From Sphingobacteriaceae bacterium (GTDB lineage: Bacteria; Bacteroidota; Bacteroidia; Sphingobacteriales; Sphingobacteriaceae), in NCBI GenBank assembly GCA_029266635.1, contig JAQSWM010000008.1, positions 186,001 to 250,000 on the forward strand: a stretch of DNA of 64,000 nucleotides, given 5' to 3'. The position numbers and the translations under genes are program-made. This document shows, piece by piece, positions 1 through 64,000 of the stretch. How positions within the stretch are numbered: the stretch's first letter is position 1; every line of letters starts with the position of its first letter. The notes below the pieces were generated by a model. It was not told the DNA's origin. It ran no database searches and saw only the letters and a program-made list of their open reading frames with translations.

Positions 1-670
1 CATATGCAACCGTTTTATTGAAAAGCTCAATAATGAACTCCCGATCTTCTCCCCAGTTTGCCACCACTTCTGCAAGCTTGTTTTCTTTCAGATTTTCGCT
101 GCTGAAGTTCTTGAAGGTTTTGGCTACCAAAGCCTGCAGCACTTCTTTATCCACCTGCCAGTTTATAAATTTCTCCTCAAACACCTGCTCAATGCCCGGC
201 GACTTAAGAATTAATTTTTTAAAGATGTGTTTAATGATGTCCTTTTCGGCACGGATGGATTCATCCGACTGCTCCAGGTAGGCAGTGTATTCAGGCATCG
301 CCTTGAGCGACATAAAAATAGACCTGGCAATCTCCGGATCAAAATTCCAGGAAACTTTGTACTTCTTAACGCCATCAATATAATCGGGATTTTCCCTCAG
401 CCCCGTGATAAACTTGTTGGTATGAAGTTTAGTGCTGGCATTCAGGTCGTGCTCTGAAGGAAGGTGTTTTTGCGCCCGCTCTTCCGCATCAACCGGCACG
501 TAATCGGCAACTTCTATCAGCAAAGAGAGCAGCCAGATGTACATTTCGTTTACCTGGTCAACGCTTTTCAGCAAACTCTTTTCAAAAACACGTACTTCCT
601 TATTCTCAGACTGGTGATAAGCGTATAACGCCTGCAATACTTTTACACGTAAGTGCCTTCTGTTTAGCAT
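1..670 (-). CDS. nusB: Transcription antitermination factor NusB (3'-truncated by window edge)
   Basis: The reading frame is open from the ATG complementary to 668-670 down to base 1, so only the first 223 residues are present. It begins MLNRRHLRVKVLQALYAYHQ, the typical opening of the Bacteroidota NusB family. That form is longer (roughly 300 residues) than the about 140-residue enterobacterial protein, the extra sequence lying between the N-terminal helix and the RNA-binding NusB fold. NusB binds boxA RNA together with S10 (NusE) in rRNA antitermination complexes. The C-terminal part lies outside the window. The call rests on the N-terminal motif and the all-helical, charged character. Confidence 0.85.
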   Translation of the reverse strand, partial: MLNRRHLRVKVLQALYAYHQSENKEVRVFEKSLLKSVDQVNEMYIWLLSLLIEVADYVPVDAEERAQKHLPSEHDLNASTKLHTNKFITGLRENPDYIDGVKKYKVSWNFDPEIARSIFMSLKAMPEYTAYLEQSDESIRAEKDIIKHIFKKLILKSPGIEQVFEEKFINWQVDKEVLQALVAKTFKNFSSENLKENKLAEVVANWGEDREFIIELFNKTVAY

Positions 671-709
671 ATTAATTTATAAGAACGATTTGGCATTCGC
701 CGATAAACA

Positions 710-1798
710 TCAATACGATGCTTTGATTTTTTTAATATCTGATATTCTTTTTTCAGCAATCATGTCTGCTGCCTGGTTGGTCGGAATATTTTCCTCTTTC
801 GACTTTTTAAGTACATTCCGCGTTGCCTCGTAAATATTATCGGCAAGCTGCATGGTGCGCTTCTTGTTGTATCCGTTTATCTCGGAGTAACAGTTGATCA
901 TGCCGCCGGCGTTGATCAAATAATCCGGAGCATACAATATTCCTTTCTCAAGCAACATACGCCCGTGCAGCTTTTCATCTGCCAACTGGTTGTTTGCAGA
1001 TCCGGCAATGATTGCGCACTTCATTTTCTCAATAGTGCTCGTCTTCACAGTCCCGCCCAAAGCGCAGGGAGCGTAAATGTCAAATTCCCGGTCGAAAATG
1101 GTGTTGTTGGAAATAGCTTCGGCGCCGAATTTCTTTGCCACCTGCACAAGCCTTTCTTCGTTGATATCGCTCACGTAAACTTTGGCATTTTCTTCCCGAA
1201 GGAGAGCTACGAGGCTTGTGCCTACATGCCCGATGCCCTGAACCGCGATTGATTTACCTGCCAGTGTATCTGTGCCAAAAAGTTCCTTTGCACAGGCTTT
1301 AATGCCCATCAGCACGCCACGGGCCGTTACCGGCGAAGGGTCTCCGCTGCCGCCTATTGATTCCGGCACACCGGCAACATGCTTGGTCTCCATGCGGATG
1401 TATTCCATGTCGCGTGGATTGGTGCCAAGGTCTTCCGCAGTTATAAACGTGCCGTTCAGGTTCTCAATAAATCTCCCGAAACGGCGCATCAAAGCTTCTG
1501 ATTTATCTACCCGGCTGTCGCCGATGATTACTGCATTGCCTCCGCCGCTGTTCAGCCCGGTGATGGCCGCTTTGTAGGTCATAGTCCGTGAAAGGCGCAA
1601 AACGTCTTTCAAAGCTTCCAGTTCAGATTTGTACGCCCACATCCGGGTACCGCCCAAAGCCGGACCGAGAGTTGTGTCGTGAATGGCGATGATTGCTTTC
1701 AGTCCCGTGTCTTCGTCATTACAAAAAACCACTTTTTGATGCCCGCAAAGGCCTAATTGATGGAATACTGAATTTTCTTCGAGCTTGATTGACGACAT
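710..1798 (-). CDS. Glu/Leu/Phe/Val dehydrogenase family protein (leucine dehydrogenase-like), general-base Lys replaced by Asn
   Basis: A 362-residue protein that follows Bacillus leucine dehydrogenase along its whole length: AIIAIHDTTLGPALGGTRMW near residue 36, MTYKAA near 73, TAEDLGTN, then a Rossmann NAD-binding segment (VQGIGHVGTSL) and the APDYLINAGGMIN region. The start at 1798 (MSSIKLEEN) is preferred over an in-frame upstream codon at 1825 because homologues begin close to this point. The family deaminates branched-chain amino acids to 2-oxoacids with NAD. Lys76 matches substrate-binding Lys68 of the Bacillus enzyme. The position equivalent to catalytic Lys80, in the GGGK motif, is Asn88 here (GGGNAVIIGD). 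The fold call is secure, activity is uncertain. Confidence 0.85.
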   Translation of the reverse strand: MSSIKLEENSVFHQLGLCGHQKVVFCNDEDTGLKAIIAIHDTTLGPALGGTRMWAYKSELEALKDVLRLSRTMTYKAAITGLNSGGGNAVIIGDSRVDKSEALMRRFGRFIENLNGTFITAEDLGTNPRDMEYIRMETKHVAGVPESIGGSGDPSPVTARGVLMGIKACAKELFGTDTLAGKSIAVQGIGHVGTSLVALLREENAKVYVSDINEERLVQVAKKFGAEAISNNTIFDREFDIYAPCALGGTVKTSTIEKMKCAIIAGSANNQLADEKLHGRMLLEKGILYAPDYLINAGGMINCYSEINGYNKKRTMQLADNIYEATRNVLKKSKEENIPTNQAADMIAEKRISDIKKIKASY

Positions 1799-1868
1799 GG
1801 CTACAGCAACGTTCAGGAGCTGCAAAAGTAAGGAAAAAATGAGAGTTGGGGGACCGGCTTGCTTAAAT

Positions 1869-2216
1869 TTACTCTAACTCCAGATAACAATGAAGATCAG
1901 ACTTTAGAAAGTCAGTTATCGCAGGAATGCTTCTGCTTAAGCGGTCGCGAAAATATTGGGTTGATTGATTGGCTTTTGGAGTAACTAAATGGATCACCTT
2001 AGGAGGGCAGCCGCGTAAGGTGCTCAAGCTATAAAAATCTATATCTCTGGTAAGTATTGCATATCCATTCTTTTCCGCAAACTCCCATATCTCAACATCA
2101 CTTGTTCTTTCTAAATAGCAGGAAGACACATGAAGGCTACCGGGAAACGATGGAAGGGAAAGAAGTATTTTTCGGGAGAGATTTTCGTCTACTAAAATCT
2201 TGAACTCTTCACCCAT
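1869..2216 (-). CDS. DUF5615 family PIN-like protein (probable toxin)
   Basis: A 115-residue protein with the acidic pattern of the Mut7-C/DUF5615 PIN-like fold: ILVDENLSRK at the N-terminus (Asp9, Glu10) and ILTRDIDFYSL near residue 55. PIN-like domains are usually metal-dependent ribonucleases. The gene starts 8 nt after a DUF433 gene on the same strand, the usual antitoxin-toxin order, which suggests a two-gene addiction or RNA-cleaving module. No activity is shown by sequence alone. Confidence 0.75.
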   Translation of the reverse strand: MGEEFKILVDENLSRKILLSLPSFPGSLHVSSCYLERTSDVEIWEFAEKNGYAILTRDIDFYSLSTLRGCPPKVIHLVTPKANQSTQYFRDRLSRSIPAITDFLKSDLHCYLELE

Positions 2217-2224
2217 GAGTACAG

Positions 2225-2452
2225 CTAGGAAACATTCAGGAGAATACGCTTTTCAGCGTCTGCGGCGTAAGCGAGACAGGCCAAAACATCTTCTCGTGTC
2301 AGTTCAGGAAAATCTTCTACAATCTCTTCAGTTGTCATCCCAGACGCCAAATAACCCAAAATGTCCTGAACGGTAATGCGGAGACCTCGTATACATGGCT
2401 TGCCACTTCTTTTTCCGGGCTCAAGCGTTATAATATTTTTGTAATCCGTCAT
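2225..2452 (-). CDS. DUF433 domain protein (probable antitoxin)
   Basis: A 75-residue protein matching the DUF433 pattern: RSGKPCIRGLRITVQDIL in the first half, then GMTTEEIVEDFPELTREDVLACLAYA. DUF433 is a small winged/HTH-like fold commonly paired with PIN-like toxins. It is the upstream gene of the pair with the DUF5615 protein (8-nt gap). It likely binds the toxin and represses the shared promoter in the 85-nt gap shared with the divergent ABC exporter gene. Function is inferred from pairing. Confidence 0.75.
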   Translation of the reverse strand: MTDYKNIITLEPGKRSGKPCIRGLRITVQDILGYLASGMTTEEIVEDFPELTREDVLACLAYAADAEKRILLNVS

Positions 2453-2537
2453 TTAACAAATTTAACAAAAAACATGCAATGTGCTTTCATCAATAGTTCA
2501 AATCAGTTTGTGATTAAATCTTAATTTTACCACCTCC

Positions 2538-4328
2538 ATGAAGCACCTCGCCTACCTGAACAAATTCTTCTACAAATACCGGTGGCGGTTTATTCCGGGT
2601 GTGCTATTTGTAATTATCTCGAACATTTTCGCCGTCCTTCCGGCGCAGGTAATCCGCATAGCGTTTGAGTTGGTTGAGGAAAATATTGCTATTTATCGCC
2701 TGTTCGATGGGTTTGAACGCCAGAAACTCGCCTACCAGGCTTTCGGCTACAGCCTATTACTCTTCGGCGCTGCTGTCCTCACACTTTCATTGCTGCGTGG
2801 CATTTTCCTGTTCTTCATGCGGCAGACCATCATCCTCATGTCCCGACACATTGAGTATGACTTGAAAAACGAGATCTACAATCATTACCAGCAGTTATCA
2901 ATGGCTTTTTACCGCCGCAACAACACCGGCGATTTGATGAATAGGGTAACTGAAGACGTAAGCCGTGTGCGCATGTACCTCGGTCCGGCCATCATGTACG
3001 CCATCAACACAAGCGTGCTGTTCCTGCTCATCATTTACGCAATGGTGAACGTGAATGTGGAGTTGGCGGTTTACTGCCTGTTGCCCCTCCCTATCCTCGC
3101 TTTAACCATTTACTACATCCACACCATTATCAACGAGCGCAGCGAGCGCATCCAGGAACAGCTTTCTAATCTTTCCAGCTTTGTTCAGGAAACGTTTTCA
3201 GGGATTCGGGTGATCAAATCGTACGTGCGGGAAAGCAGTGTTCGCAGCAAGTTTGCGGCAGAAAGCGAGGAGTACAAAAGCAATTCTATGGCTTTGGTGC
3301 GTGTGCAAGCTCTGTTTTATCCATTGATGTTACTACTGGTGGGATTAAGCACTATCATTACCATTTACGTGGGCGGCATCAAAGTGATGAACGGCACCAT
3401 CACATCCGGAAACATCGCAGAATTCATCATTTATGTGAACCAGCTTACGTTCCCGGTAACCATGCTGGGATGGGTTACATCGCTGATCCAAAGAGCGGCA
3501 GCATCGCAAAAGCGGATTAATGAATTCCTGCACACGGAGCCTGAAATAGTATCACCACCAGCGGAGAAGATCAAGATACAGGGAGAAGTTGAATTCAAAA
3601 ATGTAAGCTTTACGTATCCGGATACGGGAATAAAAGCGCTGGACAATATTTCCTTTTCGGTGAAGCCCGGCGAGCTTCTGGCGATCATCGGGAAAACCGG
3701 ATCGGGAAAATCAACCATTGCAAACCTGCTGTTGCGGATGTATGATGTGACCGGTGGTGAAATACTGATCGATGGGAAACCCATTACAAGTGTAAACCTA
3801 CCGAATTACCGAAGTCAGGTTGCGTTTGTGCCGCAGGAGGTTTTCCTATTCTCAGATACAATAGCAAATAACATCGCTTTTGGAGCTAAAAAGCACAATG
3901 ATGCTCAAATTGAGCAGGCTGCAAAAGACGCCGCCGTATACAAGAATATTATGGAGTTTGAGAATGGGTTTGAAACCATGATCGGCGAGCGTGGGGTTAC
4001 ACTCTCGGGCGGACAAAAGCAACGGGTTTCGATTGCGAGAGCACTGGCCAAAGATCCGCAAATATTGATTTTTGACGATTGCCTTTCTGCCGTTGACACG
4101 GGCACTGAAGAGGAAATCCTTCGCAGCCTTGGCCGCAACATGGAAGGCAAAACCAGCCTGATCATTGCCCACCGCGTTTCTACTATCAAGAACGCAGATT
4201 CTATTCTTGTGCTGGATGGAGGCAAAATCGTTGAGCAGGGAACACACAAGCAATTAATGGAGGCGAAGGGAAGCTACTTTGAGCTTCACGAAAAACAGTT
4301 GCTTGAAGAACAACAGATTAGCATATAA
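2538..4328 (+). CDS. ABC exporter, fused permease and ATPase (MsbA/MdlA-like)
   Basis: A 596-residue half-transporter. Residues 1-310 carry about six hydrophobic segments of a type I exporter (first near 15-35). The nucleotide-binding domain has Walker A GKTGSGKS near residue 384, Q-loop VPQEVFLF, signature LSGGQKQR near 488, Walker B LIFDDCLSAVD near 509 and H-loop IAHRVSTI. The usual catalytic Glu after Walker B is Asp (DDCLSAVD), as in one partner of many heterodimeric exporters such as MdlA/BmrC. No partner half-transporter is adjacent. Likely export of lipid, peptide or drug; the substrate cannot be read from sequence. Confidence 0.9.
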   Translation: MKHLAYLNKFFYKYRWRFIPGVLFVIISNIFAVLPAQVIRIAFELVEENIAIYRLFDGFERQKLAYQAFGYSLLLFGAAVLTLSLLRGIFLFFMRQTIILMSRHIEYDLKNEIYNHYQQLSMAFYRRNNTGDLMNRVTEDVSRVRMYLGPAIMYAINTSVLFLLIIYAMVNVNVELAVYCLLPLPILALTIYYIHTIINERSERIQEQLSNLSSFVQETFSGIRVIKSYVRESSVRSKFAAESEEYKSNSMALVRVQALFYPLMLLLVGLSTIITIYVGGIKVMNGTITSGNIAEFIIYVNQLTFPVTMLGWVTSLIQRAAASQKRINEFLHTEPEIVSPPAEKIKIQGEVEFKNVSFTYPDTGIKALDNISFSVKPGELLAIIGKTGSGKSTIANLLLRMYDVTGGEILIDGKPITSVNLPNYRSQVAFVPQEVFLFSDTIANNIAFGAKKHNDAQIEQAAKDAAVYKNIMEFENGFETMIGERGVTLSGGQKQRVSIARALAKDPQILIFDDCLSAVDTGTEEEILRSLGRNMEGKTSLIIAHRVSTIKNADSILVLDGGKIVEQGTHKQLMEAKGSYFELHEKQLLEEQQISI

Positions 4329-4414
4329 ATTTTTACGTAAGTGGAAAATTTGTGTTTTGATGTTTAAAAACTAATCCATTATATTTACCCCAACCAAAAC
4401 TTATTTACGGCACA

Positions 4415-4747
4415 ATGGGAGATTACGACAACAAAGAGAGAGAAGAAGTTTATTCGAAAAAAGTCAGGGCAGGAAAGCGCACGTATTTTTTTGATGTAAA
4501 AGCTACCCGGTCTAATGATTACTATGTAACCATTACCGAAAGTAAAAAGCGCCTGGAAGATGGTGTTTTTGTAAAGCATAAAATCTTTTTGTACAAAGAG
4601 GACTTTGAGAAATTTGCAGAAGGCCTGAAAGACACGGTTGATTACATCAAAGCAAACCAGGAAGTTACCGAAAAACGCTACGAATTCCTTGATGCTCCCG
4701 TAGAAGTTGCTAAAACTGTTGAAGACGATTTCTCTTTCGAGATCTGA
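4415..4747 (+). CDS. DUF3276 family PUR-alpha-like nucleic-acid-binding protein
   Basis: A 110-residue protein, highly charged, with the single PUR-repeat pattern VRAGKRTYFFDVKATRSNDY-YVTITESK followed by KIFLYKEDFEKFAEGL. DUF3276 proteins are the Bacteroidota/spirochaete relatives of PUR-alpha; the Borrelia homologue BpuR binds RNA and single-stranded DNA and acts post-transcriptionally. The coding region is followed 23 nt later by a strong intrinsic terminator, so this is probably a monocistronic, well expressed gene. Confidence 0.85.
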   Translation: MGDYDNKEREEVYSKKVRAGKRTYFFDVKATRSNDYYVTITESKKRLEDGVFVKHKIFLYKEDFEKFAEGLKDTVDYIKANQEVTEKRYEFLDAPVEVAKTVEDDFSFEI

Positions 4748-4770
4748 TCAAGCTCTACAAGATATTGGAA

Positions 4771-4801
4771 GCCATCCGCCTGTAAGCGGATGGCTTTTTT
4801 T
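4771..4801 (+). terminator. Intrinsic terminator after the DUF3276 gene
   Basis: GCCATCCGC (4771-4779) pairs perfectly with GCGGATGGC (4786-4794) around a 6-nt loop, and is followed by a run of seven T. Typical rho-independent terminator for the plus-strand gene ending at 4747. Confidence 0.9.
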
Positions 4802-4806
4802 GTGCT

Positions 4807-4829
4807 CCTGCCCCTGAAGGGGGAACAGG
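4807..4829. repeat. GC-rich palindrome of the CCCCT..AGGGG type
   Basis: CCTG-CCCCTGAAGGGG-GAA-CAGG forms a nested palindrome. The CCCCT/AGGGG core is the same as in the two repeats that flank the DUF559 coding segment at 21914-21943 and 22330-22356, so this may be a solo copy of that repeat family. Confidence 0.55.
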
Positions 4830-4919
4830 CGCCACGTGTAGGTAAAAAGCAACAGAAGTACCGCAGGCCTGAAGTTGTATAAACATTAGCCTCTGCTAAC
4901 TTCAACTCTCCTGAAATGC

Positions 4920-4927
4920 TATCTTTG
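4920..4927 (+). promoter_or_regulatory. Candidate -7 element for ychF
   Basis: TATCTTTG fits the Bacteroidota -7 consensus TAnnTTTG, 60 nt upstream of the ychF start. A clear -33 TTTG at the expected distance is not visible, so the call is tentative. Confidence 0.4.
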
Positions 4928-4987
4928 CCGAAATTTAGCACTGAGGCTCATCTTTTGCCCTTAGTCTTTTGTCTTTATTCTTAACAT

Positions 4988-6088
4988 ATGGGATTACAGT
5001 GTGGCATAGTTGGCTTGCCCAACGTTGGAAAATCAACACTTTTTAATTGTTTATCAAACGCGAAAGCGCAGGCGGCAAATTTTCCGTTTTGCACGATAGA
5101 GCCAAACATCGGCGTAATTACTGTACCCGATGAGCGGCTGAACAAACTGGCTGAGCTGGTTAATCCGAACAAGCTTGTGCCCAACACAATCGAGATCGTG
5201 GACATTGCTGGATTGGTAAAAGGCGCCAGCAAGGGCGAAGGCTTGGGCAACCAGTTCCTCGGAAATATCAGGGCAACCAACGCCATCATCCATGTGTTGC
5301 GCTGCTTTGACGACGGAAACGTCATTCACGTTGATGGCTCCGTTGACCCGATCCGTGACAAAGAAATTATTGATACAGAACTTCAGCTGAAGGATTTGGA
5401 CACCGTTGAAAAACGCATCCAGAAAGTTGAAAAGATGGCAAAAACGGGCGGCGATAAAAACGCCAAACGCACCTTTGATACACTTTCTATTGTGAAATCG
5501 CACTTGCTTTCGGGCAAATCCGTACGCACCGCTCCTATCAGCGAAGAAGATAAAGAGTTCATCGAAGATTTGAGCCTGCTCACCGCAAAGCCCGTCTTGT
5601 ATGTGTGTAACGTGGATGAAGCTTCGGTAACAACCGGAAACGACTACGTGAACAAAGTAAAAGAAGCTGTTAAGGACGAGAACGCAGAAGTGCTCGTTAT
5701 TTCAGCCAAGATCGAATCAGAGATCGCTGAACTTGAGAGCTACGAAGAACGCGAAATGTTCCTGGCAGATATGGGACTTGACGAATCGGGTGTTGCCAAG
5801 CTGATCCGGGCTGCCTACCGCCTGCTCGACCTGTACACCTACTTTACTGCCGGCGTTCAGGAAGTCAGAGCCTGGACAATCACCAAAGGCTTTACTGCAC
5901 CACAAGCTGCAGGCGTAATCCATACTGATTTTGAAAAAGGCTTTATCCGTGCAGAGGTTATCAAGTACGATGATTTTGTGCGCCTTGGCTCAGAAGCCGC
6001 CTGCAAAGAAGCCGGGAAGCTAAGCGTCGAGGGCAAAACCTACGTTGTGGAAGACGGAGATATTATGCACTTCAGGTTTAACGTTTAA
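4988..6088 (+). CDS. ychF: Redox-regulated ATPase YchF (OLA1 family)
   Basis: A 366-residue protein, the normal length for YchF. Walker A is GLPNVGKST at residues 8-16, the switch II region is DIAGLVKGASKGEGLGNQFL, a coiled-coil insert lies near 125-200, and the C-terminal TGS domain ends GDIMHFRFNV. YchF is an Obg-related P-loop protein that prefers ATP, binds the ribosome and influences translation and oxidative stress responses. The start at 4988 gives the conserved MGLQCGIVGLPNVGKS opening. Confidence 0.97.
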   Translation: MGLQCGIVGLPNVGKSTLFNCLSNAKAQAANFPFCTIEPNIGVITVPDERLNKLAELVNPNKLVPNTIEIVDIAGLVKGASKGEGLGNQFLGNIRATNAIIHVLRCFDDGNVIHVDGSVDPIRDKEIIDTELQLKDLDTVEKRIQKVEKMAKTGGDKNAKRTFDTLSIVKSHLLSGKSVRTAPISEEDKEFIEDLSLLTAKPVLYVCNVDEASVTTGNDYVNKVKEAVKDENAEVLVISAKIESEIAELESYEEREMFLADMGLDESGVAKLIRAAYRLLDLYTYFTAGVQEVRAWTITKGFTAPQAAGVIHTDFEKGFIRAEVIKYDDFVRLGSEAACKEAGKLSVEGKTYVVEDGDIMHFRFNV

Positions 6089-6090
6089 AA

Positions 6091-6245
6091 AAGGTGTAAG
6101 GTTGAAGGTGTAGGGTGTAAGGTAGCCAAGTGCTTCCCGCCGATTTGAATTGACCTTTTGCCCTTAAGTCTTTTACTTTAGCAGGGATTAGCCAGTCTTT
6201 TTAAACTTCACGCACCTTTTACCTTAAGCCTTTTACCTTTCACCT
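6091..6245. repeat. Degenerate purine/pyrimidine inverted repeat between ychF and tRNA-Arg
   Basis: The segment begins with AAGGTGTAAGG-type units (6091-6123) and ends with their complement, CCTTTTACCTTAAGCC-type units (6214-6245). Similar pyrimidine-rich wording (TTTTGCCCTTAAGTCTTTTA) occurs at 6155-6178 and just upstream of ychF near 4950-4975. This is a low-complexity, self-complementary intergenic repeat with no coding potential. Confidence 0.45.
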
Positions 6246-6253
6246 CTTTTCCC

Positions 6254-6261
6254 TAACTTCG
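6254..6261 (+). promoter_or_regulatory. Candidate -7 element for tRNA-Arg
   Basis: TAACTTCG, one mismatch from TAnnTTTG, ends 10 nt before the first base of the tRNA. The two other tRNA genes in the window also have such an element 10-13 nt upstream. Confidence 0.45.
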
Positions 6262-6271
6262 CAACCCAAAT

Positions 6272-6343
6272 GCACCCGTAGTTCAATGGATAGAATTATG
6301 GTTTCCGGTACCATCGATAGGGGTTCGAATCCCTTCGGGTGCA
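6272..6343 (+). tRNA. tRNA-Arg(CCG)
   Basis: The 72 nt fold as a cloverleaf: acceptor GCACCCG/CGGGTGC, D-stem GTTC/GAAT, anticodon stem ATGGT/ACCAT with loop TTCCGGT (anticodon CCG), T-stem AGGGG/CCCTT with loop TTCGAAT, and discriminator A. CCA is not encoded. It reads the CGG arginine codon. Confidence 0.95.
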
Positions 6344-6350
6344 CATCCAA

Positions 6351-6389
6351 AATGCCTGACACTTAACGGTGTTGGGCATTGTTGTTTTT
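6351..6389 (+). terminator. Terminator downstream of tRNA-Arg
   Basis: AATGCCTGACAC (6351-6362) pairs with GTGTTGGGCATT-type sequence (6369-6380) in a 12-bp stem containing G-T pairs, followed by a T-rich stretch (GTTGTTTTT). It sits 8 nt after the tRNA. Confidence 0.7.
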
Positions 6390-6426
6390 AGGCGGTTCAA
6401 TTCCGGCGCTGGGTACGAGCGCTCAC

Positions 6427-6726
6427 TCAACCCCTACCCAGCATCAGTTCCGACAACACAAAATCGCACAAGCGCCTGTGGCTGGGGCAGCGTGCCTCCC
6501 ACTCCGCACGCAAAGCCGGATCTTTCAAGATCGCTGTGCGCCTGATCAAAGCCTCTTTGTGGTTCTCCTGTGCCCGTTTTTGTGCTGCATTAAATTTCAC
6601 CCGCGACATATCCGGGATCTTGCTGATGACCGTCTTACCTGATTGTTTGTAGTACTTAGCCAGTAGTTGCCGGTTTACCTTTCCGGACATTCCCTGCATT
6701 ACGACGTTGTCTATTACTGTTGCCAT
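6427..6726 (-). CDS. Conserved hypothetical protein, 99 residues
   Basis: A small basic protein with no signal peptide or membrane segment. Its central part reads MSGKVNRQLLAKYYKQSG then KTVISKIPDMSRVKFNAAQK, a pattern I associate with short hypothetical proteins recurring in Sphingobacteria. Function is unknown. It stands alone, opposite in direction to tRNA-Arg and divergent from cydA. The coding potential is plausible but not certain. Confidence 0.55.
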   Translation of the reverse strand: MATVIDNVVMQGMSGKVNRQLLAKYYKQSGKTVISKIPDMSRVKFNAAQKRAQENHKEALIRRTAILKDPALRAEWEARCPSHRRLCDFVLSELMLGRG

Positions 6727-7129
6727 GATAATTGATTAATACGCTAAGATACATGCTTTCGATGCTGTTCCAAGCTACATAATCCAATCATCCTCCAATC
6801 ATCTTCCATTCAAGATACAATAGCGGTATAGTTGAGAGAGGCTATTGGGCGTGTTGATGAAGCAACAATGTGTTGGCAATGAAATATTGGATGAGGTGAG
6901 TACCAAAAGAACATAGAGCCCATATTGGCTTTGGTCGAAGTTGAAGTTGAAAAACTTCTCTCATGATAAAGGCTTAAGTTAGCACTGCACAGGCAGCGCA
7001 CAAACTTAAGCCAGAAAGAGTTCTGTCGATATACCTTACTCCACATCCAATGTGCAACAAAACACTTTATAATGTATTTTTACGAGCCTCGCCAGCGCAA
7101 GTAAACGGGCAATAATTTTACACCTTAAA
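6727..7129. other. 403-nt region upstream of cydA without a supported gene
   Basis: An open frame on the minus strand at 6810-7046 has an unlikely composition and no recognisable motif, so I do not call it. The stretch is more AT-rich than the flanking genes and presumably holds the promoters of cydA and of the divergent small gene; TATTTTTA near 7074-7081 is the nearest -7-like sequence. Confidence 0.5.
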
Positions 7130-8452
7130 ATGGATGATTTCATAGCGGCCAGGTCGCAGATGGCGCTTTCCCTCGGTTTTCACATTATATTTTCCTGCAT
7201 CGGTATGGTTATGCCGTTTTTCATGGCCACCTCCCACTACCTGTGGCTCCGCACCAAAAACCCGGTTTACATCAATATCACTAAAGCCTGGAGCAAAGGC
7301 GTGGCGATATTCTTCGCAACAGGAGCCGTCTCGGGCACTGTTCTCTCTTTTGAGCTGGGCTTGCTGTGGCCGAAATTTATGGAACATGCCGGCCCCATTT
7401 TCGGGATGCCATTTTCTCTGGAAGGAACCGCATTCTTCATCGAAGCCATTGCCCTCGGCTTCTTCCTCTACGGCTGGAACCGCTTTCACCCCTGGTTTCA
7501 CTGGTTTACGGGCATTGTTGTGGGCGTAAGCGGTTTGGCTTCCGGAATTTTAGTTGTTTCGGCCAACGGCTGGATGAACAGCCCTTCCGGATTCGATTAC
7601 CTGAACGGACAGTACCTGAACATTGATCCCATAAAGGCTCTTTTCAACGACGCGTGGTTCTCGCAGGCACTGCACATGTCGATAGCTGCTTTTGTGGCTA
7701 CAGGATTTGCCGTTGCGGGCATACATGCCTATATGATCCTGCGGAAAAGAGATGTCCGGTTTCACCTGACTGCTTTCAAAATCGCTGTGGTTTATGCTTC
7801 CATAGCCGCAATCCTGCAGCCTTTAAGCGGTGATCACTCCGCTAAGGACGTTGCTCACCGCCAGCCGGCGAAACTTGCTGCCATGGAGGCTCATTTCAAA
7901 ACCGGCAAAAGAGTGCCGCTGATAATCGGCGGATTACCCGATGCGCAAAACGAAAAGGTTGATTATGCCATCGAAATTCCAGGCGGGCTCAGCTTCATGA
8001 TCAACGGCGACTGGAACTCAGAAATCAAAGGGCTGGATCAGTTTGCTGAACAGGATCGACCTCCCGTCCTCATCACACACATCGCCTTCCAGATCATGGT
8101 TGGTTTGGGAATGTTTATGATGCTCTTAGGGATCTTTTATCTGTTTGTTGTCTGGAAGAAAAAGCGCTGGATTGAGCAAAAATGGCTGTTGTGGCTTTTT
8201 ACGGCTGCAACGCCGATGGGCTTTATAGCTGTGGAAGCCGGCTGGACGGTGACCGAAGTCGGCAGGCAGCCCTGGATAATCTACGGCATCATGCGCACGG
8301 CCGACGCGGTGACTCCGATGCCGGGAATTGCCTATTCTTTTTATCTCTATACCGCAGTTTACATTTCCCTTTCGGTGATTGTAACTTTCCTTCTTTACCG
8401 CCAGATAAAGATGGTTGGAAAGCTCTACGGCACATCTGACGCTAATACCTGA
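7130..8452 (+). CDS. cydA: Cytochrome bd ubiquinol oxidase subunit I
   Basis: A 440-residue integral membrane protein with about nine hydrophobic segments. It has the N-terminal SRSQMALSLGFHIIFSCIG pattern carrying a haem-ligand His, and GRQPWIIYGIMRTADAVTP near residue 376. The periplasmic quinol-binding (Q) loop between about residues 230 and 320 is short, as in the CydA/CioA short-Q-loop group. With CydB it reduces O2 to water with quinol at high affinity, supporting microaerobic respiration and oxidative or nitrosative stress resistance. The cydB start lies 4 nt after the stop codon. Confidence 0.95.
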   Translation: MDDFIAARSQMALSLGFHIIFSCIGMVMPFFMATSHYLWLRTKNPVYINITKAWSKGVAIFFATGAVSGTVLSFELGLLWPKFMEHAGPIFGMPFSLEGTAFFIEAIALGFFLYGWNRFHPWFHWFTGIVVGVSGLASGILVVSANGWMNSPSGFDYLNGQYLNIDPIKALFNDAWFSQALHMSIAAFVATGFAVAGIHAYMILRKRDVRFHLTAFKIAVVYASIAAILQPLSGDHSAKDVAHRQPAKLAAMEAHFKTGKRVPLIIGGLPDAQNEKVDYAIEIPGGLSFMINGDWNSEIKGLDQFAEQDRPPVLITHIAFQIMVGLGMFMMLLGIFYLFVVWKKKRWIEQKWLLWLFTAATPMGFIAVEAGWTVTEVGRQPWIIYGIMRTADAVTPMPGIAYSFYLYTAVYISLSVIVTFLLYRQIKMVGKLYGTSDANT

Positions 8453-8456
8453 TTGC

Positions 8457-9473
8457 ATGCTCTACGTAGTAATTTTCTATTTGTGGGTCGCCATTCTGTT
8501 TTATCTCCTGTTTGCCGGCGCAGATTTCGGCGCAGGCATTATCGAACTTCTCACCTCCAAAAAGAACAGGAACAAAACCAAGCGCACCATGTACCGGGCG
8601 ATTGGCCCGATCTGGGAAGCCAATCATATGTGGCTCATCATTACCGTGGTTATACTCTTTGTAGGCTTCCCGAAAATTTATTCGGCCATGTCTGTTTACC
8701 TGCACATACCCTTAACCATCATGCTATTTGGTATCATTGCCAGAGGGACAGCCTTTACGTTCAGGCATTACGATGCTGTGGAAGACGAGATGCAGTTACT
8801 TTACAGCCGAATTTTTGAATTATCCAGTTTCGTTACTCCCCTGTTCCTGGGAATTATTGCGGGCAGTTCTGTGTCGGGGCATATCGACCCAAATGCCAAC
8901 ACTTTCGTGGATGCTTACATCTACAGCTGGCTTAACTGGTTTTCGGTAGCAGTGGGTTTGTTCACCGTGGCTATCTGCGGATTCCTTGCGGCGATTTACC
9001 TGATTGGCGAAGTTGCCGATGAGCACGAGAAATCCCGGTTTATCCAGAAAGCGAAGATGATGAACATTGCCGCCGTGATCTGCGGATCAATTGTTTTCAT
9101 GGCTGCTTATGCGGAAAATATTCCTTTAGCCGACTGGATGTTTGGCAACACGGTTGGCATTTCTGCAATAAGTGCAGCGACTGTTTCGCTCATTCTGCTT
9201 TGGTATTTTCTGTATAAAGGCAAAACGAGGATACTCCGCGTACTAGCCGGCTTCCAGGTGCTGATGATCTTAGGCGCCGCCACATTCCGGCACTTACCCA
9301 ACATCATTATTCTGAAGGGCGGAAGCTATCTGTCGTTGATAGAGCACAGCGGGCAGGAAAAAGCCATCAACGCACTTGGCTGGGCACTGTTAATAGGAAG
9401 TGTTTTTATCCTGCCGGCACTGTTTTATCTGATTTATAGTTTTCAGAAGAATTCGGTGAGGGCGAGTCTTTAG
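8457..9473 (+). CDS. cydB: Cytochrome bd ubiquinol oxidase subunit II
   Basis: A 338-residue membrane protein. The start at 8457 (MLYVVIFYLWVAILFYLL) is chosen over an in-frame upstream codon inside cydA because it gives the usual N-terminal helix. DFGAGIIELL near residue 22, GPIWEANHMWLI near 49 and the repeated hydrophobic helices are typical of CydB. It pairs with CydA in the two-subunit oxidase. No cydDC or cydX-like gene follows, although a very small CydX-type peptide would be hard to see. Confidence 0.95.
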   Translation: MLYVVIFYLWVAILFYLLFAGADFGAGIIELLTSKKNRNKTKRTMYRAIGPIWEANHMWLIITVVILFVGFPKIYSAMSVYLHIPLTIMLFGIIARGTAFTFRHYDAVEDEMQLLYSRIFELSSFVTPLFLGIIAGSSVSGHIDPNANTFVDAYIYSWLNWFSVAVGLFTVAICGFLAAIYLIGEVADEHEKSRFIQKAKMMNIAAVICGSIVFMAAYAENIPLADWMFGNTVGISAISAATVSLILLWYFLYKGKTRILRVLAGFQVLMILGAATFRHLPNIIILKGGSYLSLIEHSGQEKAINALGWALLIGSVFILPALFYLIYSFQKNSVRASL

Positions 9474-9561
9474 GTTTCTGCTGGTGCGGACGCCAACGGG
9501 GTTAGGTCTCATTTATGACTTTCTTCCCTCCCATAAAAAATTTATAAAAAAAGAGCATTGG

Positions 9562-10128
9562 ATGAACAACAGCAAATTAGATACTTCAACTAAGCATTTG
9601 CACCTCATTTTAGCAGAAGTTAATTCCATTCTTGTAGGGTTGGATCGAATGCCAAAAGGCAGTCCCCAACTTTACTTGCCTATAGTTAAATATTTGATAA
9701 TTAGATCCTGTGCTTTTTGGGACGAAGTAGAAAAACAATTTGTTAAAGAAGCTCAGAAAACTTCCGAATACCCTCAAGTGGAATTCATTGTAGAATTTTT
9801 GCTCAAAACGCGAGATGGTTTTTTCCCAGATTTAAGAAATATCAGAAACAATGTTTTTGCCCACAACTATAGAGTCAAATTAAAAAACTACTCATCTATC
9901 TTTGATTTAGAAACTAGTTATAAATTTCCCCGGTCAGCACCGGAATTAGCTGTAAATATCAAATTGATGGATATATTTTTAGCTGCCATGAAATATCTAT
10001 ACCCTAATATTCTTAATGTATATAGTGAGGAAATTCCAAGTTTGGGTTACGTTGGTACTGGAATTTCCGATAGTAACTATACACAAATTATTCAGGAAAT
10101 TGAAAACAAAGTTGATAGCTTTCTATAA
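9562..10128 (+). CDS. HEPN-like protein of unknown function
   Basis: A 188-residue, mostly helical protein. The start at 9562 (MNNSKLDTSTKHLHL) is preferred to an in-frame one at 9484. The segment DLRNIRNNVFAHNYR (about residues 97-111) contains an R-x4-6-H motif (RNNVFAH), the hallmark of HEPN-type RNA-cleaving or RNA-binding helical domains, including AbiU2-like proteins. Base composition is visibly more AT-rich than the preceding cydB, which suggests recent acquisition. No partner nucleotidyltransferase (MNT) gene is adjacent. HEPN membership is inferred from one motif. Confidence 0.5.
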   Translation: MNNSKLDTSTKHLHLILAEVNSILVGLDRMPKGSPQLYLPIVKYLIIRSCAFWDEVEKQFVKEAQKTSEYPQVEFIVEFLLKTRDGFFPDLRNIRNNVFAHNYRVKLKNYSSIFDLETSYKFPRSAPELAVNIKLMDIFLAAMKYLYPNILNVYSEEIPSLGYVGTGISDSNYTQIIQEIENKVDSFL

Positions 10129-10208
10129 AATAGCGCTAATTAATGCGGTCGCTGCTAGATAAATAACAAACGAACCAAACCAATAGCTTAATTGCTAAGC
10201 CGATTCAA

Positions 10209-10640
10209 TCACATTCTTCTATGATCTTTCTCATATATTTTCAAGTAGGTTTCGGCCATAACTAAAGCACTATAAATGTTCTTCGGCATTTCTCCCGCCT
10301 TTAATCGTTTGCAGGCAAGCTTTATCCTTTCAGGGGAGTATGGCAAATCGTCGCTATCGGATAATCTACTTAATCCTTGGAGACTATCGCAATAGCTTAT
10401 GACCACAGCCAGGTCCTCTTCTTCTTGACTTAGGCTTTTTTCGTTAAGTTCCTTCACTGGATTCTCGGGAACTTGCTCCAAAGCTAGAGTAGGAAAAATG
10501 CCGACGAGTGCCCCTAATAACACCGTTCCGGTGAAAAATCCAAAGCCAATGCTCAATATAATATTTAACCACTGAGCATAGAATAAGCTAAAACTTACTA
10601 TGACCAAAATAAGAACAAGGGTCTTATATATATTACTCAT
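10209..10640 (-). CDS. Small membrane protein of unknown function, 143 residues
   Basis: Two hydrophobic helices occupy about residues 5-25 and 28-55 (with FGFFTGTVLLGALVG), followed by a soluble acidic C-terminal domain of about 85 residues. I recognise no family. The gene is convergent with the HEPN-like gene, 80 nt apart, and shares its AT-rich composition. The two may belong to the same accessory insert. Confidence 0.6.
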   Translation of the reverse strand: MSNIYKTLVLILVIVSFSLFYAQWLNIILSIGFGFFTGTVLLGALVGIFPTLALEQVPENPVKELNEKSLSQEEEDLAVVISYCDSLQGLSRLSDSDDLPYSPERIKLACKRLKAGEMPKNIYSALVMAETYLKIYEKDHRRM

Positions 10641-10724
10641 AAATAAATTTGAAATTACATTATAAAAAGCTAATAGTCAAATCACTGAACTAACACCTAG
10701 CCTGGTCGTAGCTCCCGCTGGGCA

Positions 10725-11132
10725 TCAGAGAGACAACAGATACTGTTGAGTTCTCACCACCTCCCTAAACTCTCCATTCCCCTCTCCAACCCTGATCACT
10801 ACTTCCCTTAACCTCTCCACCGGCATCTCATTCACCAGCCGCACAAAATCCTTCTCCTCCTGCGTACCGGTTTTTTCGGCTATGCCGTACAGCACTGCCA
10901 CCACATGTTTGCAGAACTCAACTTCATGCGGGCAATCGCAATGGATTTGGGCAACTTCATCGTTTGTTATGGTTAGCTGTACGCGGTAATCCTCTTTGCC
11001 GCTAACGTCGGCAGACCAAATGCCGGGAGCAGATTCATTGAGGTTGCATACCAGCTCTTCTTCAAAATAGAAACGGCCTTTCTGGAGCTGTTTGGTTGGG
11101 AGTTGTTGTTCGAAACGGGAAAAAGAAATCAT
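10725..11132 (-). CDS. SWIM zinc-finger domain protein
   Basis: A 135-residue protein with the SWIM signature CxCx(6)CxH, seen as CDCPHEVEFCKHVVAVLY near residue 66, preceded by the QKGRFYFEEELV opening typical of SWIM modules. SWIM domains bind zinc and mediate nucleic-acid or protein contacts, often beside SWI/SNF helicases. Here the protein is free-standing and short, and no helicase is near. Whether it is a full protein or the remnant of a larger one cannot be decided. Confidence 0.75.
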   Translation of the reverse strand: MISFSRFEQQLPTKQLQKGRFYFEEELVCNLNESAPGIWSADVSGKEDYRVQLTITNDEVAQIHCDCPHEVEFCKHVVAVLYGIAEKTGTQEEKDFVRLVNEMPVERLREVVIRVGEGNGEFREVVRTQQYLLSL

Positions 11133-11381
11133 AGCTGTAAAGGTAGCGAAAGTGCAGATTTAACAGCATATTGCTTACAGCCCTTCCGTCCTCTTCTAAG
11201 CCAAAACTTACCCTCTATCCACTTGTATTGGGCAGGATTCCGGCAGCAGTTTCTCTAAATAAGCGGGGAACATGAGCAGCAAGCCGTTTAAAATTCTTAT
11301 ATTTGCCTGCAACTTATACCCCTGAGCGCCCTTATTCAGGTGCTTTTCACGCTAACAGAAGTTTCACTTAATTATTGATCT

Positions 11382-11570
11382 ATGGCAAAATCGCAGGCAA
11401 CATTCATGAAAAAGCAACTTGAAAAAACCCGCCAGAAGAAAAAAGAAGAGAAAGCGCAGCGCAAACAGGAACGTCAGGAAAATTCCACAGGCGGCGGCTT
11501 AGAAAATATGATGGCTTATGTGGATGAAAACGGAAACATTACGTCCACCCCGCCCGAGCAACGCAAATAA
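11382..11570 (+). CDS. Small, highly basic conserved protein, 62 residues
   Basis: MAKSQATFMKKQLEKTRQ is followed by a Lys/Arg/Glu-rich stretch and the tail MMAYVDENGNITSTPPEQ. This is a very characteristic Bacteroidota small protein, which I recall seeing in cold-shock gene contexts. It is probably unstructured and nucleic-acid-associated. TATATTTG at 11298-11305 may be its -7 element. No function is assigned. Confidence 0.7.
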   Translation: MAKSQATFMKKQLEKTRQKKKEEKAQRKQERQENSTGGGLENMMAYVDENGNITSTPPEQRK

Positions 11571-11642
11571 CCCTCTCCCCTGCCCGACTAATTCGGCCTT
11601 ATCCTGCTGCAAACCAATAACAAAAGTTACTGTTATGAGGGT

Positions 11643-11939
11643 GTGCAAGACGAAATATTCTTCTTACTTAAAAATCCAGACGACGATTGCCACGATGTGA
11701 TACGCATGCGTGACAGCAATCTGCGTATAAAGATTTTGTGTCTCAACGGTTCCAAATACTCTGAACCGACAGACAAGCTGGTATTCTACGGCAACAACAA
11801 GGGCGAGGTGCTGGCTTTTGAATCGGCAGACAATCAGAACAACTTCTATAAAATCCTTGATGCCATACGTTGGTACTCGCAATACATCGAGAATCCCACG
11901 ATGGAAATCCTTTCCCACGATCCGCGGGAAGATCTGTAG
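11643..11939 (+). CDS. Hypothetical protein, paralogue of the 31499-31816 protein
   Basis: A 98-residue protein starting at GTG 11643. That start aligns with the paralogue, which begins MNDVFLIAEDPENECRD, against MQDEIFFLLKNPDDDCHD here. Shared features are the P-x-x-x-C-x-D motif, LR-x4-CL, an FY-x-N-x-GE-x-LAFE core and the tail AIRWY-x2-YI-x-NP-x-MEIL-x2-DPR. No known domain was recognised. It is soluble and acidic. It lies between the small basic protein and the M1 peptidase, with no evident functional link. Confidence 0.7.
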   Translation: MQDEIFFLLKNPDDDCHDVIRMRDSNLRIKILCLNGSKYSEPTDKLVFYGNNKGEVLAFESADNQNNFYKILDAIRWYSQYIENPTMEILSHDPREDL

Positions 11940-12011
11940 TTTTTGTTAAGCCGGGATTTTTTTATCTTGCCCAATTCAGTTACAAGGATCAACCAATTAA
12001 AATCCAAATAC

Positions 12012-13895
12012 ATGATGTATCGTTTACTTCTTCTGCTGATTTTAGGCTTCGGCGCCACAGCCGTTAACGCTCAGGACTTATACAAACCACGCGATGTTGA
12101 ACAGGCCTACAAAAAAGGTACCCGATCGCTCGACGGCCGTCCAGGCAAGAACTACTGGCAGAACCGGGCACGCTATAACATCACCATCAGCGCCCGCCCG
12201 CCGGAGCGCACCATCCGAGGCACAGAAGAAATAACGTACTTCAATAACAGCCCCGACTCATTACGCACGCTCCTTTTCAGGCTCATCGTAAATATTCATA
12301 AGCCTACGGCTGTGCGCCTGAGCCCTGAGACCGAGGATTACATCACATCGGGCGTTCATATTGATTCGTTCGTGGTGAACGGGCAAACCCGCAAATGGGT
12401 AGAAAACCCCAATTACAATACCGTACAACCGGTGCGCCTGGCAAGAGCATTGGGGACTAAGGATTCGGTGCGCATGACTGTGAAGTGGCATTATGATGTA
12501 TCGGAGAAGAGCAACCGCGAAGGAATGATTGATTCTACGACTTACTTCCTGGCGTATTTCTATCCGCGAATTTCCGTGTACGATGATTACCAGGGCTGGG
12601 ACCGCACCGAGTTTAACGATGCTTTGGAGTTTTACAACGATTTCAACGATTACACTGTTAATGTGCAGGTGCCAAAAAATTACATCGTCTGGGGAACAGG
12701 CACTTTGTTGAATCCGGATGCTGTGCTTCAGCCTGCGTTTGCTTCAAAGTTTAAGCAATCGCTTACAAGCGATCAGATTTTGAAGATTGCCACACCGCAA
12801 GACCTGGAAGCAGAACGTGTGACTGCGCAAAACGCGATGAACACCTGGCGCTTCAAAGCCAATAACATCAGCGATATGGCGGTTGGGCTGAGCGACCATT
12901 TTGTGTGGGATGCATCCAGCGTGATTGTTGATCCGGCAACGGGGCGCAGGGCTTCTGTGCAGGCAGCTTATAACGATACCTCGGCAGATTACCACCACGT
13001 GGTGCGGTTTGCTAAGGAAGGGCTGAGGCTTCTTTCTACCACCTGGCCGGGAATCCCCTACCCTTTTGAAAAAACAACCATTTTCCAGGGATATGCCGGC
13101 ATGGAATACCCGATGATGGCGAACGACGAAACCTACGCTGATACGACTTTCTCCAAGTTTGTAGCCGAGCACGAAATTGCCCACAGCTACATGCCTTTCT
13201 ACATGGGCATCAATGAAACACGTTATGGCTTTATGGACGAGGGCTGGGCCACAACCTTCGAGCTGCTGCTCAACTACATCCACATGGGCAAGGAGAAGGC
13301 GGAAGAATTTTACAAGCAGTTCAGGGTCATGAGCTGGGTTCGTGATGCCTCGGCTAACGAAGATCTGCCTATCATCACACCGGGGCCAAACCTCAGCGGC
13401 GGCGGACTGGGAAATAACCAATACGGCAAACCATCCTTAGGTTATTTAGCTGTGAAAGATATGCTTGGCGATGCGCTCTTCAAGAAAGCGCTACACGAGT
13501 ACATGAACCGCTGGAACGGCAAACATCCATTGCCATGGGATTTCTTTTACAGCATGAACGCAGGCTCGGGCAAAAACCTGAACTGGTTCTGGAACAACTG
13601 GTTCTTCTCCAATTACTACATAGACCTTGCGGTGAAAGATGTGGCTAAATCTTCAGGCGGCTATAACGTTACCGTGAAAAACATCGGCGGTATGGCGGCA
13701 CCTTTTGATATGGTGATCACTTACATTGACAACAGTACCGACCGGCTGCATCAAACTGCCATGGTTTGGCAGGCAAATCAGAAACAAATTGCATTGCCGA
13801 TCAAAACCGGTAAGAAAGTAAAATCCGTTCAGTTAGATGGCGGCATTTTCATGGACGTGAACGTAGAAGACAATACCTGGCCTAAAGTCAAATAG
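12012..13895 (+). CDS. Secreted M1 family zinc metallopeptidase
   Basis: A 627-residue protein from the start at 12012. A Sec signal peptide (YRLLLLLILGFGATAVNAQ) supports that start over the longer frame. The zinc site is HEIAH near residue 386, with the third ligand Glu in the F-M-D-E-G-W sequence 18 residues later, which is the M1 spacing. The upstream GYAGMEYPMM replaces the classic GAMEN exopeptidase motif, as in other Bacteroidota M1 proteins. It likely trims peptides in the periplasm or at the cell surface. No lipobox and no C-terminal sorting domain are seen. Confidence 0.9.
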   Translation: MMYRLLLLLILGFGATAVNAQDLYKPRDVEQAYKKGTRSLDGRPGKNYWQNRARYNITISARPPERTIRGTEEITYFNNSPDSLRTLLFRLIVNIHKPTAVRLSPETEDYITSGVHIDSFVVNGQTRKWVENPNYNTVQPVRLARALGTKDSVRMTVKWHYDVSEKSNREGMIDSTTYFLAYFYPRISVYDDYQGWDRTEFNDALEFYNDFNDYTVNVQVPKNYIVWGTGTLLNPDAVLQPAFASKFKQSLTSDQILKIATPQDLEAERVTAQNAMNTWRFKANNISDMAVGLSDHFVWDASSVIVDPATGRRASVQAAYNDTSADYHHVVRFAKEGLRLLSTTWPGIPYPFEKTTIFQGYAGMEYPMMANDETYADTTFSKFVAEHEIAHSYMPFYMGINETRYGFMDEGWATTFELLLNYIHMGKEKAEEFYKQFRVMSWVRDASANEDLPIITPGPNLSGGGLGNNQYGKPSLGYLAVKDMLGDALFKKALHEYMNRWNGKHPLPWDFFYSMNAGSGKNLNWFWNNWFFSNYYIDLAVKDVAKSSGGYNVTVKNIGGMAAPFDMVITYIDNSTDRLHQTAMVWQANQKQIALPIKTGKKVKSVQLDGGIFMDVNVEDNTWPKVK

Positions 13896-13919
13896 CAATC
13901 ATTTCTAAACTGGATCAGT

Positions 13920-14351
13920 ATGACAGTAGAACCATTTGTAATTGAACGCAGCTTCAATGCACCTGCCGAGAAGATCTGGAAAGCCATCTCAGACAAGGAG
14001 CAAATGAAGCAGTGGTATTTCGATTTAAAGGAATTCGAGCCTAAAGAAGGTTTTCAATTCACTTTCGAAGGCGGCGATGGAACTAATACTTTTCTGCACC
14101 TCTGCGAAGTGCTGGAAGTGGAGCCAAACAAAAAGCTTCAACACAGCTGGAGGTATGATGGGTTTGAAGGAAACTCGTTTGTTACCTGGGAACTGTTGCC
14201 GGAGGGCGATGGCAAGACAAAAGTCCGTCTCACGCACGAGGGCTTGGAAACCTTCCCTGCCGACAACCCTTCTTTTGCCCGCTCAAATTTTGAGGCAGGC
14301 TGGACCGCGATAGTGGGCACAAACCTGGGCGAGTATTTGGCGAAGAGCTGA
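13920..14351 (+). CDS. SRPBCC (AHSA1-like) domain protein
   Basis: A 143-residue protein opening FVIERSFNAPAEKIWKAISD, followed by MKQWYFDLKEFEPKEG and a C-terminal helix with WTAIVGTNLGEYL. This is the START/Bet v1-like fold of the activator-of-Hsp90 AHSA1 group, a hydrophobic-ligand-binding domain. It starts 24 nt after the M1 peptidase gene, so the two may be co-transcribed. Ligand unknown. Confidence 0.85.
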   Translation: MTVEPFVIERSFNAPAEKIWKAISDKEQMKQWYFDLKEFEPKEGFQFTFEGGDGTNTFLHLCEVLEVEPNKKLQHSWRYDGFEGNSFVTWELLPEGDGKTKVRLTHEGLETFPADNPSFARSNFEAGWTAIVGTNLGEYLAKS

Positions 14352-14395
14352 TTGGTGTTATATCAGATTATTCTCGGCACAACAAACCGAAGGAT

Positions 14396-15892
14396 TTAAT
14401 ACGCCAACGCTTTGCCCATCCTTCTGTACAGAACGTTGTCTAACCGATAAACGTCAGTTACAACTTTCACCTGCCCGCTTTCATCCACAAATGCGGTTCT
14501 GTAATCTAAGTAAACCGGCACTTTGGGGCTCAACGGCACATCCCGCAAGGTTGGGTTAGCCTCGTTCATCTCACTCTGAATGGTGTTGAAGTTTTTGCCC
14601 TCACCGTACAAAGCACGGGCGAGTTCCATAGGCTGCTCCAAACGTACACAGCCGTGGCTTACCGCCCGCACATCCTGGTTGAAGGCTTGCTGGGCTGGCG
14701 TATCATGCAAATAAACCGCACTTGCATTCTTAAACTGGAATTTGATCCTGCCCAACGCGTTACCTTCGCCGGGTGCTTGTTTAAAAGAATAATCCGAAGC
14801 GTTGGCGGTTGTCCAATCTATGGCATCGGCGTCAACCAGATTACCAGATTTGTCAGAGATCTGGATGTTGCTGTTGGCGAGGTAATATGGATCTTCAGCT
14901 GCTTTCTTAGCAATTTCACCATTGGCAATACTTTCCGGGATATTCCATTCAGGGTTAACCTGGGCGTTGTAGATCTCGCTGTTTAGCTGAGGTGTGGTGT
15001 GATTGCGGGGCCGCACAGAGCCTTCGGACTCGTCGTAATCTGCATCGGCGTACTCCTGCTCAGGGCCCTTGCCCACACAAACTTTCATGGTAAGCCCTGT
15101 TTGGCCATTATCTACGTACTTCAGCATATAACTGGCGATGTTTACATAGACATACCGATCGCTTGAAGGCTTGTTCTGCCAGCGAAGCCGCTCCAGATTA
15201 AGTGCAATAGCCTTGCGCACTTCATCTGAGCCCTGCTTTTGTGCAAGAGCCTGCTGAAGCTTCAGATACTCCGGATATTTAGGTTGAATGCTGTCGAGGT
15301 AGCTTTTTAAATCACTTACCGCCAGAACGCTGTTGGTAAAAGCACTGTCGGGCTTAGCCGTTTTCATGTAATATCGGGCAAAAATTTTACGCGGATTAAC
15401 CATTCCGTATTTCATAATGGTGGCATATTTCACCAAAGAATTCGCGGTAAGCAACTCTATTTTGGCGATGGTTTGATATGCTTCAGCAACCGTTTGGATA
15501 CCTTTTTTATCATAAAGCTTGGCGATGAGTGGCTGTAGCTCCGAATAATTGAAGATCTCTGGATTCAAACCATGCGACGGTGCCTGCTGATATCGCTGCA
15601 GCAAAGTATTTAGTTGCTGATCTTTCGAAAAGTTGACAATAAAATATGGCTCGTACTCATTTTGCCGGTAAAAATTCTGGATCGCGGTGGAGTTGCTGAT
15701 GTTTTCCTTTTCAGCCTCAAGCATCTCGCGGAAAACTTTATAGTAAGCTGCCGAATCAACTTTCTTAAAAACTTTGTTTTTGGTTTCTTTAAACAGGATG
15801 GCTCCGATGTCAGATCTGGATTTCTTGCAAGACTGAAATGCAAATGCAAAAAGTGCCACAAAAAGCACTATTGGTTTCATATATTTTGTCAT
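14396..15892 (-). CDS. Lipoprotein L,D-transpeptidase (YkuD domain, YcbB/LdtD-like)
   Basis: About 498 residues. The start at 15892 or 15880 gives MKPIVLFVALFAFAFQSCKK, a lipoprotein signal with lipobox Cys. An N-terminal scaffold of about 250 residues precedes the catalytic domain, which has YLHDTPAQQAF and the active-site SHGCVRLEQP near residue 410. Such enzymes form 3-3 cross-links in peptidoglycan or attach lipoproteins, using the Cys of the SHGC motif. It is divergent from the histidine operon, whose promoter lies in the shared gap. Confidence 0.9.
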   Translation of the reverse strand: MTKYMKPIVLFVALFAFAFQSCKKSRSDIGAILFKETKNKVFKKVDSAAYYKVFREMLEAEKENISNSTAIQNFYRQNEYEPYFIVNFSKDQQLNTLLQRYQQAPSHGLNPEIFNYSELQPLIAKLYDKKGIQTVAEAYQTIAKIELLTANSLVKYATIMKYGMVNPRKIFARYYMKTAKPDSAFTNSVLAVSDLKSYLDSIQPKYPEYLKLQQALAQKQGSDEVRKAIALNLERLRWQNKPSSDRYVYVNIASYMLKYVDNGQTGLTMKVCVGKGPEQEYADADYDESEGSVRPRNHTTPQLNSEIYNAQVNPEWNIPESIANGEIAKKAAEDPYYLANSNIQISDKSGNLVDADAIDWTTANASDYSFKQAPGEGNALGRIKFQFKNASAVYLHDTPAQQAFNQDVRAVSHGCVRLEQPMELARALYGEGKNFNTIQSEMNEANPTLRDVPLSPKVPVYLDYRTAFVDESGQVKVVTDVYRLDNVLYRRMGKALAY

Positions 15893-15915
15893 CAACGAAA
15901 GATTACGGGTATATT

Positions 15916-15945
15916 TTTGTTTTCCGGGGCTTAAAAGTATATTTG
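15916..15945 (+). promoter_or_regulatory. Promoter of the histidine operon
   Basis: TTTG at 15916-15919 and TATATTTG at 15938-15945 are separated by 18 nt, an excellent match to the Bacteroidota housekeeping promoter. The predicted transcript start is near 15950, about 28 nt before the leader-peptide ATG. Confidence 0.75.
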
Positions 15946-15978
15946 CGCTCCCGATCATTAATCAGGAAACCAAATAAC

Positions 15979-16038
15979 ATGCCATTAGTTTTCACACATC
16001 ACATGCATTTCGATCATCACCCTTGTGGTGATAGATAG
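15979..16038 (+). CDS. hisL: Histidine operon leader peptide, 19 residues
   Basis: ATG at 15979 opens a 19-codon frame ending at TAG 16036-16038: MPLVFTHHMHFDHHPCGDR. Five of eight consecutive residues (7-14) are His. It lies between a strong promoter and hisG, as expected for a ribosome-mediated attenuator, in which stalling at His codons when charged tRNA-His is scarce changes downstream RNA folding. The symbol is assigned by position and composition. Confidence 0.8.
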   Translation: MPLVFTHHMHFDHHPCGDR

Positions 16039-16061
16039 ATTGTATGTTTCTACGTGAAACA
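16016..16061 (+). promoter_or_regulatory. Candidate his attenuator hairpins
   Basis: ATCACC (16016-16021) pairs with GGTGAT (16027-16032). This hairpin overlaps the last His codons, so a stalled ribosome would melt it. TGTTTC (16045-16050) pairs with GAAACA (16056-16061). No U-run follows the second hairpin, so a classical intrinsic terminator is not visible and the mechanism remains open. Confidence 0.5.
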
Positions 16062-16104
16062 GGTATTGTTAACTCAGCTTGGTCCCCCGATTAAAAAACT
16101 TTAA

Positions 16105-16956
16105 ATGCAAACACTCAAAATTGCCATCCAGAAATCTGGCCGGTTAAACGAAAAATCAGTAGCGCTTCTTAAAAACTGTGGCTTAAGCTTCGAAAATTAC
16201 AAGAGTTCGCTCATCTCCCCTGTTTCAAACTTCCCTTTAGAAATACTTTTCCTACGAGACGATGATATTCCTGAATACGTTCAGGATGGCATTGCGGATT
16301 TAGGAATTGTTGGCGAAAACGTGATCAACGAAACAGAAGTTGACGTTGCCTATCTGCAGCGCCTCGGCTTTGGTAAGTGCTCACTAAAAATTGCAATCCC
16401 GAACGATAGCAACATTCAAAGCCTCGGCGATCTGGATGGCAAAGCTATCGCTACATCTTATCCAGTTATCCTCAAGAAGTTTTTAAAAGAGAACAAGCTT
16501 AAAGCCGATATCCGGACAATTTCCGGTTCTGTTGAAATCTCTCCCGGTCTCGGCATGAGCGATGCAATTTGCGATCTGGTTTCAACCGGAGGCACTTTGA
16601 AGAGCAATGGGCTGCGGGCTTTCGCCGATGTACTTTCATCAGAGGCAGTTTTGATCGGCCGGAAAGGCGATGAAAACAACCCGGTTATTGAAGAACTTAT
16701 TCAACGCGTTCAGTCGGTGCTGCGAGCCAGAGATACAAAATATGTGGTTTTGAACATTGAGCGGAAGAATCTTGAAACTGCTGTGTCGTTGCTTCCTGGC
16801 ATAAAAAGCCCTACCGTTGTGCCTTTAGCTGAAGAAGGCTGGGTAGCTGTGCACACCGTCATCCCTGAACAAGATTTTTGGGAGAAGATAAGCGGGTTGA
16901 AAGCCGCCGGTGCGGAAGGTATTGTGGTGATGCCGATTGAAAAAATCATTTTATAG
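16105..16956 (+). CDS. hisG: ATP phosphoribosyltransferase, long form
   Basis: A 283-residue protein, the first enzyme of histidine synthesis (ATP plus PRPP to phosphoribosyl-ATP). It starts MQTLKIAIQKSGRLNEKSV and has DLGIVGENV near residue 66, DAICDLVSTGGTLKSNGL near 152, and a C-terminal ACT-like domain (ending EGIVVMPIEKIIL) that marks the long, HisZ-independent form normally feedback-inhibited by histidine. First gene of the operon, behind the leader peptide, with 5 nt to hisD. Confidence 0.97.
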   Translation: MQTLKIAIQKSGRLNEKSVALLKNCGLSFENYKSSLISPVSNFPLEILFLRDDDIPEYVQDGIADLGIVGENVINETEVDVAYLQRLGFGKCSLKIAIPNDSNIQSLGDLDGKAIATSYPVILKKFLKENKLKADIRTISGSVEISPGLGMSDAICDLVSTGGTLKSNGLRAFADVLSSEAVLIGRKGDENNPVIEELIQRVQSVLRARDTKYVVLNIERKNLETAVSLLPGIKSPTVVPLAEEGWVAVHTVIPEQDFWEKISGLKAAGAEGIVVMPIEKIIL

Positions 16957-16961
16957 CAGCC

Positions 16962-18248
16962 ATGCTAAAGACGTATCGGTACAACAGCCTCTCTGCACAG
17001 GAAATTGAAACCCTTACAAAACGCAATTCGGATGCAGATAATGGCATCCGTACCCGTGTTGAAGCAATCATTGATCGCGTTAAAAGCGAAGGCGATGCTG
17101 CTCTTAAAGCTTTTTCCATTCAGTTCGACCAGGTTGAACTAAAGGAGCTTTATGTTGGCAAAGAGGAAATCGCCCAACTTGCAAACACCATTGGAGAAGA
17201 GCAAAAGCAAGCACTGCAAACTGCTTACAACAATATTTACACCTTCCATAAAACGCAGCTAAAAGAAGAAGCCAAAGTTGAAACAATGCCCGGCGTGAGC
17301 TGCTGGCGTGAGAACCGGGCAATAGAGCGGGTTGGTTTATACATCCCGGGAGGGACTGCAGTTTTGCCCAGCACTTTTCTGATGCTCGGAATTCCGGCTC
17401 GGATTGCGGGCTGCAAAGAGATCGTGGTGTGCTCGCCTCCGCAAAAATCCGGAAGCATCAATGGCTTTATTGCTTATTGTGCAACACTCTTAGGAATCGA
17501 GAATATCTATTTGGTTGGCGGTGCGCAGGCTGTGGCAGCGATGGCTTACGGTACGGCAAGCATCCCGAAAGTGGATAAGATCTTTGGTCCGGGAAACCAA
17601 TATGTGACCATGGCAAAAACTATCATTCAGTCCACCACACAAACCGCTATCGATATGCCAGCGGGCCCATCGGAGGTTTTGGTTATCGCCGATGAAAGTG
17701 CAAATCCGGCTTTTGTTGCAGCTGATTTGCTGGCGCAGGCTGAACACGGGCCCGACAGCCAGGCAGTTTTGGTGAGCACCTCAGAAAAGTTGATTGAGAA
17801 GACTGTTGCTGAAGTAGAAAACCAGTTGAGAGTGCTTCCGCGAAGAGACATCGCGGCAAAGGCAATTGAAAACTCGTACGCAGTACTAACCGGAACGCTG
17901 GACGAAGCAATGGATTTCAGCAACCGCTACGCTCCCGAACATTTGATTTTACAAACTGATAACTGGCAAGCGCTCACCGGTAAAATCGTAAATGCCGGGT
18001 CTGTTTTCCTGGGGCACTTAACGCCAGAGAGCGTGGGCGATTACGCTTCGGGAACTAATCACACACTGCCAACAAGTGCCTATGCACGTTCCTATTCCGG
18101 AGTTTCTGTGGATTCTTTTATCAAGAAAATCACGTTTCAGCATATAACAGCAGATGGTATCAGGAATTTAGGTCCGACAGTGGAAATATTGGCAGAACTG
18201 GAAGGCTTGCAGGCGCATAAAAATGCGGTGAGCGTTAGGTTAGGATAA
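16962..18248 (+). CDS. hisD: Histidinol dehydrogenase
   Basis: A 428-residue zinc enzyme that oxidises histidinol to histidine in two NAD steps. Family marks are GLYIPGGTAVLPSTFLML near residue 125, FGPGNQYVTMAK near 207 and AGPSEVLVIAD, then the catalytic pair within APEHL and the TNHTLPTS segment. It starts 5 nt after hisG, consistent with co-transcription. The intergenic space to hisC holds a short dispersed repeat. Confidence 0.97.
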   Translation: MLKTYRYNSLSAQEIETLTKRNSDADNGIRTRVEAIIDRVKSEGDAALKAFSIQFDQVELKELYVGKEEIAQLANTIGEEQKQALQTAYNNIYTFHKTQLKEEAKVETMPGVSCWRENRAIERVGLYIPGGTAVLPSTFLMLGIPARIAGCKEIVVCSPPQKSGSINGFIAYCATLLGIENIYLVGGAQAVAAMAYGTASIPKVDKIFGPGNQYVTMAKTIIQSTTQTAIDMPAGPSEVLVIADESANPAFVAADLLAQAEHGPDSQAVLVSTSEKLIEKTVAEVENQLRVLPRRDIAAKAIENSYAVLTGTLDEAMDFSNRYAPEHLILQTDNWQALTGKIVNAGSVFLGHLTPESVGDYASGTNHTLPTSAYARSYSGVSVDSFIKKITFQHITADGIRNLGPTVEILAELEGLQAHKNAVSVRLG

Positions 18249-18255
18249 ATTAATA

Positions 18256-18288
18256 GACGTCATTTCGACGAGGCACGAGGAGAAATCT
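18256..18288. repeat. Dispersed intergenic repeat between hisD and hisC
   Basis: GACGTCATTTCGACGAGG and the downstream CACGAGGAGAAATC resemble the widespread Bacteroidota GTCATTTCGA-xxx-GGAGAAATC element. ATTTC and GAAAT at the ends are complementary. The repeat ends directly before the hisC start region. Confidence 0.5.
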
Positions 18289-18291
18289 AAA

Positions 18292-19341
18292 ATGAGCTTC
18301 AATTTAAACAATGTACTGAGAGAAAACATCAAGAACCTCGTTCCCTATTCATCCGCTCGCGATGAATTTAAGGGCGAAGCTTCTGTGTATCTCGATGCAA
18401 ACGAAAACAGCTATGGCTCTCCCCTTGCCGAAAGCTACAACCGCTACCCCGATCCCCTTCAACTGACCTTGAAACAGAAGATCAGCAGCATAAAGGGCGT
18501 TCCGCCGAGGAATATTTTCCTTGGCAATGGCAGCGACGAAGCGATCGACATCCTGTTTCGGGCTTTTTGTCGGCCGGGCGTTGATAACGTGATAACCGTT
18601 CCGCCAACGTACGGTATGTACGAGGTGTCGGCAAACATCAACGATGTAGCAATCCGCAAAGTCCACCTCACCCCCGATTACCAGCTTAACATGGAAGCCA
18701 TCGCAGAAGCAATAGATCAGAATACTAAAATGATCTTCATCTGCTCACCGAACAACCCCACAGGCAATTCAATAGATCGTGAGGATGTGGAGACTATCCT
18801 GGCGAATTTCAACGGGATTGTTGTGATCGATGAAGCTTACATCAATTATTCAAGGCAAAAAACCTTTATACAGGAGCTTACAGAATATTCAAACCTGGTG
18901 GTCCTGCAAACGCTTTCAAAAGCGTGGGGACTGGCCGGACTGCGCATCGGGATGGCGTTTGCCAGCGAAGAGATCATTGAAGTGTTCAACAAAGTAAAAG
19001 CACCGTACAACGTAAACGAGGCTTCGCAAAAACTTGCGTTGGAGGCTTTGAACAACATTGAGCAGGTAAATAGCTGGATCAAAGAAACCGTTGCTGAACG
19101 CGAAAAGCTTGTAGCCGAGTTAGCGAAGTTGCCCGTCGTTCAAAAAATATATCCCTCTGACGCTAACTTTATACTTGTAAAAACTACCAACGCACGAGCG
19201 ATCTATAATCATCTTGTAAAACAAGGCATCATTGTACGCGACCGTTCTAAGGTGGAGCTTTGTGAGGGTAGTTTGCGGATTACCGTGGGGACTCCGGAGG
19301 AGAACAAGAAATTGGTGGAGGCGTTAGAAAACTTCAGCTAA
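18292..19341 (+). CDS. hisC: Histidinol-phosphate aminotransferase
   Basis: A 349-residue PLP enzyme of fold type I that converts imidazole-acetol phosphate to histidinol phosphate. Motifs are [10 protein letters not shown] and YPDPLQ near the N-terminus, SPNNPTGN near residue 146, [10 protein letters not shown] near 178 and the PLP-lysine motif [15 protein letters not shown] near 207. The C-terminus has [19 protein letters not shown]. Length is standard. Third gene of the operon. Confidence 0.97.
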
Positions 19342-19355
19342 ACCGTATTGTTACC

Positions 19356-19406
19356 CTGAGCGGAGTCGAAGGGACTTACAAACCAACATGCTTCGACTCC
19401 GCTCAG
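19356..19406. repeat. Perfect 16-bp inverted repeat (CTGAGCGGAGTCGAAG family) between hisC and hisB
   Basis: CTGAGCGGAGTCGAAG (19356-19371) and its exact complement CTTCGACTCCGCTCAG (19391-19406) flank a 19-nt spacer. Transcribed within the operon it would form a strong stem-loop. Relatives occur at 23703-23758 and 63531-63606. This is the REP-like element common in Bacteroidota intergenic regions. Confidence 0.85.
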
Positions 19407-19424
19407 CATGACAGAAGAGAGCAA

Positions 19425-20564
19425 ATGCAAAAAATCCTATTTATAGATCGCGATGGAACGCTGGTTTTAGAACCGGCAAATGAGCAGATAGACTCGTTCA
19501 CAAAGCTTGAGTTTTACCCCGGCGCACTGCAATACCTGCCGAAAATAGCTGCTGAGTTCGACTATCAGCTTATCATGATATCAAACCAGGACGGGCTGGG
19601 CACATTGGTACATCCGGAAGAGAACTTCTTTCCTGTTCACAACTTCATACTGAAAACATTTGAGAACGAGGGCGTGAAGTTCAACGAAGTCTTTATTGAC
19701 CGCACTTTTGCACGCGACAACGCTCCTACCCGCAAGCCCGGAACGGGGATGCTCACTAAGTTTTTTGATATGGAAACCTTTGACCTTGCAAACTCCTACG
19801 TCATCGGCGACAGGCTGAATGATGTGGTGCTGGCAAAGAACCTCGGCTGCAAAGCCCTATGGATTAACCAGGGACATGAGCATGGGAATCAGGAATTTAA
19901 ATCGGATGCTGAACAGAGCTTAAAAGATGTAATTGCGCTAAAAACAACGGACTGGAAAAGCGTTTACGAGGTCCTTAAAGCAGGTAAACGAGAAACATCG
20001 CACACGCGGAACACCAAAGAAACGCAAATAGAAATTTCCCTAAACCTTGACGGGAAAGGCGATGCAGAAATCTCTACAGGCATCCATTTCTTCGATCACA
20101 TGCTTGATCAGATCGCACGCCACGGAAGCATTGATTTAAAAATCCAAACCAAGGGTGACCTGCATATCGATGAACATCATACCATTGAAGACACCGGAAT
20201 AGCTCTGGGCGAGGCATTTGCCAAAGCGCTCGGCGACAAACGCGGAATAGAACGGTACGGCTTTTGCCTGCCTATGGATGATTGCCTGGCACAGGTTGCT
20301 ATTGATTTTGGTGGCCGTAACTGGATTGTTTGGGATGCAGAATTTAAGCGTGAGAAAATTGGAGAAATGCCGACAGAAATGTTCTACCATTTCTTCAAAT
20401 CGTTTTCTGATGCTTCAAAATCAAACCTGAACATAAAAGCTGAAGGGCAAAACGAACATCACAAGATTGAGGCGATTTTTAAGGCTTTCGCGAAAGCAAT
20501 TAAAATGGCTGTAAGGCGTGACATAAATAATATGCAGCTACCCAGCACGAAAGGAATTTTATAA
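19425..20564 (+). CDS. hisB: Bifunctional histidinol-phosphatase / imidazoleglycerol-phosphate dehydratase
   Basis: A 379-residue fusion. The N-terminal HAD-type phosphatase (residues 1-165) has FIDRDGTL near residue 5 and VIGDRLNDV near 126. The C-terminal dehydratase has the Mn-binding His clusters [14 protein letters not shown] near 221 and [16 protein letters not shown] near 247. It supplies two non-adjacent steps of histidine synthesis. Its stop codon overlaps the hisH start (TAATG arrangement), indicating translational coupling. Confidence 0.97.
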
Positions 20565-21163
20565 TGATTGGAATTGTGAGCTATGGTGCCGGGAACATCT
20601 TTTCCCTTACTGCTGCGCTGGAACGCCAGGGCATCAAATATGGCATGATTCACAAGCCTGAAGACTTCGAGCGTTACGAACGATACATCATTCCCGGCGT
20701 TGGGCATGCTGGAGCAGCAATGTCAAAGCTTAATGAAACCGGTCTTGTGCCATATATCAAAGCTTTAAAAAAACCGGTTTTGGGCATCTGCGTGGGTTTG
20801 CAATTGCTTACGGAGTTCTCAGAAGAAGGGAATTCCAACCTCACCGGCATTGTACCGGCGAGGACTCTGGATTTTGGCGAAAAAATAAAACTTAAGGTAC
20901 CGCACACAGGTTGGAACAAGGTGTACAGCGATCAAAGCGCTACTGAACTGTTTGAGGGCATTTCGAACGAGGCGTACTTTTATTTTGTGCACTCATACTT
21001 TGTAGAATTTAATTCTAAATTTACGGTCGCTTTTGCCGACTACGGAATAAAATTTTCCGCAGCGGTCAAAAAAGATAATTTTTACGGGGTTCAGTTCCAT
21101 CCCGAAAAATCCGGCGGAGCCGGAGAGAAGTTGTTAAAGAATTTTTCACACCTAAAGGAATAA
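20564..21163 (+). CDS. hisH: Imidazole glycerol phosphate synthase, glutaminase subunit
   Basis: A 199-residue class I glutamine amidotransferase. It opens IGIVSYGAGNIFSL, has the nucleophile Cys in VLGICVGLQLL near residue 78 and the His-Glu pair in FHPEKSGGAG near 178. It delivers ammonia to HisF in the heterodimer that makes imidazole glycerol phosphate and AICAR. The start overlaps the hisB stop. Confidence 0.96.
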   Translation: MIGIVSYGAGNIFSLTAALERQGIKYGMIHKPEDFERYERYIIPGVGHAGAAMSKLNETGLVPYIKALKKPVLGICVGLQLLTEFSEEGNSNLTGIVPARTLDFGEKIKLKVPHTGWNKVYSDQSATELFEGISNEAYFYFVHSYFVEFNSKFTVAFADYGIKFSAAVKKDNFYGVQFHPEKSGGAGEKLLKNFSHLKE

Positions 21164-21167
21164 AACT

Positions 21168-21917
21168 ATGTATATCATTCCAGCAATTGATATCCTCGAC
21201 GGAAAAGTTGTGAGGTTAAGAGAAGGACATTATGATCAGGCTACATTTTACGATGTAACGCTTGAAGAAATGATAGAAACGTACCAGTCGCACGGTACAG
21301 AATACGTACATATCATTGACCTGAACGGTGCCAAAGGCGATTTCAGCAATCAGAAGTTCGTATTCGACATCATCCGAAAAACGGACATGAAGGTGCAATA
21401 TGGTGGTGGGATCCGGAGCATTGAAAAAGTAAAAGAACTTTTAGATGCGGGTATAGATCGGGTGATCGTGGGCACCCAGGCAATTACAAACCCAACTTTC
21501 CTTGACGAGTTAAGTGAAACGGTTTGTACTTCCTACAAATGCCAGGACCAGGTTGTGGTAGCGATAGACGTGCTGGACGAAATCATAAAATATTCAGGTT
21601 GGATGGAGAGCTCGCCGATCAAGCTAATGGACTACGTTGACCGTTGCTTGCGATTAGGCTTTTTCCGCTTTTTATGTACCGACATCAATAAAGATGGAAA
21701 GTTAGGCGGTGCGGGTGTAGAGCTTTACCAAAAACTGTTAGACCACTCTCCTTTCATAAAACTGATCGCATCCGGCGGTATTAGCTCAATGGCTGATATT
21801 GAAACTTTGCAGGAAATAAGAGTGGAATCATGTGTGGTGGGCAAAGCGATCTACGAGAAGCGCATTACGATCGAAGAAATCAAGGACTGGAATTTGAAAG
21901 CGCTGATTTCGTTCTAA
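21168..21917 (+). CDS. hisA: ProFAR isomerase
   Basis: A 249-residue (beta/alpha)8 barrel with IIPAIDILDGKVVRLREG at the N-terminus (catalytic Asp8), VQYGGGIRS near residue 77, VVAIDVLDE near 128 (second catalytic Asp region) and IASGGISS near 197. It converts the ProFAR intermediate to PRFAR, the substrate of HisFH. It starts 4 nt after hisH. In most operons hisF would follow immediately; here a DUF559-coding insert intervenes. Confidence 0.96.
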   Translation: MYIIPAIDILDGKVVRLREGHYDQATFYDVTLEEMIETYQSHGTEYVHIIDLNGAKGDFSNQKFVFDIIRKTDMKVQYGGGIRSIEKVKELLDAGIDRVIVGTQAITNPTFLDELSETVCTSYKCQDQVVVAIDVLDEIIKYSGWMESSPIKLMDYVDRCLRLGFFRFLCTDINKDGKLGGAGVELYQKLLDHSPFIKLIASGGISSMADIETLQEIRVESCVVGKAIYEKRITIEEIKDWNLKALISF

Positions 21918-21943
21918 CCCCGAGCAGCCCCTAACCCCTAAAG
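21914..21943. repeat. Left flank repeat of the DUF559 insert
   Basis: From the hisA stop codon onward the sequence reads TCTAACCCCGAGCAGCCCCT followed by AACCCCTAAAGGGG. CCCCT and AGGGG pair internally. Read in the opposite direction, the right flank (22330-22356) starts TTAACCCCCCGCCCCCTGAG and then AGGGGG, so the two flanks are imperfect inverted copies. Confidence 0.7.
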
Positions 21944-21968
21944 GGGAAACCCATCACTCTCACCCGCA

Positions 21969-23105
21969 ATGAGCAGGAGATTACACTTAGGTGCAACACC
22001 GATTATATTTCAAAATGCTCATTCGCTTCGGCAGCATATGACTTCCGCCGAGATGGTATTGTGGGAGAAATTGAGTGGTAGTCAGCTAGGAGCGAAATTC
22101 AGAAGACAGCATCCAATAGGTTTATACATTGCTGATTTTTATTGCCACAAATACAGGCTCATTGTAGAAGTTGATGGTTCAATTCACAATCAGCCTGAGA
22201 TAGCGGAACATGATAAGACACGTCAAACTCATTTGGAAGCTGAGGGTTTCACAGTTATTCGCTTCACCAACCAACAGATTTACAAAGACCTTGAATCGGT
22301 CTTAACTACCATACTATCACACATGCAGCACCCCCTCTCAGGGGGCGGGGGGTTAACAAAGCGAATCATCCCCTGCCTGGACGTTAAAGACGGACGAACA
22401 GTAAAGGGCGTAAACTTCGTTGACCTTCGTGACGCCGGCGATCCGGTCGAGCTTGCCTGGCAATATTCCAGGCAAGGTGCGGATGAGCTCGTATTCCTTG
22501 ACATTACTGCCACCCATGAGCGCAGAAAGACTATGGCGGAGCTGGTCAAAGCTGTAGCCAGAAATGTAAATATTCCCTTCACCATTGGTGGTGGCATCAA
22601 TGAAATAGCTGATGCCGACATTCTCTTAAACTCTGGCGCCGACAAAATCTCCATCAACTCTGCTGCAGTGCGCAGGCCTGAGCTTATTAACGAACTCGCA
22701 GCAGCTTTCGGAAAGCAATTTGTGGTGGTGGCAGTAGATACGAAATACGTGAATGGAAGAAATATGGTCCACCTTAACGGCGGGCGGCTCATTACCGAGA
22801 TTGAAACTGAAAGTTGGATAAAAGAAGCGCAGGAACGCGGCGCAGGCGAAATCCTCCTCACCTCCATGGATCATGACGGCACAAAAGGAGGATTCGATAA
22901 CACCCTTCTAAAAAAGATAAACGATAGTATTTCTATACCTTTGATCGCATCGGGCGGTGCCGGAAGCGTGCAACACTTTGTTGATGTTTTCGAGCAAACA
23001 GATGTAGATGCCGCACTGGCAGCATCGGTCTTTCATTACGGAGAGATCCTCATCCCCGACCTGAAACACATTTTGAAAGAAAATAATATCGAAGTAAGGA
23101 TATAA
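21969..23105 (+). CDS. hisF: DUF559 nuclease-like domain fused to HisF (imidazole glycerol phosphate synthase, cyclase subunit)
   Basis: One uninterrupted 378-codon frame. Residues 10-118 are a DUF559 domain (very-short-patch-repair-endonuclease-like fold): [35 protein letters not shown] and [12 protein letters not shown], then [21 protein letters not shown] Gly-rich linker (HPLSGGGG) joins it to a complete HisF barrel beginning [19 protein letters not shown] at residue 129, with catalytic Asp138 and a second Asp in [10 protein letters not shown]. An in-frame ATG at 22323 (residue 119) could give a nearly normal-length HisF, 260 residues, without the nuclease-like part. The hisF native initiator Met is absent, replaced by GGG. 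The stop is one base before hisIE. Confidence 0.93.
22330..22356. repeat. Right flank repeat of the DUF559 insert, translated as linker
   Basis: CACCCCCTCTCAGGGGGCGG continues to GGGGTTAA. CCCCCT-CTC-AGGGGG is an internal palindrome. Its reverse complement resembles the left flank at 21914-21943. It encodes the HPLSGGGG linker between DUF559 and HisF. Confidence 0.7.
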
Positions 23106-23106
23106 C

Positions 23107-23694
23107 ATGCAGATAGATTTTAGCAAATCGCAGGGGCTTGTGCCGGTGATCATACAAGACGAACAGACGCTTGAAGTGCTCATGCTCGGCTACATGAACC
23201 AGGAAGCATACGATAAGACCTGCGCCGAAAACAAGGTGACTTTCTTTTCGCGGACTAAGAACCGCTTATGGACCAAAGGCGAAGAGAGTGGCAATTTCCT
23301 GCATGTAAAAAGCATCAGTATAGATTGCGATAATGACACCTTGCTCATCCTTGCAAAACCTCAGGGTCCAACCTGCCACACCGGTTCAAGAAGCTGCTTC
23401 AAAACCGCATACAATCAAAATTTCATATTTCAACTGGAGCAGATCATCGCCGACAGGTATGAAAATCCGGTTGAAACTTCGTATGTGAACAAGTTGAGAA
23501 GCAAAGGCTTGAACAAGATTGCGCAAAAGGTTGGTGAAGAAGGAGTTGAAACGGTTATTGCGGCGCTTGCAGAAACAGAGACTGATCTGATCAATGAATC
23601 ATCCGACCTAATCTTCCATTTGCTGGTGCTTCTGAAAGAGAAAAACCTTGATTTGAAAACGATCGCAGGCAATTTGGAGCAGAGACATAAATAA
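23107..23694 (+). CDS. hisIE: Bifunctional phosphoribosyl-AMP cyclohydrolase / phosphoribosyl-ATP pyrophosphatase
   Basis: A 195-residue fusion. The HisI part (residues 1-105) has EVLMLGYMNQEAY, FFSRTKNRLWTKGEESGNFL and the Zn/Mg-binding GPTCHTGSRSCF. The HisE part has the MazG-like helical pattern KIAQKVGEEGVETVIAAL with the acidic cluster SSDLIFHLLVLL. It carries steps 2 and 3 of the pathway. The ATG follows the hisF stop by one nucleotide. Last gene of the operon. Confidence 0.96.
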   Translation: MQIDFSKSQGLVPVIIQDEQTLEVLMLGYMNQEAYDKTCAENKVTFFSRTKNRLWTKGEESGNFLHVKSISIDCDNDTLLILAKPQGPTCHTGSRSCFKTAYNQNFIFQLEQIIADRYENPVETSYVNKLRSKGLNKIAQKVGEEGVETVIAALAETETDLINESSDLIFHLLVLLKEKNLDLKTIAGNLEQRHK

Positions 23695-23702
23695 TTTTCA
23701 TT

Positions 23703-23758
23703 GTCATGCTGGGCGTAGTCGAATCATGTTAATTGACCCTCGACTCTGCTCAGGGTCA
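23703..23758. repeat. Imperfect copy of the CTGAGCGGAGTCGAAG repeat after hisIE
   Basis: GTCATGCTGGGCGTAGTCGA on the left and CGACTCTGCTCAGGGTCAC on the right are imperfect inverted copies of the family seen at 19356-19406. The repeat closes the histidine operon and may act in transcript processing or termination. Confidence 0.65.
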
Positions 23759-23771
23759 CACCATAAGCACA

Positions 23772-24680
23772 ATGATCCAAGTCAATCGCATAGCAGAACT
23801 CCCCGGGCACCAAAATCCAATCTTCACGGTTGAGCCATCGCAAAAGCCCGGGATATTTTTTACCGCAGGAAACGACAAGGGCGTAGTGGAATGGAGCCTC
23901 AAAACGATGAGCTTCATCAAAGTAATGTTTCCGGTAAAGAGTTCCGTGTACGCTATTCACTGTGTTCCGGGCAAGCCGCTTCTTACCGTAGGCGAACGAA
24001 GTGGTGAGATCAGCATTTTCAATTTTGTTGAGCAGAAGATCACAAAAAGCCTTACCCTTCACCGGCTCCCCGTGTTTGATATAAAGTCGATTTTATCCAA
24101 AAACGAACTCGTAGCTTCATCAGAAGATGGGACTGTTTCTGTATGGAGCCTTGACGATTATAGTAAACTGTTTCAGTTTAAGGTGGCTGAGGATACAGTG
24201 CGGGTAATTGCAGTGAGTCCAGACGAAAACCTGATCGCCCTCGGTTGTAAAGACAATGTGATCTATCTCTACGATTCAAAAGACTACACCCTTGTGGCCA
24301 CTCTTACCGGCCACACAATGCCCATCACTTCCCTCCACTTCTCTCCCGACGGCAAGTTTCTTCTATCGGGTAGCCGGGATGCACAATTGAAGGTTTGGGC
24401 GACCAGCGATTACCAACTGCAGGAGTCCATCCCCGCTCACCTGTTCACCATTTACGACATCAAATTCCATCCCACAAAACCCATCTTTGCCACTGCCAGC
24501 CGGGATAAAAGCATCAAGATCTGGGATGCTGAGACCTACACGCTTCTAAAAACCATTAGCAGAGAAAAAGGAATGGACGGGCACCGCCTGTCGGTAAACA
24601 AGATTGCCTGGGAAAGCCATACAGAACGGTTGATCTCCGTTGGGGATGACAAACTAGTCCTTGTTTGGGAAATCGCTTAA
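23772..24680 (+). CDS. WD40 repeat beta-propeller protein
   Basis: A 302-residue protein composed of about seven WD40 repeats, with recognisable GH-WD cores such as LTGHTMPITSLHFSPDGKFL, followed by SGSRDAQLKVW, and ATASRDKSIKIWDAETY. The start at 23772 (MIQVNRIAELPGH) is the first ATG beyond the repeat sequence. There is no signal peptide, so it is cytoplasmic and probably a protein-interaction scaffold. The partner is not evident from neighbours. Confidence 0.88.
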   Translation: MIQVNRIAELPGHQNPIFTVEPSQKPGIFFTAGNDKGVVEWSLKTMSFIKVMFPVKSSVYAIHCVPGKPLLTVGERSGEISIFNFVEQKITKSLTLHRLPVFDIKSILSKNELVASSEDGTVSVWSLDDYSKLFQFKVAEDTVRVIAVSPDENLIALGCKDNVIYLYDSKDYTLVATLTGHTMPITSLHFSPDGKFLLSGSRDAQLKVWATSDYQLQESIPAHLFTIYDIKFHPTKPIFATASRDKSIKIWDAETYTLLKTISREKGMDGHRLSVNKIAWESHTERLISVGDDKLVLVWEIA

Positions 24681-24751
24681 AGAGCTGCCGCTCATTTAAA
24701 GGAAACTAAAAGACGATACTACTGTTTTAAAGTTGAACTTGAAAAAACGCT

Positions 24752-25699
24752 ATGAAAACAGCCGTAATTATTTGTGTGGGAATTGTTTTAGCCATCGCTT
24801 TAGCGGTAGCTTTCAAAAGTACCGGGGTAATTGAAACTAAAAGCATAATCGCAGAAAACACAAAAGAGAAGAACGATGATAAGAAGGGCAAGAAGAAGAA
24901 GAAAGATAAAGACAAAGAGGCAAGTGGGAAGAATGAAGAAGATCAGCCTTCCGGCGTCTCGATAGTCAAAAGCTGGGATGTGCCAAAGGAGTTAACTGAA
25001 CTTTCGGCGCTTTCCTATATCGATGAACAGCGCTTTGCAACTGTTCAGGATGAGCTTGGAAGTATTTTCATCTATAATACCGCTCAAAATAAAATAGAAA
25101 AAGAAATCCCTTTCGCTGGCAAAGGCGATTATGAAGGCCTGGCACTTGTTGGCAATGATGCGTTTGTTTTGCGAGCCGACGGCGTAATATTCGAGGTTAA
25201 GAATTATAGGTCCGGGAAGAGCAAAGCAATTGAACACCAAACGCACCTCAATCGCAAAAACGATACGGAGGGTTTTTGTTACGACAAAGCCGGCAACAGG
25301 CTCCTTGTCGCGATCAAGGGACCGGAGAGTGGGGACAAAGATTTCAAGGGAATTTATGCCTTTGATCTTTCCAGCCGGAAAATGGCAAAAGAGCCAGTGT
25401 ACAAAATTGACTTAAACCACGCCGTTTTTGAAGATGTAAAAAGCAAAGATCTGAATTCTAATATGCAGCCTTCAGCAATATCTATTCACCCTAAAACCGG
25501 GGATATTTACATTACTGAAGCTACAAAACCAAAGTTGCTGGTGATGGATAGAACCGGAAATATCAAATCACTAAAGAAACTGAGCAGCTCTGATTTTAAT
25601 CAGCCGGAGGGCATCACCTTCAGCCCCGATGGCAGAATGTATATTTCCAACGAGGGAAATAAGAAGCCGGGGAACATTCTGGAGCTGGAGGCGATTTAG
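24752..25699 (+). CDS. SdiA-regulated-domain (YjiK-like) beta-propeller protein, membrane anchored
   Basis: A 315-residue protein. An N-terminal signal anchor (MKTAVIICVGIVLAIALAVA) is followed by a low-complexity Lys-rich linker (about residues 40-65). The propeller domain then has LSALSYIDEQRFATVQDE, GKGDYEGLALVG, NDTEGFCYD and QPSAISIHPKTGDIYITEA, all typical of the SdiA-regulated/esterase-like propeller family. Probably periplasmic; biochemical role unknown. Confidence 0.8.
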   Translation: MKTAVIICVGIVLAIALAVAFKSTGVIETKSIIAENTKEKNDDKKGKKKKKDKDKEASGKNEEDQPSGVSIVKSWDVPKELTELSALSYIDEQRFATVQDELGSIFIYNTAQNKIEKEIPFAGKGDYEGLALVGNDAFVLRADGVIFEVKNYRSGKSKAIEHQTHLNRKNDTEGFCYDKAGNRLLVAIKGPESGDKDFKGIYAFDLSSRKMAKEPVYKIDLNHAVFEDVKSKDLNSNMQPSAISIHPKTGDIYITEATKPKLLVMDRTGNIKSLKKLSSSDFNQPEGITFSPDGRMYISNEGNKKPGNILELEAI

Positions 25700-25702
25700 G
25701 AG

Positions 25703-26488
25703 CTACACAAACCTCTTCACAATCCTGAGCTTGTGGCTGTATCTCCCGAGCTCATCACTATAAATTCCCTGGTCATCAATCCGGTCGATCTTTACCCGGC
25801 CTGATGCGTGGATGATGTGCGAATTGCCGAGCATGATGCCAACGTGGATCACCCTTCCCTCTTCATTGTCGAAAAAAGCGAGATCGCCGGTTTGAGCCGC
25901 CGGGAGGAAATCCACAGCTCTTCCCTGTTCGGCCTGTTGCCAGGCATCACGTTTAATCTTGAGCCCCCACAGTTTGTAAACAATTTGCACAAATCCGGAA
26001 CAGTCAATCCCAAACACAGTCCTGCCGCCCCACAAATACGGCGTATGCAAGTAGAACCTTGCGATGTTCTCTACTTCAGAGCTAAAGCTTGCTACCTCCG
26101 GCTGCCATGCCTCTCCAACATATTCATACTGCTGCTCATTAATTGAAAACACACCTCCGCTCATAGCTGGAAGCGAACATCCCGGTGCGAGATAAATCTT
26201 CTCGCCCGTACTGCGTTTTATTAGATGCTGCCCTACCGACAGCCCGCTTAACACGTCGGATTCGATATATTCCTGAAGGTCCTCTTCGTATAGTTCAGCG
26301 TATTGCTTAGGATCTATCCATCCTTCGTAATCATCATAAAAAGTTGTAATCCTCGCCCAGCGATCAAGCCTTTCCAAAACCTCAAACCGATCACCGAAAA
26401 GCAACTGAGATTTGATTTCGGCCTTGTCAGATGGCTCGGCACGCATCGGTACAACTGAAAGATTACATATTCCAAAAGAACGCTCCAT
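25703..26488 (-). CDS. NlpC/P60 family cell-wall peptidase with SH3 domains
   Basis: A 261-residue protein. N-terminal bacterial SH3-like segments (about residues 5-120) are followed by an NlpC/P60 catalytic domain with FGIDCSGFVQIVYKLWG (catalytic Cys near residue 162) and RVIHVGIMLGNSHIIHASG (catalytic His near 215). The family cleaves D-gamma-glutamyl-meso-diaminopimelate bonds in peptidoglycan peptides. No obvious signal peptide is present, as in the YkfC-type enzymes that recycle muropeptides. It is convergent with the propeller gene, with a 3-nt gap. Confidence 0.88.
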   Translation of the reverse strand: MERSFGICNLSVVPMRAEPSDKAEIKSQLLFGDRFEVLERLDRWARITTFYDDYEGWIDPKQYAELYEEDLQEYIESDVLSGLSVGQHLIKRSTGEKIYLAPGCSLPAMSGGVFSINEQQYEYVGEAWQPEVASFSSEVENIARFYLHTPYLWGGRTVFGIDCSGFVQIVYKLWGLKIKRDAWQQAEQGRAVDFLPAAQTGDLAFFDNEEGRVIHVGIMLGNSHIIHASGRVKIDRIDDQGIYSDELGRYSHKLRIVKRFV

Positions 26489-26571
26489 GATCTATCGCAA
26501 ATTGCAAATCAACATAAAATTCCCGAAGCTTAGCCAATCAAACTAAATATATAAACAACTGTTACACAAAC

Positions 26572-27048
26572 ATGAACCCTATTCAATTGAAGAAAATCCT
26601 CATCGCGGTAGAAGACAGCCCATACTCCGATAAGGCTACAGCTTACGGCTTCGCTTTGGCCCGGCAAATGGGTGCAAGTATTGCGCTGGTACACGTAAAC
26701 GAAATGCCCGTCGCAGTTCCTTACGTGGCAGACCCGCTACTGAACGAACCTCCTGTCATGCTGCCTGAACTGATGTATGCCCAGGAAGAAAGCAGCAAAA
26801 AACTTCTCGACCGCATCAGCGAAAAGATGGGCGATGGCATCACAATGTTTACGTTCAACAAACTAGGCGATCCTAAAAGTGAGATTTTGGCTACCGCTGA
26901 TGAGTGGGAAGCCGACCTGATCATCCTTGGCACACATGGGCGCACCGGCTTTGACCACTTCCTTTCTGGAAGCGTAGCTGAAAGCGTGGTAAGAAAAGCC
27001 AGATGCCCGGTGCTCATCATCCCGAAAGAAAAAGACGAAGAAAAATAA
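26572..27048 (+). CDS. Universal stress protein UspA family
   Basis: A 158-residue single UspA domain: ILIAVEDSPYSDKATAYGFA at the N-terminus, and the nucleotide-binding GTHGRTGFDHFLSGSVAE near residue 123 (G-x2-G-x9-G-S), ending VVRKARCPVLIIPKE. It is likely an ATP-binding stress protein. The gene stands alone and is closed by a bidirectional terminator. Confidence 0.93.
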   Translation: MNPIQLKKILIAVEDSPYSDKATAYGFALARQMGASIALVHVNEMPVAVPYVADPLLNEPPVMLPELMYAQEESSKKLLDRISEKMGDGITMFTFNKLGDPKSEILATADEWEADLIILGTHGRTGFDHFLSGSVAESVVRKARCPVLIIPKEKDEEK

Positions 27049-27055
27049 AATCATA

Positions 27056-27089
27056 AAAAAAGCGCTTCTGAAACCTGAAGCGCTTTTTT
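27056..27089. terminator. Bidirectional terminator between uspA-type gene and ferredoxin gene
   Basis: AGCGCTTC (27061-27068) and GAAGCGCT (27077-27084) form an 8-bp stem, flanked by A6 on the left and T6 on the right, so it works for both converging genes. Confidence 0.85.
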
Positions 27090-27104
27090 ATTTAAACGTT
27101 AATC

Positions 27105-27458
27105 TTATCCTTCCATGTGAAGCCAGGCTTTTTTAGCCAATAATTCTTCACGGGTTTCGCGAACATCTTCATCGTCTACACAGCAGTCTACCGGGCAAAC
27201 AGCCGCACATTGAGGCTCGTCGTGGAAGCCCACGCACTCTGTACATTTATCAGAAACTATATAGTAAACCTCATCCGAAATTGCCGGCTGAGTTTCCTCT
27301 GCGCTTACTGTCTTACCATCGCCAAAATCTATCAGCCCGCGAAGGCCTGTGCCATCTGAGAACCGCCAAGCAGCTCCGGCATCGTATATTGCATTGTTTG
27401 GGCATTCCGGTTCGCACGCCCCGCAGTTAATACACTCATCGGTGATTTTAATTGCCAT
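27105..27458 (-). CDS. 4Fe-4S dicluster ferredoxin
   Basis: A 117-residue protein with two cluster motifs: CINCGACEPECPNNAI at the N-terminus and CTECVGFHDEPQCAAVCPVD near residue 71 (the latter with the longer spacing of the Alvin-type/YfhL group). It transfers electrons at low potential. It is divergent from a LuxC-like acyl-CoA reductase gene. The shared gap contains CAAAGATA at 27525-27532, a good -7 element on the minus strand. Confidence 0.93.
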   Translation of the reverse strand: MAIKITDECINCGACEPECPNNAIYDAGAAWRFSDGTGLRGLIDFGDGKTVSAEETQPAISDEVYYIVSDKCTECVGFHDEPQCAAVCPVDCCVDDEDVRETREELLAKKAWLHMEG

Positions 27459-27524
27459 CTCTATCTAAAAAATCTGTTTTCTAACCTTACTTTTACGCGT
27501 TCCAAAACCGTACCAGCGTTTCCG

Positions 27525-27532
27525 CAAAGATA
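27525..27532 (-). promoter_or_regulatory. -7 element of the ferredoxin gene
   Basis: On the minus strand this reads TATCTTTG, a full match to TAnnTTTG, about 66 nt upstream of the ferredoxin start. Confidence 0.5.
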
Positions 27533-27556
27533 GAACAATTTGACGATTTAAATTTG

Positions 27557-28588
27557 ATGATTTCCAATTTGACACCCTCACAACGCAAGCACGCTTTTCA
27601 GGCTTTAGGACAGTTTCTGCTGCATCCGGACCAGCAGCTGAGTGCTTTGATAAACAGCGCTCAATACAGTAATGCATGGTTTACTTCTGAGCTAACTCTG
27701 AAGGCTGTAAATGCTATGGGAATTATGCTAAATGAAACGGATCTGGAACAATGGTTTATCCAAATTGAAGATCGTCAATCAGGAACTCCCAAATCAATAG
27801 GCCTGGTGCTCGCCGGGAACATTCCTCTGGTTGGTTTCCACGATATTCTGTGCGTACTGGCAACCGGCAACAAAGCTGTTATAAAATTATCTTCACAGGA
27901 TCAGAAGCTTACGCCTTTTCTGCTTAAAAAGCTATCGGAGATTGAGCCGGGCTTTGCCGGCATGTTCGAGTTTACTGAACGTTTATCAGCTTTTGATGCT
28001 GTAATCGCCACCGGAAGCAATAACACATCGCGTTATTTCGAGTATTACTTTGGTAAAGTGCCGCACATCATTCGCAAAAACAGGAACAGCATAGCAGTTT
28101 TATCCGGTAACGAAACTCCTGAGCAATTTCAAGCTTTGGGGAATGACATTTTCGATTACTTCGGCTTGGGATGCAGGAATGTCGCGAAGATTTTTGTTCC
28201 GGAGGGATATATTTTCAACAGTTTTTTTGAAGGCATTGAAGGTTTCAAACCCGTAGGCGATCATCACAAATACAACAACAATTACGATTATAACAAATCC
28301 ATCTACCTGGTAAACGGTGACAAGCACCTGGATAATGGTTTTTTGCTGCTTAAGGAAGATGCACGGATTGCCTCGCCGCTGGCGGTACTGTATTATGAAG
28401 AGTATAAAAACATAAAGTCATTGCAAGAAAACCTTTCAGGAATTGCAGACAGCATTCAATGTGCGGTGACTAATATCCCTTTAAACATTCCGGTTCAGCA
28501 AGTAAACTTCGGCGAAAGCCAAAAACCTAAACTCTGGGATTATGCCGATGGGGTTAATACGATAAGCTTTCTTACAAGCCTGAACTAG
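27557..28588 (+). CDS. Acyl-CoA reductase (LuxC-like)
   Basis: A 343-residue aldehyde-dehydrogenase-fold protein. KSIGLVLAGNIPLVGFHDIL near residue 78 forms the nucleotide-binding part. FDAVIATGSNN and the active-site Cys in DYFGLGCRNVAKIFVPEGY (near residue 204) are the LuxC signature. LuxC enzymes reduce acyl-CoA or acyl-protein to aldehyde. The ATG at 27557 is chosen over an in-frame TTG three bases earlier. The divergent pairing with a ferredoxin gene is one I recall from other Bacteroidota, but the substrate is unknown. Confidence 0.82.
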   Translation: MISNLTPSQRKHAFQALGQFLLHPDQQLSALINSAQYSNAWFTSELTLKAVNAMGIMLNETDLEQWFIQIEDRQSGTPKSIGLVLAGNIPLVGFHDILCVLATGNKAVIKLSSQDQKLTPFLLKKLSEIEPGFAGMFEFTERLSAFDAVIATGSNNTSRYFEYYFGKVPHIIRKNRNSIAVLSGNETPEQFQALGNDIFDYFGLGCRNVAKIFVPEGYIFNSFFEGIEGFKPVGDHHKYNNNYDYNKSIYLVNGDKHLDNGFLLLKEDARIASPLAVLYYEEYKNIKSLQENLSGIADSIQCAVTNIPLNIPVQQVNFGESQKPKLWDYADGVNTISFLTSLN

Positions 28589-28625
28589 CGTTGCCGCCAA
28601 CGCTTCCCACCCTCACAAAATTTCC

Positions 28626-28633
28626 TAACTTTG
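28626..28633 (+). promoter_or_regulatory. -7 element close to a start codon (possible leaderless transcript)
   Basis: TAACTTTG matches TAnnTTTG and ends only 6 nt before the ATG at 28640, so transcription would begin at or next to the start codon. No clear -33 box is visible. Confidence 0.45.
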
Positions 28634-28639
28634 AAGCTC

Positions 28640-28843
28640 ATGTATATCATCAAGGTCAAAGGCGTAGCCAAAATCCCGGATTATGTGCAGCTAAGGGACG
28701 AAAAGTTTACTCTGCTGGCTTATTTCAGAGTAGACAGGCCAGATAAATCGCTTGAGAAACTGGGGCTCGCAAACAAGACTGAGTATATTATGAACACTAT
28801 AAAAGATCTTCCTTTTGGCAAGATCCTACAAATAGATATTTGA
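28640..28843 (+). CDS. Conserved small protein upstream of ftsE, 67 residues
   Basis: MYIIKVKGVAKIPDYVQLRD, FTLLAYFRVDRPDKSLEKLG and a tail ending FGKILQIDI. It is soluble, mixed alpha/beta by eye, and of no known domain. The ftsE ATG is 2 nt after its stop, so the two are almost certainly co-translated. The ATG at 28640 is chosen because the alternative TTG at 28631 lies inside the -7 element. Confidence 0.7.
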   Translation: MYIIKVKGVAKIPDYVQLRDEKFTLLAYFRVDRPDKSLEKLGLANKTEYIMNTIKDLPFGKILQIDI

Positions 28844-28845
28844 TA

Positions 28846-29526
28846 ATGATTGGCAATTCTGTAATAAAACTGCAAAATATTGACGTTTACCAGCAAAAAC
28901 ACCTGGTACTTGCAAATGTAAATCTGCAAATTGATAAAGGCGAGTTTGTGTTCCTGATCGGGCAAACCGGTTCCGGGAAAAGCAGCTTGTTAAAAATAAT
29001 TTACGGCGAGTTGCACATTGTCAACGGCGAAGGAAACGCGGCTGGCTATGACCTGAAAAAGCTTCTGGAGAAAGATGTTCCGTTTCTAAGACGCAAGCTG
29101 GGGATTGTTTTTCAGGATTTCCAGCTGCTAACCGACCGGACCGTAGAACAAAACCTCGAATTCGTGATGAAGGCAACCGGCTGGAAGGATAAAACCCTGA
29201 TTGCAGAACGCACCAGGGATGTGCTGGAAAAAGTCGGCCTTCGATCTAAAATCAAAAAAATGCCCCATGAGCTATCCGGCGGAGAGCAACAGCGGGTGGT
29301 AATTGCCCGTGCGCTAATCAACGATCCTGAAATTATCCTTGCCGATGAGCCCACAGGCAACCTTGATCCGGATACATCCGAAGAAATCGTCATGCTGTTG
29401 CGGCAAATCAGCCAATCAGGAACCGCTGTTCTTATGGCCACGCACGATTATCACATCATCCGGACCTTCCCCTCCCGAATCATCAAATGCGAAGGTGGAG
29501 CGGTTCACGAGGATGCGAAAATTTGA
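28846..29526 (+). CDS. ftsE: Cell division ATP-binding protein FtsE
   Basis: A 226-residue ABC ATPase with Walker A GQTGSGKSS near residue 38, LGIVFQDFQLLTDRTVEQNL (characteristic of FtsE/LolD-type ATPases), signature LSGGEQQR near 142, Walker B IILADEPTGNLDP near 163 and H-loop MATHDYHII. FtsE works with the membrane protein FtsX to activate peptidoglycan hydrolysis at division; no ftsX is adjacent. Family assignment is firm, the FtsE versus LolD decision slightly less so. Confidence 0.85.
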   Translation: MIGNSVIKLQNIDVYQQKHLVLANVNLQIDKGEFVFLIGQTGSGKSSLLKIIYGELHIVNGEGNAAGYDLKKLLEKDVPFLRRKLGIVFQDFQLLTDRTVEQNLEFVMKATGWKDKTLIAERTRDVLEKVGLRSKIKKMPHELSGGEQQRVVIARALINDPEIILADEPTGNLDPDTSEEIVMLLRQISQSGTAVLMATHDYHIIRTFPSRIIKCEGGAVHEDAKI

Positions 29527-29608
29527 TCTGTATTAACCTGTCATTCCAGAACAGCCTCAAATTCGCAAAAGAAGCCAAAAAATCCAATAAATTAAGCTTG
29601 CCCTGTCA

Positions 29609-29645
29609 GCTTGGCGGTTTTTAACGCTTGGCAAAAAATTTGACC
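29609..29645 (+). promoter_or_regulatory. Sigma-54-like element and GCTTGGC direct repeat upstream of grpE
   Basis: TGGCA (29629-29633), a 6-nt spacer and TTGA (29640-29643) resemble the -24/-12 consensus TGGCAC-N5-TTGC, with A for the final C. Two GCTTGGC units (29609-29615, 29626-29632) are spaced 17 nt apart. The element lies 14 nt before the grpE start, so at best it gives a very short leader. Confidence 0.4.
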
Positions 29646-29658
29646 GGCAGGATCTAGA

Positions 29659-30282
29659 ATGAAGTTTTCAGATATGTTGAAGAAGAAAAAGAATATGGCA
29701 GAAGACACGCCAAACACCGAAGCTATGCCTGCAGATAACTCAAACGCGGAGCAGGAAACATCCGAAGATCTAAACCAACAGAATGATGGTGCTCAGGACA
29801 TAAAGAATGAAGATCAAGCCTCTGATGCAAATGGCGAGCTCGAGAAATACAAAGCAGAGGCTAAAGAAGCTAACGATAAGTACCTGAGGCTTTATGCTGA
29901 GTTTGATAACTTCAGACGCCGTACTAGCAAAGAGCGGATCGACTTGCTTCAAACTGCCGGCAAAGACGTAATAGTATCGATGTTACCGGTTATAGATGAT
30001 TTTGAACGAGCATTGAAATCTATGGAGACCGCCACGGACGTTGATGCTGTTAAAGAAGGCATAAACCTCGTTAACAATAAATTAAAGAACATCCTTCAGC
30101 AACAGGGGCTTAAGAGCATGGATGCCAAAGGGCAGGTTTTTGATGCTGATATTCATGAAGCTATAACCAATATTCCGGCTCCAACAGACGAGCTGAAGGG
30201 GAAGGTAATAGACGAAGTTGAAAAAGGTTATTACCTGAACGACAAAGTGATACGCTTTGCAAAAGTTGTAGTAGGAGCATAA
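29659..30282 (+). CDS. grpE: Nucleotide exchange factor GrpE
   Basis: A 207-residue protein. The acidic, disordered N-terminal 55 residues precede a long coiled coil ([34 protein letters not shown], seen around residues 62-95) and the C-terminal beta domain ending [21 protein letters not shown] is the hallmark. It releases ADP from DnaK. dnaJ follows after 2 nt, so the two co-chaperones form an operon. Confidence 0.95.
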
Positions 30283-30284
30283 AG

Positions 30285-31448
30285 ATGGCGAAAAGAGATT
30301 ATTACGACGTTTTAGGCGTAACCAAGGGCGCTTCTGCCGATGAAATAAAAAAGGCTTATCGTAAGAGTGCCATAAAATTCCACCCGGATAAAAACCCCGG
30401 CGACAAGGAAGCAGAAGAGAAATTCAAGGAAGCTGCCGAAGCCTACGAGGTTTTAAGCAACCCGGATAAAAAGCAACGCTACGATCAGTTTGGCCACGCT
30501 GCAAATGCCGCAGGCGCAAGCGGCGGTTATGGTGGCGGCGGCATGAATATGGAAGATATATTCAGCCAGTTTGGAGATGTATTTGGCGGTGGCGGTGGAA
30601 GCCCTTTCGACAGTTTCTTTGGCGGTGGTGGCCAGCAGCGTGGCGGCAGGCGCTCAGCTCGCGGAAGCAACCTGCGCATAAAAGTTAAGCTTACGCTGGA
30701 TGAAATTGCTAACGGTGTAGAGAAGAAAATAAAAGTAAATAAACAGGTTGTCTGTAACACCTGCGATGGCAGCGGAGCCAAGGACAAATCGTCTTTCCAC
30801 AACTGTTCCACTTGCGGCGGTTCCGGTTCAGTGCGCCGGGTAACCAACACCATTTTGGGCCAGATGCAAACAACCAGCACCTGCCCGACCTGCAACGGCG
30901 AAGGCACACAAATCACTTCGAAATGCAATATTTGTCATGGCGATGGCGTGGTGCGTGGTGAGGAAACCATTTCGATCAATATTCCCGCTGGCGTAAGCGA
31001 AGGCATGCAGCTTTCAATGGGCGGACGAGGCAATGCAGCTCCCCGCGGAGGCGTGCCCGGCGATCTCATTATATTGATCGAGGAAATTCCGCATGAGACA
31101 TTGAAGCGTGAAGGCAATAACGTAGTTTACGACCTTCATGTCAGCTTTGTTGATGCAGCACTCGGATCAAGTGTTGAGGTGCCTACTATAGACGGGAAAG
31201 CGAAGATCAAGATCGAGCCTGGCACACAGGCAGGCAAGATCCTGAGGTTAAAAGGGAAAGGTGTTCCCGAGGTCAATTCTTACCACAGAGGCGATCAGCT
31301 TGTGTACGTAAATATCTGGACACCAAAGGCGCTTTCTCGGGAAGAACGCGATATATTGGAAAAACTTCAGGACTCGCCTAACTTCAAGCCACAGCCGGGT
31401 AAAAACGAGAAAAGCTTTTTTGAACGGATGAAAGAGTACTTTGAATAA
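30285..31448 (+). CDS. dnaJ: Chaperone DnaJ
   Basis: A 387-residue full-length type I DnaJ. The J domain (residues 1-70) has the HPD motif in [11 protein letters not shown] Gly/Phe-rich segment (about 75-125) follows, then four CxxCxGxG-type zinc motifs ([41 protein letters not shown]) and the substrate-binding C-terminal domains. It stimulates the DnaK ATPase. An intrinsic terminator follows 25 nt after the stop. Confidence 0.97.
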
Positions 31449-31473
31449 AGCAGGGATTTACTTTTAAATATAC

Positions 31474-31500
31474 AAGCCACATTTCCATGTGGCTTTTTTT
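31474..31500 (+). terminator. Terminator of the grpE-dnaJ operon
   Basis: AAGCCACAT (31474-31482) and ATGTGGCTT (31487-31495) form a 9-bp stem with a TTCC loop and a T-run. It abuts the 3' end of the converging minus-strand gene, and the flanking sequence could serve both. Confidence 0.9.
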
Positions 31501-31816
31501 ATTCGTGAGCAGTAGAATGATTGATATCCGTTCGCGGATCTTCAGGAAGGATTTCCATTTCCGGATTCTTGATATACTTGGCATACCAGCGTATCGCCTC
31601 TATAACAAGCCCTGGGTCGTCAATGTCAAAATTGTAAGTTTCAAAGGCAAGCAATTCACCGCTGTTATCGGCATAGAACTGCAGCTCGTTGGGGTTGGCA
31701 ACAAAATTTTCGTCCGATAAGCAATAAACCCGCATCCGTAATGAGCCCCCCCGATGAAAAATAATGTCTCTGCATTCGTTCTCCGGGTCTTCTGCAATCA
31801 GAAAAACATCATTCAT
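31499..31816 (-). CDS. Hypothetical protein, paralogue of the 11643-11939 protein
   Basis: A 105-residue acidic, soluble protein beginning MNDVFLIAEDPENECRDIIF. It shares with the other copy the C-x-D spacing, an LQFYADNSGELLAFE core and the AIRWYAKYIKNPEMEILPED segment with a following DPR. No family recognised. The two copies stand about 20 kb apart in unrelated contexts (here downstream of dnaJ and convergent with it). Confidence 0.75.
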   Translation of the reverse strand: MNDVFLIAEDPENECRDIIFHRGGSLRMRVYCLSDENFVANPNELQFYADNSGELLAFETYNFDIDDPGLVIEAIRWYAKYIKNPEMEILPEDPRTDINHSTAHE

Positions 31817-31895
31817 GATAGCATAACAACAAACTCAATTGAAAGTTGCGGAAATAAGCAAGTAATTACGATTGTGGCGAAATAATATTTCGTGG

Positions 31896-32450
31896 CTAAT
31901 TATGGTGCCTGCCGCTTTGGGAACAGGCATAAATCACAGCAGGTGGAAAGTTAATTACCGCCAGGCGTACATTCACCTGATCGAAGATATTGCTGAAATA
32001 TCGCTTTTTAAAAGAATATAGGAATTGCCGGTAAATCCCGGTAGGCTTTAAAGCTGCCAGGCAATCTCTTAAAAACCGGCATCGCTGTTCTGCCGTGAAA
32101 AGTGTTAATGGGAGAGTAGAAATAACCACATCGACCGACTGATCACTTACACATTGCGAAATATCAAAAGCAGATTTCTGAATCAGGTGAAAACGTTGGT
32201 CGTTGATCTTTTGCAGATCTTTTATGAAATCATGGTCGATCTCAAAACAATAAAGCACCGATTTGGGATGCATCTTCTTGAGAATCTGGCTTGTAACATT
32301 CCCCGTCCCTGCTCCCACCTCAACAATCACCTGAGGAACATTGGGATTGATATCATTAGTGATGGTGCGGATGACAAATATTGATGATTCGGATAAGGCA
32401 CCGGTTGTTTTAATCTTTCTGATATATCTTAGTGCGTTAACCTTTATCAT
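31896..32450 (-). CDS. SAM-dependent methyltransferase (phospholipid N-methyltransferase-like)
   Basis: A 184-residue class I methyltransferase with motif I VIVEVGAGTGNVTSQILKKM near residue 41, an acidic loop YCFEIDHDF near 67 and VDVVISTLPLTLF near 103. That last motif resembles the PmtA/KsgA-related group, where [ND/T]LP[PL] contacts the substrate. It lies 62 nt downstream of the glycosyltransferase gene on the same strand and may be read from the same transcript. Substrate unknown. Confidence 0.7.
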   Translation of the reverse strand: MIKVNALRYIRKIKTTGALSESSIFVIRTITNDINPNVPQVIVEVGAGTGNVTSQILKKMHPKSVLYCFEIDHDFIKDLQKINDQRFHLIQKSAFDISQCVSDQSVDVVISTLPLTLFTAEQRCRFLRDCLAALKPTGIYRQFLYSFKKRYFSNIFDQVNVRLAVINFPPAVIYACSQSGRHHN

Positions 32451-32512
32451 CTTTAGCTATGGAAGAGCTGCAATTTACTTGTATTAACCTGCATTTAGAA
32501 ACGAGAAGTTCT

Positions 32513-34030
32513 TTATTCGTCTAATACCTGCCTATTTCTGATAGTTAAGTTCCTGATTTCACAATTCGCAAACTTGTCGGCGTTAAGATTTTTAACGGGG
32601 GCTACCGCGATGGGTACCTGAGGCTCGGCAGTGACCATCGACACATGCAAAGACGTTGCAGCTGGTTGTGCCACATTCCCTTTCCGGCTCCCAAAAAACC
32701 ACATCAAACTGACGGGATAATAAAACAGAGGTTCCAGTATAGAAGCGGCAAACAGCTTTGAAAGGCTGAAATTAAGCGTATATCGAAAAGTGAGTTCCTC
32801 ATATGCGATTGCGAGCAAAGACATACTAACGCAAAATAAATAAACCATTGATGCAACAATCAATACAGGTTGCCACCCGATATATCCAAACGCTGCCAAA
32901 CCAAGCAGCGAAACACATAACGTAAATTCGATTACGGGAGCAATAAGTTTTGAGAAGAACATGGACGCAGAACTTAGCGCCAGCCACTTGTAGGTGGGAT
33001 TAAAAAGTGCACGAGCGTGCGATCGTAAGCCGTCAGCAGTGCCCCGGATGCTGTTCTGATATTGTACGGCAGCCGCTGCAGGGTTACCCGGAGGAATCAG
33101 CCAGCAAATTTTATCCGGAATCAAGATAATTCGATGAGGCAGCAGATTGTCGATCATGTACCGCTTCATCCTGATGACGAGCTCTGCATTGTTTTCCACA
33201 CACTCGGGCATAAACCCACCGCAACTGATAAGCGTCGGCTTGTGGAACATGGCTACTGCCCGCGACACATGCAAAAGGCTGTTAAATCGGCTAAGAGCCA
33301 TATGTCGCAACAAAGAACTGCGCAGATGCCTGAGCACCTGGAACTTTGCTTGCAGCCCGCGGGGCGTGGAAAAAGCCACAGCCTGACCTCTCACAATATC
33401 ACTAGCATTGATACTTCGCACCACCGCTCCCGCCGCAATAACCTGTATTCTGCTCTCCATGAATGGCTTTACCATGCGGAGCAAAGCATCGGGCTCAAGC
33501 ATACAATTTATATTCAAACAAAGCAGCAGTTCATTTCCGGAAACATTTACGCCTGCATTCAGCGCATCACAACGACCGCCATTTAGCTTATCAACAACCG
33601 TCAACCTTGAGAAAGCGGGGTCGGATGATCGATATATCCCCTTTACTGCAGCGGTGGCTACGCGTTCGTTTAATAGAACGTCTGCACGTTGTAAATTGAA
33701 GGAGTTTATTAGCTTTTTAAGCGAGTTGTCTGTACTGCCATCATTGATAATGATCAGCTCAAAATCGTTGTAGTGGAGCGACAATAATAGCCGGACCTTC
33801 TCCAGGACAATTGCCGCCTGGTTGTTAAAAGGAACAAGTATTGAAACAGATGGCGCATGAGGAGAAGATAGGATATCCCGATGCTTTACCCCTTTGTTCC
33901 GGAGTATGTATCGCTTCATTTCTAAACCCGAAAAAAACGCAAGTACTGCATAAACGGCGATTAGGCAAAGAGCGTAGTAAAGAGCAACGCTACTTAAGAT
34001 TTGACCAATAGTGTGAAACATCCCGCTCAT
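32513..34030 (-). CDS. Family 2 glycosyltransferase-like membrane protein with degenerate catalytic motifs
   Basis: A 505-residue protein with the PgaC/HAS-type architecture: an N-terminal helix (about 10-34), a GT-A domain (60-310), two to three C-terminal helices (about 345-460) and a variable tail. The first nucleotide-binding Asp survives in IINDGSTD (Asp97). The DxD motif reads N173-I-N175, the catalytic-base ED reads N280-N281, and the QRxRW motif reads Q323-Y-Q-N-S. Related active proteins keep all three. It is encoded 1 nt after the HEAT-repeat gene and probably acts in that complex without, or with altered, transferase activity. Confidence 0.8.
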   Translation of the reverse strand: MSGMFHTIGQILSSVALYYALCLIAVYAVLAFFSGLEMKRYILRNKGVKHRDILSSPHAPSVSILVPFNNQAAIVLEKVRLLLSLHYNDFELIIINDGSTDNSLKKLINSFNLQRADVLLNERVATAAVKGIYRSSDPAFSRLTVVDKLNGGRCDALNAGVNVSGNELLLCLNINCMLEPDALLRMVKPFMESRIQVIAAGAVVRSINASDIVRGQAVAFSTPRGLQAKFQVLRHLRSSLLRHMALSRFNSLLHVSRAVAMFHKPTLISCGGFMPECVENNAELVIRMKRYMIDNLLPHRIILIPDKICWLIPPGNPAAAAVQYQNSIRGTADGLRSHARALFNPTYKWLALSSASMFFSKLIAPVIEFTLCVSLLGLAAFGYIGWQPVLIVASMVYLFCVSMSLLAIAYEELTFRYTLNFSLSKLFAASILEPLFYYPVSLMWFFGSRKGNVAQPAATSLHVSMVTAEPQVPIAVAPVKNLNADKFANCEIRNLTIRNRQVLDE

Positions 34031-35155
34031 TTAAAAGCCATTTAATGCGTGATGTAAAACGCCATTGCTATCAACAGTGTTATTCGACAGCATTGTTCCA
34101 CTCTTTTCCTGAGCCTTCAGCAATTCCCTCGCTTTATTTCTAATCTCAAATTCCGGAGCAGTTGTACAAGACCTCAGAAAGTCGATCTGCTCGCCCGATG
34201 CAATTTTGCCCAGCGCACCGAGTATTTCTGATTTAACAATCAGGGATTCATTTGGATATATTGTCACTAGTTCGCCTTCACAGAGCGGATCTTCTAATTT
34301 CCCCAAAACGCGAACAGCCCACACACGAACTTCCACGTTCTGATGTGCTAAGAGGTTCAGAAGCATAGGAATAGCTTCATGTTGCTGAAAATGTGCAATC
34401 AGCTTTAGGCAAAGCAATACAATGCTATCGTTGGCAGAAGCCAGCCAGGTTGAAAATGCCGGAATGTTAATACCGGGGGTTTTAATGATCGCATCAAAAA
34501 GCATCAATTGTCCCCAGTCTGAGAGCGGCTGCTGAATAGTGTTGAGAACTCCGAGCGGGTTTACCTTATCGAGCCTTAACAGGGCGGAATATGCATCAAC
34601 ATTTGCAACATCCACAGACTTATCCGCATAAGCTGATATCAGATCAACTAAGCCTGGAACCTGCATCAAGCTCAGCTCGCGAATTGCTGCCGCCTTATCC
34701 TTTGCTAAACGGCTGCGAAGCTTCTTTTTGGGATACTGGTCCAGGTTTAATCCCAGATAGATGTCTCTTAATACCTGCGAAGTGTTGCCACTGAAACTTT
34801 CCCGATACTCGAGGAGTTGCTGCACAAGTATGCGACGTACTGATGAACGGTGAATGGACATCCGTTCAAAGCGAGGTAAAAAATGCTGCACAATAGCTTC
34901 ATTGGTCTCGTTTTCGCCATAAACGATCATATTTCCGAGGATATTCGAAAACTTGTTCTTCCATATAGTATCGCGTTGAAGCCGATAGTACAAAAAACGG
35001 CGCTGCACAGCGATGAAAATGTATAACTCGGCGATCGCCGTCGTAAAGAAAACAATCAAAAACAGCGCACACCTGATTGCAATCGGAAATGAGGGAAGCC
35101 GGACTACAAATATTTCCCGCAGATAATCCCAGATGTGCAAAATGAAATCCTTCAC
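34031..35155 (-). CDS. HEAT-repeat membrane protein
   Basis: A 374-residue protein. An N-terminal transmembrane helix (about 25-48, LFLIVFFTTAIAELYIFIAV) is followed by HEAT/armadillo-type helical repeats, visible as AIPMLLNLLAHQNVEVRVWAV and QIDFLRSCTTAPEFEIRNKA. Homologues sit between a response regulator and a family-2 glycosyltransferase in Bacteroidota exopolysaccharide clusters, and the same order is seen here. It is probably a scaffold linking signal reception to the membrane partner. Confidence 0.8.
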   Translation of the reverse strand: MKDFILHIWDYLREIFVVRLPSFPIAIRCALFLIVFFTTAIAELYIFIAVQRRFLYYRLQRDTIWKNKFSNILGNMIVYGENETNEAIVQHFLPRFERMSIHRSSVRRILVQQLLEYRESFSGNTSQVLRDIYLGLNLDQYPKKKLRSRLAKDKAAAIRELSLMQVPGLVDLISAYADKSVDVANVDAYSALLRLDKVNPLGVLNTIQQPLSDWGQLMLFDAIIKTPGINIPAFSTWLASANDSIVLLCLKLIAHFQQHEAIPMLLNLLAHQNVEVRVWAVRVLGKLEDPLCEGELVTIYPNESLIVKSEILGALGKIASGEQIDFLRSCTTAPEFEIRNKARELLKAQEKSGTMLSNNTVDSNGVLHHALNGF

Positions 35156-35156
35156 T

Positions 35157-35534
35157 TTACACCACCTGTTTAAGATATTTCCGTACCCGGATGCTTAGTT
35201 CGCTAAGATTAAACGGCTTGGTGACAAAATCGTCAGCTCCAAGCTCAAATCCTTGCAGCACAATCTGTTCAATGCCCATTACAGACAAAATAATTACAGG
35301 CGTGTCTCTCGTTTCACGATTATTCCTGACGTTACTCAGCAGTTCCAATCCACCGATGTAAGGCATCATTATATCTGTGATGATGAGGTCGAAACGCTGA
35401 GAATTGATCTGTTCCATACCCTCCAGGCCATCTTTGGCAGTGTAAACGTCGTAGCCATCTTTTTTTAGGCGGAATTCTAATGCTTTAAGCATTAAGGCTT
35501 CATCTTCGACAACTAAAATTTTAGGCAGACCCAT
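35157..35534 (-). CDS. Single-domain response regulator (CheY-like receiver)
   Basis: A 125-residue stand-alone receiver: acidic pair Glu10-Asp11 (ILVVEDE), phospho-acceptor Asp54 in LIITDIMMPYIGG, and the Lys of DDFVTKPFN near residue 107. No output domain. It is the first gene of the three-gene operon with the HEAT and glycosyltransferase-like proteins (1-nt gaps), so phosphorylation likely signals by protein contact rather than DNA binding. Its kinase is not adjacent; the nearest one is the hybrid kinase about 4 kb away. Confidence 0.92.
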   Translation of the reverse strand: MGLPKILVVEDEALMLKALEFRLKKDGYDVYTAKDGLEGMEQINSQRFDLIITDIMMPYIGGLELLSNVRNNRETRDTPVIILSVMGIEQIVLQGFELGADDFVTKPFNLSELSIRVRKYLKQVV

Positions 35535-35723
35535 AGGCTGGTGCCATGTTGCAAAAACACGACCATTATAGCGAGCTGCTGCTAGTGGAGGAAAAACCTA
35601 AATCATGCTATTGCTAAACCGGGAGAACCAGAGTATCCGAATCTCAGGCGCCAATAAGCGTTTTTGGCTTTTGAGGCATCAGGACAGCGGACTTTTATTT
35701 ATCCGATTTGGCGAACGATTATC

Positions 35724-36731
35724 TTATCGCTGGAAGGCGTACACCTCGCCGTGCGATCCTGCCAGGAGAATAAGTTTTCCACCATTGCTTTTTGAAATAC
35801 TATTAAAACCTTGAGGCGAGAGTAATTTCCACGTTTTTCCCCAATCAGAAGAAATATCTGTACCGGTGGTACCTGTGGCGATGAAAGTCCCATCACCAAT
35901 ATAGCTGACACAAGAACGATAGCCAAAAGGTGCGACTTCAGGGAAACGCCATTTCCGGCCACCATTATGAGAATAGGCCATGTTTTGGAGGCGCAATGTG
36001 TCCTTCATATAGTCTCCGCCGACCGCCAAAATCTTGCGGGGACTTAGCACCTCAATTGAGAATATACCTGTAGAACTTCTTCCCTGCAAGATTGGGCTAT
36101 TGTAAACCTTCCATGTTTCTCCAAAATCTGCAGAGGCCAAGAGCCGGGATCTGCTTCCGCCCGTGGCAATCCAAACATGCTGACCCATTGTCCGGATGGT
36201 TGTGCCGCTGGCTGCGAAAGAGGCTTCGCCTTCGAACATCGGCTCTTTCAAGTTCGAAGAAATGTCCTTCCACGATTTTCCGCTATCCTCCGTCCTTAAA
36301 ATTTGAAGTTTATGATTGATTGGGTCACCGAACGCAATCCCATTCATCTTATCCGAAAAGTTCATCCCATCAAGGAAGATGTCTGGTGAGGAGTTTCGAT
36401 AAACTTCTTCCCAAGTTTTGCCTCCATCAACCGTCTTCAGGATTACGGCAGGCGATCCGGCATTAACAAGAATAGCTTCAGTTGCTGAGAAAGCTTCAAT
36501 ATCCCTAAAATCGAATTTCTCGTAACCCTTAACCTGATGCCATTCCCAGGAGGCTCCGGCATCTGAAGTACGTCCCACCCAGCCATTGCTTCCACTTGTC
36601 CAGGCAACATTATCTCCAGCAACAGACAGTCCGCGAAGGCTGGTATTTGTATCGGAACTTAGCTTTACAAGCGTTTGAGAATAGCTAAACGACACCTGAA
36701 GAAAAAGAAGGACGATGACAAGCCTGATCAT
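35724..36731 (-). CDS. Secreted YCF48/BNR-repeat beta-propeller protein
   Basis: A 335-residue protein from the ATG at 36731. That ATG overlaps the stop of the upstream DUF2147 gene (ATGA), indicating translational coupling. The signal peptide is MIRLVIVLLFLQVSFSYSQ. Repeats of the S-x-D-x-G-x-x-W type recur (TSDAGASWEW, TVDGGKTWEEV, TEDSGKSWKDI, SADFGETWKVY, SSDWGKTWKLL), as in YCF48/HCF136 and sialidase BNR propellers. Probably periplasmic, function unknown. Confidence 0.85.
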   Translation of the reverse strand: MIRLVIVLLFLQVSFSYSQTLVKLSSDTNTSLRGLSVAGDNVAWTSGSNGWVGRTSDAGASWEWHQVKGYEKFDFRDIEAFSATEAILVNAGSPAVILKTVDGGKTWEEVYRNSSPDIFLDGMNFSDKMNGIAFGDPINHKLQILRTEDSGKSWKDISSNLKEPMFEGEASFAASGTTIRTMGQHVWIATGGSRSRLLASADFGETWKVYNSPILQGRSSTGIFSIEVLSPRKILAVGGDYMKDTLRLQNMAYSHNGGRKWRFPEVAPFGYRSCVSYIGDGTFIATGTTGTDISSDWGKTWKLLSPQGFNSISKSNGGKLILLAGSHGEVYAFQR

Positions 36732-37159
36732 TTCACTCTCGTCCACACCTCCGACCTGCCGATCAAGGAAATGCCGATATAGCCTCTTATGTCCAGCTTA
36801 CCTTTTTCCGTATAGGTGATCTTGCAGCTATACGTCTTCCCCGACTTCGGATCGTAAATAGTGCCGTCTTCCCACACATTGTCTCCCCTGTACGTAAAGT
36901 TCCGTAGAAGTTCTAGCCCCAAAACGGGATGATTGCGCAAAGAAGCGTTGGGATTGTTAATGTCGGTTTTAGGTGTGCCATTCTCATTTGGCTCTTTCAG
37001 CCACACAATTTCGCCAAAGTATTTACCTGCACGATTAACGATCTGAATACGAGCTTCTCCTGTGGCGCTCTGCCAGGCGCCTACAATGGCATCTTTGTTC
37101 TGAGCATGAGCCGCCAACACAAATAAGGTTGCTATTAAAAGGAAATATAATTTTTTCAT
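36728..37159 (-). CDS. DUF2147 domain secreted protein
   Basis: A 143-residue protein with signal peptide MKKLYFLLIATLFVLAAHAQ, which sets the start at 37159. The DUF2147 core reads IVGAWQSATGEARIQIVNRA, then GKYFGEIVWLKEPNE and NVWEDGTIYDPKSGKTYSC, ending GRSEVWTRVK. The fold is a small periplasmic or outer-membrane-associated beta structure of unknown role. Its last codons overlap the start of the propeller gene. Confidence 0.88.
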   Translation of the reverse strand: MKKLYFLLIATLFVLAAHAQNKDAIVGAWQSATGEARIQIVNRAGKYFGEIVWLKEPNENGTPKTDINNPNASLRNHPVLGLELLRNFTYRGDNVWEDGTIYDPKSGKTYSCKITYTEKGKLDIRGYIGISLIGRSEVWTRVK

Positions 37160-37211
37160 AATGCTTACGCTAAAATACCATTTTGAAGTGGAGGAGATAA
37201 GAGACGGCAAT

Positions 37212-37241
37212 AAAAAAAGCCCGGCTTTTTAGCCAGGCTTT
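37212..37241 (-). terminator. Terminator of tRNA-Leu(CAG)
   Basis: Read on the minus strand, AAAGCCTGGCT and AGCCGGGCTTT pair over 11 bp (one G-U) with a four-base loop and a following T7 run, immediately 3' of the tRNA. Confidence 0.85.
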
Positions 37242-37242
37242 G

Positions 37243-37326
37243 TGCCCTGGGAGAGACTCGAACTCTCAAGAGACAATTCTCAACGGCTTCTGAGACCGCA
37301 ACGTTTACCAATTTCGCCACCAGGGC
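37243..37326 (-). tRNA. tRNA-Leu(CAG)
   Basis: An 84-nt class II cloverleaf on the minus strand: acceptor GCCCTGG/CCAGGGC with discriminator A, anticodon stem GCGGT/GCCGT with loop CTCAGAA (anticodon CAG), a long variable arm (TTGAGAATTGTCTCTTG) and T-loop TTCGAGT. CCA is not encoded. Confidence 0.95.
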
Positions 37327-37339
37327 GGATAATCAGGCG

Positions 37340-37347
37340 CAAAGATA
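37340..37347 (-). promoter_or_regulatory. -7 element of tRNA-Leu(CAG)
   Basis: Minus-strand TATCTTTG, a full TAnnTTTG match, 13 nt upstream of the tRNA 5' end. Confidence 0.6.
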
Positions 37348-37377
37348 TAAATCTCGCTAATTTAACATACGGTGCAG

Positions 37378-39681
37378 CTATTCTTTTATAACTTTTGCTT
37401 TCCCAACCGTTTTGTGAGTAGTTGGATTAAGAGCTTCCAATACGTAAATGCCTTTAGGCAATTGAACGATGTTATATTTTAGCTCCTGTCCTTTAGAAAA
37501 GGTTTTGCTGCTGAGCTTTTTACCTGCTAAATCATAAATGTTAATGATCAAGCCATCTTTAACAAGCGCTTCATCAGTAGACTGCAGATTGAACGATTCT
37601 ACGATAGGGTTAGGATAAATATTAAACAAACTTTCACTCTCTGCAAGTTCATAGTTTATCGAAACTGGGTCGAACAAAGTCATTTTTCCGTTAAAGTCGA
37701 ATTGCTTAAGACGATAATAGCTGATTCCCCTGAGAGGATTCTTGTCAACATAGGAGTAGTTGATAGCTGCAGATGAGTTTCCGGCGGCTTTTAACTTACC
37801 TATGCTCGAGAAGGACTTGCCATCTCCCGAACGCTCCAACTCAAAGTGGCTGCTATTTTGCTCAGATGCTGTTTTCCAGTTCAGCTCTGCCCCAGCCAAA
37901 ACCTTCTTTATCGTGAACGACGTCAAGGTTACTGGCAAAGTGGTGGGAGGTTGAAACAATAGTTTAAAGCGGTCGGATCCAAAACTTGCTGCTACGGTCT
38001 TATTAATTGTAAAGCTATAGGTCGGAGTAGCTGACACATCCGTCATCGTATTCAGATAGTTGTCCTGCAACAAAGTGGTGTAATTCCCAACAGCGCTAAG
38101 GTCTGTGACATTCAAAGTGACGTTACCTGAAGCGGTGGCATTAACATTTAACCTTACCTCCGCAACCTGGCTTATCTCAGGCATGAAGTTAACAACTAAG
38201 TCTTTACTATCGCTAGACCGGGAACTAAGGGAAACTGTGCTTCCGCCCCAAAATGTAGCGTCTTCAAAGCCAGCAGCAGCACTGCTTCCGGCGTTAAAGA
38301 TTACTACAGTTTCTTCCTTGCTGACACCATCCTGCAAGTTCAGGCGCAATTGGTTCCAGGCTCTTCCACCGCTCACTGAGGCTTGTGGTTCGCCCTTTAT
38401 TCCGGCAGCGAATTTAGAAGCGGGAGCTGATAAAAACCTGGCAGGTGCACTAGCCACCGATTTGGCGGTTTCCTTAAAAGTTACAGACGCTCCACTTGCA
38501 TTAGCCCTTACCCAAAACCCCTGGCCCGGCTGAATAATATTGACATTGGTGCCATTGGTAGATACGCCATTGAAATATGTGGCATATCCACCTCCAGGTT
38601 TATAAATGCTAATCTGGTCCTCTGTATTTACCCGGGTTACCAGAGTCCAGTCGATAACGGCAGGATAAGGATTTCCTACAAGATTGAAACCGTTGTACAA
38701 GTTGTCGTCTGTGCCTGAGTTTGCGGTATACAACAAAGGCACGCTAATATCTCCCTGGTTAATTGGGCCTACATACTGCATAGTCACGTCCTCCGGACTG
38801 AGGTATGGCGAGTTCACTTTCTTCGATGTGCTTGCAGTGGCTGGAGTATAATTATCTCTGTTGCCCCGGAAGTAGAAAAAGATTCCCTTTCCGGGAGTAA
38901 GCTTTTCATAAATATCAGCAGGCGACAAAAACTGTTGTGAGGATTGAGACGTAAGCGCAGGTTCATTATACCAACGCAGAGTTTCGCTGTAAGGAGCTAA
39001 TGCGCCGCCCGGATCAAAGCCCTTTGTCGCTCCGCCCGGTCCTGTGACAATCATATATCCCTTTAATTGCTCCAGGCTTCTGCTTGAGCTTAAGGAATTA
39101 TCATTTATTGGTGACGATATGGAGCGATAGCTTCTGTTTGAAGCCACTCCTCCTCCAGTATAAAACGACTGCACAATCACATTTCCAGTCACACTCGCTC
39201 CATTCGATAAGGGTTTAACGTTAGCATTTGTGGATGATGTGGCAAGCAGGGTTATTTTTCCATTTGAATTAAATTCAGTGCTACTGAGCACATTCAGATA
39301 ATTCGAGATTGTTGATGCGGTATTCGCGGTCTTAGTTCCCGCACCCTCAGCTGTTAGGTTATAAAATGCGGTAGAGTTTGTTCCAGAGATGCTTTGTGCT
39401 GAACTGCTGGCAAAATCCACCGTAGCTCCACTATTACTAAAAACGGTATTGGAAGCGTTGTTTACCCAATTGCCCTTCAACGTGATTATTCCGCCCGAAG
39501 TGCTATTCTTAATTTGCCCTCCAGATTGGTCGGTGAAATTACCGGTAGTACCATCGATATATATTACGGAACCACTTTGTATTACAATCTGAGCACCATT
39601 GTTGATCAGCCCCTGACTAAAAACTGTATACGGCAAAAACCCAAGGCAGGCACCACACATAATCCTAAAAAATACTCTCAT
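37378..39681 (-). CDS. T9SS-secreted surface protein with type A sorting domain
   Basis: A 767-residue protein with a signal peptide (MRVFFRIMCGACLGFLPYTV, then FSQ). A Ser/Thr/Asn-rich beta region starts GLINNGAQIVIQSGSVIYID. A fibronectin-like segment (LTSFTIKKVLAGAELNWKTA, then SYYRLKQFDFNG) precedes the C-terminal sorting domain FNIYPNPIVESFNL, which ends IYVLEALNPTTHKTVGKAKV. It is exported by the type IX system and anchored or released at the surface. It is the last gene of the five-gene operon, 10 nt after the kinase gene. Confidence 0.9.
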   Translation of the reverse strand: MRVFFRIMCGACLGFLPYTVFSQGLINNGAQIVIQSGSVIYIDGTTGNFTDQSGGQIKNSTSGGIITLKGNWVNNASNTVFSNSGATVDFASSSAQSISGTNSTAFYNLTAEGAGTKTANTASTISNYLNVLSSTEFNSNGKITLLATSSTNANVKPLSNGASVTGNVIVQSFYTGGGVASNRSYRSISSPINDNSLSSSRSLEQLKGYMIVTGPGGATKGFDPGGALAPYSETLRWYNEPALTSQSSQQFLSPADIYEKLTPGKGIFFYFRGNRDNYTPATASTSKKVNSPYLSPEDVTMQYVGPINQGDISVPLLYTANSGTDDNLYNGFNLVGNPYPAVIDWTLVTRVNTEDQISIYKPGGGYATYFNGVSTNGTNVNIIQPGQGFWVRANASGASVTFKETAKSVASAPARFLSAPASKFAAGIKGEPQASVSGGRAWNQLRLNLQDGVSKEETVVIFNAGSSAAAGFEDATFWGGSTVSLSSRSSDSKDLVVNFMPEISQVAEVRLNVNATASGNVTLNVTDLSAVGNYTTLLQDNYLNTMTDVSATPTYSFTINKTVAASFGSDRFKLLFQPPTTLPVTLTSFTIKKVLAGAELNWKTASEQNSSHFELERSGDGKSFSSIGKLKAAGNSSAAINYSYVDKNPLRGISYYRLKQFDFNGKMTLFDPVSINYELAESESLFNIYPNPIVESFNLQSTDEALVKDGLIINIYDLAGKKLSSKTFSKGQELKYNIVQLPKGIYVLEALNPTTHKTVGKAKVIKE

Positions 39682-39691
39682 CTCCACTTTA

Positions 39692-41464
39692 TCAATTGTT
39701 ATACTGCCGGCTGTGTATGGCCCACTTCTCTATAATTTTAACAAGCTCCTCAAGCTTTACAGGTTTACCTAAATAGTCATCCATGCCCGCTTGCAAACAC
39801 TCTTCCCTATCCCCCTGCATGGTATTAGCGGTCATAGCAATAATGATAGGCTGAACACTCAGGCAGAGCCGGATCATTCGCGTGGCTTCAAGCCCATCCA
39901 TCTCGTCCATTTGCACATCCATCAAAATGAGATCATATACATTGTGGCTTACTTCCTCTAAAACTTCCTTTCCGTTGCTGGTGATGTAGGGCTCATAACC
40001 AAGTTTATTGAGGATCTTAGTTACCAGTTTCTGGTTCATCACGTTGTCTTCTGCCAAAATGATCCGCAAAGGATATTTTTTAGCAAAATCTACTGAGAGA
40101 GTCGGCTTATCAGTCTCTACTACATCAGAATTGCGCAAAAGTCCAAGCACTTGTTCATTAAACACATGTTGCTTAACGGGCTTGCTCACGATGGCATTAA
40201 ACAAGCTATGATCCTTTTTATAGGCTTCGTTGCCAGTTTTATTCGTCAACATAAGCGGCAAGGCAGGATGCGATTTCCGGATATTTTGAGCAAGCTGCAC
40301 CCCATCCATTCCCGGCATCTGCATGTCTATTATCGCCATATCAAAATCTCCGCTCTCTCCTATTTGCTGAAGCGCTTCCTCACCCGAGCCTGCTGTTGTG
40401 ACGTCAAGCTTCCACGGCTGCAATTGCTGTTTAAGGAAATTCCTGAAAGTTTTATTATCATCGACAATCAGCACCTTTTTGCCTTTTAACGTGGGCAAGT
40501 CCAAGTTGAATAAGCGGCGTGGCTTTTTAGGGCTCTTGCGCACAAGAACTGAGAACTTCACTGTGGTGCCAGCATCCTCCTGCGAATCTATGCTTATGGA
40601 ACCGCCCATTAATTCAACCAACTTCTTACTGATTAGAAGGCCAACTCCGGCAGTACTATGAGTATTGAAACTTATTCCAGGATGTTGAAGCTCTTTTACA
40701 AGTTGGTTTAACTTCACCCGTGAAATGCCGGTGCCTGTGTCGCGGACCTCAAATTCAAGCAATACCTTATTACTTCGTTCTTCTTTGAAGTGCACGCCAA
40801 TAAAAATCTCTCCGGCTACGGTGAACTTGATGGAGTTCTCAATCAGGTTCATCAATATTTGGCGCAAACGCTCGCCATCTGCTACAATGTAAGCCGGCAC
40901 ATCGCTGTCTACATGATAGATTAGATCAAACATTGAACTCGCCGTTTTCAAGGCAAAGATTTCAAGTACCCCCTCTATGCATGTATGCAGATCAACGTCT
41001 TTTAATTCCAGTTCTTTGCCCGACTCAACTTTAGAATATTCCAAGATATCGCTCATCAGAATATCATTGATGAGCGTAACCAAGCCTTCGCCAGATTCTA
41101 TAATATTGTTAGTATAATCACGCTGCTCAGCGCTGAGCTTAGTCTCGTTCAGCAAAGAGGCCATACCAAGCATTGTCGTCATTGGAGTACGAATGTCATG
41201 GCTGATTTTGGAGATGAGATGGCTTTTATTTTGATCTGCCAGCACCGCTTCTTCGCGATATCGCTGTTCATTTAAACGAGCGTACGACAAGAGTTCAGAT
41301 TGTTCGAGAAGCTGCCTTTCTAAATCTGCTTTCTCATGTTTAACGGTATTCAACCTGTTGCGATGGAAAATATATCCGGCTAATGCCAACACACCCAGCA
41401 CGATGGCATCAATCCACCAGCTCGCCCGAAGCCCTGTTATAATGAGTATTTTATCTACTTCCAT
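39692..41464 (-). CDS. Membrane-anchored hybrid histidine kinase with two receiver domains
   Basis: A 590-residue protein. One transmembrane helix lies near residues 13-33 and leaves almost no extracytoplasmic sensor. A coiled coil (40-75) leads to the HisKA domain with phospho-His89 (KISHDIRTPM). The HATPase domain has NLIENSIKFT, VRDTGTGIS and GVGLLISKKLVELMGG. Two receivers follow: IVDDNKTF with IIDMQMPGMDG, and LAEDNVMNQ with LMDVQMDEMDG. There is no DNA-binding output, so its signal is passed on or used for protein control. It overlaps the preceding SPOR-domain gene by 10 nt. Confidence 0.92.
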   Translation of the reverse strand: MEVDKILIITGLRASWWIDAIVLGVLALAGYIFHRNRLNTVKHEKADLERQLLEQSELLSYARLNEQRYREEAVLADQNKSHLISKISHDIRTPMTTMLGMASLLNETKLSAEQRDYTNNIIESGEGLVTLINDILMSDILEYSKVESGKELELKDVDLHTCIEGVLEIFALKTASSMFDLIYHVDSDVPAYIVADGERLRQILMNLIENSIKFTVAGEIFIGVHFKEERSNKVLLEFEVRDTGTGISRVKLNQLVKELQHPGISFNTHSTAGVGLLISKKLVELMGGSISIDSQEDAGTTVKFSVLVRKSPKKPRRLFNLDLPTLKGKKVLIVDDNKTFRNFLKQQLQPWKLDVTTAGSGEEALQQIGESGDFDMAIIDMQMPGMDGVQLAQNIRKSHPALPLMLTNKTGNEAYKKDHSLFNAIVSKPVKQHVFNEQVLGLLRNSDVVETDKPTLSVDFAKKYPLRIILAEDNVMNQKLVTKILNKLGYEPYITSNGKEVLEEVSHNVYDLILMDVQMDEMDGLEATRMIRLCLSVQPIIIAMTANTMQGDREECLQAGMDDYLGKPVKLEELVKIIEKWAIHSRQYNN

Positions 41465-42468
41465 TCGTTCTTATACTTAGAGATGTTAGTTCCCGATACA
41501 TTCACCTCACGATATGGTACCAAAAGGCATTGCTTCTTAAGATTTGGACTTAAATTGTTGTCTATGTACGCATGTGCAGCCACAGAACCTCGAAAGCCCA
41601 TAACTCGCACAGTATAACCGGCGCCCGATTGGGATATTGACTGTCTGCTAACGTCTGCGCCTAAATTTGCTACTGCAGCGTCTGCTGTTTGCTTGTCTTT
41701 AAAAGGTCCTAACAAAACGGCGTACATCCGATTATCAGGTTGCTCAACTTGTCGAATTGCAGGTTGTGAAACTTCAGGTTCTCTCATTGCCCCTGGCACT
41801 TGGGACAGAATGGGCTGCGGAATAGGGAATGCGGGGAGAACAGGCGTTGGCACTTTACCGCTCTTTTTTAACGAAAGAGGAAAACTGATACCGAACACGA
41901 AATTTGCATTAGGCGATCCCGGATTAAAACAATACACCGGAATCTCAATATTCTTAAATGTTCCCTGAAGAAACAATCCTTTGTCAACTGTGCTCCGACT
42001 ATTCACAGTCATGTTTTGCTGAGCAGAGATCCCCACGGCCAAAAAATCCGACATCTCATAAAAAAGATCGTTCCAGCTGTACAGGAAAGCGTCAGCCTTG
42101 TTCTTGAAAGAAAAAGTGTATTGCGGTTGCGATGAAAGCGTAAATTGCTTGTAAGCGATCTCAACGTTTGCTGCTAAAGAGCCCCCCGTCATTGTTCCTA
42201 CCAAAGCTCCCGCCATAGGGCTGATGCTGTATGAAATCTTTCCATCTTTACTGAATGTGCGGCCCATATAGAACGAAAAGGTTTTAGCAGCCTCATAATT
42301 GTACCTGCTCTCGAAATACAATTTGTCTGATTCAAAGCTCAAAATCGGAGACATGGTTACGGGCTCATGCTTGTAAGCATAAACGTAATGTTGGAAGCTG
42401 CCTTGGGCAAACACCTTATGCAACAACCCGAAGAGGATCATTAACAGCAGACTTCTTTTCATTTTCAA
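41455..42468 (-). CDS. Outer-membrane beta-rich protein with C-terminal SPOR domain
   Basis: A 337-residue protein with signal peptide RSLLLMILFGLLHKVFAQ. Residues 25-205 show alternating hydrophobic strands of a PorP/SprF-like or other outer-membrane barrel (YFESRYNYEAAKTFSFYMGR, FVFGISFPLSL). A proline-rich linker (210-245) leads to a SPOR domain (MYAVLLGPFKDKQTADAAVA, then YTVRVMGFRG), which binds denuded peptidoglycan. It may tie the outer membrane to the wall. It overlaps the upstream gene by 53 nt and the kinase gene by 10 nt. Confidence 0.75.
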   Translation of the reverse strand: MKMKRSLLLMILFGLLHKVFAQGSFQHYVYAYKHEPVTMSPILSFESDKLYFESRYNYEAAKTFSFYMGRTFSKDGKISYSISPMAGALVGTMTGGSLAANVEIAYKQFTLSSQPQYTFSFKNKADAFLYSWNDLFYEMSDFLAVGISAQQNMTVNSRSTVDKGLFLQGTFKNIEIPVYCFNPGSPNANFVFGISFPLSLKKSGKVPTPVLPAFPIPQPILSQVPGAMREPEVSQPAIRQVEQPDNRMYAVLLGPFKDKQTADAAVANLGADVSRQSISQSGAGYTVRVMGFRGSVAAHAYIDNNLSPNLKKQCLLVPYREVNVSGTNISKYKNEWK

Positions 42469-43000
42469 TAATTATGATCTGAGCGGTAGCCAGCTTGTTC
42501 AGGATGGATATTTTTTTCAGATGCGGATTCCAGTTAAAAAGCAGTTCATCGATAGGATGCCATAAAATAACCCAGGCGAAGACATCCATCAAGTGGCTCA
42601 AGCCCAACTGGAGCTGATTTTCCTCATTCACGATCAACGGAAGGAAGAATTGAAATAGAACAACAATTACAAGGCTGATAGCCAGAACTGTCCAGTTCCT
42701 ATTTTTAAACCGTTCAAATGCTCTCTCTTCTTCCTCCTGTTTTTCTTTGTAATGCTTTCTGATTGCATACATCAGAGGCTCCGCGTATTTTTTATCGATG
42801 TCTTTATTGCATTTGAACTTGTAAAAAATCACATCGTAACGCTTGGCTCCCTTAACGCATTCTGAAACATACTCTTCAAAATCATGGCTCAATTGCCGCT
42901 TGTATATCGGCGAAGGATCGTTCTGATTAAAATATCCCTCAATAACCAACTGGTCTAAGGTGAGGTAGACATTTACAGTTTTTGAATTGGGCTTCGCCAT
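42416..43000 (-). CDS. Membrane protein of unknown function, 194 residues
   Basis: A cytoplasmic N-terminal half with many charged residues precedes a transmembrane helix (WTVLAISLVIVVLFQFFLPL, near residue 105-124) and a conserved-looking segment WVILWHPIDELLFNWNPHLK (143-162). I recall similar W-x-P-x4-L-x2-W patterns in small hypothetical membrane proteins but no assigned family. Its 3' end overlaps the SPOR gene signal-peptide region by 53 nt. It begins 4 nt after the S74 gene. Confidence 0.65.
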   Translation of the reverse strand: MAKPNSKTVNVYLTLDQLVIEGYFNQNDPSPIYKRQLSHDFEEYVSECVKGAKRYDVIFYKFKCNKDIDKKYAEPLMYAIRKHYKEKQEEEERAFERFKNRNWTVLAISLVIVVLFQFFLPLIVNEENQLQLGLSHLMDVFAWVILWHPIDELLFNWNPHLKKISILNKLATAQIIIIENEKKSAVNDPLRVVA

Positions 43001-43004
43001 GTTG

Positions 43005-44984
43005 CTATTTTACTGAAGCGTTTGAAGTTCCGCTTTGTAGCTTTTGCACAGATTTCTTAAGCTCGTCAATTTGCGCCTGCTGTTCTTTGATGGCGTTGAT
43101 GAGGACTGGGACGAGCTCAATATAATTGACGCTTAACATTCCTTTGTCTACATCACCGGTTACGATTTCTGGAATGATCTTTTTTGCATCTTGTGCTATC
43201 AGACCGATTTGCAAATCCGTTGATTGGCTGGCATCTTTCCAGTTATATGTTACCGGCTTTAAAGCAGTAATCGCCTTTAAGCCATAGTTCAGACTGCGGA
43301 TATTGTCCTTTAGCCGTCTGTCAGATGAAACATTAAAAGCACTTGCAGAAATGCTGCCATTCACTGTTAACTTGTTTGTACCATTTGGAGTATCTGTACC
43401 AATGGTAACTTGCTGAGTTGCAGCGGTCGTACCACCTTTGATGCGCATAACTTCAAAGCCGTCAGCTGTATTGTTTTTATTCAAAGTACCATAGTTGGTA
43501 AAAAATACGATATCCTTATTTGGATAACCATTGCCTATATAGAAGCTCTCTGGAGCTGAAGAATACAGATATCCACGGCTCGGCTGATTTAATATATTTG
43601 AATTATTATTCAAGTAACCTGTGCTGTTGATACCAAAATCAACATAATTGTTGTCAAAGCCCACTGCCTTCGCTCCATTTTGAGTACCATCATTTTGTAC
43701 AATAAAATCAGAGCTCGAGTTATTACCATAACCCTTATTTTGCACAATTGCCTGGATGTAATTATTGGTAGTTCCAACTGCCGACATAAGCGTTAATGCA
43801 GCAGTTGTTCCGGTATTACCCAAATCGCCTCCGTCTATCAGAAGCTTTTCAGGTTGAGTGCTGTCGAACGAATTTGTTCCAATTCCGACGTTCCCATCGC
43901 TGGTAATCCGCATTTTTTCATCTGCGGTTGCAGTTCCATCGGTAAAAAATATCAAGTCCTTTCCTGTGGTTGCATTTCCAATTACGAAGTTATTGTTGCC
44001 TGTGCTATATAGATAACCCAGGTTTGCGCCATTCAATATAGGGTCTTTTGTGTTGTTGTATCCCGATGAGTTAACGCCCAAATCGACGTAGTTAACTAAT
44101 TCGGACGCATTATCAGCTGACGCCACCAGATCTGAGCTAGCAGACGTACCTGTGGAACGATTCTGAATATTAAGCTGCAAGTAATTATTGATAGAACCCT
44201 TACCGCTAATCACATTCCAGGAGGTTGTTGTTCCCGCATCAACAAGAAACTTTTCCCTCTGTGATTGTGAAGCAACGCCCCCAATTGTTGCTGTTGTTGT
44301 GGTGAAAGTGGGAGTAGTTCCAACTGCCACACTTCCTAAACTATCAAGCCAAAGTCGCTGAGTATTATTAGTCCGCATACGCAAGCTCGTTAAGTTTGTA
44401 GACCCTAGAAAATTTGAACTTAAACTGGCGTTACCAGATAACGACCAAGCATTTGTCGACGGGGTTGCAAGCGATGTAGAAGGTAATTTCTTAACTACGC
44501 CTCCTACGATAGTAAGCAAACTGTCTGTGTTAGTTCCGACTGCGAGGCCAGTAAGAAACAACGGATTGGCAGTTGCATTAACCTGCAACTTGTAAGATGG
44601 GCTGGTGTTAGTACCAATACCTACATTACCTCCATTGTAATATATATTGCTGCCATTTGCTGTCCAGGGCACTGTTGAGCTGGTTGTTAAAGCAACCCAA
44701 GAAGTTCCGTTCCAATAATAATAACCGGGCACAACGTTGTTCGGAGCAGAACCTGCAGTTGCCGTGTTATAAACTAATAGTGATGTTGTTGGCGATGAAA
44801 CCGGTGATGCCGAGTTAGTAGCTGTTAAAGCCACCCTTGGTACTAACAAGCCCTTATCAGTAAAACTTACATCTAAACCTGCCGACGCATCGGGCGCCGC
44901 ACCTGTAGAATTAATACCAACGTTTTGTGAAAAAGCCGAGCTGGCAGCTAATAAAAAAAGAAAAAATAATCCCCCTCTGAACAT
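43005..44984 (-). CDS. Secreted tail-fibre-like protein with S74 intramolecular chaperone domain
   Basis: A 659-residue protein. The start at 44984 gives the signal peptide MFRGGLFFLFLLAASSAFSQ. A repetitive Ser/Thr/Asn/Gly-rich shaft follows with recurring NVGIGTN units (NVGIGTNTSPSYKLQV, GNVGIGTNSFDSTQPEKLL). The C-terminal S74 domain (about 560-640) starts SSDRRLKDNIRSLNYGLKAI and has IGLIAQDAKKIIPEIV, with a final coiled coil (EQQAQIDELKKSVQKL). S74 domains trimerise and fold phage tail spikes and then self-cleave. First gene of the five-gene operon. Confidence 0.88.
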   Translation of the reverse strand: MFRGGLFFLFLLAASSAFSQNVGINSTGAAPDASAGLDVSFTDKGLLVPRVALTATNSASPVSSPTTSLLVYNTATAGSAPNNVVPGYYYWNGTSWVALTTSSTVPWTANGSNIYYNGGNVGIGTNTSPSYKLQVNATANPLFLTGLAVGTNTDSLLTIVGGVVKKLPSTSLATPSTNAWSLSGNASLSSNFLGSTNLTSLRMRTNNTQRLWLDSLGSVAVGTTPTFTTTTATIGGVASQSQREKFLVDAGTTTSWNVISGKGSINNYLQLNIQNRSTGTSASSDLVASADNASELVNYVDLGVNSSGYNNTKDPILNGANLGYLYSTGNNNFVIGNATTGKDLIFFTDGTATADEKMRITSDGNVGIGTNSFDSTQPEKLLIDGGDLGNTGTTAALTLMSAVGTTNNYIQAIVQNKGYGNNSSSDFIVQNDGTQNGAKAVGFDNNYVDFGINSTGYLNNNSNILNQPSRGYLYSSAPESFYIGNGYPNKDIVFFTNYGTLNKNNTADGFEVMRIKGGTTAATQQVTIGTDTPNGTNKLTVNGSISASAFNVSSDRRLKDNIRSLNYGLKAITALKPVTYNWKDASQSTDLQIGLIAQDAKKIIPEIVTGDVDKGMLSVNYIELVPVLINAIKEQQAQIDELKKSVQKLQSGTSNASVK

Positions 44985-45008
44985 GTCCTTAATCTTGATA
45001 ATGAGCAA

Positions 45009-45421
45009 TAATTATAGAATGTAAGTTTTACGTGTATACGATTAATTGGTTGCGACGGATTTGACTAAAGCAACGGACAAAGTTAACAAGCTGCAAGATG
45101 TAAAAATATTGATACTTTTAAAATTGTTAAGAATGACCTGCCCGCGTTTAGCAACTATCTCACCAAAGATTAGAAGTGCCGTACAGAGGCTTAAGGCCGG
45201 GGCCATCAATGTTGGTGGGGAAAATTATCTCGTGCAGTTGCTTCAAGGCGGGCAAGTTGTACCGCGTTGAACCACGCTTTTTTCTCAACTGACCAATTGG
45301 AGCTACCGTAAAATCTAGTTATAAAATTGCTGTCAGGCATGTAGAGGAGCACTTAAAGAAAACAGCAGCTTCAAAACAGCGCTGGAGAATGTACTCCTGA
45401 AGGGGATTAGAAAAGTAATGG
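45009..45421. other. 413-nt region upstream of the S74 operon
   Basis: CAAAGTTA at 45078-45085 (minus-strand TAACTTTG) is a good -7 element for the five-gene operon, giving a leader of about 87 nt. The rest, up to the tRNA gene, shows no convincing gene; a plus-strand frame at 45046-45270 lacks recognisable features. No hairpin or repeat stands out. Confidence 0.5.
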
Positions 45422-45505
45422 TACCCAGGAGCAGATTCGAACTGCCACACCTTTGCAGGCGCCAGCCCCTCAAGCTGGTGCGTCTACCAATTTCGCCACC
45501 TGGGT
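45422..45505 (-). tRNA. tRNA-Leu(GAG)
   Basis: An 84-nt class II tRNA on the minus strand: acceptor ACCCAGG/CCTGGGT with discriminator A, anticodon stem CCAGC/GCTGG with loop TTGAGGG (anticodon GAG), a long variable arm and T-loop TTCGAAT. CCA is not encoded. Confidence 0.95.
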
Positions 45506-45518
45506 TTTTGAAGGACTG

Positions 45519-45526
45519 CAAATATA
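45519..45526 (-). promoter_or_regulatory. -7 element of tRNA-Leu(GAG)
   Basis: Minus-strand TATATTTG, full consensus match, 13 nt upstream of the tRNA. Confidence 0.6.
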
Positions 45527-45553
45527 GAGTTTGCTTTGATAAGTTGAAAGAAT

Positions 45554-46315
45554 TTATAGCTCAATTACGAGCCCATCGTATGCGAGTGAAATTCCAGGCG
45601 GAAGCTCTTGTGAAATATCCTCATGCCTTCCCAGTTTGTGGCTGATATGCGTAAAATAGGTCTGCTCTGCGCCAAGCTCTTCAGCTATCGCGATTGCCTC
45701 TTCCAAAGTGAAATGCGAGATATGCCTTTCCTTTTGCAATGCATTTATCACCAGTACCTCAGAACCTTTAATTTTTTCCCGCTCCTCTTCTGCAATGGTT
45801 TTAGCATCCGTGATGTAAGTAAAATCGCCTATCCTGAAGCCTAAAACCGGGAGCAAATAGTGCATAACTTCTATAGGTACAATATCAACTCCTTGGATTG
45901 CAAACGGCTTGTTTTCAATCTCCTGCATCGCGATAAGCGGCACACCAGGATATTTAAACTCTTCGAAGGCGTAATGAAATTCCCTCAGCAGAGCTGCCTG
46001 CACGCGTTTGTGGGCATACACGTTCAATTCAGACTGCTGGCGGTAGTTAAATGCACGGATATCGTCCAAGCCTGCTATGTGGTCTTTGTGTTCGTGCGTA
46101 AAAATAATAGCATCGAGGTGCTTCACCCCCGCCCGCAACATTTGATACCGAAAGTCGGGACCGGAATCTATCACGAATGTTTTGCCTGAAACTTCAATGA
46201 GCATGGAAACCCGAAGGCGTTTATCGCGAGCATCTGCCGAGGTGCAAACAGCACACTCGCACGCAATCACGGGCACGCCCTGAGATGTTCCTGTTCCTAA
46301 AAATGTTGCTTTCAA
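45554..46315 (-). CDS. MBL-fold metallohydrolase (PhnP/lipoate-biosynthesis-like group)
   Basis: A 253-residue metallo-beta-lactamase fold protein. It opens ATFLGTGTSQGVPVIACECA (GTGTSxGxP), has the metal motif HxHxDH as FTHEHKDHIAGLDD near residue 75, and ends with YFTHISHKLGRHEDI. The group includes PhnP phosphodiesterases. The start overlaps the stop of the upstream 90-residue gene by 4 nt. Substrate unknown, possibly cyclic nucleotide-like phosphodiesters. Confidence 0.88.
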   Translation of the reverse strand: MKATFLGTGTSQGVPVIACECAVCTSADARDKRLRVSMLIEVSGKTFVIDSGPDFRYQMLRAGVKHLDAIIFTHEHKDHIAGLDDIRAFNYRQQSELNVYAHKRVQAALLREFHYAFEEFKYPGVPLIAMQEIENKPFAIQGVDIVPIEVMHYLLPVLGFRIGDFTYITDAKTIAEEEREKIKGSEVLVINALQKERHISHFTLEEAIAIAEELGAEQTYFTHISHKLGRHEDISQELPPGISLAYDGLVIEL

Positions 46316-46584
46316 AGTTCCAGTTCAGTTTGTTTCAAAGCGTACAGAAATTGCTTTTGCTTGTCGTCGAGCAAAGCCTCATCGGCATTGATCTGCTTTA
46401 ACAAATCTGATAAGGAAATGATTTTGCTTTCTAAATTGGAGAACTTGTTTACTACAATTATCCTACTGCTCTGAAGCATGCAGGCACCGGTTTTGAAATT
46501 GCCTTTTTCATAACGCACGCGATACCCGAGGCTTTTAAAAAGCCCTTCAATCTTTTCTAAACTGTGCTGGGTAAAGGCTAACAT
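46312..46584 (-). CDS. Hypothetical protein, 90 residues
   Basis: A small soluble protein starting MLAFTQHSLEKIEGLFKSLG and ending FLYALKQTELEL. By eye it has an N-terminal helix, a short beta hairpin (RVRYEKGNFKTGACML), and a C-terminal helix pair. No known domain. It is translationally coupled to the MBL hydrolase gene by a 4-nt overlap, so the two proteins may act together. Confidence 0.7.
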   Translation of the reverse strand: MLAFTQHSLEKIEGLFKSLGYRVRYEKGNFKTGACMLQSSRIIVVNKFSNLESKIISLSDLLKQINADEALLDDKQKQFLYALKQTELEL

Positions 46585-46642
46585 GCAAGTCCAGTTCTCC
46601 GGGCAATATTAACCATTTGCTTATAAGCACGCAAAGCGAAGT

Positions 46643-47293
46643 TTAGCGCAAATCTACGACTTCCACTCCGGGATGAGCCTTGGGATTGAAGGAAAAAATA
46701 GATTCAGAAACTTTCACATTAGGTGTAAACGACCGAATCAAATACGTGTACTTTGCCCCGCCTTTATCAAAAATGATGGCATTGCTGATGGTTTTGTTCG
46801 CTTTGTCTATACTTAAGCGCACTTTGAAAAATGAGGGCTTGGTATCAACCGGACTAAGATCAATGGTGTAAGTGGATCTACCGTTTATTTTGCCATCACC
46901 AACATACAGGTACTTATATCCTTTTTCATAAATAGTAAAGATCTGAGCAGGATTTATAGAATTCTGGCTATTGTCCACATCACTAACCTGAACCTCTTTG
47001 TCCTGTTTCTGATATGTCCACTGCGTTTTTCCATCACTGATCAGATCCTGATCTTTAAGGGTAACCTTGTATTTGTTGGTTTTAGATTTTACGTAAATAG
47101 TTCCCGTTTGGCTCTGCTTGATCTTGGCTGCCGGATTATCTATTGTAAGAGTAAAATCCGCCTTGATTATATTATATGTGCGATATTTCTGACTAACCTG
47201 AGCTAAAATCGATTTCGCCCTGGCATCCGTTTGGGCAAATCCTGCAACTGCAATAAACGTCAGCAGAAATGTGACTGTTATTATTTTCTTCAT
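46643..47293 (-). CDS. lolA: Outer-membrane lipoprotein carrier protein LolA
   Basis: A 216-residue periplasmic protein with signal peptide MKKIITVTFLLTFIAVAGFA. The LolA fold is visible as ILAQVSQKYRTYNIIKADFT, QSQTGTIYVKSKTNKYKV, LISDGKTQWTYQKQDKEVQV and a YTYLIRSFTPNVKVSESIFS tail. It shuttles lipoproteins across the periplasm. It starts 9 nt after ftsK, a pairing I recall as common in Bacteroidota. Confidence 0.92.
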   Translation of the reverse strand: MKKIITVTFLLTFIAVAGFAQTDARAKSILAQVSQKYRTYNIIKADFTLTIDNPAAKIKQSQTGTIYVKSKTNKYKVTLKDQDLISDGKTQWTYQKQDKEVQVSDVDNSQNSINPAQIFTIYEKGYKYLYVGDGKINGRSTYTIDLSPVDTKPSFFKVRLSIDKANKTISNAIIFDKGGAKYTYLIRSFTPNVKVSESIFSFNPKAHPGVEVVDLR

Positions 47294-47302
47294 AAGTATC
47301 CT

Positions 47303-49909
47303 TTATTCTTTAGCGTTCAAATTGTCTAAAAATTGTTCCAAAGAATATTCATCGGGCAATAAAACCTCCCGGGCCTTGCTTCCCTCGAACGGACCAACCA
47401 CGCCGGCAGCCTCCAATTGATCAATAATCCGGCCTGCTCTGTTGTATCCTAATTTCAGCTTTCGCTGGATGAGAGAAGTGGATCCTTGCTGATGCAGCAC
47501 TATCAATCTGGCAGCATCTTCAAACATGGGGTCACGGTTGTTCGGATCGAAATCTTTGATAGTTCCGCCTTCGCCGTTCTCATCCACGTACTCCGGAAGC
47601 ATCCACGCCGAAGCATAGCCACGCTGCTCGCCAATGTAGTCCGACACGCGTTCCACCTCAGGCGTGTCCACAAAGGCGCACTGAATCCTGATCAAATCGC
47701 TGCCCGTTGCCAAAAGCATATCCCCTCGGCCAATAAGCTGATCGGCACCGCCACTATCCAGAATGGTACGTGAATCTATTTTTGAAAGCACCCGGAACGC
47801 AAGCCTTGCCGGAAAATTCGCCTTAATTGTACCTGTAATAATATTCACCGATGGACGCTGGGTTGCAATAACGAGGTGAATGCCAATAGCCCGGGCAAGC
47901 TGCGCCAAACGTGCAATGGGCGCTTCCACTTCCTTACCTGCTGTCATCATCAAATCGGCAAACTCATCCACAATCAACACAATGAATGGCAGAAAGCGAT
48001 GTCCTTCGTTCGGATTTAATTTGCGGTTCACAAACTTACTGTTGTATTCTTTCAGGTTGCGTACCTGTGCATTTTTCAGCAGGTCGTAGCGCTGATCCAT
48101 CTCAATACAAAGTGAGTTCAGTGTATTGATAACTTTTTTAGTGTCGGTGATAATTGCATCTTCTTCGCCGGGAAGCTTAGCGAGGAAATGTCTTTCTATT
48201 TTCCGGAAAAGCGTCAACTCCACCTTTTTCGGGTCAACCAGCACAAACTTCAACTCCGATGGATGCTTTTTATACAACAAGGAAGCAAGAATGGCGTTTA
48301 TGCCCACCGATTTACCCTGTCCAGTTGCTCCGGCAACAAGCAAGTGAGGCATTTTAGCCAGATCGGCGATGTAAACCTCATTGGAAATGGTTTTGCCAAG
48401 TGCAATCGGCAGATCCATTGTAGTGCTCTGGAACTTCTCTGTCGCCAAAACAGAGCGCATGGAAACCATCTCGGGATGTTGATTAGGAACCTCAATACCG
48501 ATAGTTCCTTTCCCCGGCATTGGCGCAATGATACGTATGCCTAGTGCTGCGAGGCTTAGGGCAATATCATCTTCAAGATTCTTGATCTTAGAAATCCGGA
48601 CACCCGGCGCCGGGATAATCTCGTACAAAGTTACCGTCGGACCGATGGTAGCTTTGATCTTTTCAATTTCAATATTGTAGTGGTTGAGCGTTTCTACGAT
48701 CTTGTTCTTATTGGCTTCGAGCTCGTCGGCGTTCACCGAAATCTTGTTTGAGCCATAATTTTCAAGCAAATCGAGCGGTGGATACTTATAGCTGGCAAGA
48801 TCAAGCTTCGGATCGTATTGCCCGAACTGTTCCACCAAATCATTGGCAGTTTTTTCTTCTTTCGGCTTCTCTACGGTGAGCTCGGGCTCATGCGGAGGCT
48901 CCACTTCAAGCTCAGTATCAGCCTTGGGACCGGCGGCAGCTTTAGGCTCTAAAATTACGTTTGAAGCAATAGTTTCAAAATCTACAGTGCGGTTCGGGAT
49001 GATCGGCTCAGGCCCTTCCTCATCCTCCAGGGCCACGGGCTCAGCAATACGCTCCTGTTGCATCAAATTGCCGGTGCGTGTGTCCGGCTGTTTATCTTCT
49101 ACTATCAGGCTTCTGTTCCTCAGCGGGAACTCTACCGGCTCTGAGCGAACTTCGTCAACCAGTTCAATATTCTCGGGTCCGCTTTCATCTTCAACCAAAC
49201 TATCAGCTTTTGCACGTTGAGGTATTTTGAAATCGATGTTGTAGGCTATGATGAGTGCTGTCAATCCCGCGAAAGCGATAATACCCGCAATACCAGCATT
49301 GCCGACCTGCGCCTGCAGCAAACGGTTAGACCAAAAGCCAAATTCGCCTTCCAGAAAATGTGGATAATCTGAAACGAATCCATGAAAGAATGCCAGGGTG
49401 AGGGAAACAAATATCAGCAGGAAAAATGAATAGCCTAAAGTTTTGGAGATCGAAAACAGCTTAACCTTAAAAAGCATTCGGTAGCCGATAATGAAAAACA
49501 CGGCTATAAATACAAATGAGGCAATGCCAAACCATTCATAGATAAACTGGTGCGACATGAGTGCACCCAGCTTACCCAGCCAATTTTCCACCACAGGCAC
49601 TTTCTGCCCTGCTTTCTCGAACTCGGCAGGAGTTTTAAAGAGGTTATGCCAGCCGCCGTTTGCATCAAGCACATAGCTCTGATCTTCCTGCCAGGTGAAC
49701 AGATATGATGTAAAAGCAACCAGAAAATACAGGGAAACGATCAGGAAAAATAATCCCGCAATCTTCACAACCCGCCCATCGCTCAGGTCGAATTTGGGCA
49801 GATACTCGGTTTTTTCTTTTTGGATGCGCTCGCGAGGTTTTGTTCTTGGCTGTGATTCGGGCTCTTCGCGAAAAGAGTTTGATCTAAACTGATTTCCTTT
49901 TACAGGCAT
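47303..49909 (-). CDS. ftsK: DNA translocase FtsK/SpoIIIE
   Basis: An 868-residue protein. About four N-terminal transmembrane helices (50-235) and an acidic linker (240-375) precede the motor domain with Walker A GATGQGKSVGINAI near residue 527 and Walker B FIVLIVDEFADLMM near 650. The C-terminal gamma winged helix (STSLIQRKLKLGYNRAGRII) recognises orienting DNA motifs. It pumps chromosomal DNA at division and coordinates dimer resolution. CAAATATA at 49933-49940 is a minus-strand TATATTTG -7 element just upstream. Confidence 0.97.
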   Translation of the reverse strand: MPVKGNQFRSNSFREEPESQPRTKPRERIQKEKTEYLPKFDLSDGRVVKIAGLFFLIVSLYFLVAFTSYLFTWQEDQSYVLDANGGWHNLFKTPAEFEKAGQKVPVVENWLGKLGALMSHQFIYEWFGIASFVFIAVFFIIGYRMLFKVKLFSISKTLGYSFFLLIFVSLTLAFFHGFVSDYPHFLEGEFGFWSNRLLQAQVGNAGIAGIIAFAGLTALIIAYNIDFKIPQRAKADSLVEDESGPENIELVDEVRSEPVEFPLRNRSLIVEDKQPDTRTGNLMQQERIAEPVALEDEEGPEPIIPNRTVDFETIASNVILEPKAAAGPKADTELEVEPPHEPELTVEKPKEEKTANDLVEQFGQYDPKLDLASYKYPPLDLLENYGSNKISVNADELEANKNKIVETLNHYNIEIEKIKATIGPTVTLYEIIPAPGVRISKIKNLEDDIALSLAALGIRIIAPMPGKGTIGIEVPNQHPEMVSMRSVLATEKFQSTTMDLPIALGKTISNEVYIADLAKMPHLLVAGATGQGKSVGINAILASLLYKKHPSELKFVLVDPKKVELTLFRKIERHFLAKLPGEEDAIITDTKKVINTLNSLCIEMDQRYDLLKNAQVRNLKEYNSKFVNRKLNPNEGHRFLPFIVLIVDEFADLMMTAGKEVEAPIARLAQLARAIGIHLVIATQRPSVNIITGTIKANFPARLAFRVLSKIDSRTILDSGGADQLIGRGDMLLATGSDLIRIQCAFVDTPEVERVSDYIGEQRGYASAWMLPEYVDENGEGGTIKDFDPNNRDPMFEDAARLIVLHQQGSTSLIQRKLKLGYNRAGRIIDQLEAAGVVGPFEGSKAREVLLPDEYSLEQFLDNLNAKE

Positions 49910-49932
49910 TCGGTATGGCAGGGTTTATCTCA

Positions 49933-49940
49933 CAAATATA
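49933..49940 (-). promoter_or_regulatory. -7 element of the ftsK-lolA transcript
   Basis: Minus-strand TATATTTG, a full TAnnTTTG match, 24 nt before the ftsK start codon; the -33 box is not clear. Confidence 0.45.
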
Positions 49941-50044
49941 AATTAATTCCGCTTAGAGTTTTAAGCGGATGAGCCGATTAATTGGATTCCATCTGTTCGT
50001 TTTATTTTCCTATTATTGGTTGTTTAATTGTTGATTCAATTGCT

Positions 50045-50695
50045 ATGAACAACCATCTACTTGAGGAGTATATTGAGGTAGGCGATGTAAGTGCGCTAAC
50101 CGAGCTGCTGGCCGAAAATCCTGCGCTGGCACGCGAGAAAACCAGCCATAATATCTCTCCTCTTATGCTCGCCTGCTACTACAAAAAGGCGGACATTGCC
50201 CGGGTAATTTTAAAGCACATTAAAGAACCTGATATCCACGAAGCATCTGCTGCAGGCAAGTTTGACAGCGTAGCTAATATAATTTATAATCAGCCGGAGC
50301 TTATTAATACCTATTCAGATGACGGCTTTACTCCGCTTGGGCTTGCCTGTTATTTTGAACACGAAGAAATTGCCCGATATCTTTTGCTAAAGGGAGCCGA
50401 TGTAAACCTGCCTTCGAACAACGGATTCAATGTTTTCCCGCTGCACTCGGCAGTTGCTGCCAACAACACCGACATCACCAAGATCCTGCTTGAAGCAGGT
50501 GCTGAGGTGAACGTTGCCCAGGCTTCGGGCACAACGCCCCTGCACTCCGCAGCTCAGAACGGCAACATCGAAATACTCATAAACTTATTAGAAGCGGGCG
50601 CCAATGTGAACGCCCGCATGGAAGGTGGAAAGCTGCCCGCCGACATGGCTTCGGAAAAGGGATTCCATGATATTGCCCGCATTCTTGCGGAATGA
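50045..50695 (+). CDS. Ankyrin repeat protein
   Basis: A 216-residue cytoplasmic protein made of about five to six ankyrin repeats. Examples are ISPLMLACYYKKADIARVIL, FTPLGLACYFEHEEIARYLL, FPLHSAVAANNTDITKILLE and TTPLHSAAQNGNIEILINLL. The start at 50045 (MNNHLLEEYIEVGD) excludes a hydrophobic upstream extension. A protein-protein interaction scaffold; partner unknown. Its stop codon directly abuts the stop of the converging DUF4476 gene. Confidence 0.9.
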   Translation: MNNHLLEEYIEVGDVSALTELLAENPALAREKTSHNISPLMLACYYKKADIARVILKHIKEPDIHEASAAGKFDSVANIIYNQPELINTYSDDGFTPLGLACYFEHEEIARYLLLKGADVNLPSNNGFNVFPLHSAVAANNTDITKILLEAGAEVNVAQASGTTPLHSAAQNGNIEILINLLEAGANVNARMEGGKLPADMASEKGFHDIARILAE

Positions 50696-51391
50696 TTATC
50701 TCCCTTCTAAAAACTTATCGAACTTTTCGCGGCTGCTAATGAAGGAAAACTCATTGCGCACCAGATAGAAGCTTGACGGGTTCGCGATGCTGGCATATGC
50801 ATCTAAAGCAACCTCCAGCTTTCTGTCGTCAAAACTGAACTGCTTGAGAAGCTGGGTAAGCTGATCTACCGAGATGCTGTTATCACGCAAGGCGATGCGG
50901 ATCAACTTTTGCCTTCCGTCTTCAAAAGGTTCCTTCTTCACTTCATCTAAAAAGCGGCTAAACGATGCAGGGCTCATCTCACGTCCGGAGTAGCGGGATG
51001 GCCTTCCCGAGTCGTGGCGATCATAGTATAAATCTCCATTCCAGTTATCAAGAGCGTATTGACCGTTTCTATAAATTGACTTGCTGGCGATAAGCCGCAG
51101 TTTTCCGTAAGCTGAAAAAGAAGATATGTTCCGGGTGCCGGGAGTAAGCATTACGAAGCCTCGATAAAGCGTCTTATTACCTAACTCGATTATCAATGAA
51201 TTTCGCCCGGGGTGCAAATCGAAAAATCTGAACCGCCCGCTTTGCGAACTTGCCGACTCACCGTCTATGCTCACGGTAAATGCCCCGCGATCAGAAACTT
51301 CAAGGAAAAACTCCGAACTATTGGTAAACTGTTGCGACTTAGCTGCAAAAGCCAAAAGGCTGATGGCAACAAAAAGGAATAGCTTTTTCAT
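50696..51391 (-). CDS. Secreted DUF4476 domain protein
   Basis: A 231-residue protein with signal peptide MKKLFLFVAISLLAFAAKSQ. The N-terminal beta region (PEGA-like: GRFRFFDLHPGRNSLIIELG) is followed by a C-terminal helical DUF4476 domain (about 135-230) with MSPASFSRFLDEVKKEPFED and ISVDQLTQLLKQFSFDDRKL. Periplasmic, role unknown. Convergent with the ankyrin gene with no bases between stops, and no terminator is visible between them. Confidence 0.85.
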   Translation of the reverse strand: MKKLFLFVAISLLAFAAKSQQFTNSSEFFLEVSDRGAFTVSIDGESASSQSGRFRFFDLHPGRNSLIIELGNKTLYRGFVMLTPGTRNISSFSAYGKLRLIASKSIYRNGQYALDNWNGDLYYDRHDSGRPSRYSGREMSPASFSRFLDEVKKEPFEDGRQKLIRIALRDNSISVDQLTQLLKQFSFDDRKLEVALDAYASIANPSSFYLVRNEFSFISSREKFDKFLEGR

Positions 51392-51502
51392 GACCGTATT
51401 GTTTGCTATTTAGATGCAGGCCGAGCCAAAATAGTTGCAGGGAGTTTAAAATAAAATGCGTTGCACTTGTTGGCGTGCATTAGAATCTATTAAATTTACG
51501 TC

Positions 51503-52216
51503 ATGCTGGACCACATTGACCTACAAAATGTATTGGTGCTTGACATCGAGACGGTGCCGCAATTTTCTTCTTATGCGGAAGTGTCTGAGGAGGTTAGCAG
51601 CTTGTGGGAGCAAAAAACACAGTATCAAAGGCGGGATGGTGAAACCGCAGAGGGCTATTATCCGCGGGCGGGAATCTGGGCTGAGTTTGGGAAGGTTGCC
51701 TGCATTTCTGTAGGAGCTTTTTATAGGAAGAACGGGCAGCTCGGGCTGAAAGTAAAGTCATTTGCCTCGGAAAATGAAACGGAAGTGTTGGAAGATTTTA
51801 CAGGCATGCTTAAAAAGCAGCCTTCTACCCTAACCTTGTGCGCTCATAACGGCAAAGAGTTTGATTTTCCATATCTCTGCCGACGGCTGCTAATCAACTG
51901 CATGGCTATACCCACTCAACTGCAGCTTGCAGGCAAAAAACCCTGGGAGATCAACCATATTGATACCATGGAATTGTGGAAGTTTGGCGACTACAAAAAC
52001 TACACTTCTCTTAATCTGCTCGCTTCCGTTTTCAACATTCCCACTCCAAAAGATGACATCAGCGGAGCTGATGTGCACCGGGTTTACTGGGAAGAAAAAG
52101 ATCTTGCACGGATTAAAAACTATTGCCAGAAAGACGTAATTACCACCGCACAGTTGCTGTTGAAGTTCAAATGCCAGCCGCTCATCCCCGAAAGGTTCAT
52201 AAATTTTCTTGAATGA
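51503..52216 (+). CDS. 3'-5' exonuclease, DEDD family (PolB-like RNase H fold)
   Basis: A 237-residue protein with Exo I VLVLDIETVPQ near residue 10, Exo II LCAHNGKEFDFPYLCRR near 113 and Exo III RIKNYCQKDVITTAQLLLKF near 202 (Y-x3-D spacing, DEDDy type). It matches the predicted PolB-like exonuclease family that degrades single-stranded DNA from the 3' end. The stop overlaps the ATG of the next ABC gene by 4 nt, an unexpected coupling of a nuclease with a transport ATPase. Confidence 0.88.
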   Translation: MLDHIDLQNVLVLDIETVPQFSSYAEVSEEVSSLWEQKTQYQRRDGETAEGYYPRAGIWAEFGKVACISVGAFYRKNGQLGLKVKSFASENETEVLEDFTGMLKKQPSTLTLCAHNGKEFDFPYLCRRLLINCMAIPTQLQLAGKKPWEINHIDTMELWKFGDYKNYTSLNLLASVFNIPTPKDDISGADVHRVYWEEKDLARIKNYCQKDVITTAQLLLKFKCQPLIPERFINFLE

Positions 52217-53937
52217 TTGTTGTAAAAAGCCTCAGCGTTGCGTTCTCGGGCGAGAATGGCTCTGTACAGGCAGTTGATGATGTCTCTTTCGAAGTTGAAA
52301 AAGGCGAAGTGCTGGGCATCGTAGGGGAATCCGGTTCCGGTAAGTCCGTCACTTCACTGGCTATCATGCGCCTTCACGATCCCTCCAACACTTCCCTCGA
52401 AGGCAGCATCCAGTTCAACGACACAGGTTTATTAGCTCTTTCCGAGGATGAAATGAGAAGCTTCCGCGGAAGTAGAATTGCAATGATCTTCCAGGAACCC
52501 ATGACTTCGCTGAATCCTGTGCTAACCTGTGGCTACCAGGTTGCCGAAGCGATAAAAGAGCATAAAGCTGCGGCGGGAGAAAACATCAGGAACACTGTTG
52601 TGGAGCTTTTTAAAGAAGTTCAGCTTCCTCGGCCGGAACAAATTTACGACAGCTATCCGCACCAATTATCCGGCGGGCAGAAACAACGGGTTATGATTGC
52701 CATGGCGCTTTCCTGCAACCCGGAAGTCCTCATCGCCGACGAGCCTACCACCGCTCTTGACGTTACCGTACAGAAAACCATTATCCGCCTGCTTCTCCGA
52801 CTGAAGGAAGAGCGGAACATGAGTTTGATTTTCATTTCACATGATTTGGGCGTGATTGGAGAGATTGCCGACAAAGTGCTGGTGATGTATAAAGGGAAAG
52901 TTGTTGAGCATGGAACGGTGAAGCAACTCTTTACCCAACCGCAGCATCCTTATACAAAAGGTCTACTTGCCTGTCGCCCCTTGCTCACGCGACAGCTCGA
53001 GCGCTTGCCTGTGATGAGCGATTTCCTGGCAACAGACGACAAAGGAGGCATAATTTCAAAAAATGAAGATATAAGTGAGCTTTTAAAGAGCCTGGAAACG
53101 AACCCGGAGGAGAACGAACTTCGCAGAAAGAAGCTCTATAGTGCGCCGCCGCTCCTTCAGGTACAACATCTTAAAACCTGGTATCCGATCAAAGAAGGGA
53201 TGTTCAGCCCGGTAAAAGAATATGTTAAGGCTGTTGATGATGTGAGCTTTGACGTTTATCCAGGCGAGACGTTGGGGCTTGTGGGAGAATCCGGCTGCGG
53301 GAAGACCACGCTGGGCAGGAGCATACTTCGGCTGATTGAGCCGACTGGAGGGAAGATGATTTTTAAAGGGACCGATTTGCTCAGCCTTTCGGCGGAGGAG
53401 ATGCGAAGGTTCAGAAAACATGTGCAGATTATTTTTCAGGATCCGTATTCTTCATTAAACCCGCGAATTACTGTTGGGCGATCCATTATTGAACCGATGC
53501 AGGTGCATAAGAAACTAGCGAATGACCGGGAAAGAAAAGCACGGGCTTTGGAGCTGTTGGAAAGGGTAAATTTGCTGCCAGAACATTTCAACCGTTATCC
53601 GCATGAATTTTCTGGCGGGCAACGGCAGCGCATCTGTATTGCCCGGGCGCTGGCACTTAAACCAGAATTCATTATCTGCGATGAATCTGTTTCCGCTCTT
53701 GATGTTTCAGTGCAAGCTCAAGTTTTAAATCTTCTCCGGGAACTGCAGCGGGAGTTTAATCTAACTTACATCTTCATCTCGCACGACCTTGCTGTTGTGA
53801 AACATATTTCAGATCGGATATTGGTAATGAACCAGGGCAGAATAGAAGAAAGCGGCGATCCGCAAGACATCCTCAACAATCCTGAAAAGGAATATACCAG
53901 GAAATTAATTGAGGCAATTCCCAGCGGCTTGTATTAA
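52213..53937 (+). CDS. Double ATP-binding subunit of a peptide/nickel-type ABC importer (DppD-DppF fusion)
   Basis: A 574-residue cytoplasmic protein with two complete nucleotide-binding domains. The first (1-265) has GESGSGKSVTSLAIMRL, LSGGQKQRV and IADEPTTALDV. The second (305-570) has GESGCGKTTLGRSILRL, FSGGQRQRI and ICDESVSALDV. Both carry the oligopeptide C-terminal extensions (QPQHPYTKGLL, NPEKEYTRKLI). This is the YejF/GsiA arrangement. No permease or binding-protein gene is adjacent in the window. Confidence 0.92.
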   Translation: MIVVKSLSVAFSGENGSVQAVDDVSFEVEKGEVLGIVGESGSGKSVTSLAIMRLHDPSNTSLEGSIQFNDTGLLALSEDEMRSFRGSRIAMIFQEPMTSLNPVLTCGYQVAEAIKEHKAAAGENIRNTVVELFKEVQLPRPEQIYDSYPHQLSGGQKQRVMIAMALSCNPEVLIADEPTTALDVTVQKTIIRLLLRLKEERNMSLIFISHDLGVIGEIADKVLVMYKGKVVEHGTVKQLFTQPQHPYTKGLLACRPLLTRQLERLPVMSDFLATDDKGGIISKNEDISELLKSLETNPEENELRRKKLYSAPPLLQVQHLKTWYPIKEGMFSPVKEYVKAVDDVSFDVYPGETLGLVGESGCGKTTLGRSILRLIEPTGGKMIFKGTDLLSLSAEEMRRFRKHVQIIFQDPYSSLNPRITVGRSIIEPMQVHKKLANDRERKARALELLERVNLLPEHFNRYPHEFSGGQRQRICIARALALKPEFIICDESVSALDVSVQAQVLNLLRELQREFNLTYIFISHDLAVVKHISDRILVMNQGRIEESGDPQDILNNPEKEYTRKLIEAIPSGLY

Positions 53938-54019
53938 TACTATCTTTAATTTACTGAAAACCAATTGCATGCTTGGCTGTTAAGTAAGAAAGAACTATTT
54001 ACAATCTAAATCTATTTAT

Positions 54020-54274
54020 ATGAGCGACAATTCAAAAATAGCAACAGTTGTGCTGGCAGGGCTGGCAGCTGGTGCAGCAGCATGGTATTTATTGGCCACA
54101 GAGGATGGCAAAGCTACTACCGACAAATTGGTTGATTCTCTTAAAAACCTGGGCGGAACTTTTAACGATATAAAAGAAAAAGCTTCAGACACCCTCAACA
54201 ACCTGACAGATCAGGCTGGTAAGGTAGCTGAGAACTTAAAAACTAAGACTGAGTCTGCTTACAGCAACGTCTAA
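54020..54274 (+). CDS. YtxH-like small membrane protein
   Basis: An 84-residue protein with one N-terminal helix (KIATVVLAGLAAGAAAWYLL) with Gly/Ala zipper, then an amphipathic helical region of apolipoprotein-like repeats (KLVDSLKNLGGTFNDIKEKA, TLNNLTDQAGKVAENLKTKT). This matches YtxH/general-stress-type proteins of the inner membrane. Followed by an intrinsic terminator. Confidence 0.8.
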   Translation: MSDNSKIATVVLAGLAAGAAAWYLLATEDGKATTDKLVDSLKNLGGTFNDIKEKASDTLNNLTDQAGKVAENLKTKTESAYSNV

Positions 54275-54299
54275 ACAATACTACCATTTACTTATGAAG

Positions 54300-54329
54300 A
54301 TCCTGAGCGAACCGCTCGGGATTTTTTAT
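54300..54329 (+). terminator. Terminator after the YtxH-like gene
   Basis: ATCCTGAGC (54300-54308) pairs with GCTCGGGAT (54314-54322) over 9 bp (one G-T), loop GAACC, followed by a run of T. It borders the converging DUF3820 gene. Confidence 0.85.
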
Positions 54330-54535
54330 TTTTTGAGGGGTGCAAGAAGATACTCCAAGCCGTTTAGCTTGATTTCGTACATGGTTGCCAGCAACATTCC
54401 AAGCCTGCCCGCCGGGAAGCCCTTTTGCTTGAACCAAACCAAGTACGCTTCCGGCAAGTTACAGATTGCAGAACCCTTGTATTTGCCGAACGGCATTTTC
54501 ATTTTGACCAGGCTTTCCAATGCTTCGGGATCCAT
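54326..54535 (-). CDS. DUF3820 family protein
   Basis: A 69-residue protein starting MDPEALESLVKMKMPFGKYK, with IYNLPEAYLVWF-type sequence (here ICNLPEAYLVWFKQKGFPAG), which is the DUF3820 pattern. Members are annotated as putative quorum-sensing-regulated virulence factors on thin evidence. The start at 54535 is chosen because family members begin just before PFGKYKG. Function unknown. Confidence 0.82.
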   Translation of the reverse strand: MDPEALESLVKMKMPFGKYKGSAICNLPEAYLVWFKQKGFPAGRLGMLLATMYEIKLNGLEYLLAPLKK

Positions 54536-54611
54536 GCGCTTAGTTTTCCCACAAATTAGCCCAATTTTACACACATAAAAAATATACTTTTCAAAAGCTG
54601 ATATTTGCCTT

Positions 54612-55343
54612 ATGGACGAGCGAATTCAGCCCGAGCTATTTATTGTAGGTGCCGGTCCCGGCGATCCAGAACTTATCACAGTAAAAGGGTACAAATTGCT
54701 TCAATGTGCGGCGGTTGTGTTGTACGATAATCTTGCTAACCGCGATTTACTGAGCATTACATCTGATGGATGCGAGAAGATATATGTGGGTAAGCAGCCA
54801 TACGGCGATTATACCCCTCAGGAAACCATTCATGAGTTAATTCGCGAGAAGGCATTTGAGAAAGGCCGGGTGATCAGGCTGAAGGGCGGCGACCCATTTA
54901 TTTTCGGAAGAGGTTACGAGGAAATATTGTTTGCTCAACAACAGGGGATCAAGGCTCATTATGTTCCCGGCATTACAAGCATGCAGGCAGCCGGGCTGGA
55001 AGGCATTCCCCTAACTCATCGTGCTTTAAGCGAGAGCATCTGGGCTCTTACCGGAACAAAGAAAGACGGCACGCTCTCGAACGACCTTCGACTTGCTATG
55101 CAGAGCAATGCAACGGTTGTAATTTATATGGGCATGAAAAAGCTCGTGGAAATCTCCGCATGCTACGTCGAAGCCGGGAATGGCGATATGCCCGCAGCCA
55201 TTATCCAACACGCATCCTTACCGCACAAAAAATTCGCGAAAGGGAAAGTCAAAGATTTGATAAAAATTTCCGAAAGCAACCATCTTACCCACCCTGCAAT
55301 TATTATTATTGGATGGGTTGTAGATGTTGAAGGGCTCATATAA
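54612..55343 (+). CDS. cobA: Uroporphyrinogen-III C-methyltransferase
   Basis: A 243-residue SAM-dependent tetrapyrrole methylase that makes precorrin-2 for sirohaem or cobalamin. It has FIVGAGPGDPELITVKG near residue 10, VLYDNLAN near 36, IRLKGGDPFIFGRGYEE near 88 and the VPGITSMQAAGLEGIPLTHR region near 117. It is the free-standing SUMT form, without fused CysG dehydrogenase or HemD. No cobalamin genes are adjacent, so sirohaem supply is the more likely role. Followed by a bidirectional terminator. Confidence 0.94.
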   Translation: MDERIQPELFIVGAGPGDPELITVKGYKLLQCAAVVLYDNLANRDLLSITSDGCEKIYVGKQPYGDYTPQETIHELIREKAFEKGRVIRLKGGDPFIFGRGYEEILFAQQQGIKAHYVPGITSMQAAGLEGIPLTHRALSESIWALTGTKKDGTLSNDLRLAMQSNATVVIYMGMKKLVEISACYVEAGNGDMPAAIIQHASLPHKKFAKGKVKDLIKISESNHLTHPAIIIIGWVVDVEGLI

Positions 55344-55359
55344 CGAAAACAAAGCGCAC

Positions 55360-55393
55360 AAAAAAGCCCGAACTTAATAGCCCGGGCTTTTTT
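55360..55393. terminator. Bidirectional terminator between cobA and the 96-residue gene
   Basis: AAAAGCCCG (55362-55370) pairs with CGGGCTTTT (55383-55391), with A-rich and T-rich flanks on either side. Confidence 0.85.
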
Positions 55394-55414
55394 TATACAG
55401 GGATAAATTCCTGA

Positions 55415-55705
55415 TTATGCTGCGGTGGCAGTTGCGTTAACGTTTTTCTCTACATAATCCAGTTCAAACACTGCTAACTGGTTCAACAAATTGTAGTGTA
55501 ATGTGCCAAAAAAGTTAATAATTGGCCCGTTATCGCTCTTTCCTTGAATAAATATTTTTTCTTTTAGGATCTCACCCTTTCTCAAATCCTGCTTCGATAA
55601 CAAAAGCTCTTCATCCTGAATTGTAAAAGATGAGCGGTCTACACCAAATTGTCTTAAGATTTCATTGAAGCTTAAGCCTTTTAATAATACTTCTGTTAGT
55701 TTCAT
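55415..55705 (-). CDS. Hypothetical protein, 96 residues
   Basis: A small soluble protein, MKLTEVLLKGLSFNEILRQF at the start and DYVEKNVNATATAA at the end, with no recognised domain, signal peptide or membrane segment. Minus-strand TACCTTTG (55757-55764) is a good -7 element about 50 nt upstream, with TTTC in the -33 area. This supports expression of the gene. Confidence 0.65.
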   Translation of the reverse strand: MKLTEVLLKGLSFNEILRQFGVDRSSFTIQDEELLLSKQDLRKGEILKEKIFIQGKSDNGPIINFFGTLHYNLLNQLAVFELDYVEKNVNATATAA

Positions 55706-56115
55706 AATCCCTGCTGTTTAATGTTTGGTAATAGTGGTATGTATGTGATTCCTTTACAAAGGTAATACCAAAAACTGGGACGTGAAACAGAATTATCAAC
55801 AATGAGTGCATTTTGTTATGATTTTTTCAACAAATAAGACACAGGATTGACAATCTGCAATTGTCGCATAAAAATAATTAAGGGGTTTCTTTGTCGGGGA
55901 TAGCCAAGCGTGCTTTTTTTCCGGCCTACACTCAGAATGCTGTGCATTTTTTTGGTCACTTAGTGTACAATCGGGAATACTTTAGATGTTTAAACATAGA
56001 ACAGTGTGGATAAAATATGCTGATGAGATACTAACAGCTCTGGCTTAGATGTTATATTAGCAACACACATCTCTCCTACCGGGAAGCATTGTTAAACGAG
56101 TTTAGAAAAAAGGAA
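55706..56115. other. 410-nt AT-rich intergenic region with a 6-bp inverted repeat
   Basis: Contains the -7 element CAAAGGTA (55757-55764) for the minus-strand gene and the inverted repeat GACAAT-CTGCA-ATTGTC (55849-55865), which could be an operator. The remainder is AT-rich (several T-runs near 55910 and 55945) without coding potential. Confidence 0.5.
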
Positions 56116-56457
56116 ATGCATTTCGGAAAATTAGTAAAAGGGGTTGCCCACTCCTATGGTTTGTCGGCAAATGAATTGGCTGATTCGCTTGGGCGCACAG
56201 AGCGGGAAGTTCTGGAATTATATGAACAGGAAGAATGGACTTCCGGCACGATAAAGCGGGCTTCGGTTGCTTTGGAACACGATTTTGGGAAGTATCTTAA
56301 CAACAGCTACGCCTTCAATTTCATGTCGCAGGAGGCGGAGCAACGGGAGTTTGTGTTGACCATTAAATATCCAAAGGGCAAAGAATTCCTGCTAAAAACA
56401 TGGCTCCGTAAGCTGGCTCTGATAGCTCAGTCTATAGGGCTCGAGATCTCGAAGTAA
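56116..56457 (+). CDS. HTH-like DNA-binding protein, 113 residues
   Basis: MHFGKLVKGVAHSYGLSANE leads into a helix-turn-helix-like segment, LADSLGRTEREVLELYEQEE and SGTIKRASVALEHDFGKYL. I recall the same layout (G-x-L-V-K, HTH, then L-x-H-D-F) in small regulatory proteins of Sphingobacteria. The rest lacks a known domain. The start could also be a TTG at 56089. It is likely a transcriptional regulator; target unknown. Confidence 0.6.
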   Translation: MHFGKLVKGVAHSYGLSANELADSLGRTEREVLELYEQEEWTSGTIKRASVALEHDFGKYLNNSYAFNFMSQEAEQREFVLTIKYPKGKEFLLKTWLRKLALIAQSIGLEISK

Positions 56458-56492
56458 AAAATAATCAGCAGGTTGTGGGGGCAACCTGCTGA

Positions 56493-58733
56493 TTACCTGA
56501 ATTTGTTTTTCAACGCATTCAACATTTCGTTCATGTCGGGCTGCTTCCCGCGGGGCTTCTGAGGCTGCGGTTGTTCGGTTTTGGCATGCTTTTTTTCACG
56601 AGCGTGCTCTTCAGTTTTCATGGATAATGCAATCCGCTTGCGGTTGATATCTACTTCGGTAACTGTCACCTCTACTCTCTGCTGAACCTTCACAACGTCG
56701 TTCGGATCTTTGACAAAGCGGTTCGCCAACTGGCTCAAGTGAACCAGCCCATCCTGGTGCACACCTATATCGACAAAAGCACCAAATGCGGTTATATTGG
56801 TTACAATTCCCGAAAGCTTCATCCCAACCTTCAAGTCTGTTATAGCATTCACTCCTTCGGCAAACTCAAAGCTTTCAAACTGTTCTCTGGGATCGCGACC
56901 GGGCTTGGCAAGTTCAGCGAGTATGTCGTTGAGTGTTGGAAGTCCTACGTCTTGGCTGACATAATCCTGAAGCCTGATCTTTTTGCGGAGAGCTTCGTCG
57001 CTCATCAACCCTTCTACCGTAGCGCCAATCCCTTTCGCCATCTTTTCTACAAGTTCATAGCGTTCCGGGTGAACTGCGCTCGTGTCCAGCGGATTCTTGG
57101 CATCGCGTATCCGGAGAAAGCCAGCCGCCTGCTCAAAAGCTTTCCCGCCCAGGCGAGACACTTTCTTCAGTTCGTCCCGTTTCTTAAATGCACCATTCTG
57201 ATCACGATACTCAACTATATTCTGCGCCAGCTGCGGCCCAAGTCCCGACACGTACGAAAGCACCTGTTTTGAAGCAGTGTTCAGCTCCACTCCAACCGCA
57301 TTCACGCAGCTAATAACCGTATCATCCAGAGAAGCCTGAAGCTTTGCCTGATCAACATCGTGCTGGTATTGCCCTACGCCAATTGACTTAGGATCAATTT
57401 TAACCAGTTCCGCAAGTGGGTCCATCAGCCTTCTGCCGATAGAAACAGCTCCCCTGACCGTTACATCCTTATCGGGAAATTCCTCACGGGCAATGGGCGA
57501 AGCAGAATAAATAGAAGCGCCACTCTCATTTACCATCACAACCATAAACCCGTTCAGGTTGAGTTTTCTGATAAAAGCTTCTGTCTCACGCCCTGCAGTC
57601 CCATTTCCGATAGCAATAGCTTCAATCTCATATTTTTCTACAAGATGTCGCACGGTTTTTTCGGCCTCTTTCTCGCCTCCGGCACCAGTGTGCGGGAAAA
57701 TTGCGGTGTATTCGAGGAGCTTGCCCTGTGCATCAAGGCACACAACTTTGCAGCCGGTGCGGAAGCCTGGGTCGATTGCCATTACCTGCTTCTGCCCGAG
57801 TGGCGCAGCCAATAGCAATTGGCGTGCGTTCTCGGCAAAAACGCGGATTGCTTCTTCATCCGCTCGCTTCTTTGTCAGCAGGCGAATCTCGGTTTCCATT
57901 GATGGTTTGAGCAAACGCTTGTATCCCTCGGCGACAGCCAATTCCACTTGTTTAGAAGCAGCATTGCCAGCCTTTACAAACATGCGATGCAGGATCTCCA
58001 TTACTTCGTCTTCCGGAGGAGTGATCTCAAGCCATAGGATTTGTTCCTTCTCCCCACGCCGCATAGCGAGGATGCGGTGCGATGGCGCAGATTTTACAGG
58101 TTCGCTCCAGTCGAAATAATCCTTGTATTTGATGCCCTCCTGCTCCTTTCCTTCAATGACTTTACAGTTGAAGGTGCCTTTTTGCAAGAACAAGTCGCGA
58201 AGTTTCGCACGTGCGTCGGCATTTTCTGCAACCAACTCAGCTATAATATCCCTCGCTCCTGCCAAAGCATCTGCGGCTGTTACGACACCCTTTTCAGCAT
58301 CAATATATTTTTCAGCCTCAGCTTCGGGATCAATTTTTTGCTGTTCAAAAAGAAGATCCGACAATGGCTGAAGGCCCTTTTCACGGGCTGCGGTTGCCCG
58401 GGTTTTCCGCTTGGGGCGATAAGGAAGATAAACATCCTCGAGCAGAGCCATTGTTTCTGCCGCATTAACCTTTTCCTCTAACTCACGGGTTAAAACGCCT
58501 AGATCTGAAAGCGATTTAAGGATTGCTTCACGGCGTTTGTCCAGTTCACGTAAGGCTTGCATCCGGTCGCGAATAGCGGCAACCTGCACTTCATCCAAAC
58601 TTCCGGTCGCTTCCTTCCGGTAACGCGAAATAAATGGCACCGTTGCACCTTCATCCAACAACTCTCTGGTTGCACTAACCTGCTTTTCCGTTAAGGATAG
58701 CTCGGAAGCGACTTTCTTATTATGGCTGATCAT
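56493..58733 (-). CDS. tex: Tex family S1 RNA-binding transcription accessory protein
   Basis: A 746-residue protein. The N-terminal Tex domain opens ELSLTEKQVSATRELLDEGA, followed by PFISRYRKEATGSLDEVQ. A YqgF/RNase H-like domain (VMAIDPGFRTGCKVVCLDAQ near residue 330), a helix-hairpin-helix region (LGPQLAQNIVEYRDQNGAF) and a C-terminal S1 domain (GIVTNITAFGAFVDIGVHQD) follow. Tex binds RNA and the transcription machinery. The start at 58733 (MISHNKK) replaces a longer unsupported frame. Confidence 0.95.
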   Translation of the reverse strand: MISHNKKVASELSLTEKQVSATRELLDEGATVPFISRYRKEATGSLDEVQVAAIRDRMQALRELDKRREAILKSLSDLGVLTRELEEKVNAAETMALLEDVYLPYRPKRKTRATAAREKGLQPLSDLLFEQQKIDPEAEAEKYIDAEKGVVTAADALAGARDIIAELVAENADARAKLRDLFLQKGTFNCKVIEGKEQEGIKYKDYFDWSEPVKSAPSHRILAMRRGEKEQILWLEITPPEDEVMEILHRMFVKAGNAASKQVELAVAEGYKRLLKPSMETEIRLLTKKRADEEAIRVFAENARQLLLAAPLGQKQVMAIDPGFRTGCKVVCLDAQGKLLEYTAIFPHTGAGGEKEAEKTVRHLVEKYEIEAIAIGNGTAGRETEAFIRKLNLNGFMVVMVNESGASIYSASPIAREEFPDKDVTVRGAVSIGRRLMDPLAELVKIDPKSIGVGQYQHDVDQAKLQASLDDTVISCVNAVGVELNTASKQVLSYVSGLGPQLAQNIVEYRDQNGAFKKRDELKKVSRLGGKAFEQAAGFLRIRDAKNPLDTSAVHPERYELVEKMAKGIGATVEGLMSDEALRKKIRLQDYVSQDVGLPTLNDILAELAKPGRDPREQFESFEFAEGVNAITDLKVGMKLSGIVTNITAFGAFVDIGVHQDGLVHLSQLANRFVKDPNDVVKVQQRVEVTVTEVDINRKRIALSMKTEEHAREKKHAKTEQPQPQKPRGKQPDMNEMLNALKNKFR

Positions 58734-58832
58734 CTTCACAATTGAGATTGCGAAATTGAGCTTATCGCCATACAAATCAAAAAAAGCTTATCAACATCAG
58801 TTCAGCGACTGCTGAAAATACTATCTTTCAGA

Positions 58833-59291
58833 ATGAAAAAATATCTTCTCATCCTCGCGATCATGCTCTCGGCAAACGTTGCACTTCAGGCACAAACAGG
58901 TGAAACGGAAGCTATCAGAAAAGTTTTGAATACTTTATTTGATGGTATGCGCAAAGGCGATAGTGCACTGGTGCGGTCTGTATTGTCTAAGGATGTAATC
59001 TTTCAAGGAATATCTGAGAAGGATGGCACAACACGGGTTGAAACTGCGGACGTAAATGGCTTCCTGAAGGCGATAGGCACGCCGCACAAGCAGGTTTGGG
59101 ACGAGCGAATTACGTTTGTGCAGGTTCTTGTTGATGATAAACTGGCAAGTGTCTGGACAAATTACAAGTTCTATGTTGGCGAATCATTCAGTCATTGTGG
59201 GGTGGACTCCTTTCAACTGGTAAAAGAGAATGACGGCTGGAAGATTGTTTACTTGGTTGATACGCGGAGGAAAGGCGATTGCCCGGAATAA
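58833..59291 (+). CDS. Secreted NTF2/SnoaL-like protein
   Basis: A 152-residue protein with signal peptide MKKYLLILAIMLSANVALQA and an NTF2-like domain: ETEAIRKVLNTLFDGMRKGD, DVIFQGISEKDG, and a C-terminal GVDSFQLVKENDGWKIVYLV strand pair. NTF2-like cone folds bind small ligands or act as hydrolases/isomerases. The role here is unknown. Divergent from tex. Confidence 0.8.
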   Translation: MKKYLLILAIMLSANVALQAQTGETEAIRKVLNTLFDGMRKGDSALVRSVLSKDVIFQGISEKDGTTRVETADVNGFLKAIGTPHKQVWDERITFVQVLVDDKLASVWTNYKFYVGESFSHCGVDSFQLVKENDGWKIVYLVDTRRKGDCPE

Positions 59292-59302
59292 ATGCGAAAA
59301 GA

Positions 59303-59363
59303 ACCCCGCAGATTACGCTGATGTGCGCTGATATTCTGCGGAAATCTGCGAGATCAGCGGGGT
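59303..59363. repeat. Imperfect palindrome of GCAGATTACGCTGAT units
   Basis: ACCCCGC (59303-59309) and GCGGGGT (59357-59363) bracket a series of near-10-nt units (GCAGATTACGCTGAT, GTGCGCTGAT, ATTCTGCGG, AAATCTGCG) that are partly complementary. This type of repeat is common between genes in many environmental bacteria. It lies between converging genes and may double as a terminator. Confidence 0.6.
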
Positions 59364-59377
59364 CAATACTGCTTGAT

Positions 59378-60328
59378 TTAGTTCCTAAAATTCTGTGTAA
59401 TCATCAGTCCTCGCATTCCACCATCCAGAACACCAATGCCCACCCTGCCGAAAGCTTTATGCAAAATATTGGCTCTGTGCCCGGGCGATTTCAATAAACC
59501 CTCATGCGCCTGTGCCAGTGTGGGTGCCAGCGCAAGGTTCTCGCCAGCCGTCAGAAAATTAATTCCCGCCTTGTTCAGCCTGTCGAAAGGATCTTTGCCT
59601 TCGGGTGTGATGTGGGAGAAATATCCTCTTGCAAACATATCAACTGAATGCGCCCTGGCTACTACCGCAACTTCGGGGTCAGCCTCCAATGGCTTTAAAC
59701 CCTCCTTAACCCGCTCCTGATTCACCAGCTCCAGCATCTTCACCTCTAAATCTTGCCTTACCTTTGGCGCAGTAACCTTAAACGGAAGCTTTATCATTTC
59801 GCCGTGTTCGGCCGTTTGCGTAACGCGGACAGGGTTCCGTGCAAACTTTTCATAAACCGGCTGCATTTTCTGCTGAAGCCACTCGCCTAAACCGGAAGCT
59901 CTATCCGCAAGCCTGCTTTTCTGAATGTCGGCTGTAATTGAATCTGATAAGGGCATTAAAAGGAGGATAATCCCAATCAGCACTGCATACACACAGCCAT
60001 TTACAAAGCCGGGAATCACGCCAAGCACTCTATTTGACTGAGCCTGGTGCGCACTTGCCGGAACCTCTTTTAATATCGCGTTGCTGATGAAGGCTGCTAC
60101 AATCCTTACGATCAGCAAAGTTGCAAGAAGTGAAATCGGCAGCAACCAAATGCCTCCGCCCATCAAACTCTGAAGCCAGCCCGCCACATATTGGTATAGA
60201 TAAAGAGCAAGCAGAAAACTGCCCGCCCAGGTAAGCAGCTCCAGCATCCCGAGGATAAAACCCTTGCGCCACCCGTTGTAAACAGAAATCGCTATGATAA
60301 GAACCAGAAAAACATCCGTAAACGCCAT
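59378..60328 (-). CDS. CvpA domain fused to a CAP/SCP domain (YkwD-like)
   Basis: A 316-residue protein. Four N-terminal transmembrane helices form a CvpA (colicin V production) domain (MAFTDVFLVLIIAISVYNGW, LLPISLLATLLIVRIVAAFI). An extracytoplasmic CAP domain follows with LELVNQERVKEGLKPLEADP, ARAHSVDMFARGYFSHITPE, TAGENLALA and SPGHRANILHKAFGRVGIGV. Active-site-like His and Glu residues of CAP are kept. The start at 60328 removes a doubtful N-terminal extension. Envelope-related; the exact role is unknown. Confidence 0.88.
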   Translation of the reverse strand: MAFTDVFLVLIIAISVYNGWRKGFILGMLELLTWAGSFLLALYLYQYVAGWLQSLMGGGIWLLPISLLATLLIVRIVAAFISNAILKEVPASAHQAQSNRVLGVIPGFVNGCVYAVLIGIILLLMPLSDSITADIQKSRLADRASGLGEWLQQKMQPVYEKFARNPVRVTQTAEHGEMIKLPFKVTAPKVRQDLEVKMLELVNQERVKEGLKPLEADPEVAVVARAHSVDMFARGYFSHITPEGKDPFDRLNKAGINFLTAGENLALAPTLAQAHEGLLKSPGHRANILHKAFGRVGIGVLDGGMRGLMITQNFRN

Positions 60329-60421
60329 GCTAATCAATTGTAATATAATACAAAGCGTACCTGTTAAAGTTGGCATTATCAAGTTCTTTAAACTTAAATA
60401 ATGGTTTTATCTTAGGAAACT

Positions 60422-61203
60422 TTGAGAACCTACCTCCGACATTTCTTCCTTTTCGGATACCAACAAGCACTCTCCTGCCTTTTCCCGGTCTGTGTCTTTT
60501 CGATGCTTGCCATTTCACACCTTTTTTCCGGGATAATCCCGAGGTATGACTTTATGCTGGCAGGCTGCCTGCTCGTGCAGTTGATCATGTATCTCACAAA
60601 AATTGAAACGACAGACGAACTGCTGGTAATTTGCCTGTTTCATCTTTGGGTTTAGCGATGGAGCTCTTTAAAGTGCATATTGGCTCCTGGGCATATCCGG
60701 AAAACGCATACACCAAAATCTTTAACGTTCCATTATACAGTGGCTTTATGTATGCGAGCGTTGCCAGTTATATGTGCCAGGCATGGAGGCGTTTTGACCT
60801 GGAGATGATTGATTGGCCTAAGCACTGGCCGGTGAGGATTACAGGCGCCCTGATCTACCTGAACTTTTTCAGCAATCACTTTATTCCTGATGTGCGGTAT
60901 GCAGTTGGCGTTGTGGTGCTGGCTCTTTTCTGGAAGTCGAAAGTTATATTCCGCATTGATGGCTCAGCATACAAAATGCCTGTCGTAGTTTCGTTCGTTT
61001 TAATCGGATTCTTTATCTGGCTGGCCGAAAATGTTGCCACTCTACTTGGAGCCTGGAAGTATGCTTATCAGCATAAAGGATGGGCAATGGTGAATTATCA
61101 GAAGATCAGTTCCTGGGCTTTTTTGGTGATCGTGAGCTATATCATTGTAGCTGAGTTGAAGATGCTAAAGGATAACACAACCAAACGTCCAAAACACCGT
61201 TAA
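60422..61203 (+). pseudogene. DUF817 family membrane protein, interrupted by one frameshift near 60645
   Basis: Two overlapping frames encode one protein. The first (TTG 60422 to TAG 60655) reads to ETTDELLVICLFHL and then WV-stop. The second (open through 61203) resumes LGLAMELFKVHIGSWAYPEN, then YSGFMYASVASYMCQAWRRF. A single missing base in the CTTTGGG stretch (about 60644-60650) accounts for the break; restoring it gives CLFHLLGLAMELFK, the expected family sequence, and about 260 residues with seven or so helices. Either a true inactivating deletion or a sequencing error in a homopolymer. DUF817 function is unknown. Confidence 0.8.
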
Positions 61204-61210
61204 TTTGAGT

Positions 61211-61972
61211 ATGGAGTTTTTTGTAAAAAAAGGTTCAGTTGTACGCCATATATGGGGTAAGAGCGATACCGTGCTTTTTATTTTCGCAGGAGCTTCTGCC
61301 GAGTTTGCACTCAACAAAGCTGTTGACTGGCTGTACTTTACCGGAAAGCTCCCGGCCGATCCGCTGGGCAGGCTCTTCTCTACAGTTGAATATGCAAGGC
61401 GGATTGTATTCTCTGAGAATGAAAAAGCTTTGCGAGCGATTGACCAGATCGCAGCCATCCACACGGCTGTAGAGGCAGCTCGCGGTGCTAAGATTCCAGA
61501 CTGGGCTTACCGCGATGTGCTTTTTATGCTAATAGATTATTCCATTCGCTCTTTTGAAGTGCTGGAGCGAAAGCTAAGCGAATCTGAAAAGGAAGAAGTC
61601 TTCGACACATTCTACCGTGTTGGCGACCGAATGGGCCTGGTGGGCTTGCCCGAAAGCTTCAAAGCCTGGCTGGTTATGCGGGATGAACATCTTCGGGATA
61701 ACACAGAGAAAAGCCGCTTCACTGTCGATCTGTATAAACAATACCGGAAACATCTAGGGGCTATACGCTACTTACTACTGGAACAGGCGCAGGTTCTTGT
61801 AGTGCCTGAACGCATAAATCAACTGCTTGGCCTCGGAAACATCGAATGGCTAAATCCGGTAATTAGCCTTTACAAGCTCTGCAGAAAACTCAATCTAGAC
61901 AATGCTTTGAAGGCTGCTATCCTGCCTAAAGAATACCAAAAGCAGATAAAGGCGCTTGACATCCCGGGCTAA
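61211..61972 (+). CDS. DUF2236 (MpaB/rubber-oxygenase-like) protein
   Basis: A 253-residue helical protein. VVRHIWGKSDTVLFIFAGAS near residue 10, PLGRLFSTVEYARRIVFSEN near 50 and AIDQIAAIHTAVEAARG near 75 match the DUF2236 pattern, whose studied members (MpaB, latex-clearing protein) are haem-type oxygenases. The His of AAIH is in the family ligand region. Activity and substrate are unknown. The ATG at 61211 is chosen over a TTG two codons earlier. It begins 7 nt after the DUF817 gene. Confidence 0.72.
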   Translation: MEFFVKKGSVVRHIWGKSDTVLFIFAGASAEFALNKAVDWLYFTGKLPADPLGRLFSTVEYARRIVFSENEKALRAIDQIAAIHTAVEAARGAKIPDWAYRDVLFMLIDYSIRSFEVLERKLSESEKEEVFDTFYRVGDRMGLVGLPESFKAWLVMRDEHLRDNTEKSRFTVDLYKQYRKHLGAIRYLLLEQAQVLVVPERINQLLGLGNIEWLNPVISLYKLCRKLNLDNALKAAILPKEYQKQIKALDIPG

Positions 61973-62010
61973 CCGGCCCACATTTAAATTCCAAAAGCCG
62001 TTCCTATTCG

Positions 62011-62018
62011 TATTTTTG
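62011..62018 (+). promoter_or_regulatory. Candidate -7 element for asnS
   Basis: TATTTTTG fits TAnnTTTG, 56 nt before the asnS start. The leader between carries near-repeats of the unit TACTTGATACCTGC (62033-62061), which could fold on itself. No tRNA-like T-box or leader peptide rich in Asn was seen. Confidence 0.45.
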
Positions 62019-62074
62019 CAACTCTCGCAGGTACTTGATACCTGCTACCTGATACTTCATACGCTACACAGAAA

Positions 62075-63520
62075 ATGACACGTACAAAAATCAAAGATTT
62101 GCTAAACGCCACCGATTTCGGCAGGCAGGTGACTATTAATGGCTGGGTTAAAACTTTTCGCAACAATCAATTTATCGCGATAAATGACGGCTCTACCATC
62201 AATAATATCCAGGCAGTTGTTGATTTTACAAATACGGATGAGGCTTTGCTTAAACGAATTACTACGGGCGCTGCTGTTTCAGTAACAGGAACATTAGTGG
62301 AGTCGTTGGGAAAAGGACAACGGGTTGAGGTTAAAGTAAGCCAGCTTGAAATCCTCGGCGACAGCGATCCTGAAAAGTTCCCTCTTCAGCCGAAAAAGCA
62401 CAGTTTGGAATTTCTGCGTGAAATCGCCCACCTGCGCTTCCGCACCAATACATTCAACGCAGTTTTTAAGATCCGGCATGCACTGGCATTTGCTGTTCAC
62501 AAGTTCTTCAATGAGAAAGGCTTTGTGTATATGCATACGCCTATCATCACCGGCTCTGATGCCGAAGGTGCCGGCGAAATGTTCCGGGTTTCTACCATAG
62601 ATCCCGACAACATACCACGCAACGAGGACGGCAGCATAAACTATAAAGAAGATTTCTTCGGCCGCCCAACCAACCTAACCGTAAGCGGACAATTAGAAGG
62701 TGAGCTTGCGGCGATGGCTTTTGGCGAGATTTACACTTTCGGTCCCACCTTCCGTGCCGAAAACTCCAACACAACCCGGCACTTAGCTGAATTCTGGATG
62801 ATAGAGCCAGAAATGGCTTTTTACGACATCACAGACAACATGGACCTGGCAGAAGAGCTGCTGAAATATCTGATCCGCTATGCCCTGGGTAATTGCGGCG
62901 ATGAACTTGAGTTCCTGCGCAACCGCCTGCTGGAAGAAGAAAAACAAAAGCCACAGAACGAGCGCTCGGAGCTTGATCTTTTAGCCAAACTTCAATTCTG
63001 CCTTGAAAATGATTTTGAGCGCCTCACTTATACCGAAGCGGTTGAAATACTCAGAAACTCCAAGCCAAACCAAAAGAAGCAATTCAAATATTTAATTGAA
63101 GGTTGGGGCGCCGATCTGCAATCGGAACACGAGCGCTATCTGGTTGAGAAGCATTTCAAGAAACCTGTTATCCTCACAAATTATCCAGCCGAAATCAAAT
63201 CGTTCTATATGCGCCTGAACGAAACAGATGAACAGGGCCGTCGTACCGTAAGAGCGATGGACATTCTGTTTCCCGGCATTGGCGAGATTGTGGGAGGTTC
63301 GCAGCGGGAAGAGCGTTTGGAAAACCTCTTAGGCAGAATGGACGAACTAAACATCCCGGCACATGAAATGGATTGGTATTTAGATACCCGCCGGTTCGGC
63401 TCTGCACCGCATTCGGGATTTGGGCTTGGCTTTGAAAGATTAGTGCTTTTTGTTACCGGAATGACGAATATCAGGGATGTTATCCCTTTTCCAAGAACAC
63501 CGAAAAACGCGGAATTCTAA
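62075..63520 (+). CDS. asnS: Asparaginyl-tRNA synthetase
   Basis: A 481-residue class IIb synthetase. The N-terminal OB-fold anticodon-binding domain (1-110) opens [20 protein letters not shown]. Catalytic motif 2 follows in [20 protein letters not shown] (FRAE, near 230), and motif 3 reads [20 protein letters not shown] near 450. The helical insert between motifs 2 and 3 is standard for bacterial AsnRS. It charges tRNA-Asn directly, which suggests that the transamidation route is not needed for Asn-tRNA. Confidence 0.97.
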
Positions 63521-63530
63521 TCGATTAAGT

Positions 63531-63606
63531 GTCACGCTGAGCGGAGTCGAAGCGCAAAACAGTCTTCGACCCCGCTCAGACTGACATTGAGTCCGCTCAT
63601 CGTGAC
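63531..63606. repeat. CTGAGCGGAGTCGAAG repeat cluster after asnS
   Basis: CTGAGCGGAGTCGAAG (63537-63552) pairs with CTTCGACCCCGCTCAG (63564-63579, one G-T). A third arm, TCCGCTCATCGTGAC (63592-63606), complements the outer GTCACGCTGAGCGGA (63531-63545), so two alternative stems are possible. Same family as 19356-19406. Confidence 0.8.
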
Positions 63607-63614
63607 AACAGTAT

Positions 63615-63908
63615 TTACCCTAATAAATCGTCTTCGGTAGTCCCGCCTACATTTTCAGAGTGACTGATCTGACCTTCGTTATTTTTGCGGCCGGGGTAAT
63701 TGCGTGCGTTGGCTTCAGCTTCTTCAGGGCTTGTATTACTTTCGGCATGAGGCCAGTGGCGCTCGTTTTCCGCAAATCCATCTGTGTTTGCAACTTCGTT
63801 GTCAACCGAGTTTGGATTTGAGCGGTGGCTTCTGTGCTCTTCTTCTGTTTCGCGTCCCAGTGTACCGTTATTATTCGCTTCCTGGGATGTTTTATCGTTG
63901 TTGCTCAT
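63615..63908 (-). CDS. Hydrophilic, probably disordered protein, 97 residues
   Basis: Almost no hydrophobic residues; rich in Asn, Glu, Ser, Gly and His (SNNDKTSQEANNNGTLGRET, HWPHAESNTSPEEAEANARN). It resembles hydrophilin/stress-type proteins in composition only. A 6-bp hairpin TGTAGG/CCTACA (63912-63932) lies directly upstream in its leader. No function assigned. Confidence 0.65.
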   Translation of the reverse strand: MSNNDKTSQEANNNGTLGRETEEEHRSHRSNPNSVDNEVANTDGFAENERHWPHAESNTSPEEAEANARNYPGRKNNEGQISHSENVGGTTEDDLLG

Positions 63909-64000
63909 AACTGTAGGTTTTAATATCCTACAATCCAGATCAGCAAAGGGTTTTAAAACGAGCTAATTAATATCTCAGAGTAGCTACAAAATTATTGGTT

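Follow-up and report, generated by a model that had tools for sequence, protein, structure and literature searches.

A putative pseudo-synthase in a response regulator-HEAT operon of a Sphingobacteriaceae bacterium

Does a bacterium keep a membrane-embedded polysaccharide synthase once the residues that carry out its chemistry are gone, and if so, as what? We met this question in a 64,000-nucleotide stretch of Sphingobacteriaceae genomic DNA (the window), where the genes for a single-domain response regulator (RR), a HEAT-repeat protein and a family 2 glycosyltransferase (GT) form an adjacent, co-directional RR-HEAT-GT2 cluster (Table 1). A preliminary description of this DNA had given 1-nt gaps throughout the operon; this is true of the RR-HEAT gap, but HEAT and GT are separated by 0 nt. 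The same description had called the GT a selected pseudoenzyme rather than a product of decay.

Table 1. Genes at the RR-HEAT-GT locus of the window
Feature	Position	Strand	Remarks
Class I SAM methyltransferase, 184 aa	31896..32450	-	Sits at the position of the relatives' LtaS-like gene
GT2 pseudo-synthase (putative), 505 aa	32513..34030	-	Residues 1-450 predicted HAS/BcsA-like fold; tail 451-505 predicted disordered
HEAT-repeat protein, 374 aa	34031..35155	-	GTG start; N-terminal hydrophobic segment; orthologous to the HEAT genes in active clusters
Single-domain response regulator (RR), 125 aa	35157..35534	-	Phosphoacceptor motif TDIMMP and KPF present (read from sequence)
YCF48/BNR-propeller protein, 340 aa	35724..36746	-	Syntenic marker, upstream of RR in relatives; evolutionary rate normal
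DUF2147-family protein	36728..37210	-	Syntenic marker, homologous to the L047 DUF2147 protein; evolutionary rate normal

Family membership and loss of catalytic residues

The window GT scores above the Pfam cut-off for PF00535, and its best profile match is PgaC_IcaA (TIGR03937), at 71.8 bits and below the curated cut-off of 422 bits. It is 42% identical to the active orthologue in locus L047; active members of the group share 58-73% between genera. An AlphaFold2 model (pLDDT 84.3, pTM 0.83) was built from 45 rows that included active relatives, and indicates compatibility with the fold rather than actual folding. Its top structural matches were a mannosyltransferase (6yv7, Z 29.4) and the hyaluronan synthase CvHAS (8snc, Z 28.2, 3.7 A across 395 residues), and BcsA complexes also matched (9fnn, Z about 25.7). 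The predicted model is still HAS-like; the preliminary description, too, had the fold retained. Judged by homology and predicted fold, the window GT belongs by descent to the processive GT2 synthases of the PgaC/HAS/BcsA kind. It resembles PgaC/IcaA, NodC and class I hyaluronan synthases in fold, membrane topology and motif order, but D97 and Q323 are all that is left of the residues examined at the metal, base, QxxRW and gating-loop sites.

The motif positions first reported for this 505-residue protein were all exact: D97 (in NDG), NIN at 173-175, NN at 280-281 (within ENN, 279-281) and QYQNS at 323-327. In our alignment NIN, ENN and QYQNS fall without gaps on the DxD, GED and QRNRW of the family, which answers the objection that the catalytic residues might lie elsewhere in the protein. 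We also rejected sequencing error or misalignment as the source of the loss, as the in-frame changes affect more than eight motif residues and the conserved residues flanking them align gap-free. In NodC, mutants in DXD, ED and QXXRW are inactive (PMC4132801). The change of the base Asp281 to Asn is of the same kind as D302N in CvHAS, a variant used in structural work.

Two further losses had been missed. Glu71, in a YNE segment, is Gln in the window GT; it aligns as the equivalent of CvHAS Glu93, the second metal site (PMC12987647). A C-terminal WGxMxRxG motif is present in 42/42 active rows and in 0/3 catalytically dead ones. From its motif and position, not from structure, this element would correspond to the gating loop of HAS (WGTSGRK/R). 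The Trp of that loop is essential: XlHAS1 W491A and CvHAS W454A abolish activity (PMC11750622). The window GT thus has neither the DxD, xED and Q(Q/R)xRW set nor the gating-loop WG..R of an active processive GT2.

This state is rare in the family. Of 135 homologues (103 + 32), collected from 250-400 genomes in this family and from two named Bacteroidota contigs, 133 have DxD, (G/A)ED and QRxRW intact. The two exceptions, L086 (ETH/KEG/QKNAW) and L095 (EVD/KEG/QRKQW), both belong to genus g12 and are themselves dead; Glu71 is lost in these proteins as well as in the window GT. The motif loss is therefore real and rare, but not unique. A clade sharing the NxN/NN/QxxNS residues, which had been suggested as a check, was not recovered, since those exact residues are unique to this genome; it is the dead state that recurs.

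Gene order and partner genes

The gene order DUF2147-YCF48-RR-HEAT-GT is common to the window and its relatives L047, L052, L053, L055 and L057. Because this order is the same, the window GT is an orthologue of active enzymes and not a stray paralogue. The locus is thus orthologous to the RR-HEAT-GT2(-LtaS-like) clusters of the same Bacteroidota family and shares their conserved upstream genes. The active clusters differ from it in keeping the motifs and, mostly, in the presence of an LtaS-like gene, whether complete, truncated or fused.

In active loci the GT is usually followed by this gene for an LtaS-like phosphotransferase of the alkaline phosphatase superfamily. The gene is full length in eight loci; in L053 and L057 only the portion for its membrane region is present. 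The 236-aa proteins that follow the intact GT in these two (L053:6984-7694, L057:9472-10182) could be taken for unrelated proteins, but each aligns solely with the N-terminal membrane portion of the LtaS-like protein, having lost its catalytic domain, and what is left is conserved (47% between the two). L135:8161-11703 and L136:7865-11404 encode single 1180-aa proteins behind RR and HEAT, in which an intact GT2 synthase is fused to a sulfatase/LtaS-like domain, recalling the pairing of BcsA with the phosphoethanolamine (pEtN) transferase BcsG.

Downstream of the window GT, the LtaS-like gene is absent, and its best match in the genome lies elsewhere at 26% identity. For the methyltransferase at its position, no homologue was found near the relatives' loci. 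Both dead loci of g12 also lack the LtaS-like gene, but so do active g6 loci, and the association is neither absolute nor strictly defining. The YaiO barrel was present in 10/10 relative genomes tested and was not found in the window genome (95.8% complete). The preliminary description had remarked that a deacetylase and a YaiO-type barrel were not adjacent. For YaiO the absence extends to the whole genome; the usual partner here, however, is the LtaS/sulfatase-superfamily gene and not a deacetylase. Neither a further member of this GT family nor a further HEAT relative was detectable in the window genome, so the second, intact RR-HEAT-GT2 cluster that was to be looked for did not turn up.

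Variants of the cluster occur among the relatives. L059, L060, L061 and L062 have tandem GT2 pairs behind RR-HEAT, with a TPR-YaiO protein next in L059; we considered these as dead/active pairs and dropped the idea, as the motifs are intact in both copies. The HEAT gene of the otherwise intact cluster at L051:6251-7392 is split into ORFs of 145 and 209 aa, possibly by a frameshift or assembly error.

Selection on the altered synthase

If catalysis, the LtaS-like partner and YaiO have all been lost, an alternative to a selected protein is slow decay, with a weakly constrained RR-HEAT-GT module on its way out. The two partner genes that were not found fit this reading, as do the evolutionary rates and the codon use. 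Branch lengths for the window versus L047 were 1.31 and 0.23 for GT, 1.04 and 0.39 for HEAT, and 0.31 and 0.11 for RR, compared to 0.42 and 0.48 for the flanking DUF2147 gene and 0.47 and 0.45 for YCF48. The module is accelerated in the window lineage, GT most and RR less, while the flanking genes are not; therefore, constraint has weakened at least in part. Codon use of the window GT is slightly atypical, the least typical among 14 genes compared, although its codon-position composition is that of a coding gene.

Other evidence points away from decay. In neutral simulations started from the L047 gene, the open frame was kept in 1/400 runs at 80% identity and in 0/1600 at 70% or below. At the divergence of the window GT, neutrality would predict about 8-15 stops, yet frame and length are intact. 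The gene is thus not a neutral pseudogene, as its frame would not survive such divergence without selection. The losses are also unevenly placed. Of the catalytic columns, named from the HAS and NodC literature, the window GT keeps 2/11, versus 56/75 of the other slow columns (p 0.0005); these slow non-catalytic columns are in turn kept more often than fast ones (24/49, p 0.003). Thus, the losses were aimed at catalysis, and the scaffold is still constrained. Frame simulation and column retention indirectly support purifying selection on the window copy after catalysis was lost, and the confident fold prediction also speaks against decay.

The second dead lineage provides a more direct view. 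In each of two g12 species (G011 and G033), the dead GT stands in an operon with RR and HEAT, and a separate cluster carries an active RR-HEAT-GT/LtaS fusion. Between the two species the dead GT aligns over 454 codons with no gaps, with pN 0.206 and pS 0.75 (pN/pS 0.27, with synonymous sites saturated); pN/pS is 0.17 for its HEAT partner and 0.08 for its RR. The g12 dead GT is under purifying selection. Since both copies have Gly for the base Asp and Glu for the first DxD Asp, the loss of catalysis presumably predates the species split, and purifying selection has acted from then on.

The g12 proteins (L086/L133, L095/L134) parallel the window GT in their RR-HEAT-GT operon, in the missing LtaS-like gene and in the loss of the base Asp, second-metal Glu, first DxD Asp, QxxRW Arg and gating-loop-like motif. 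They differ in the replacement residues listed above, in the active cluster elsewhere in the genome and in their neighbours, which in L133 are an AraC regulator and a fatty-acid desaturase. A single dead clade of window and g12 GTs had an AU p of 0.46, and the HEAT tree groups them with support 14/0; as the branches are long, one dead clade is neither demonstrated nor rejected.

The original proposal of a selected pseudoenzyme is therefore backed by the frame simulation, the distribution of losses, the predicted fold and, above all, the purifying selection in g12. We regard slow decay of the window module as rather unlikely, and think it probable, from these sequence comparisons, that the window GT is an orthologue of RR/HEAT-associated processive GT2 polysaccharide synthases that lost catalysis and has been kept under selection as a membrane protein without catalytic function.

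Possible roles of the non-catalytic protein

Alternatively, the protein could be the scaffold, chaperone or regulator of another synthase that is active in the cell; the preliminary description had suggested a regulator or scaffold. There is precedent in COSMC (C1GALT1C1), a GT31 pseudoenzyme that, like the window GT, lost DxD and xED and is kept as a non-catalytic protein (PMC7185993), and the g12 genomes do hold an active fusion beside the dead GT. However, COSMC is eukaryotic, comes from a different GT family and is the chaperone of an active paralogue. The window genome has no such family member, second HEAT relative or YaiO exporter, and the active g12 cluster carries its own RR and HEAT. 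The suggestion is unsupported here, and a scaffold for an active sister synthase in the window genome is unlikely. Some twenty other GT2-like stretches occur in this genome, and a scaffold partner of that other kind is possible; overall, we consider a scaffolding role improbable.

It is highly improbable that the window GT is still a transferase, with a different donor, acceptor or mechanism that does not need DxD/xED: GT-A families lacking the xED Asp exist, including GT2 dolichol-phosphate transferases (PMC7185993), D97 and the nucleotide-fold half are retained, and the g12 copies keep E280 and W327 (L095 also E-V-D), but the window copy lost all four DxD/ED acidic residues, the second metal Glu, the R and W of QxxRW and the gating-loop-like motif together, and no recognisable metal site is left.

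A selected, non-catalytic window GT has probably been given a new role. In active clusters, the RR may act on the synthase by way of the membrane-anchored HEAT protein. In the window, the HEAT protein would likewise relay RR phosphorylation to the GT domain in the membrane, which is presumably what happens in the active relatives. The output of the switch in dead clusters could then be binding, conformational signalling or a membrane or channel function, replacing polymer synthesis. More tentatively, RR/HEAT-associated GT2 synthases may have become, perhaps on two occasions, a membrane module that signals or gates without catalysis and no longer makes polymer. They would then form a class of bacterial pseudo-synthases that is selected for a function of its own.

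Among kinases and proteases, pseudoenzymes are a familiar phenomenon; to our knowledge, it is unusual for bacteria to conserve a processive polysaccharide synthase that is dead. Our literature search found no description of one, of GT2 pseudoenzymes or of an RR-HEAT-GT2 operon. The fold of the window module is known and its operon type is known by sequence, while its functional state is new. If the module signals without polymer, the regulatory role of a membrane synthase and its chemistry would be separated; this is testable in the g12 species, which have both dead and active clusters.

A hybrid histidine kinase with two receiver domains is encoded close to the RR (window positions 39692-41464). 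The receiver shares only about 30% identity with the operon RR, but the kinase could be the phosphodonor of this RR.
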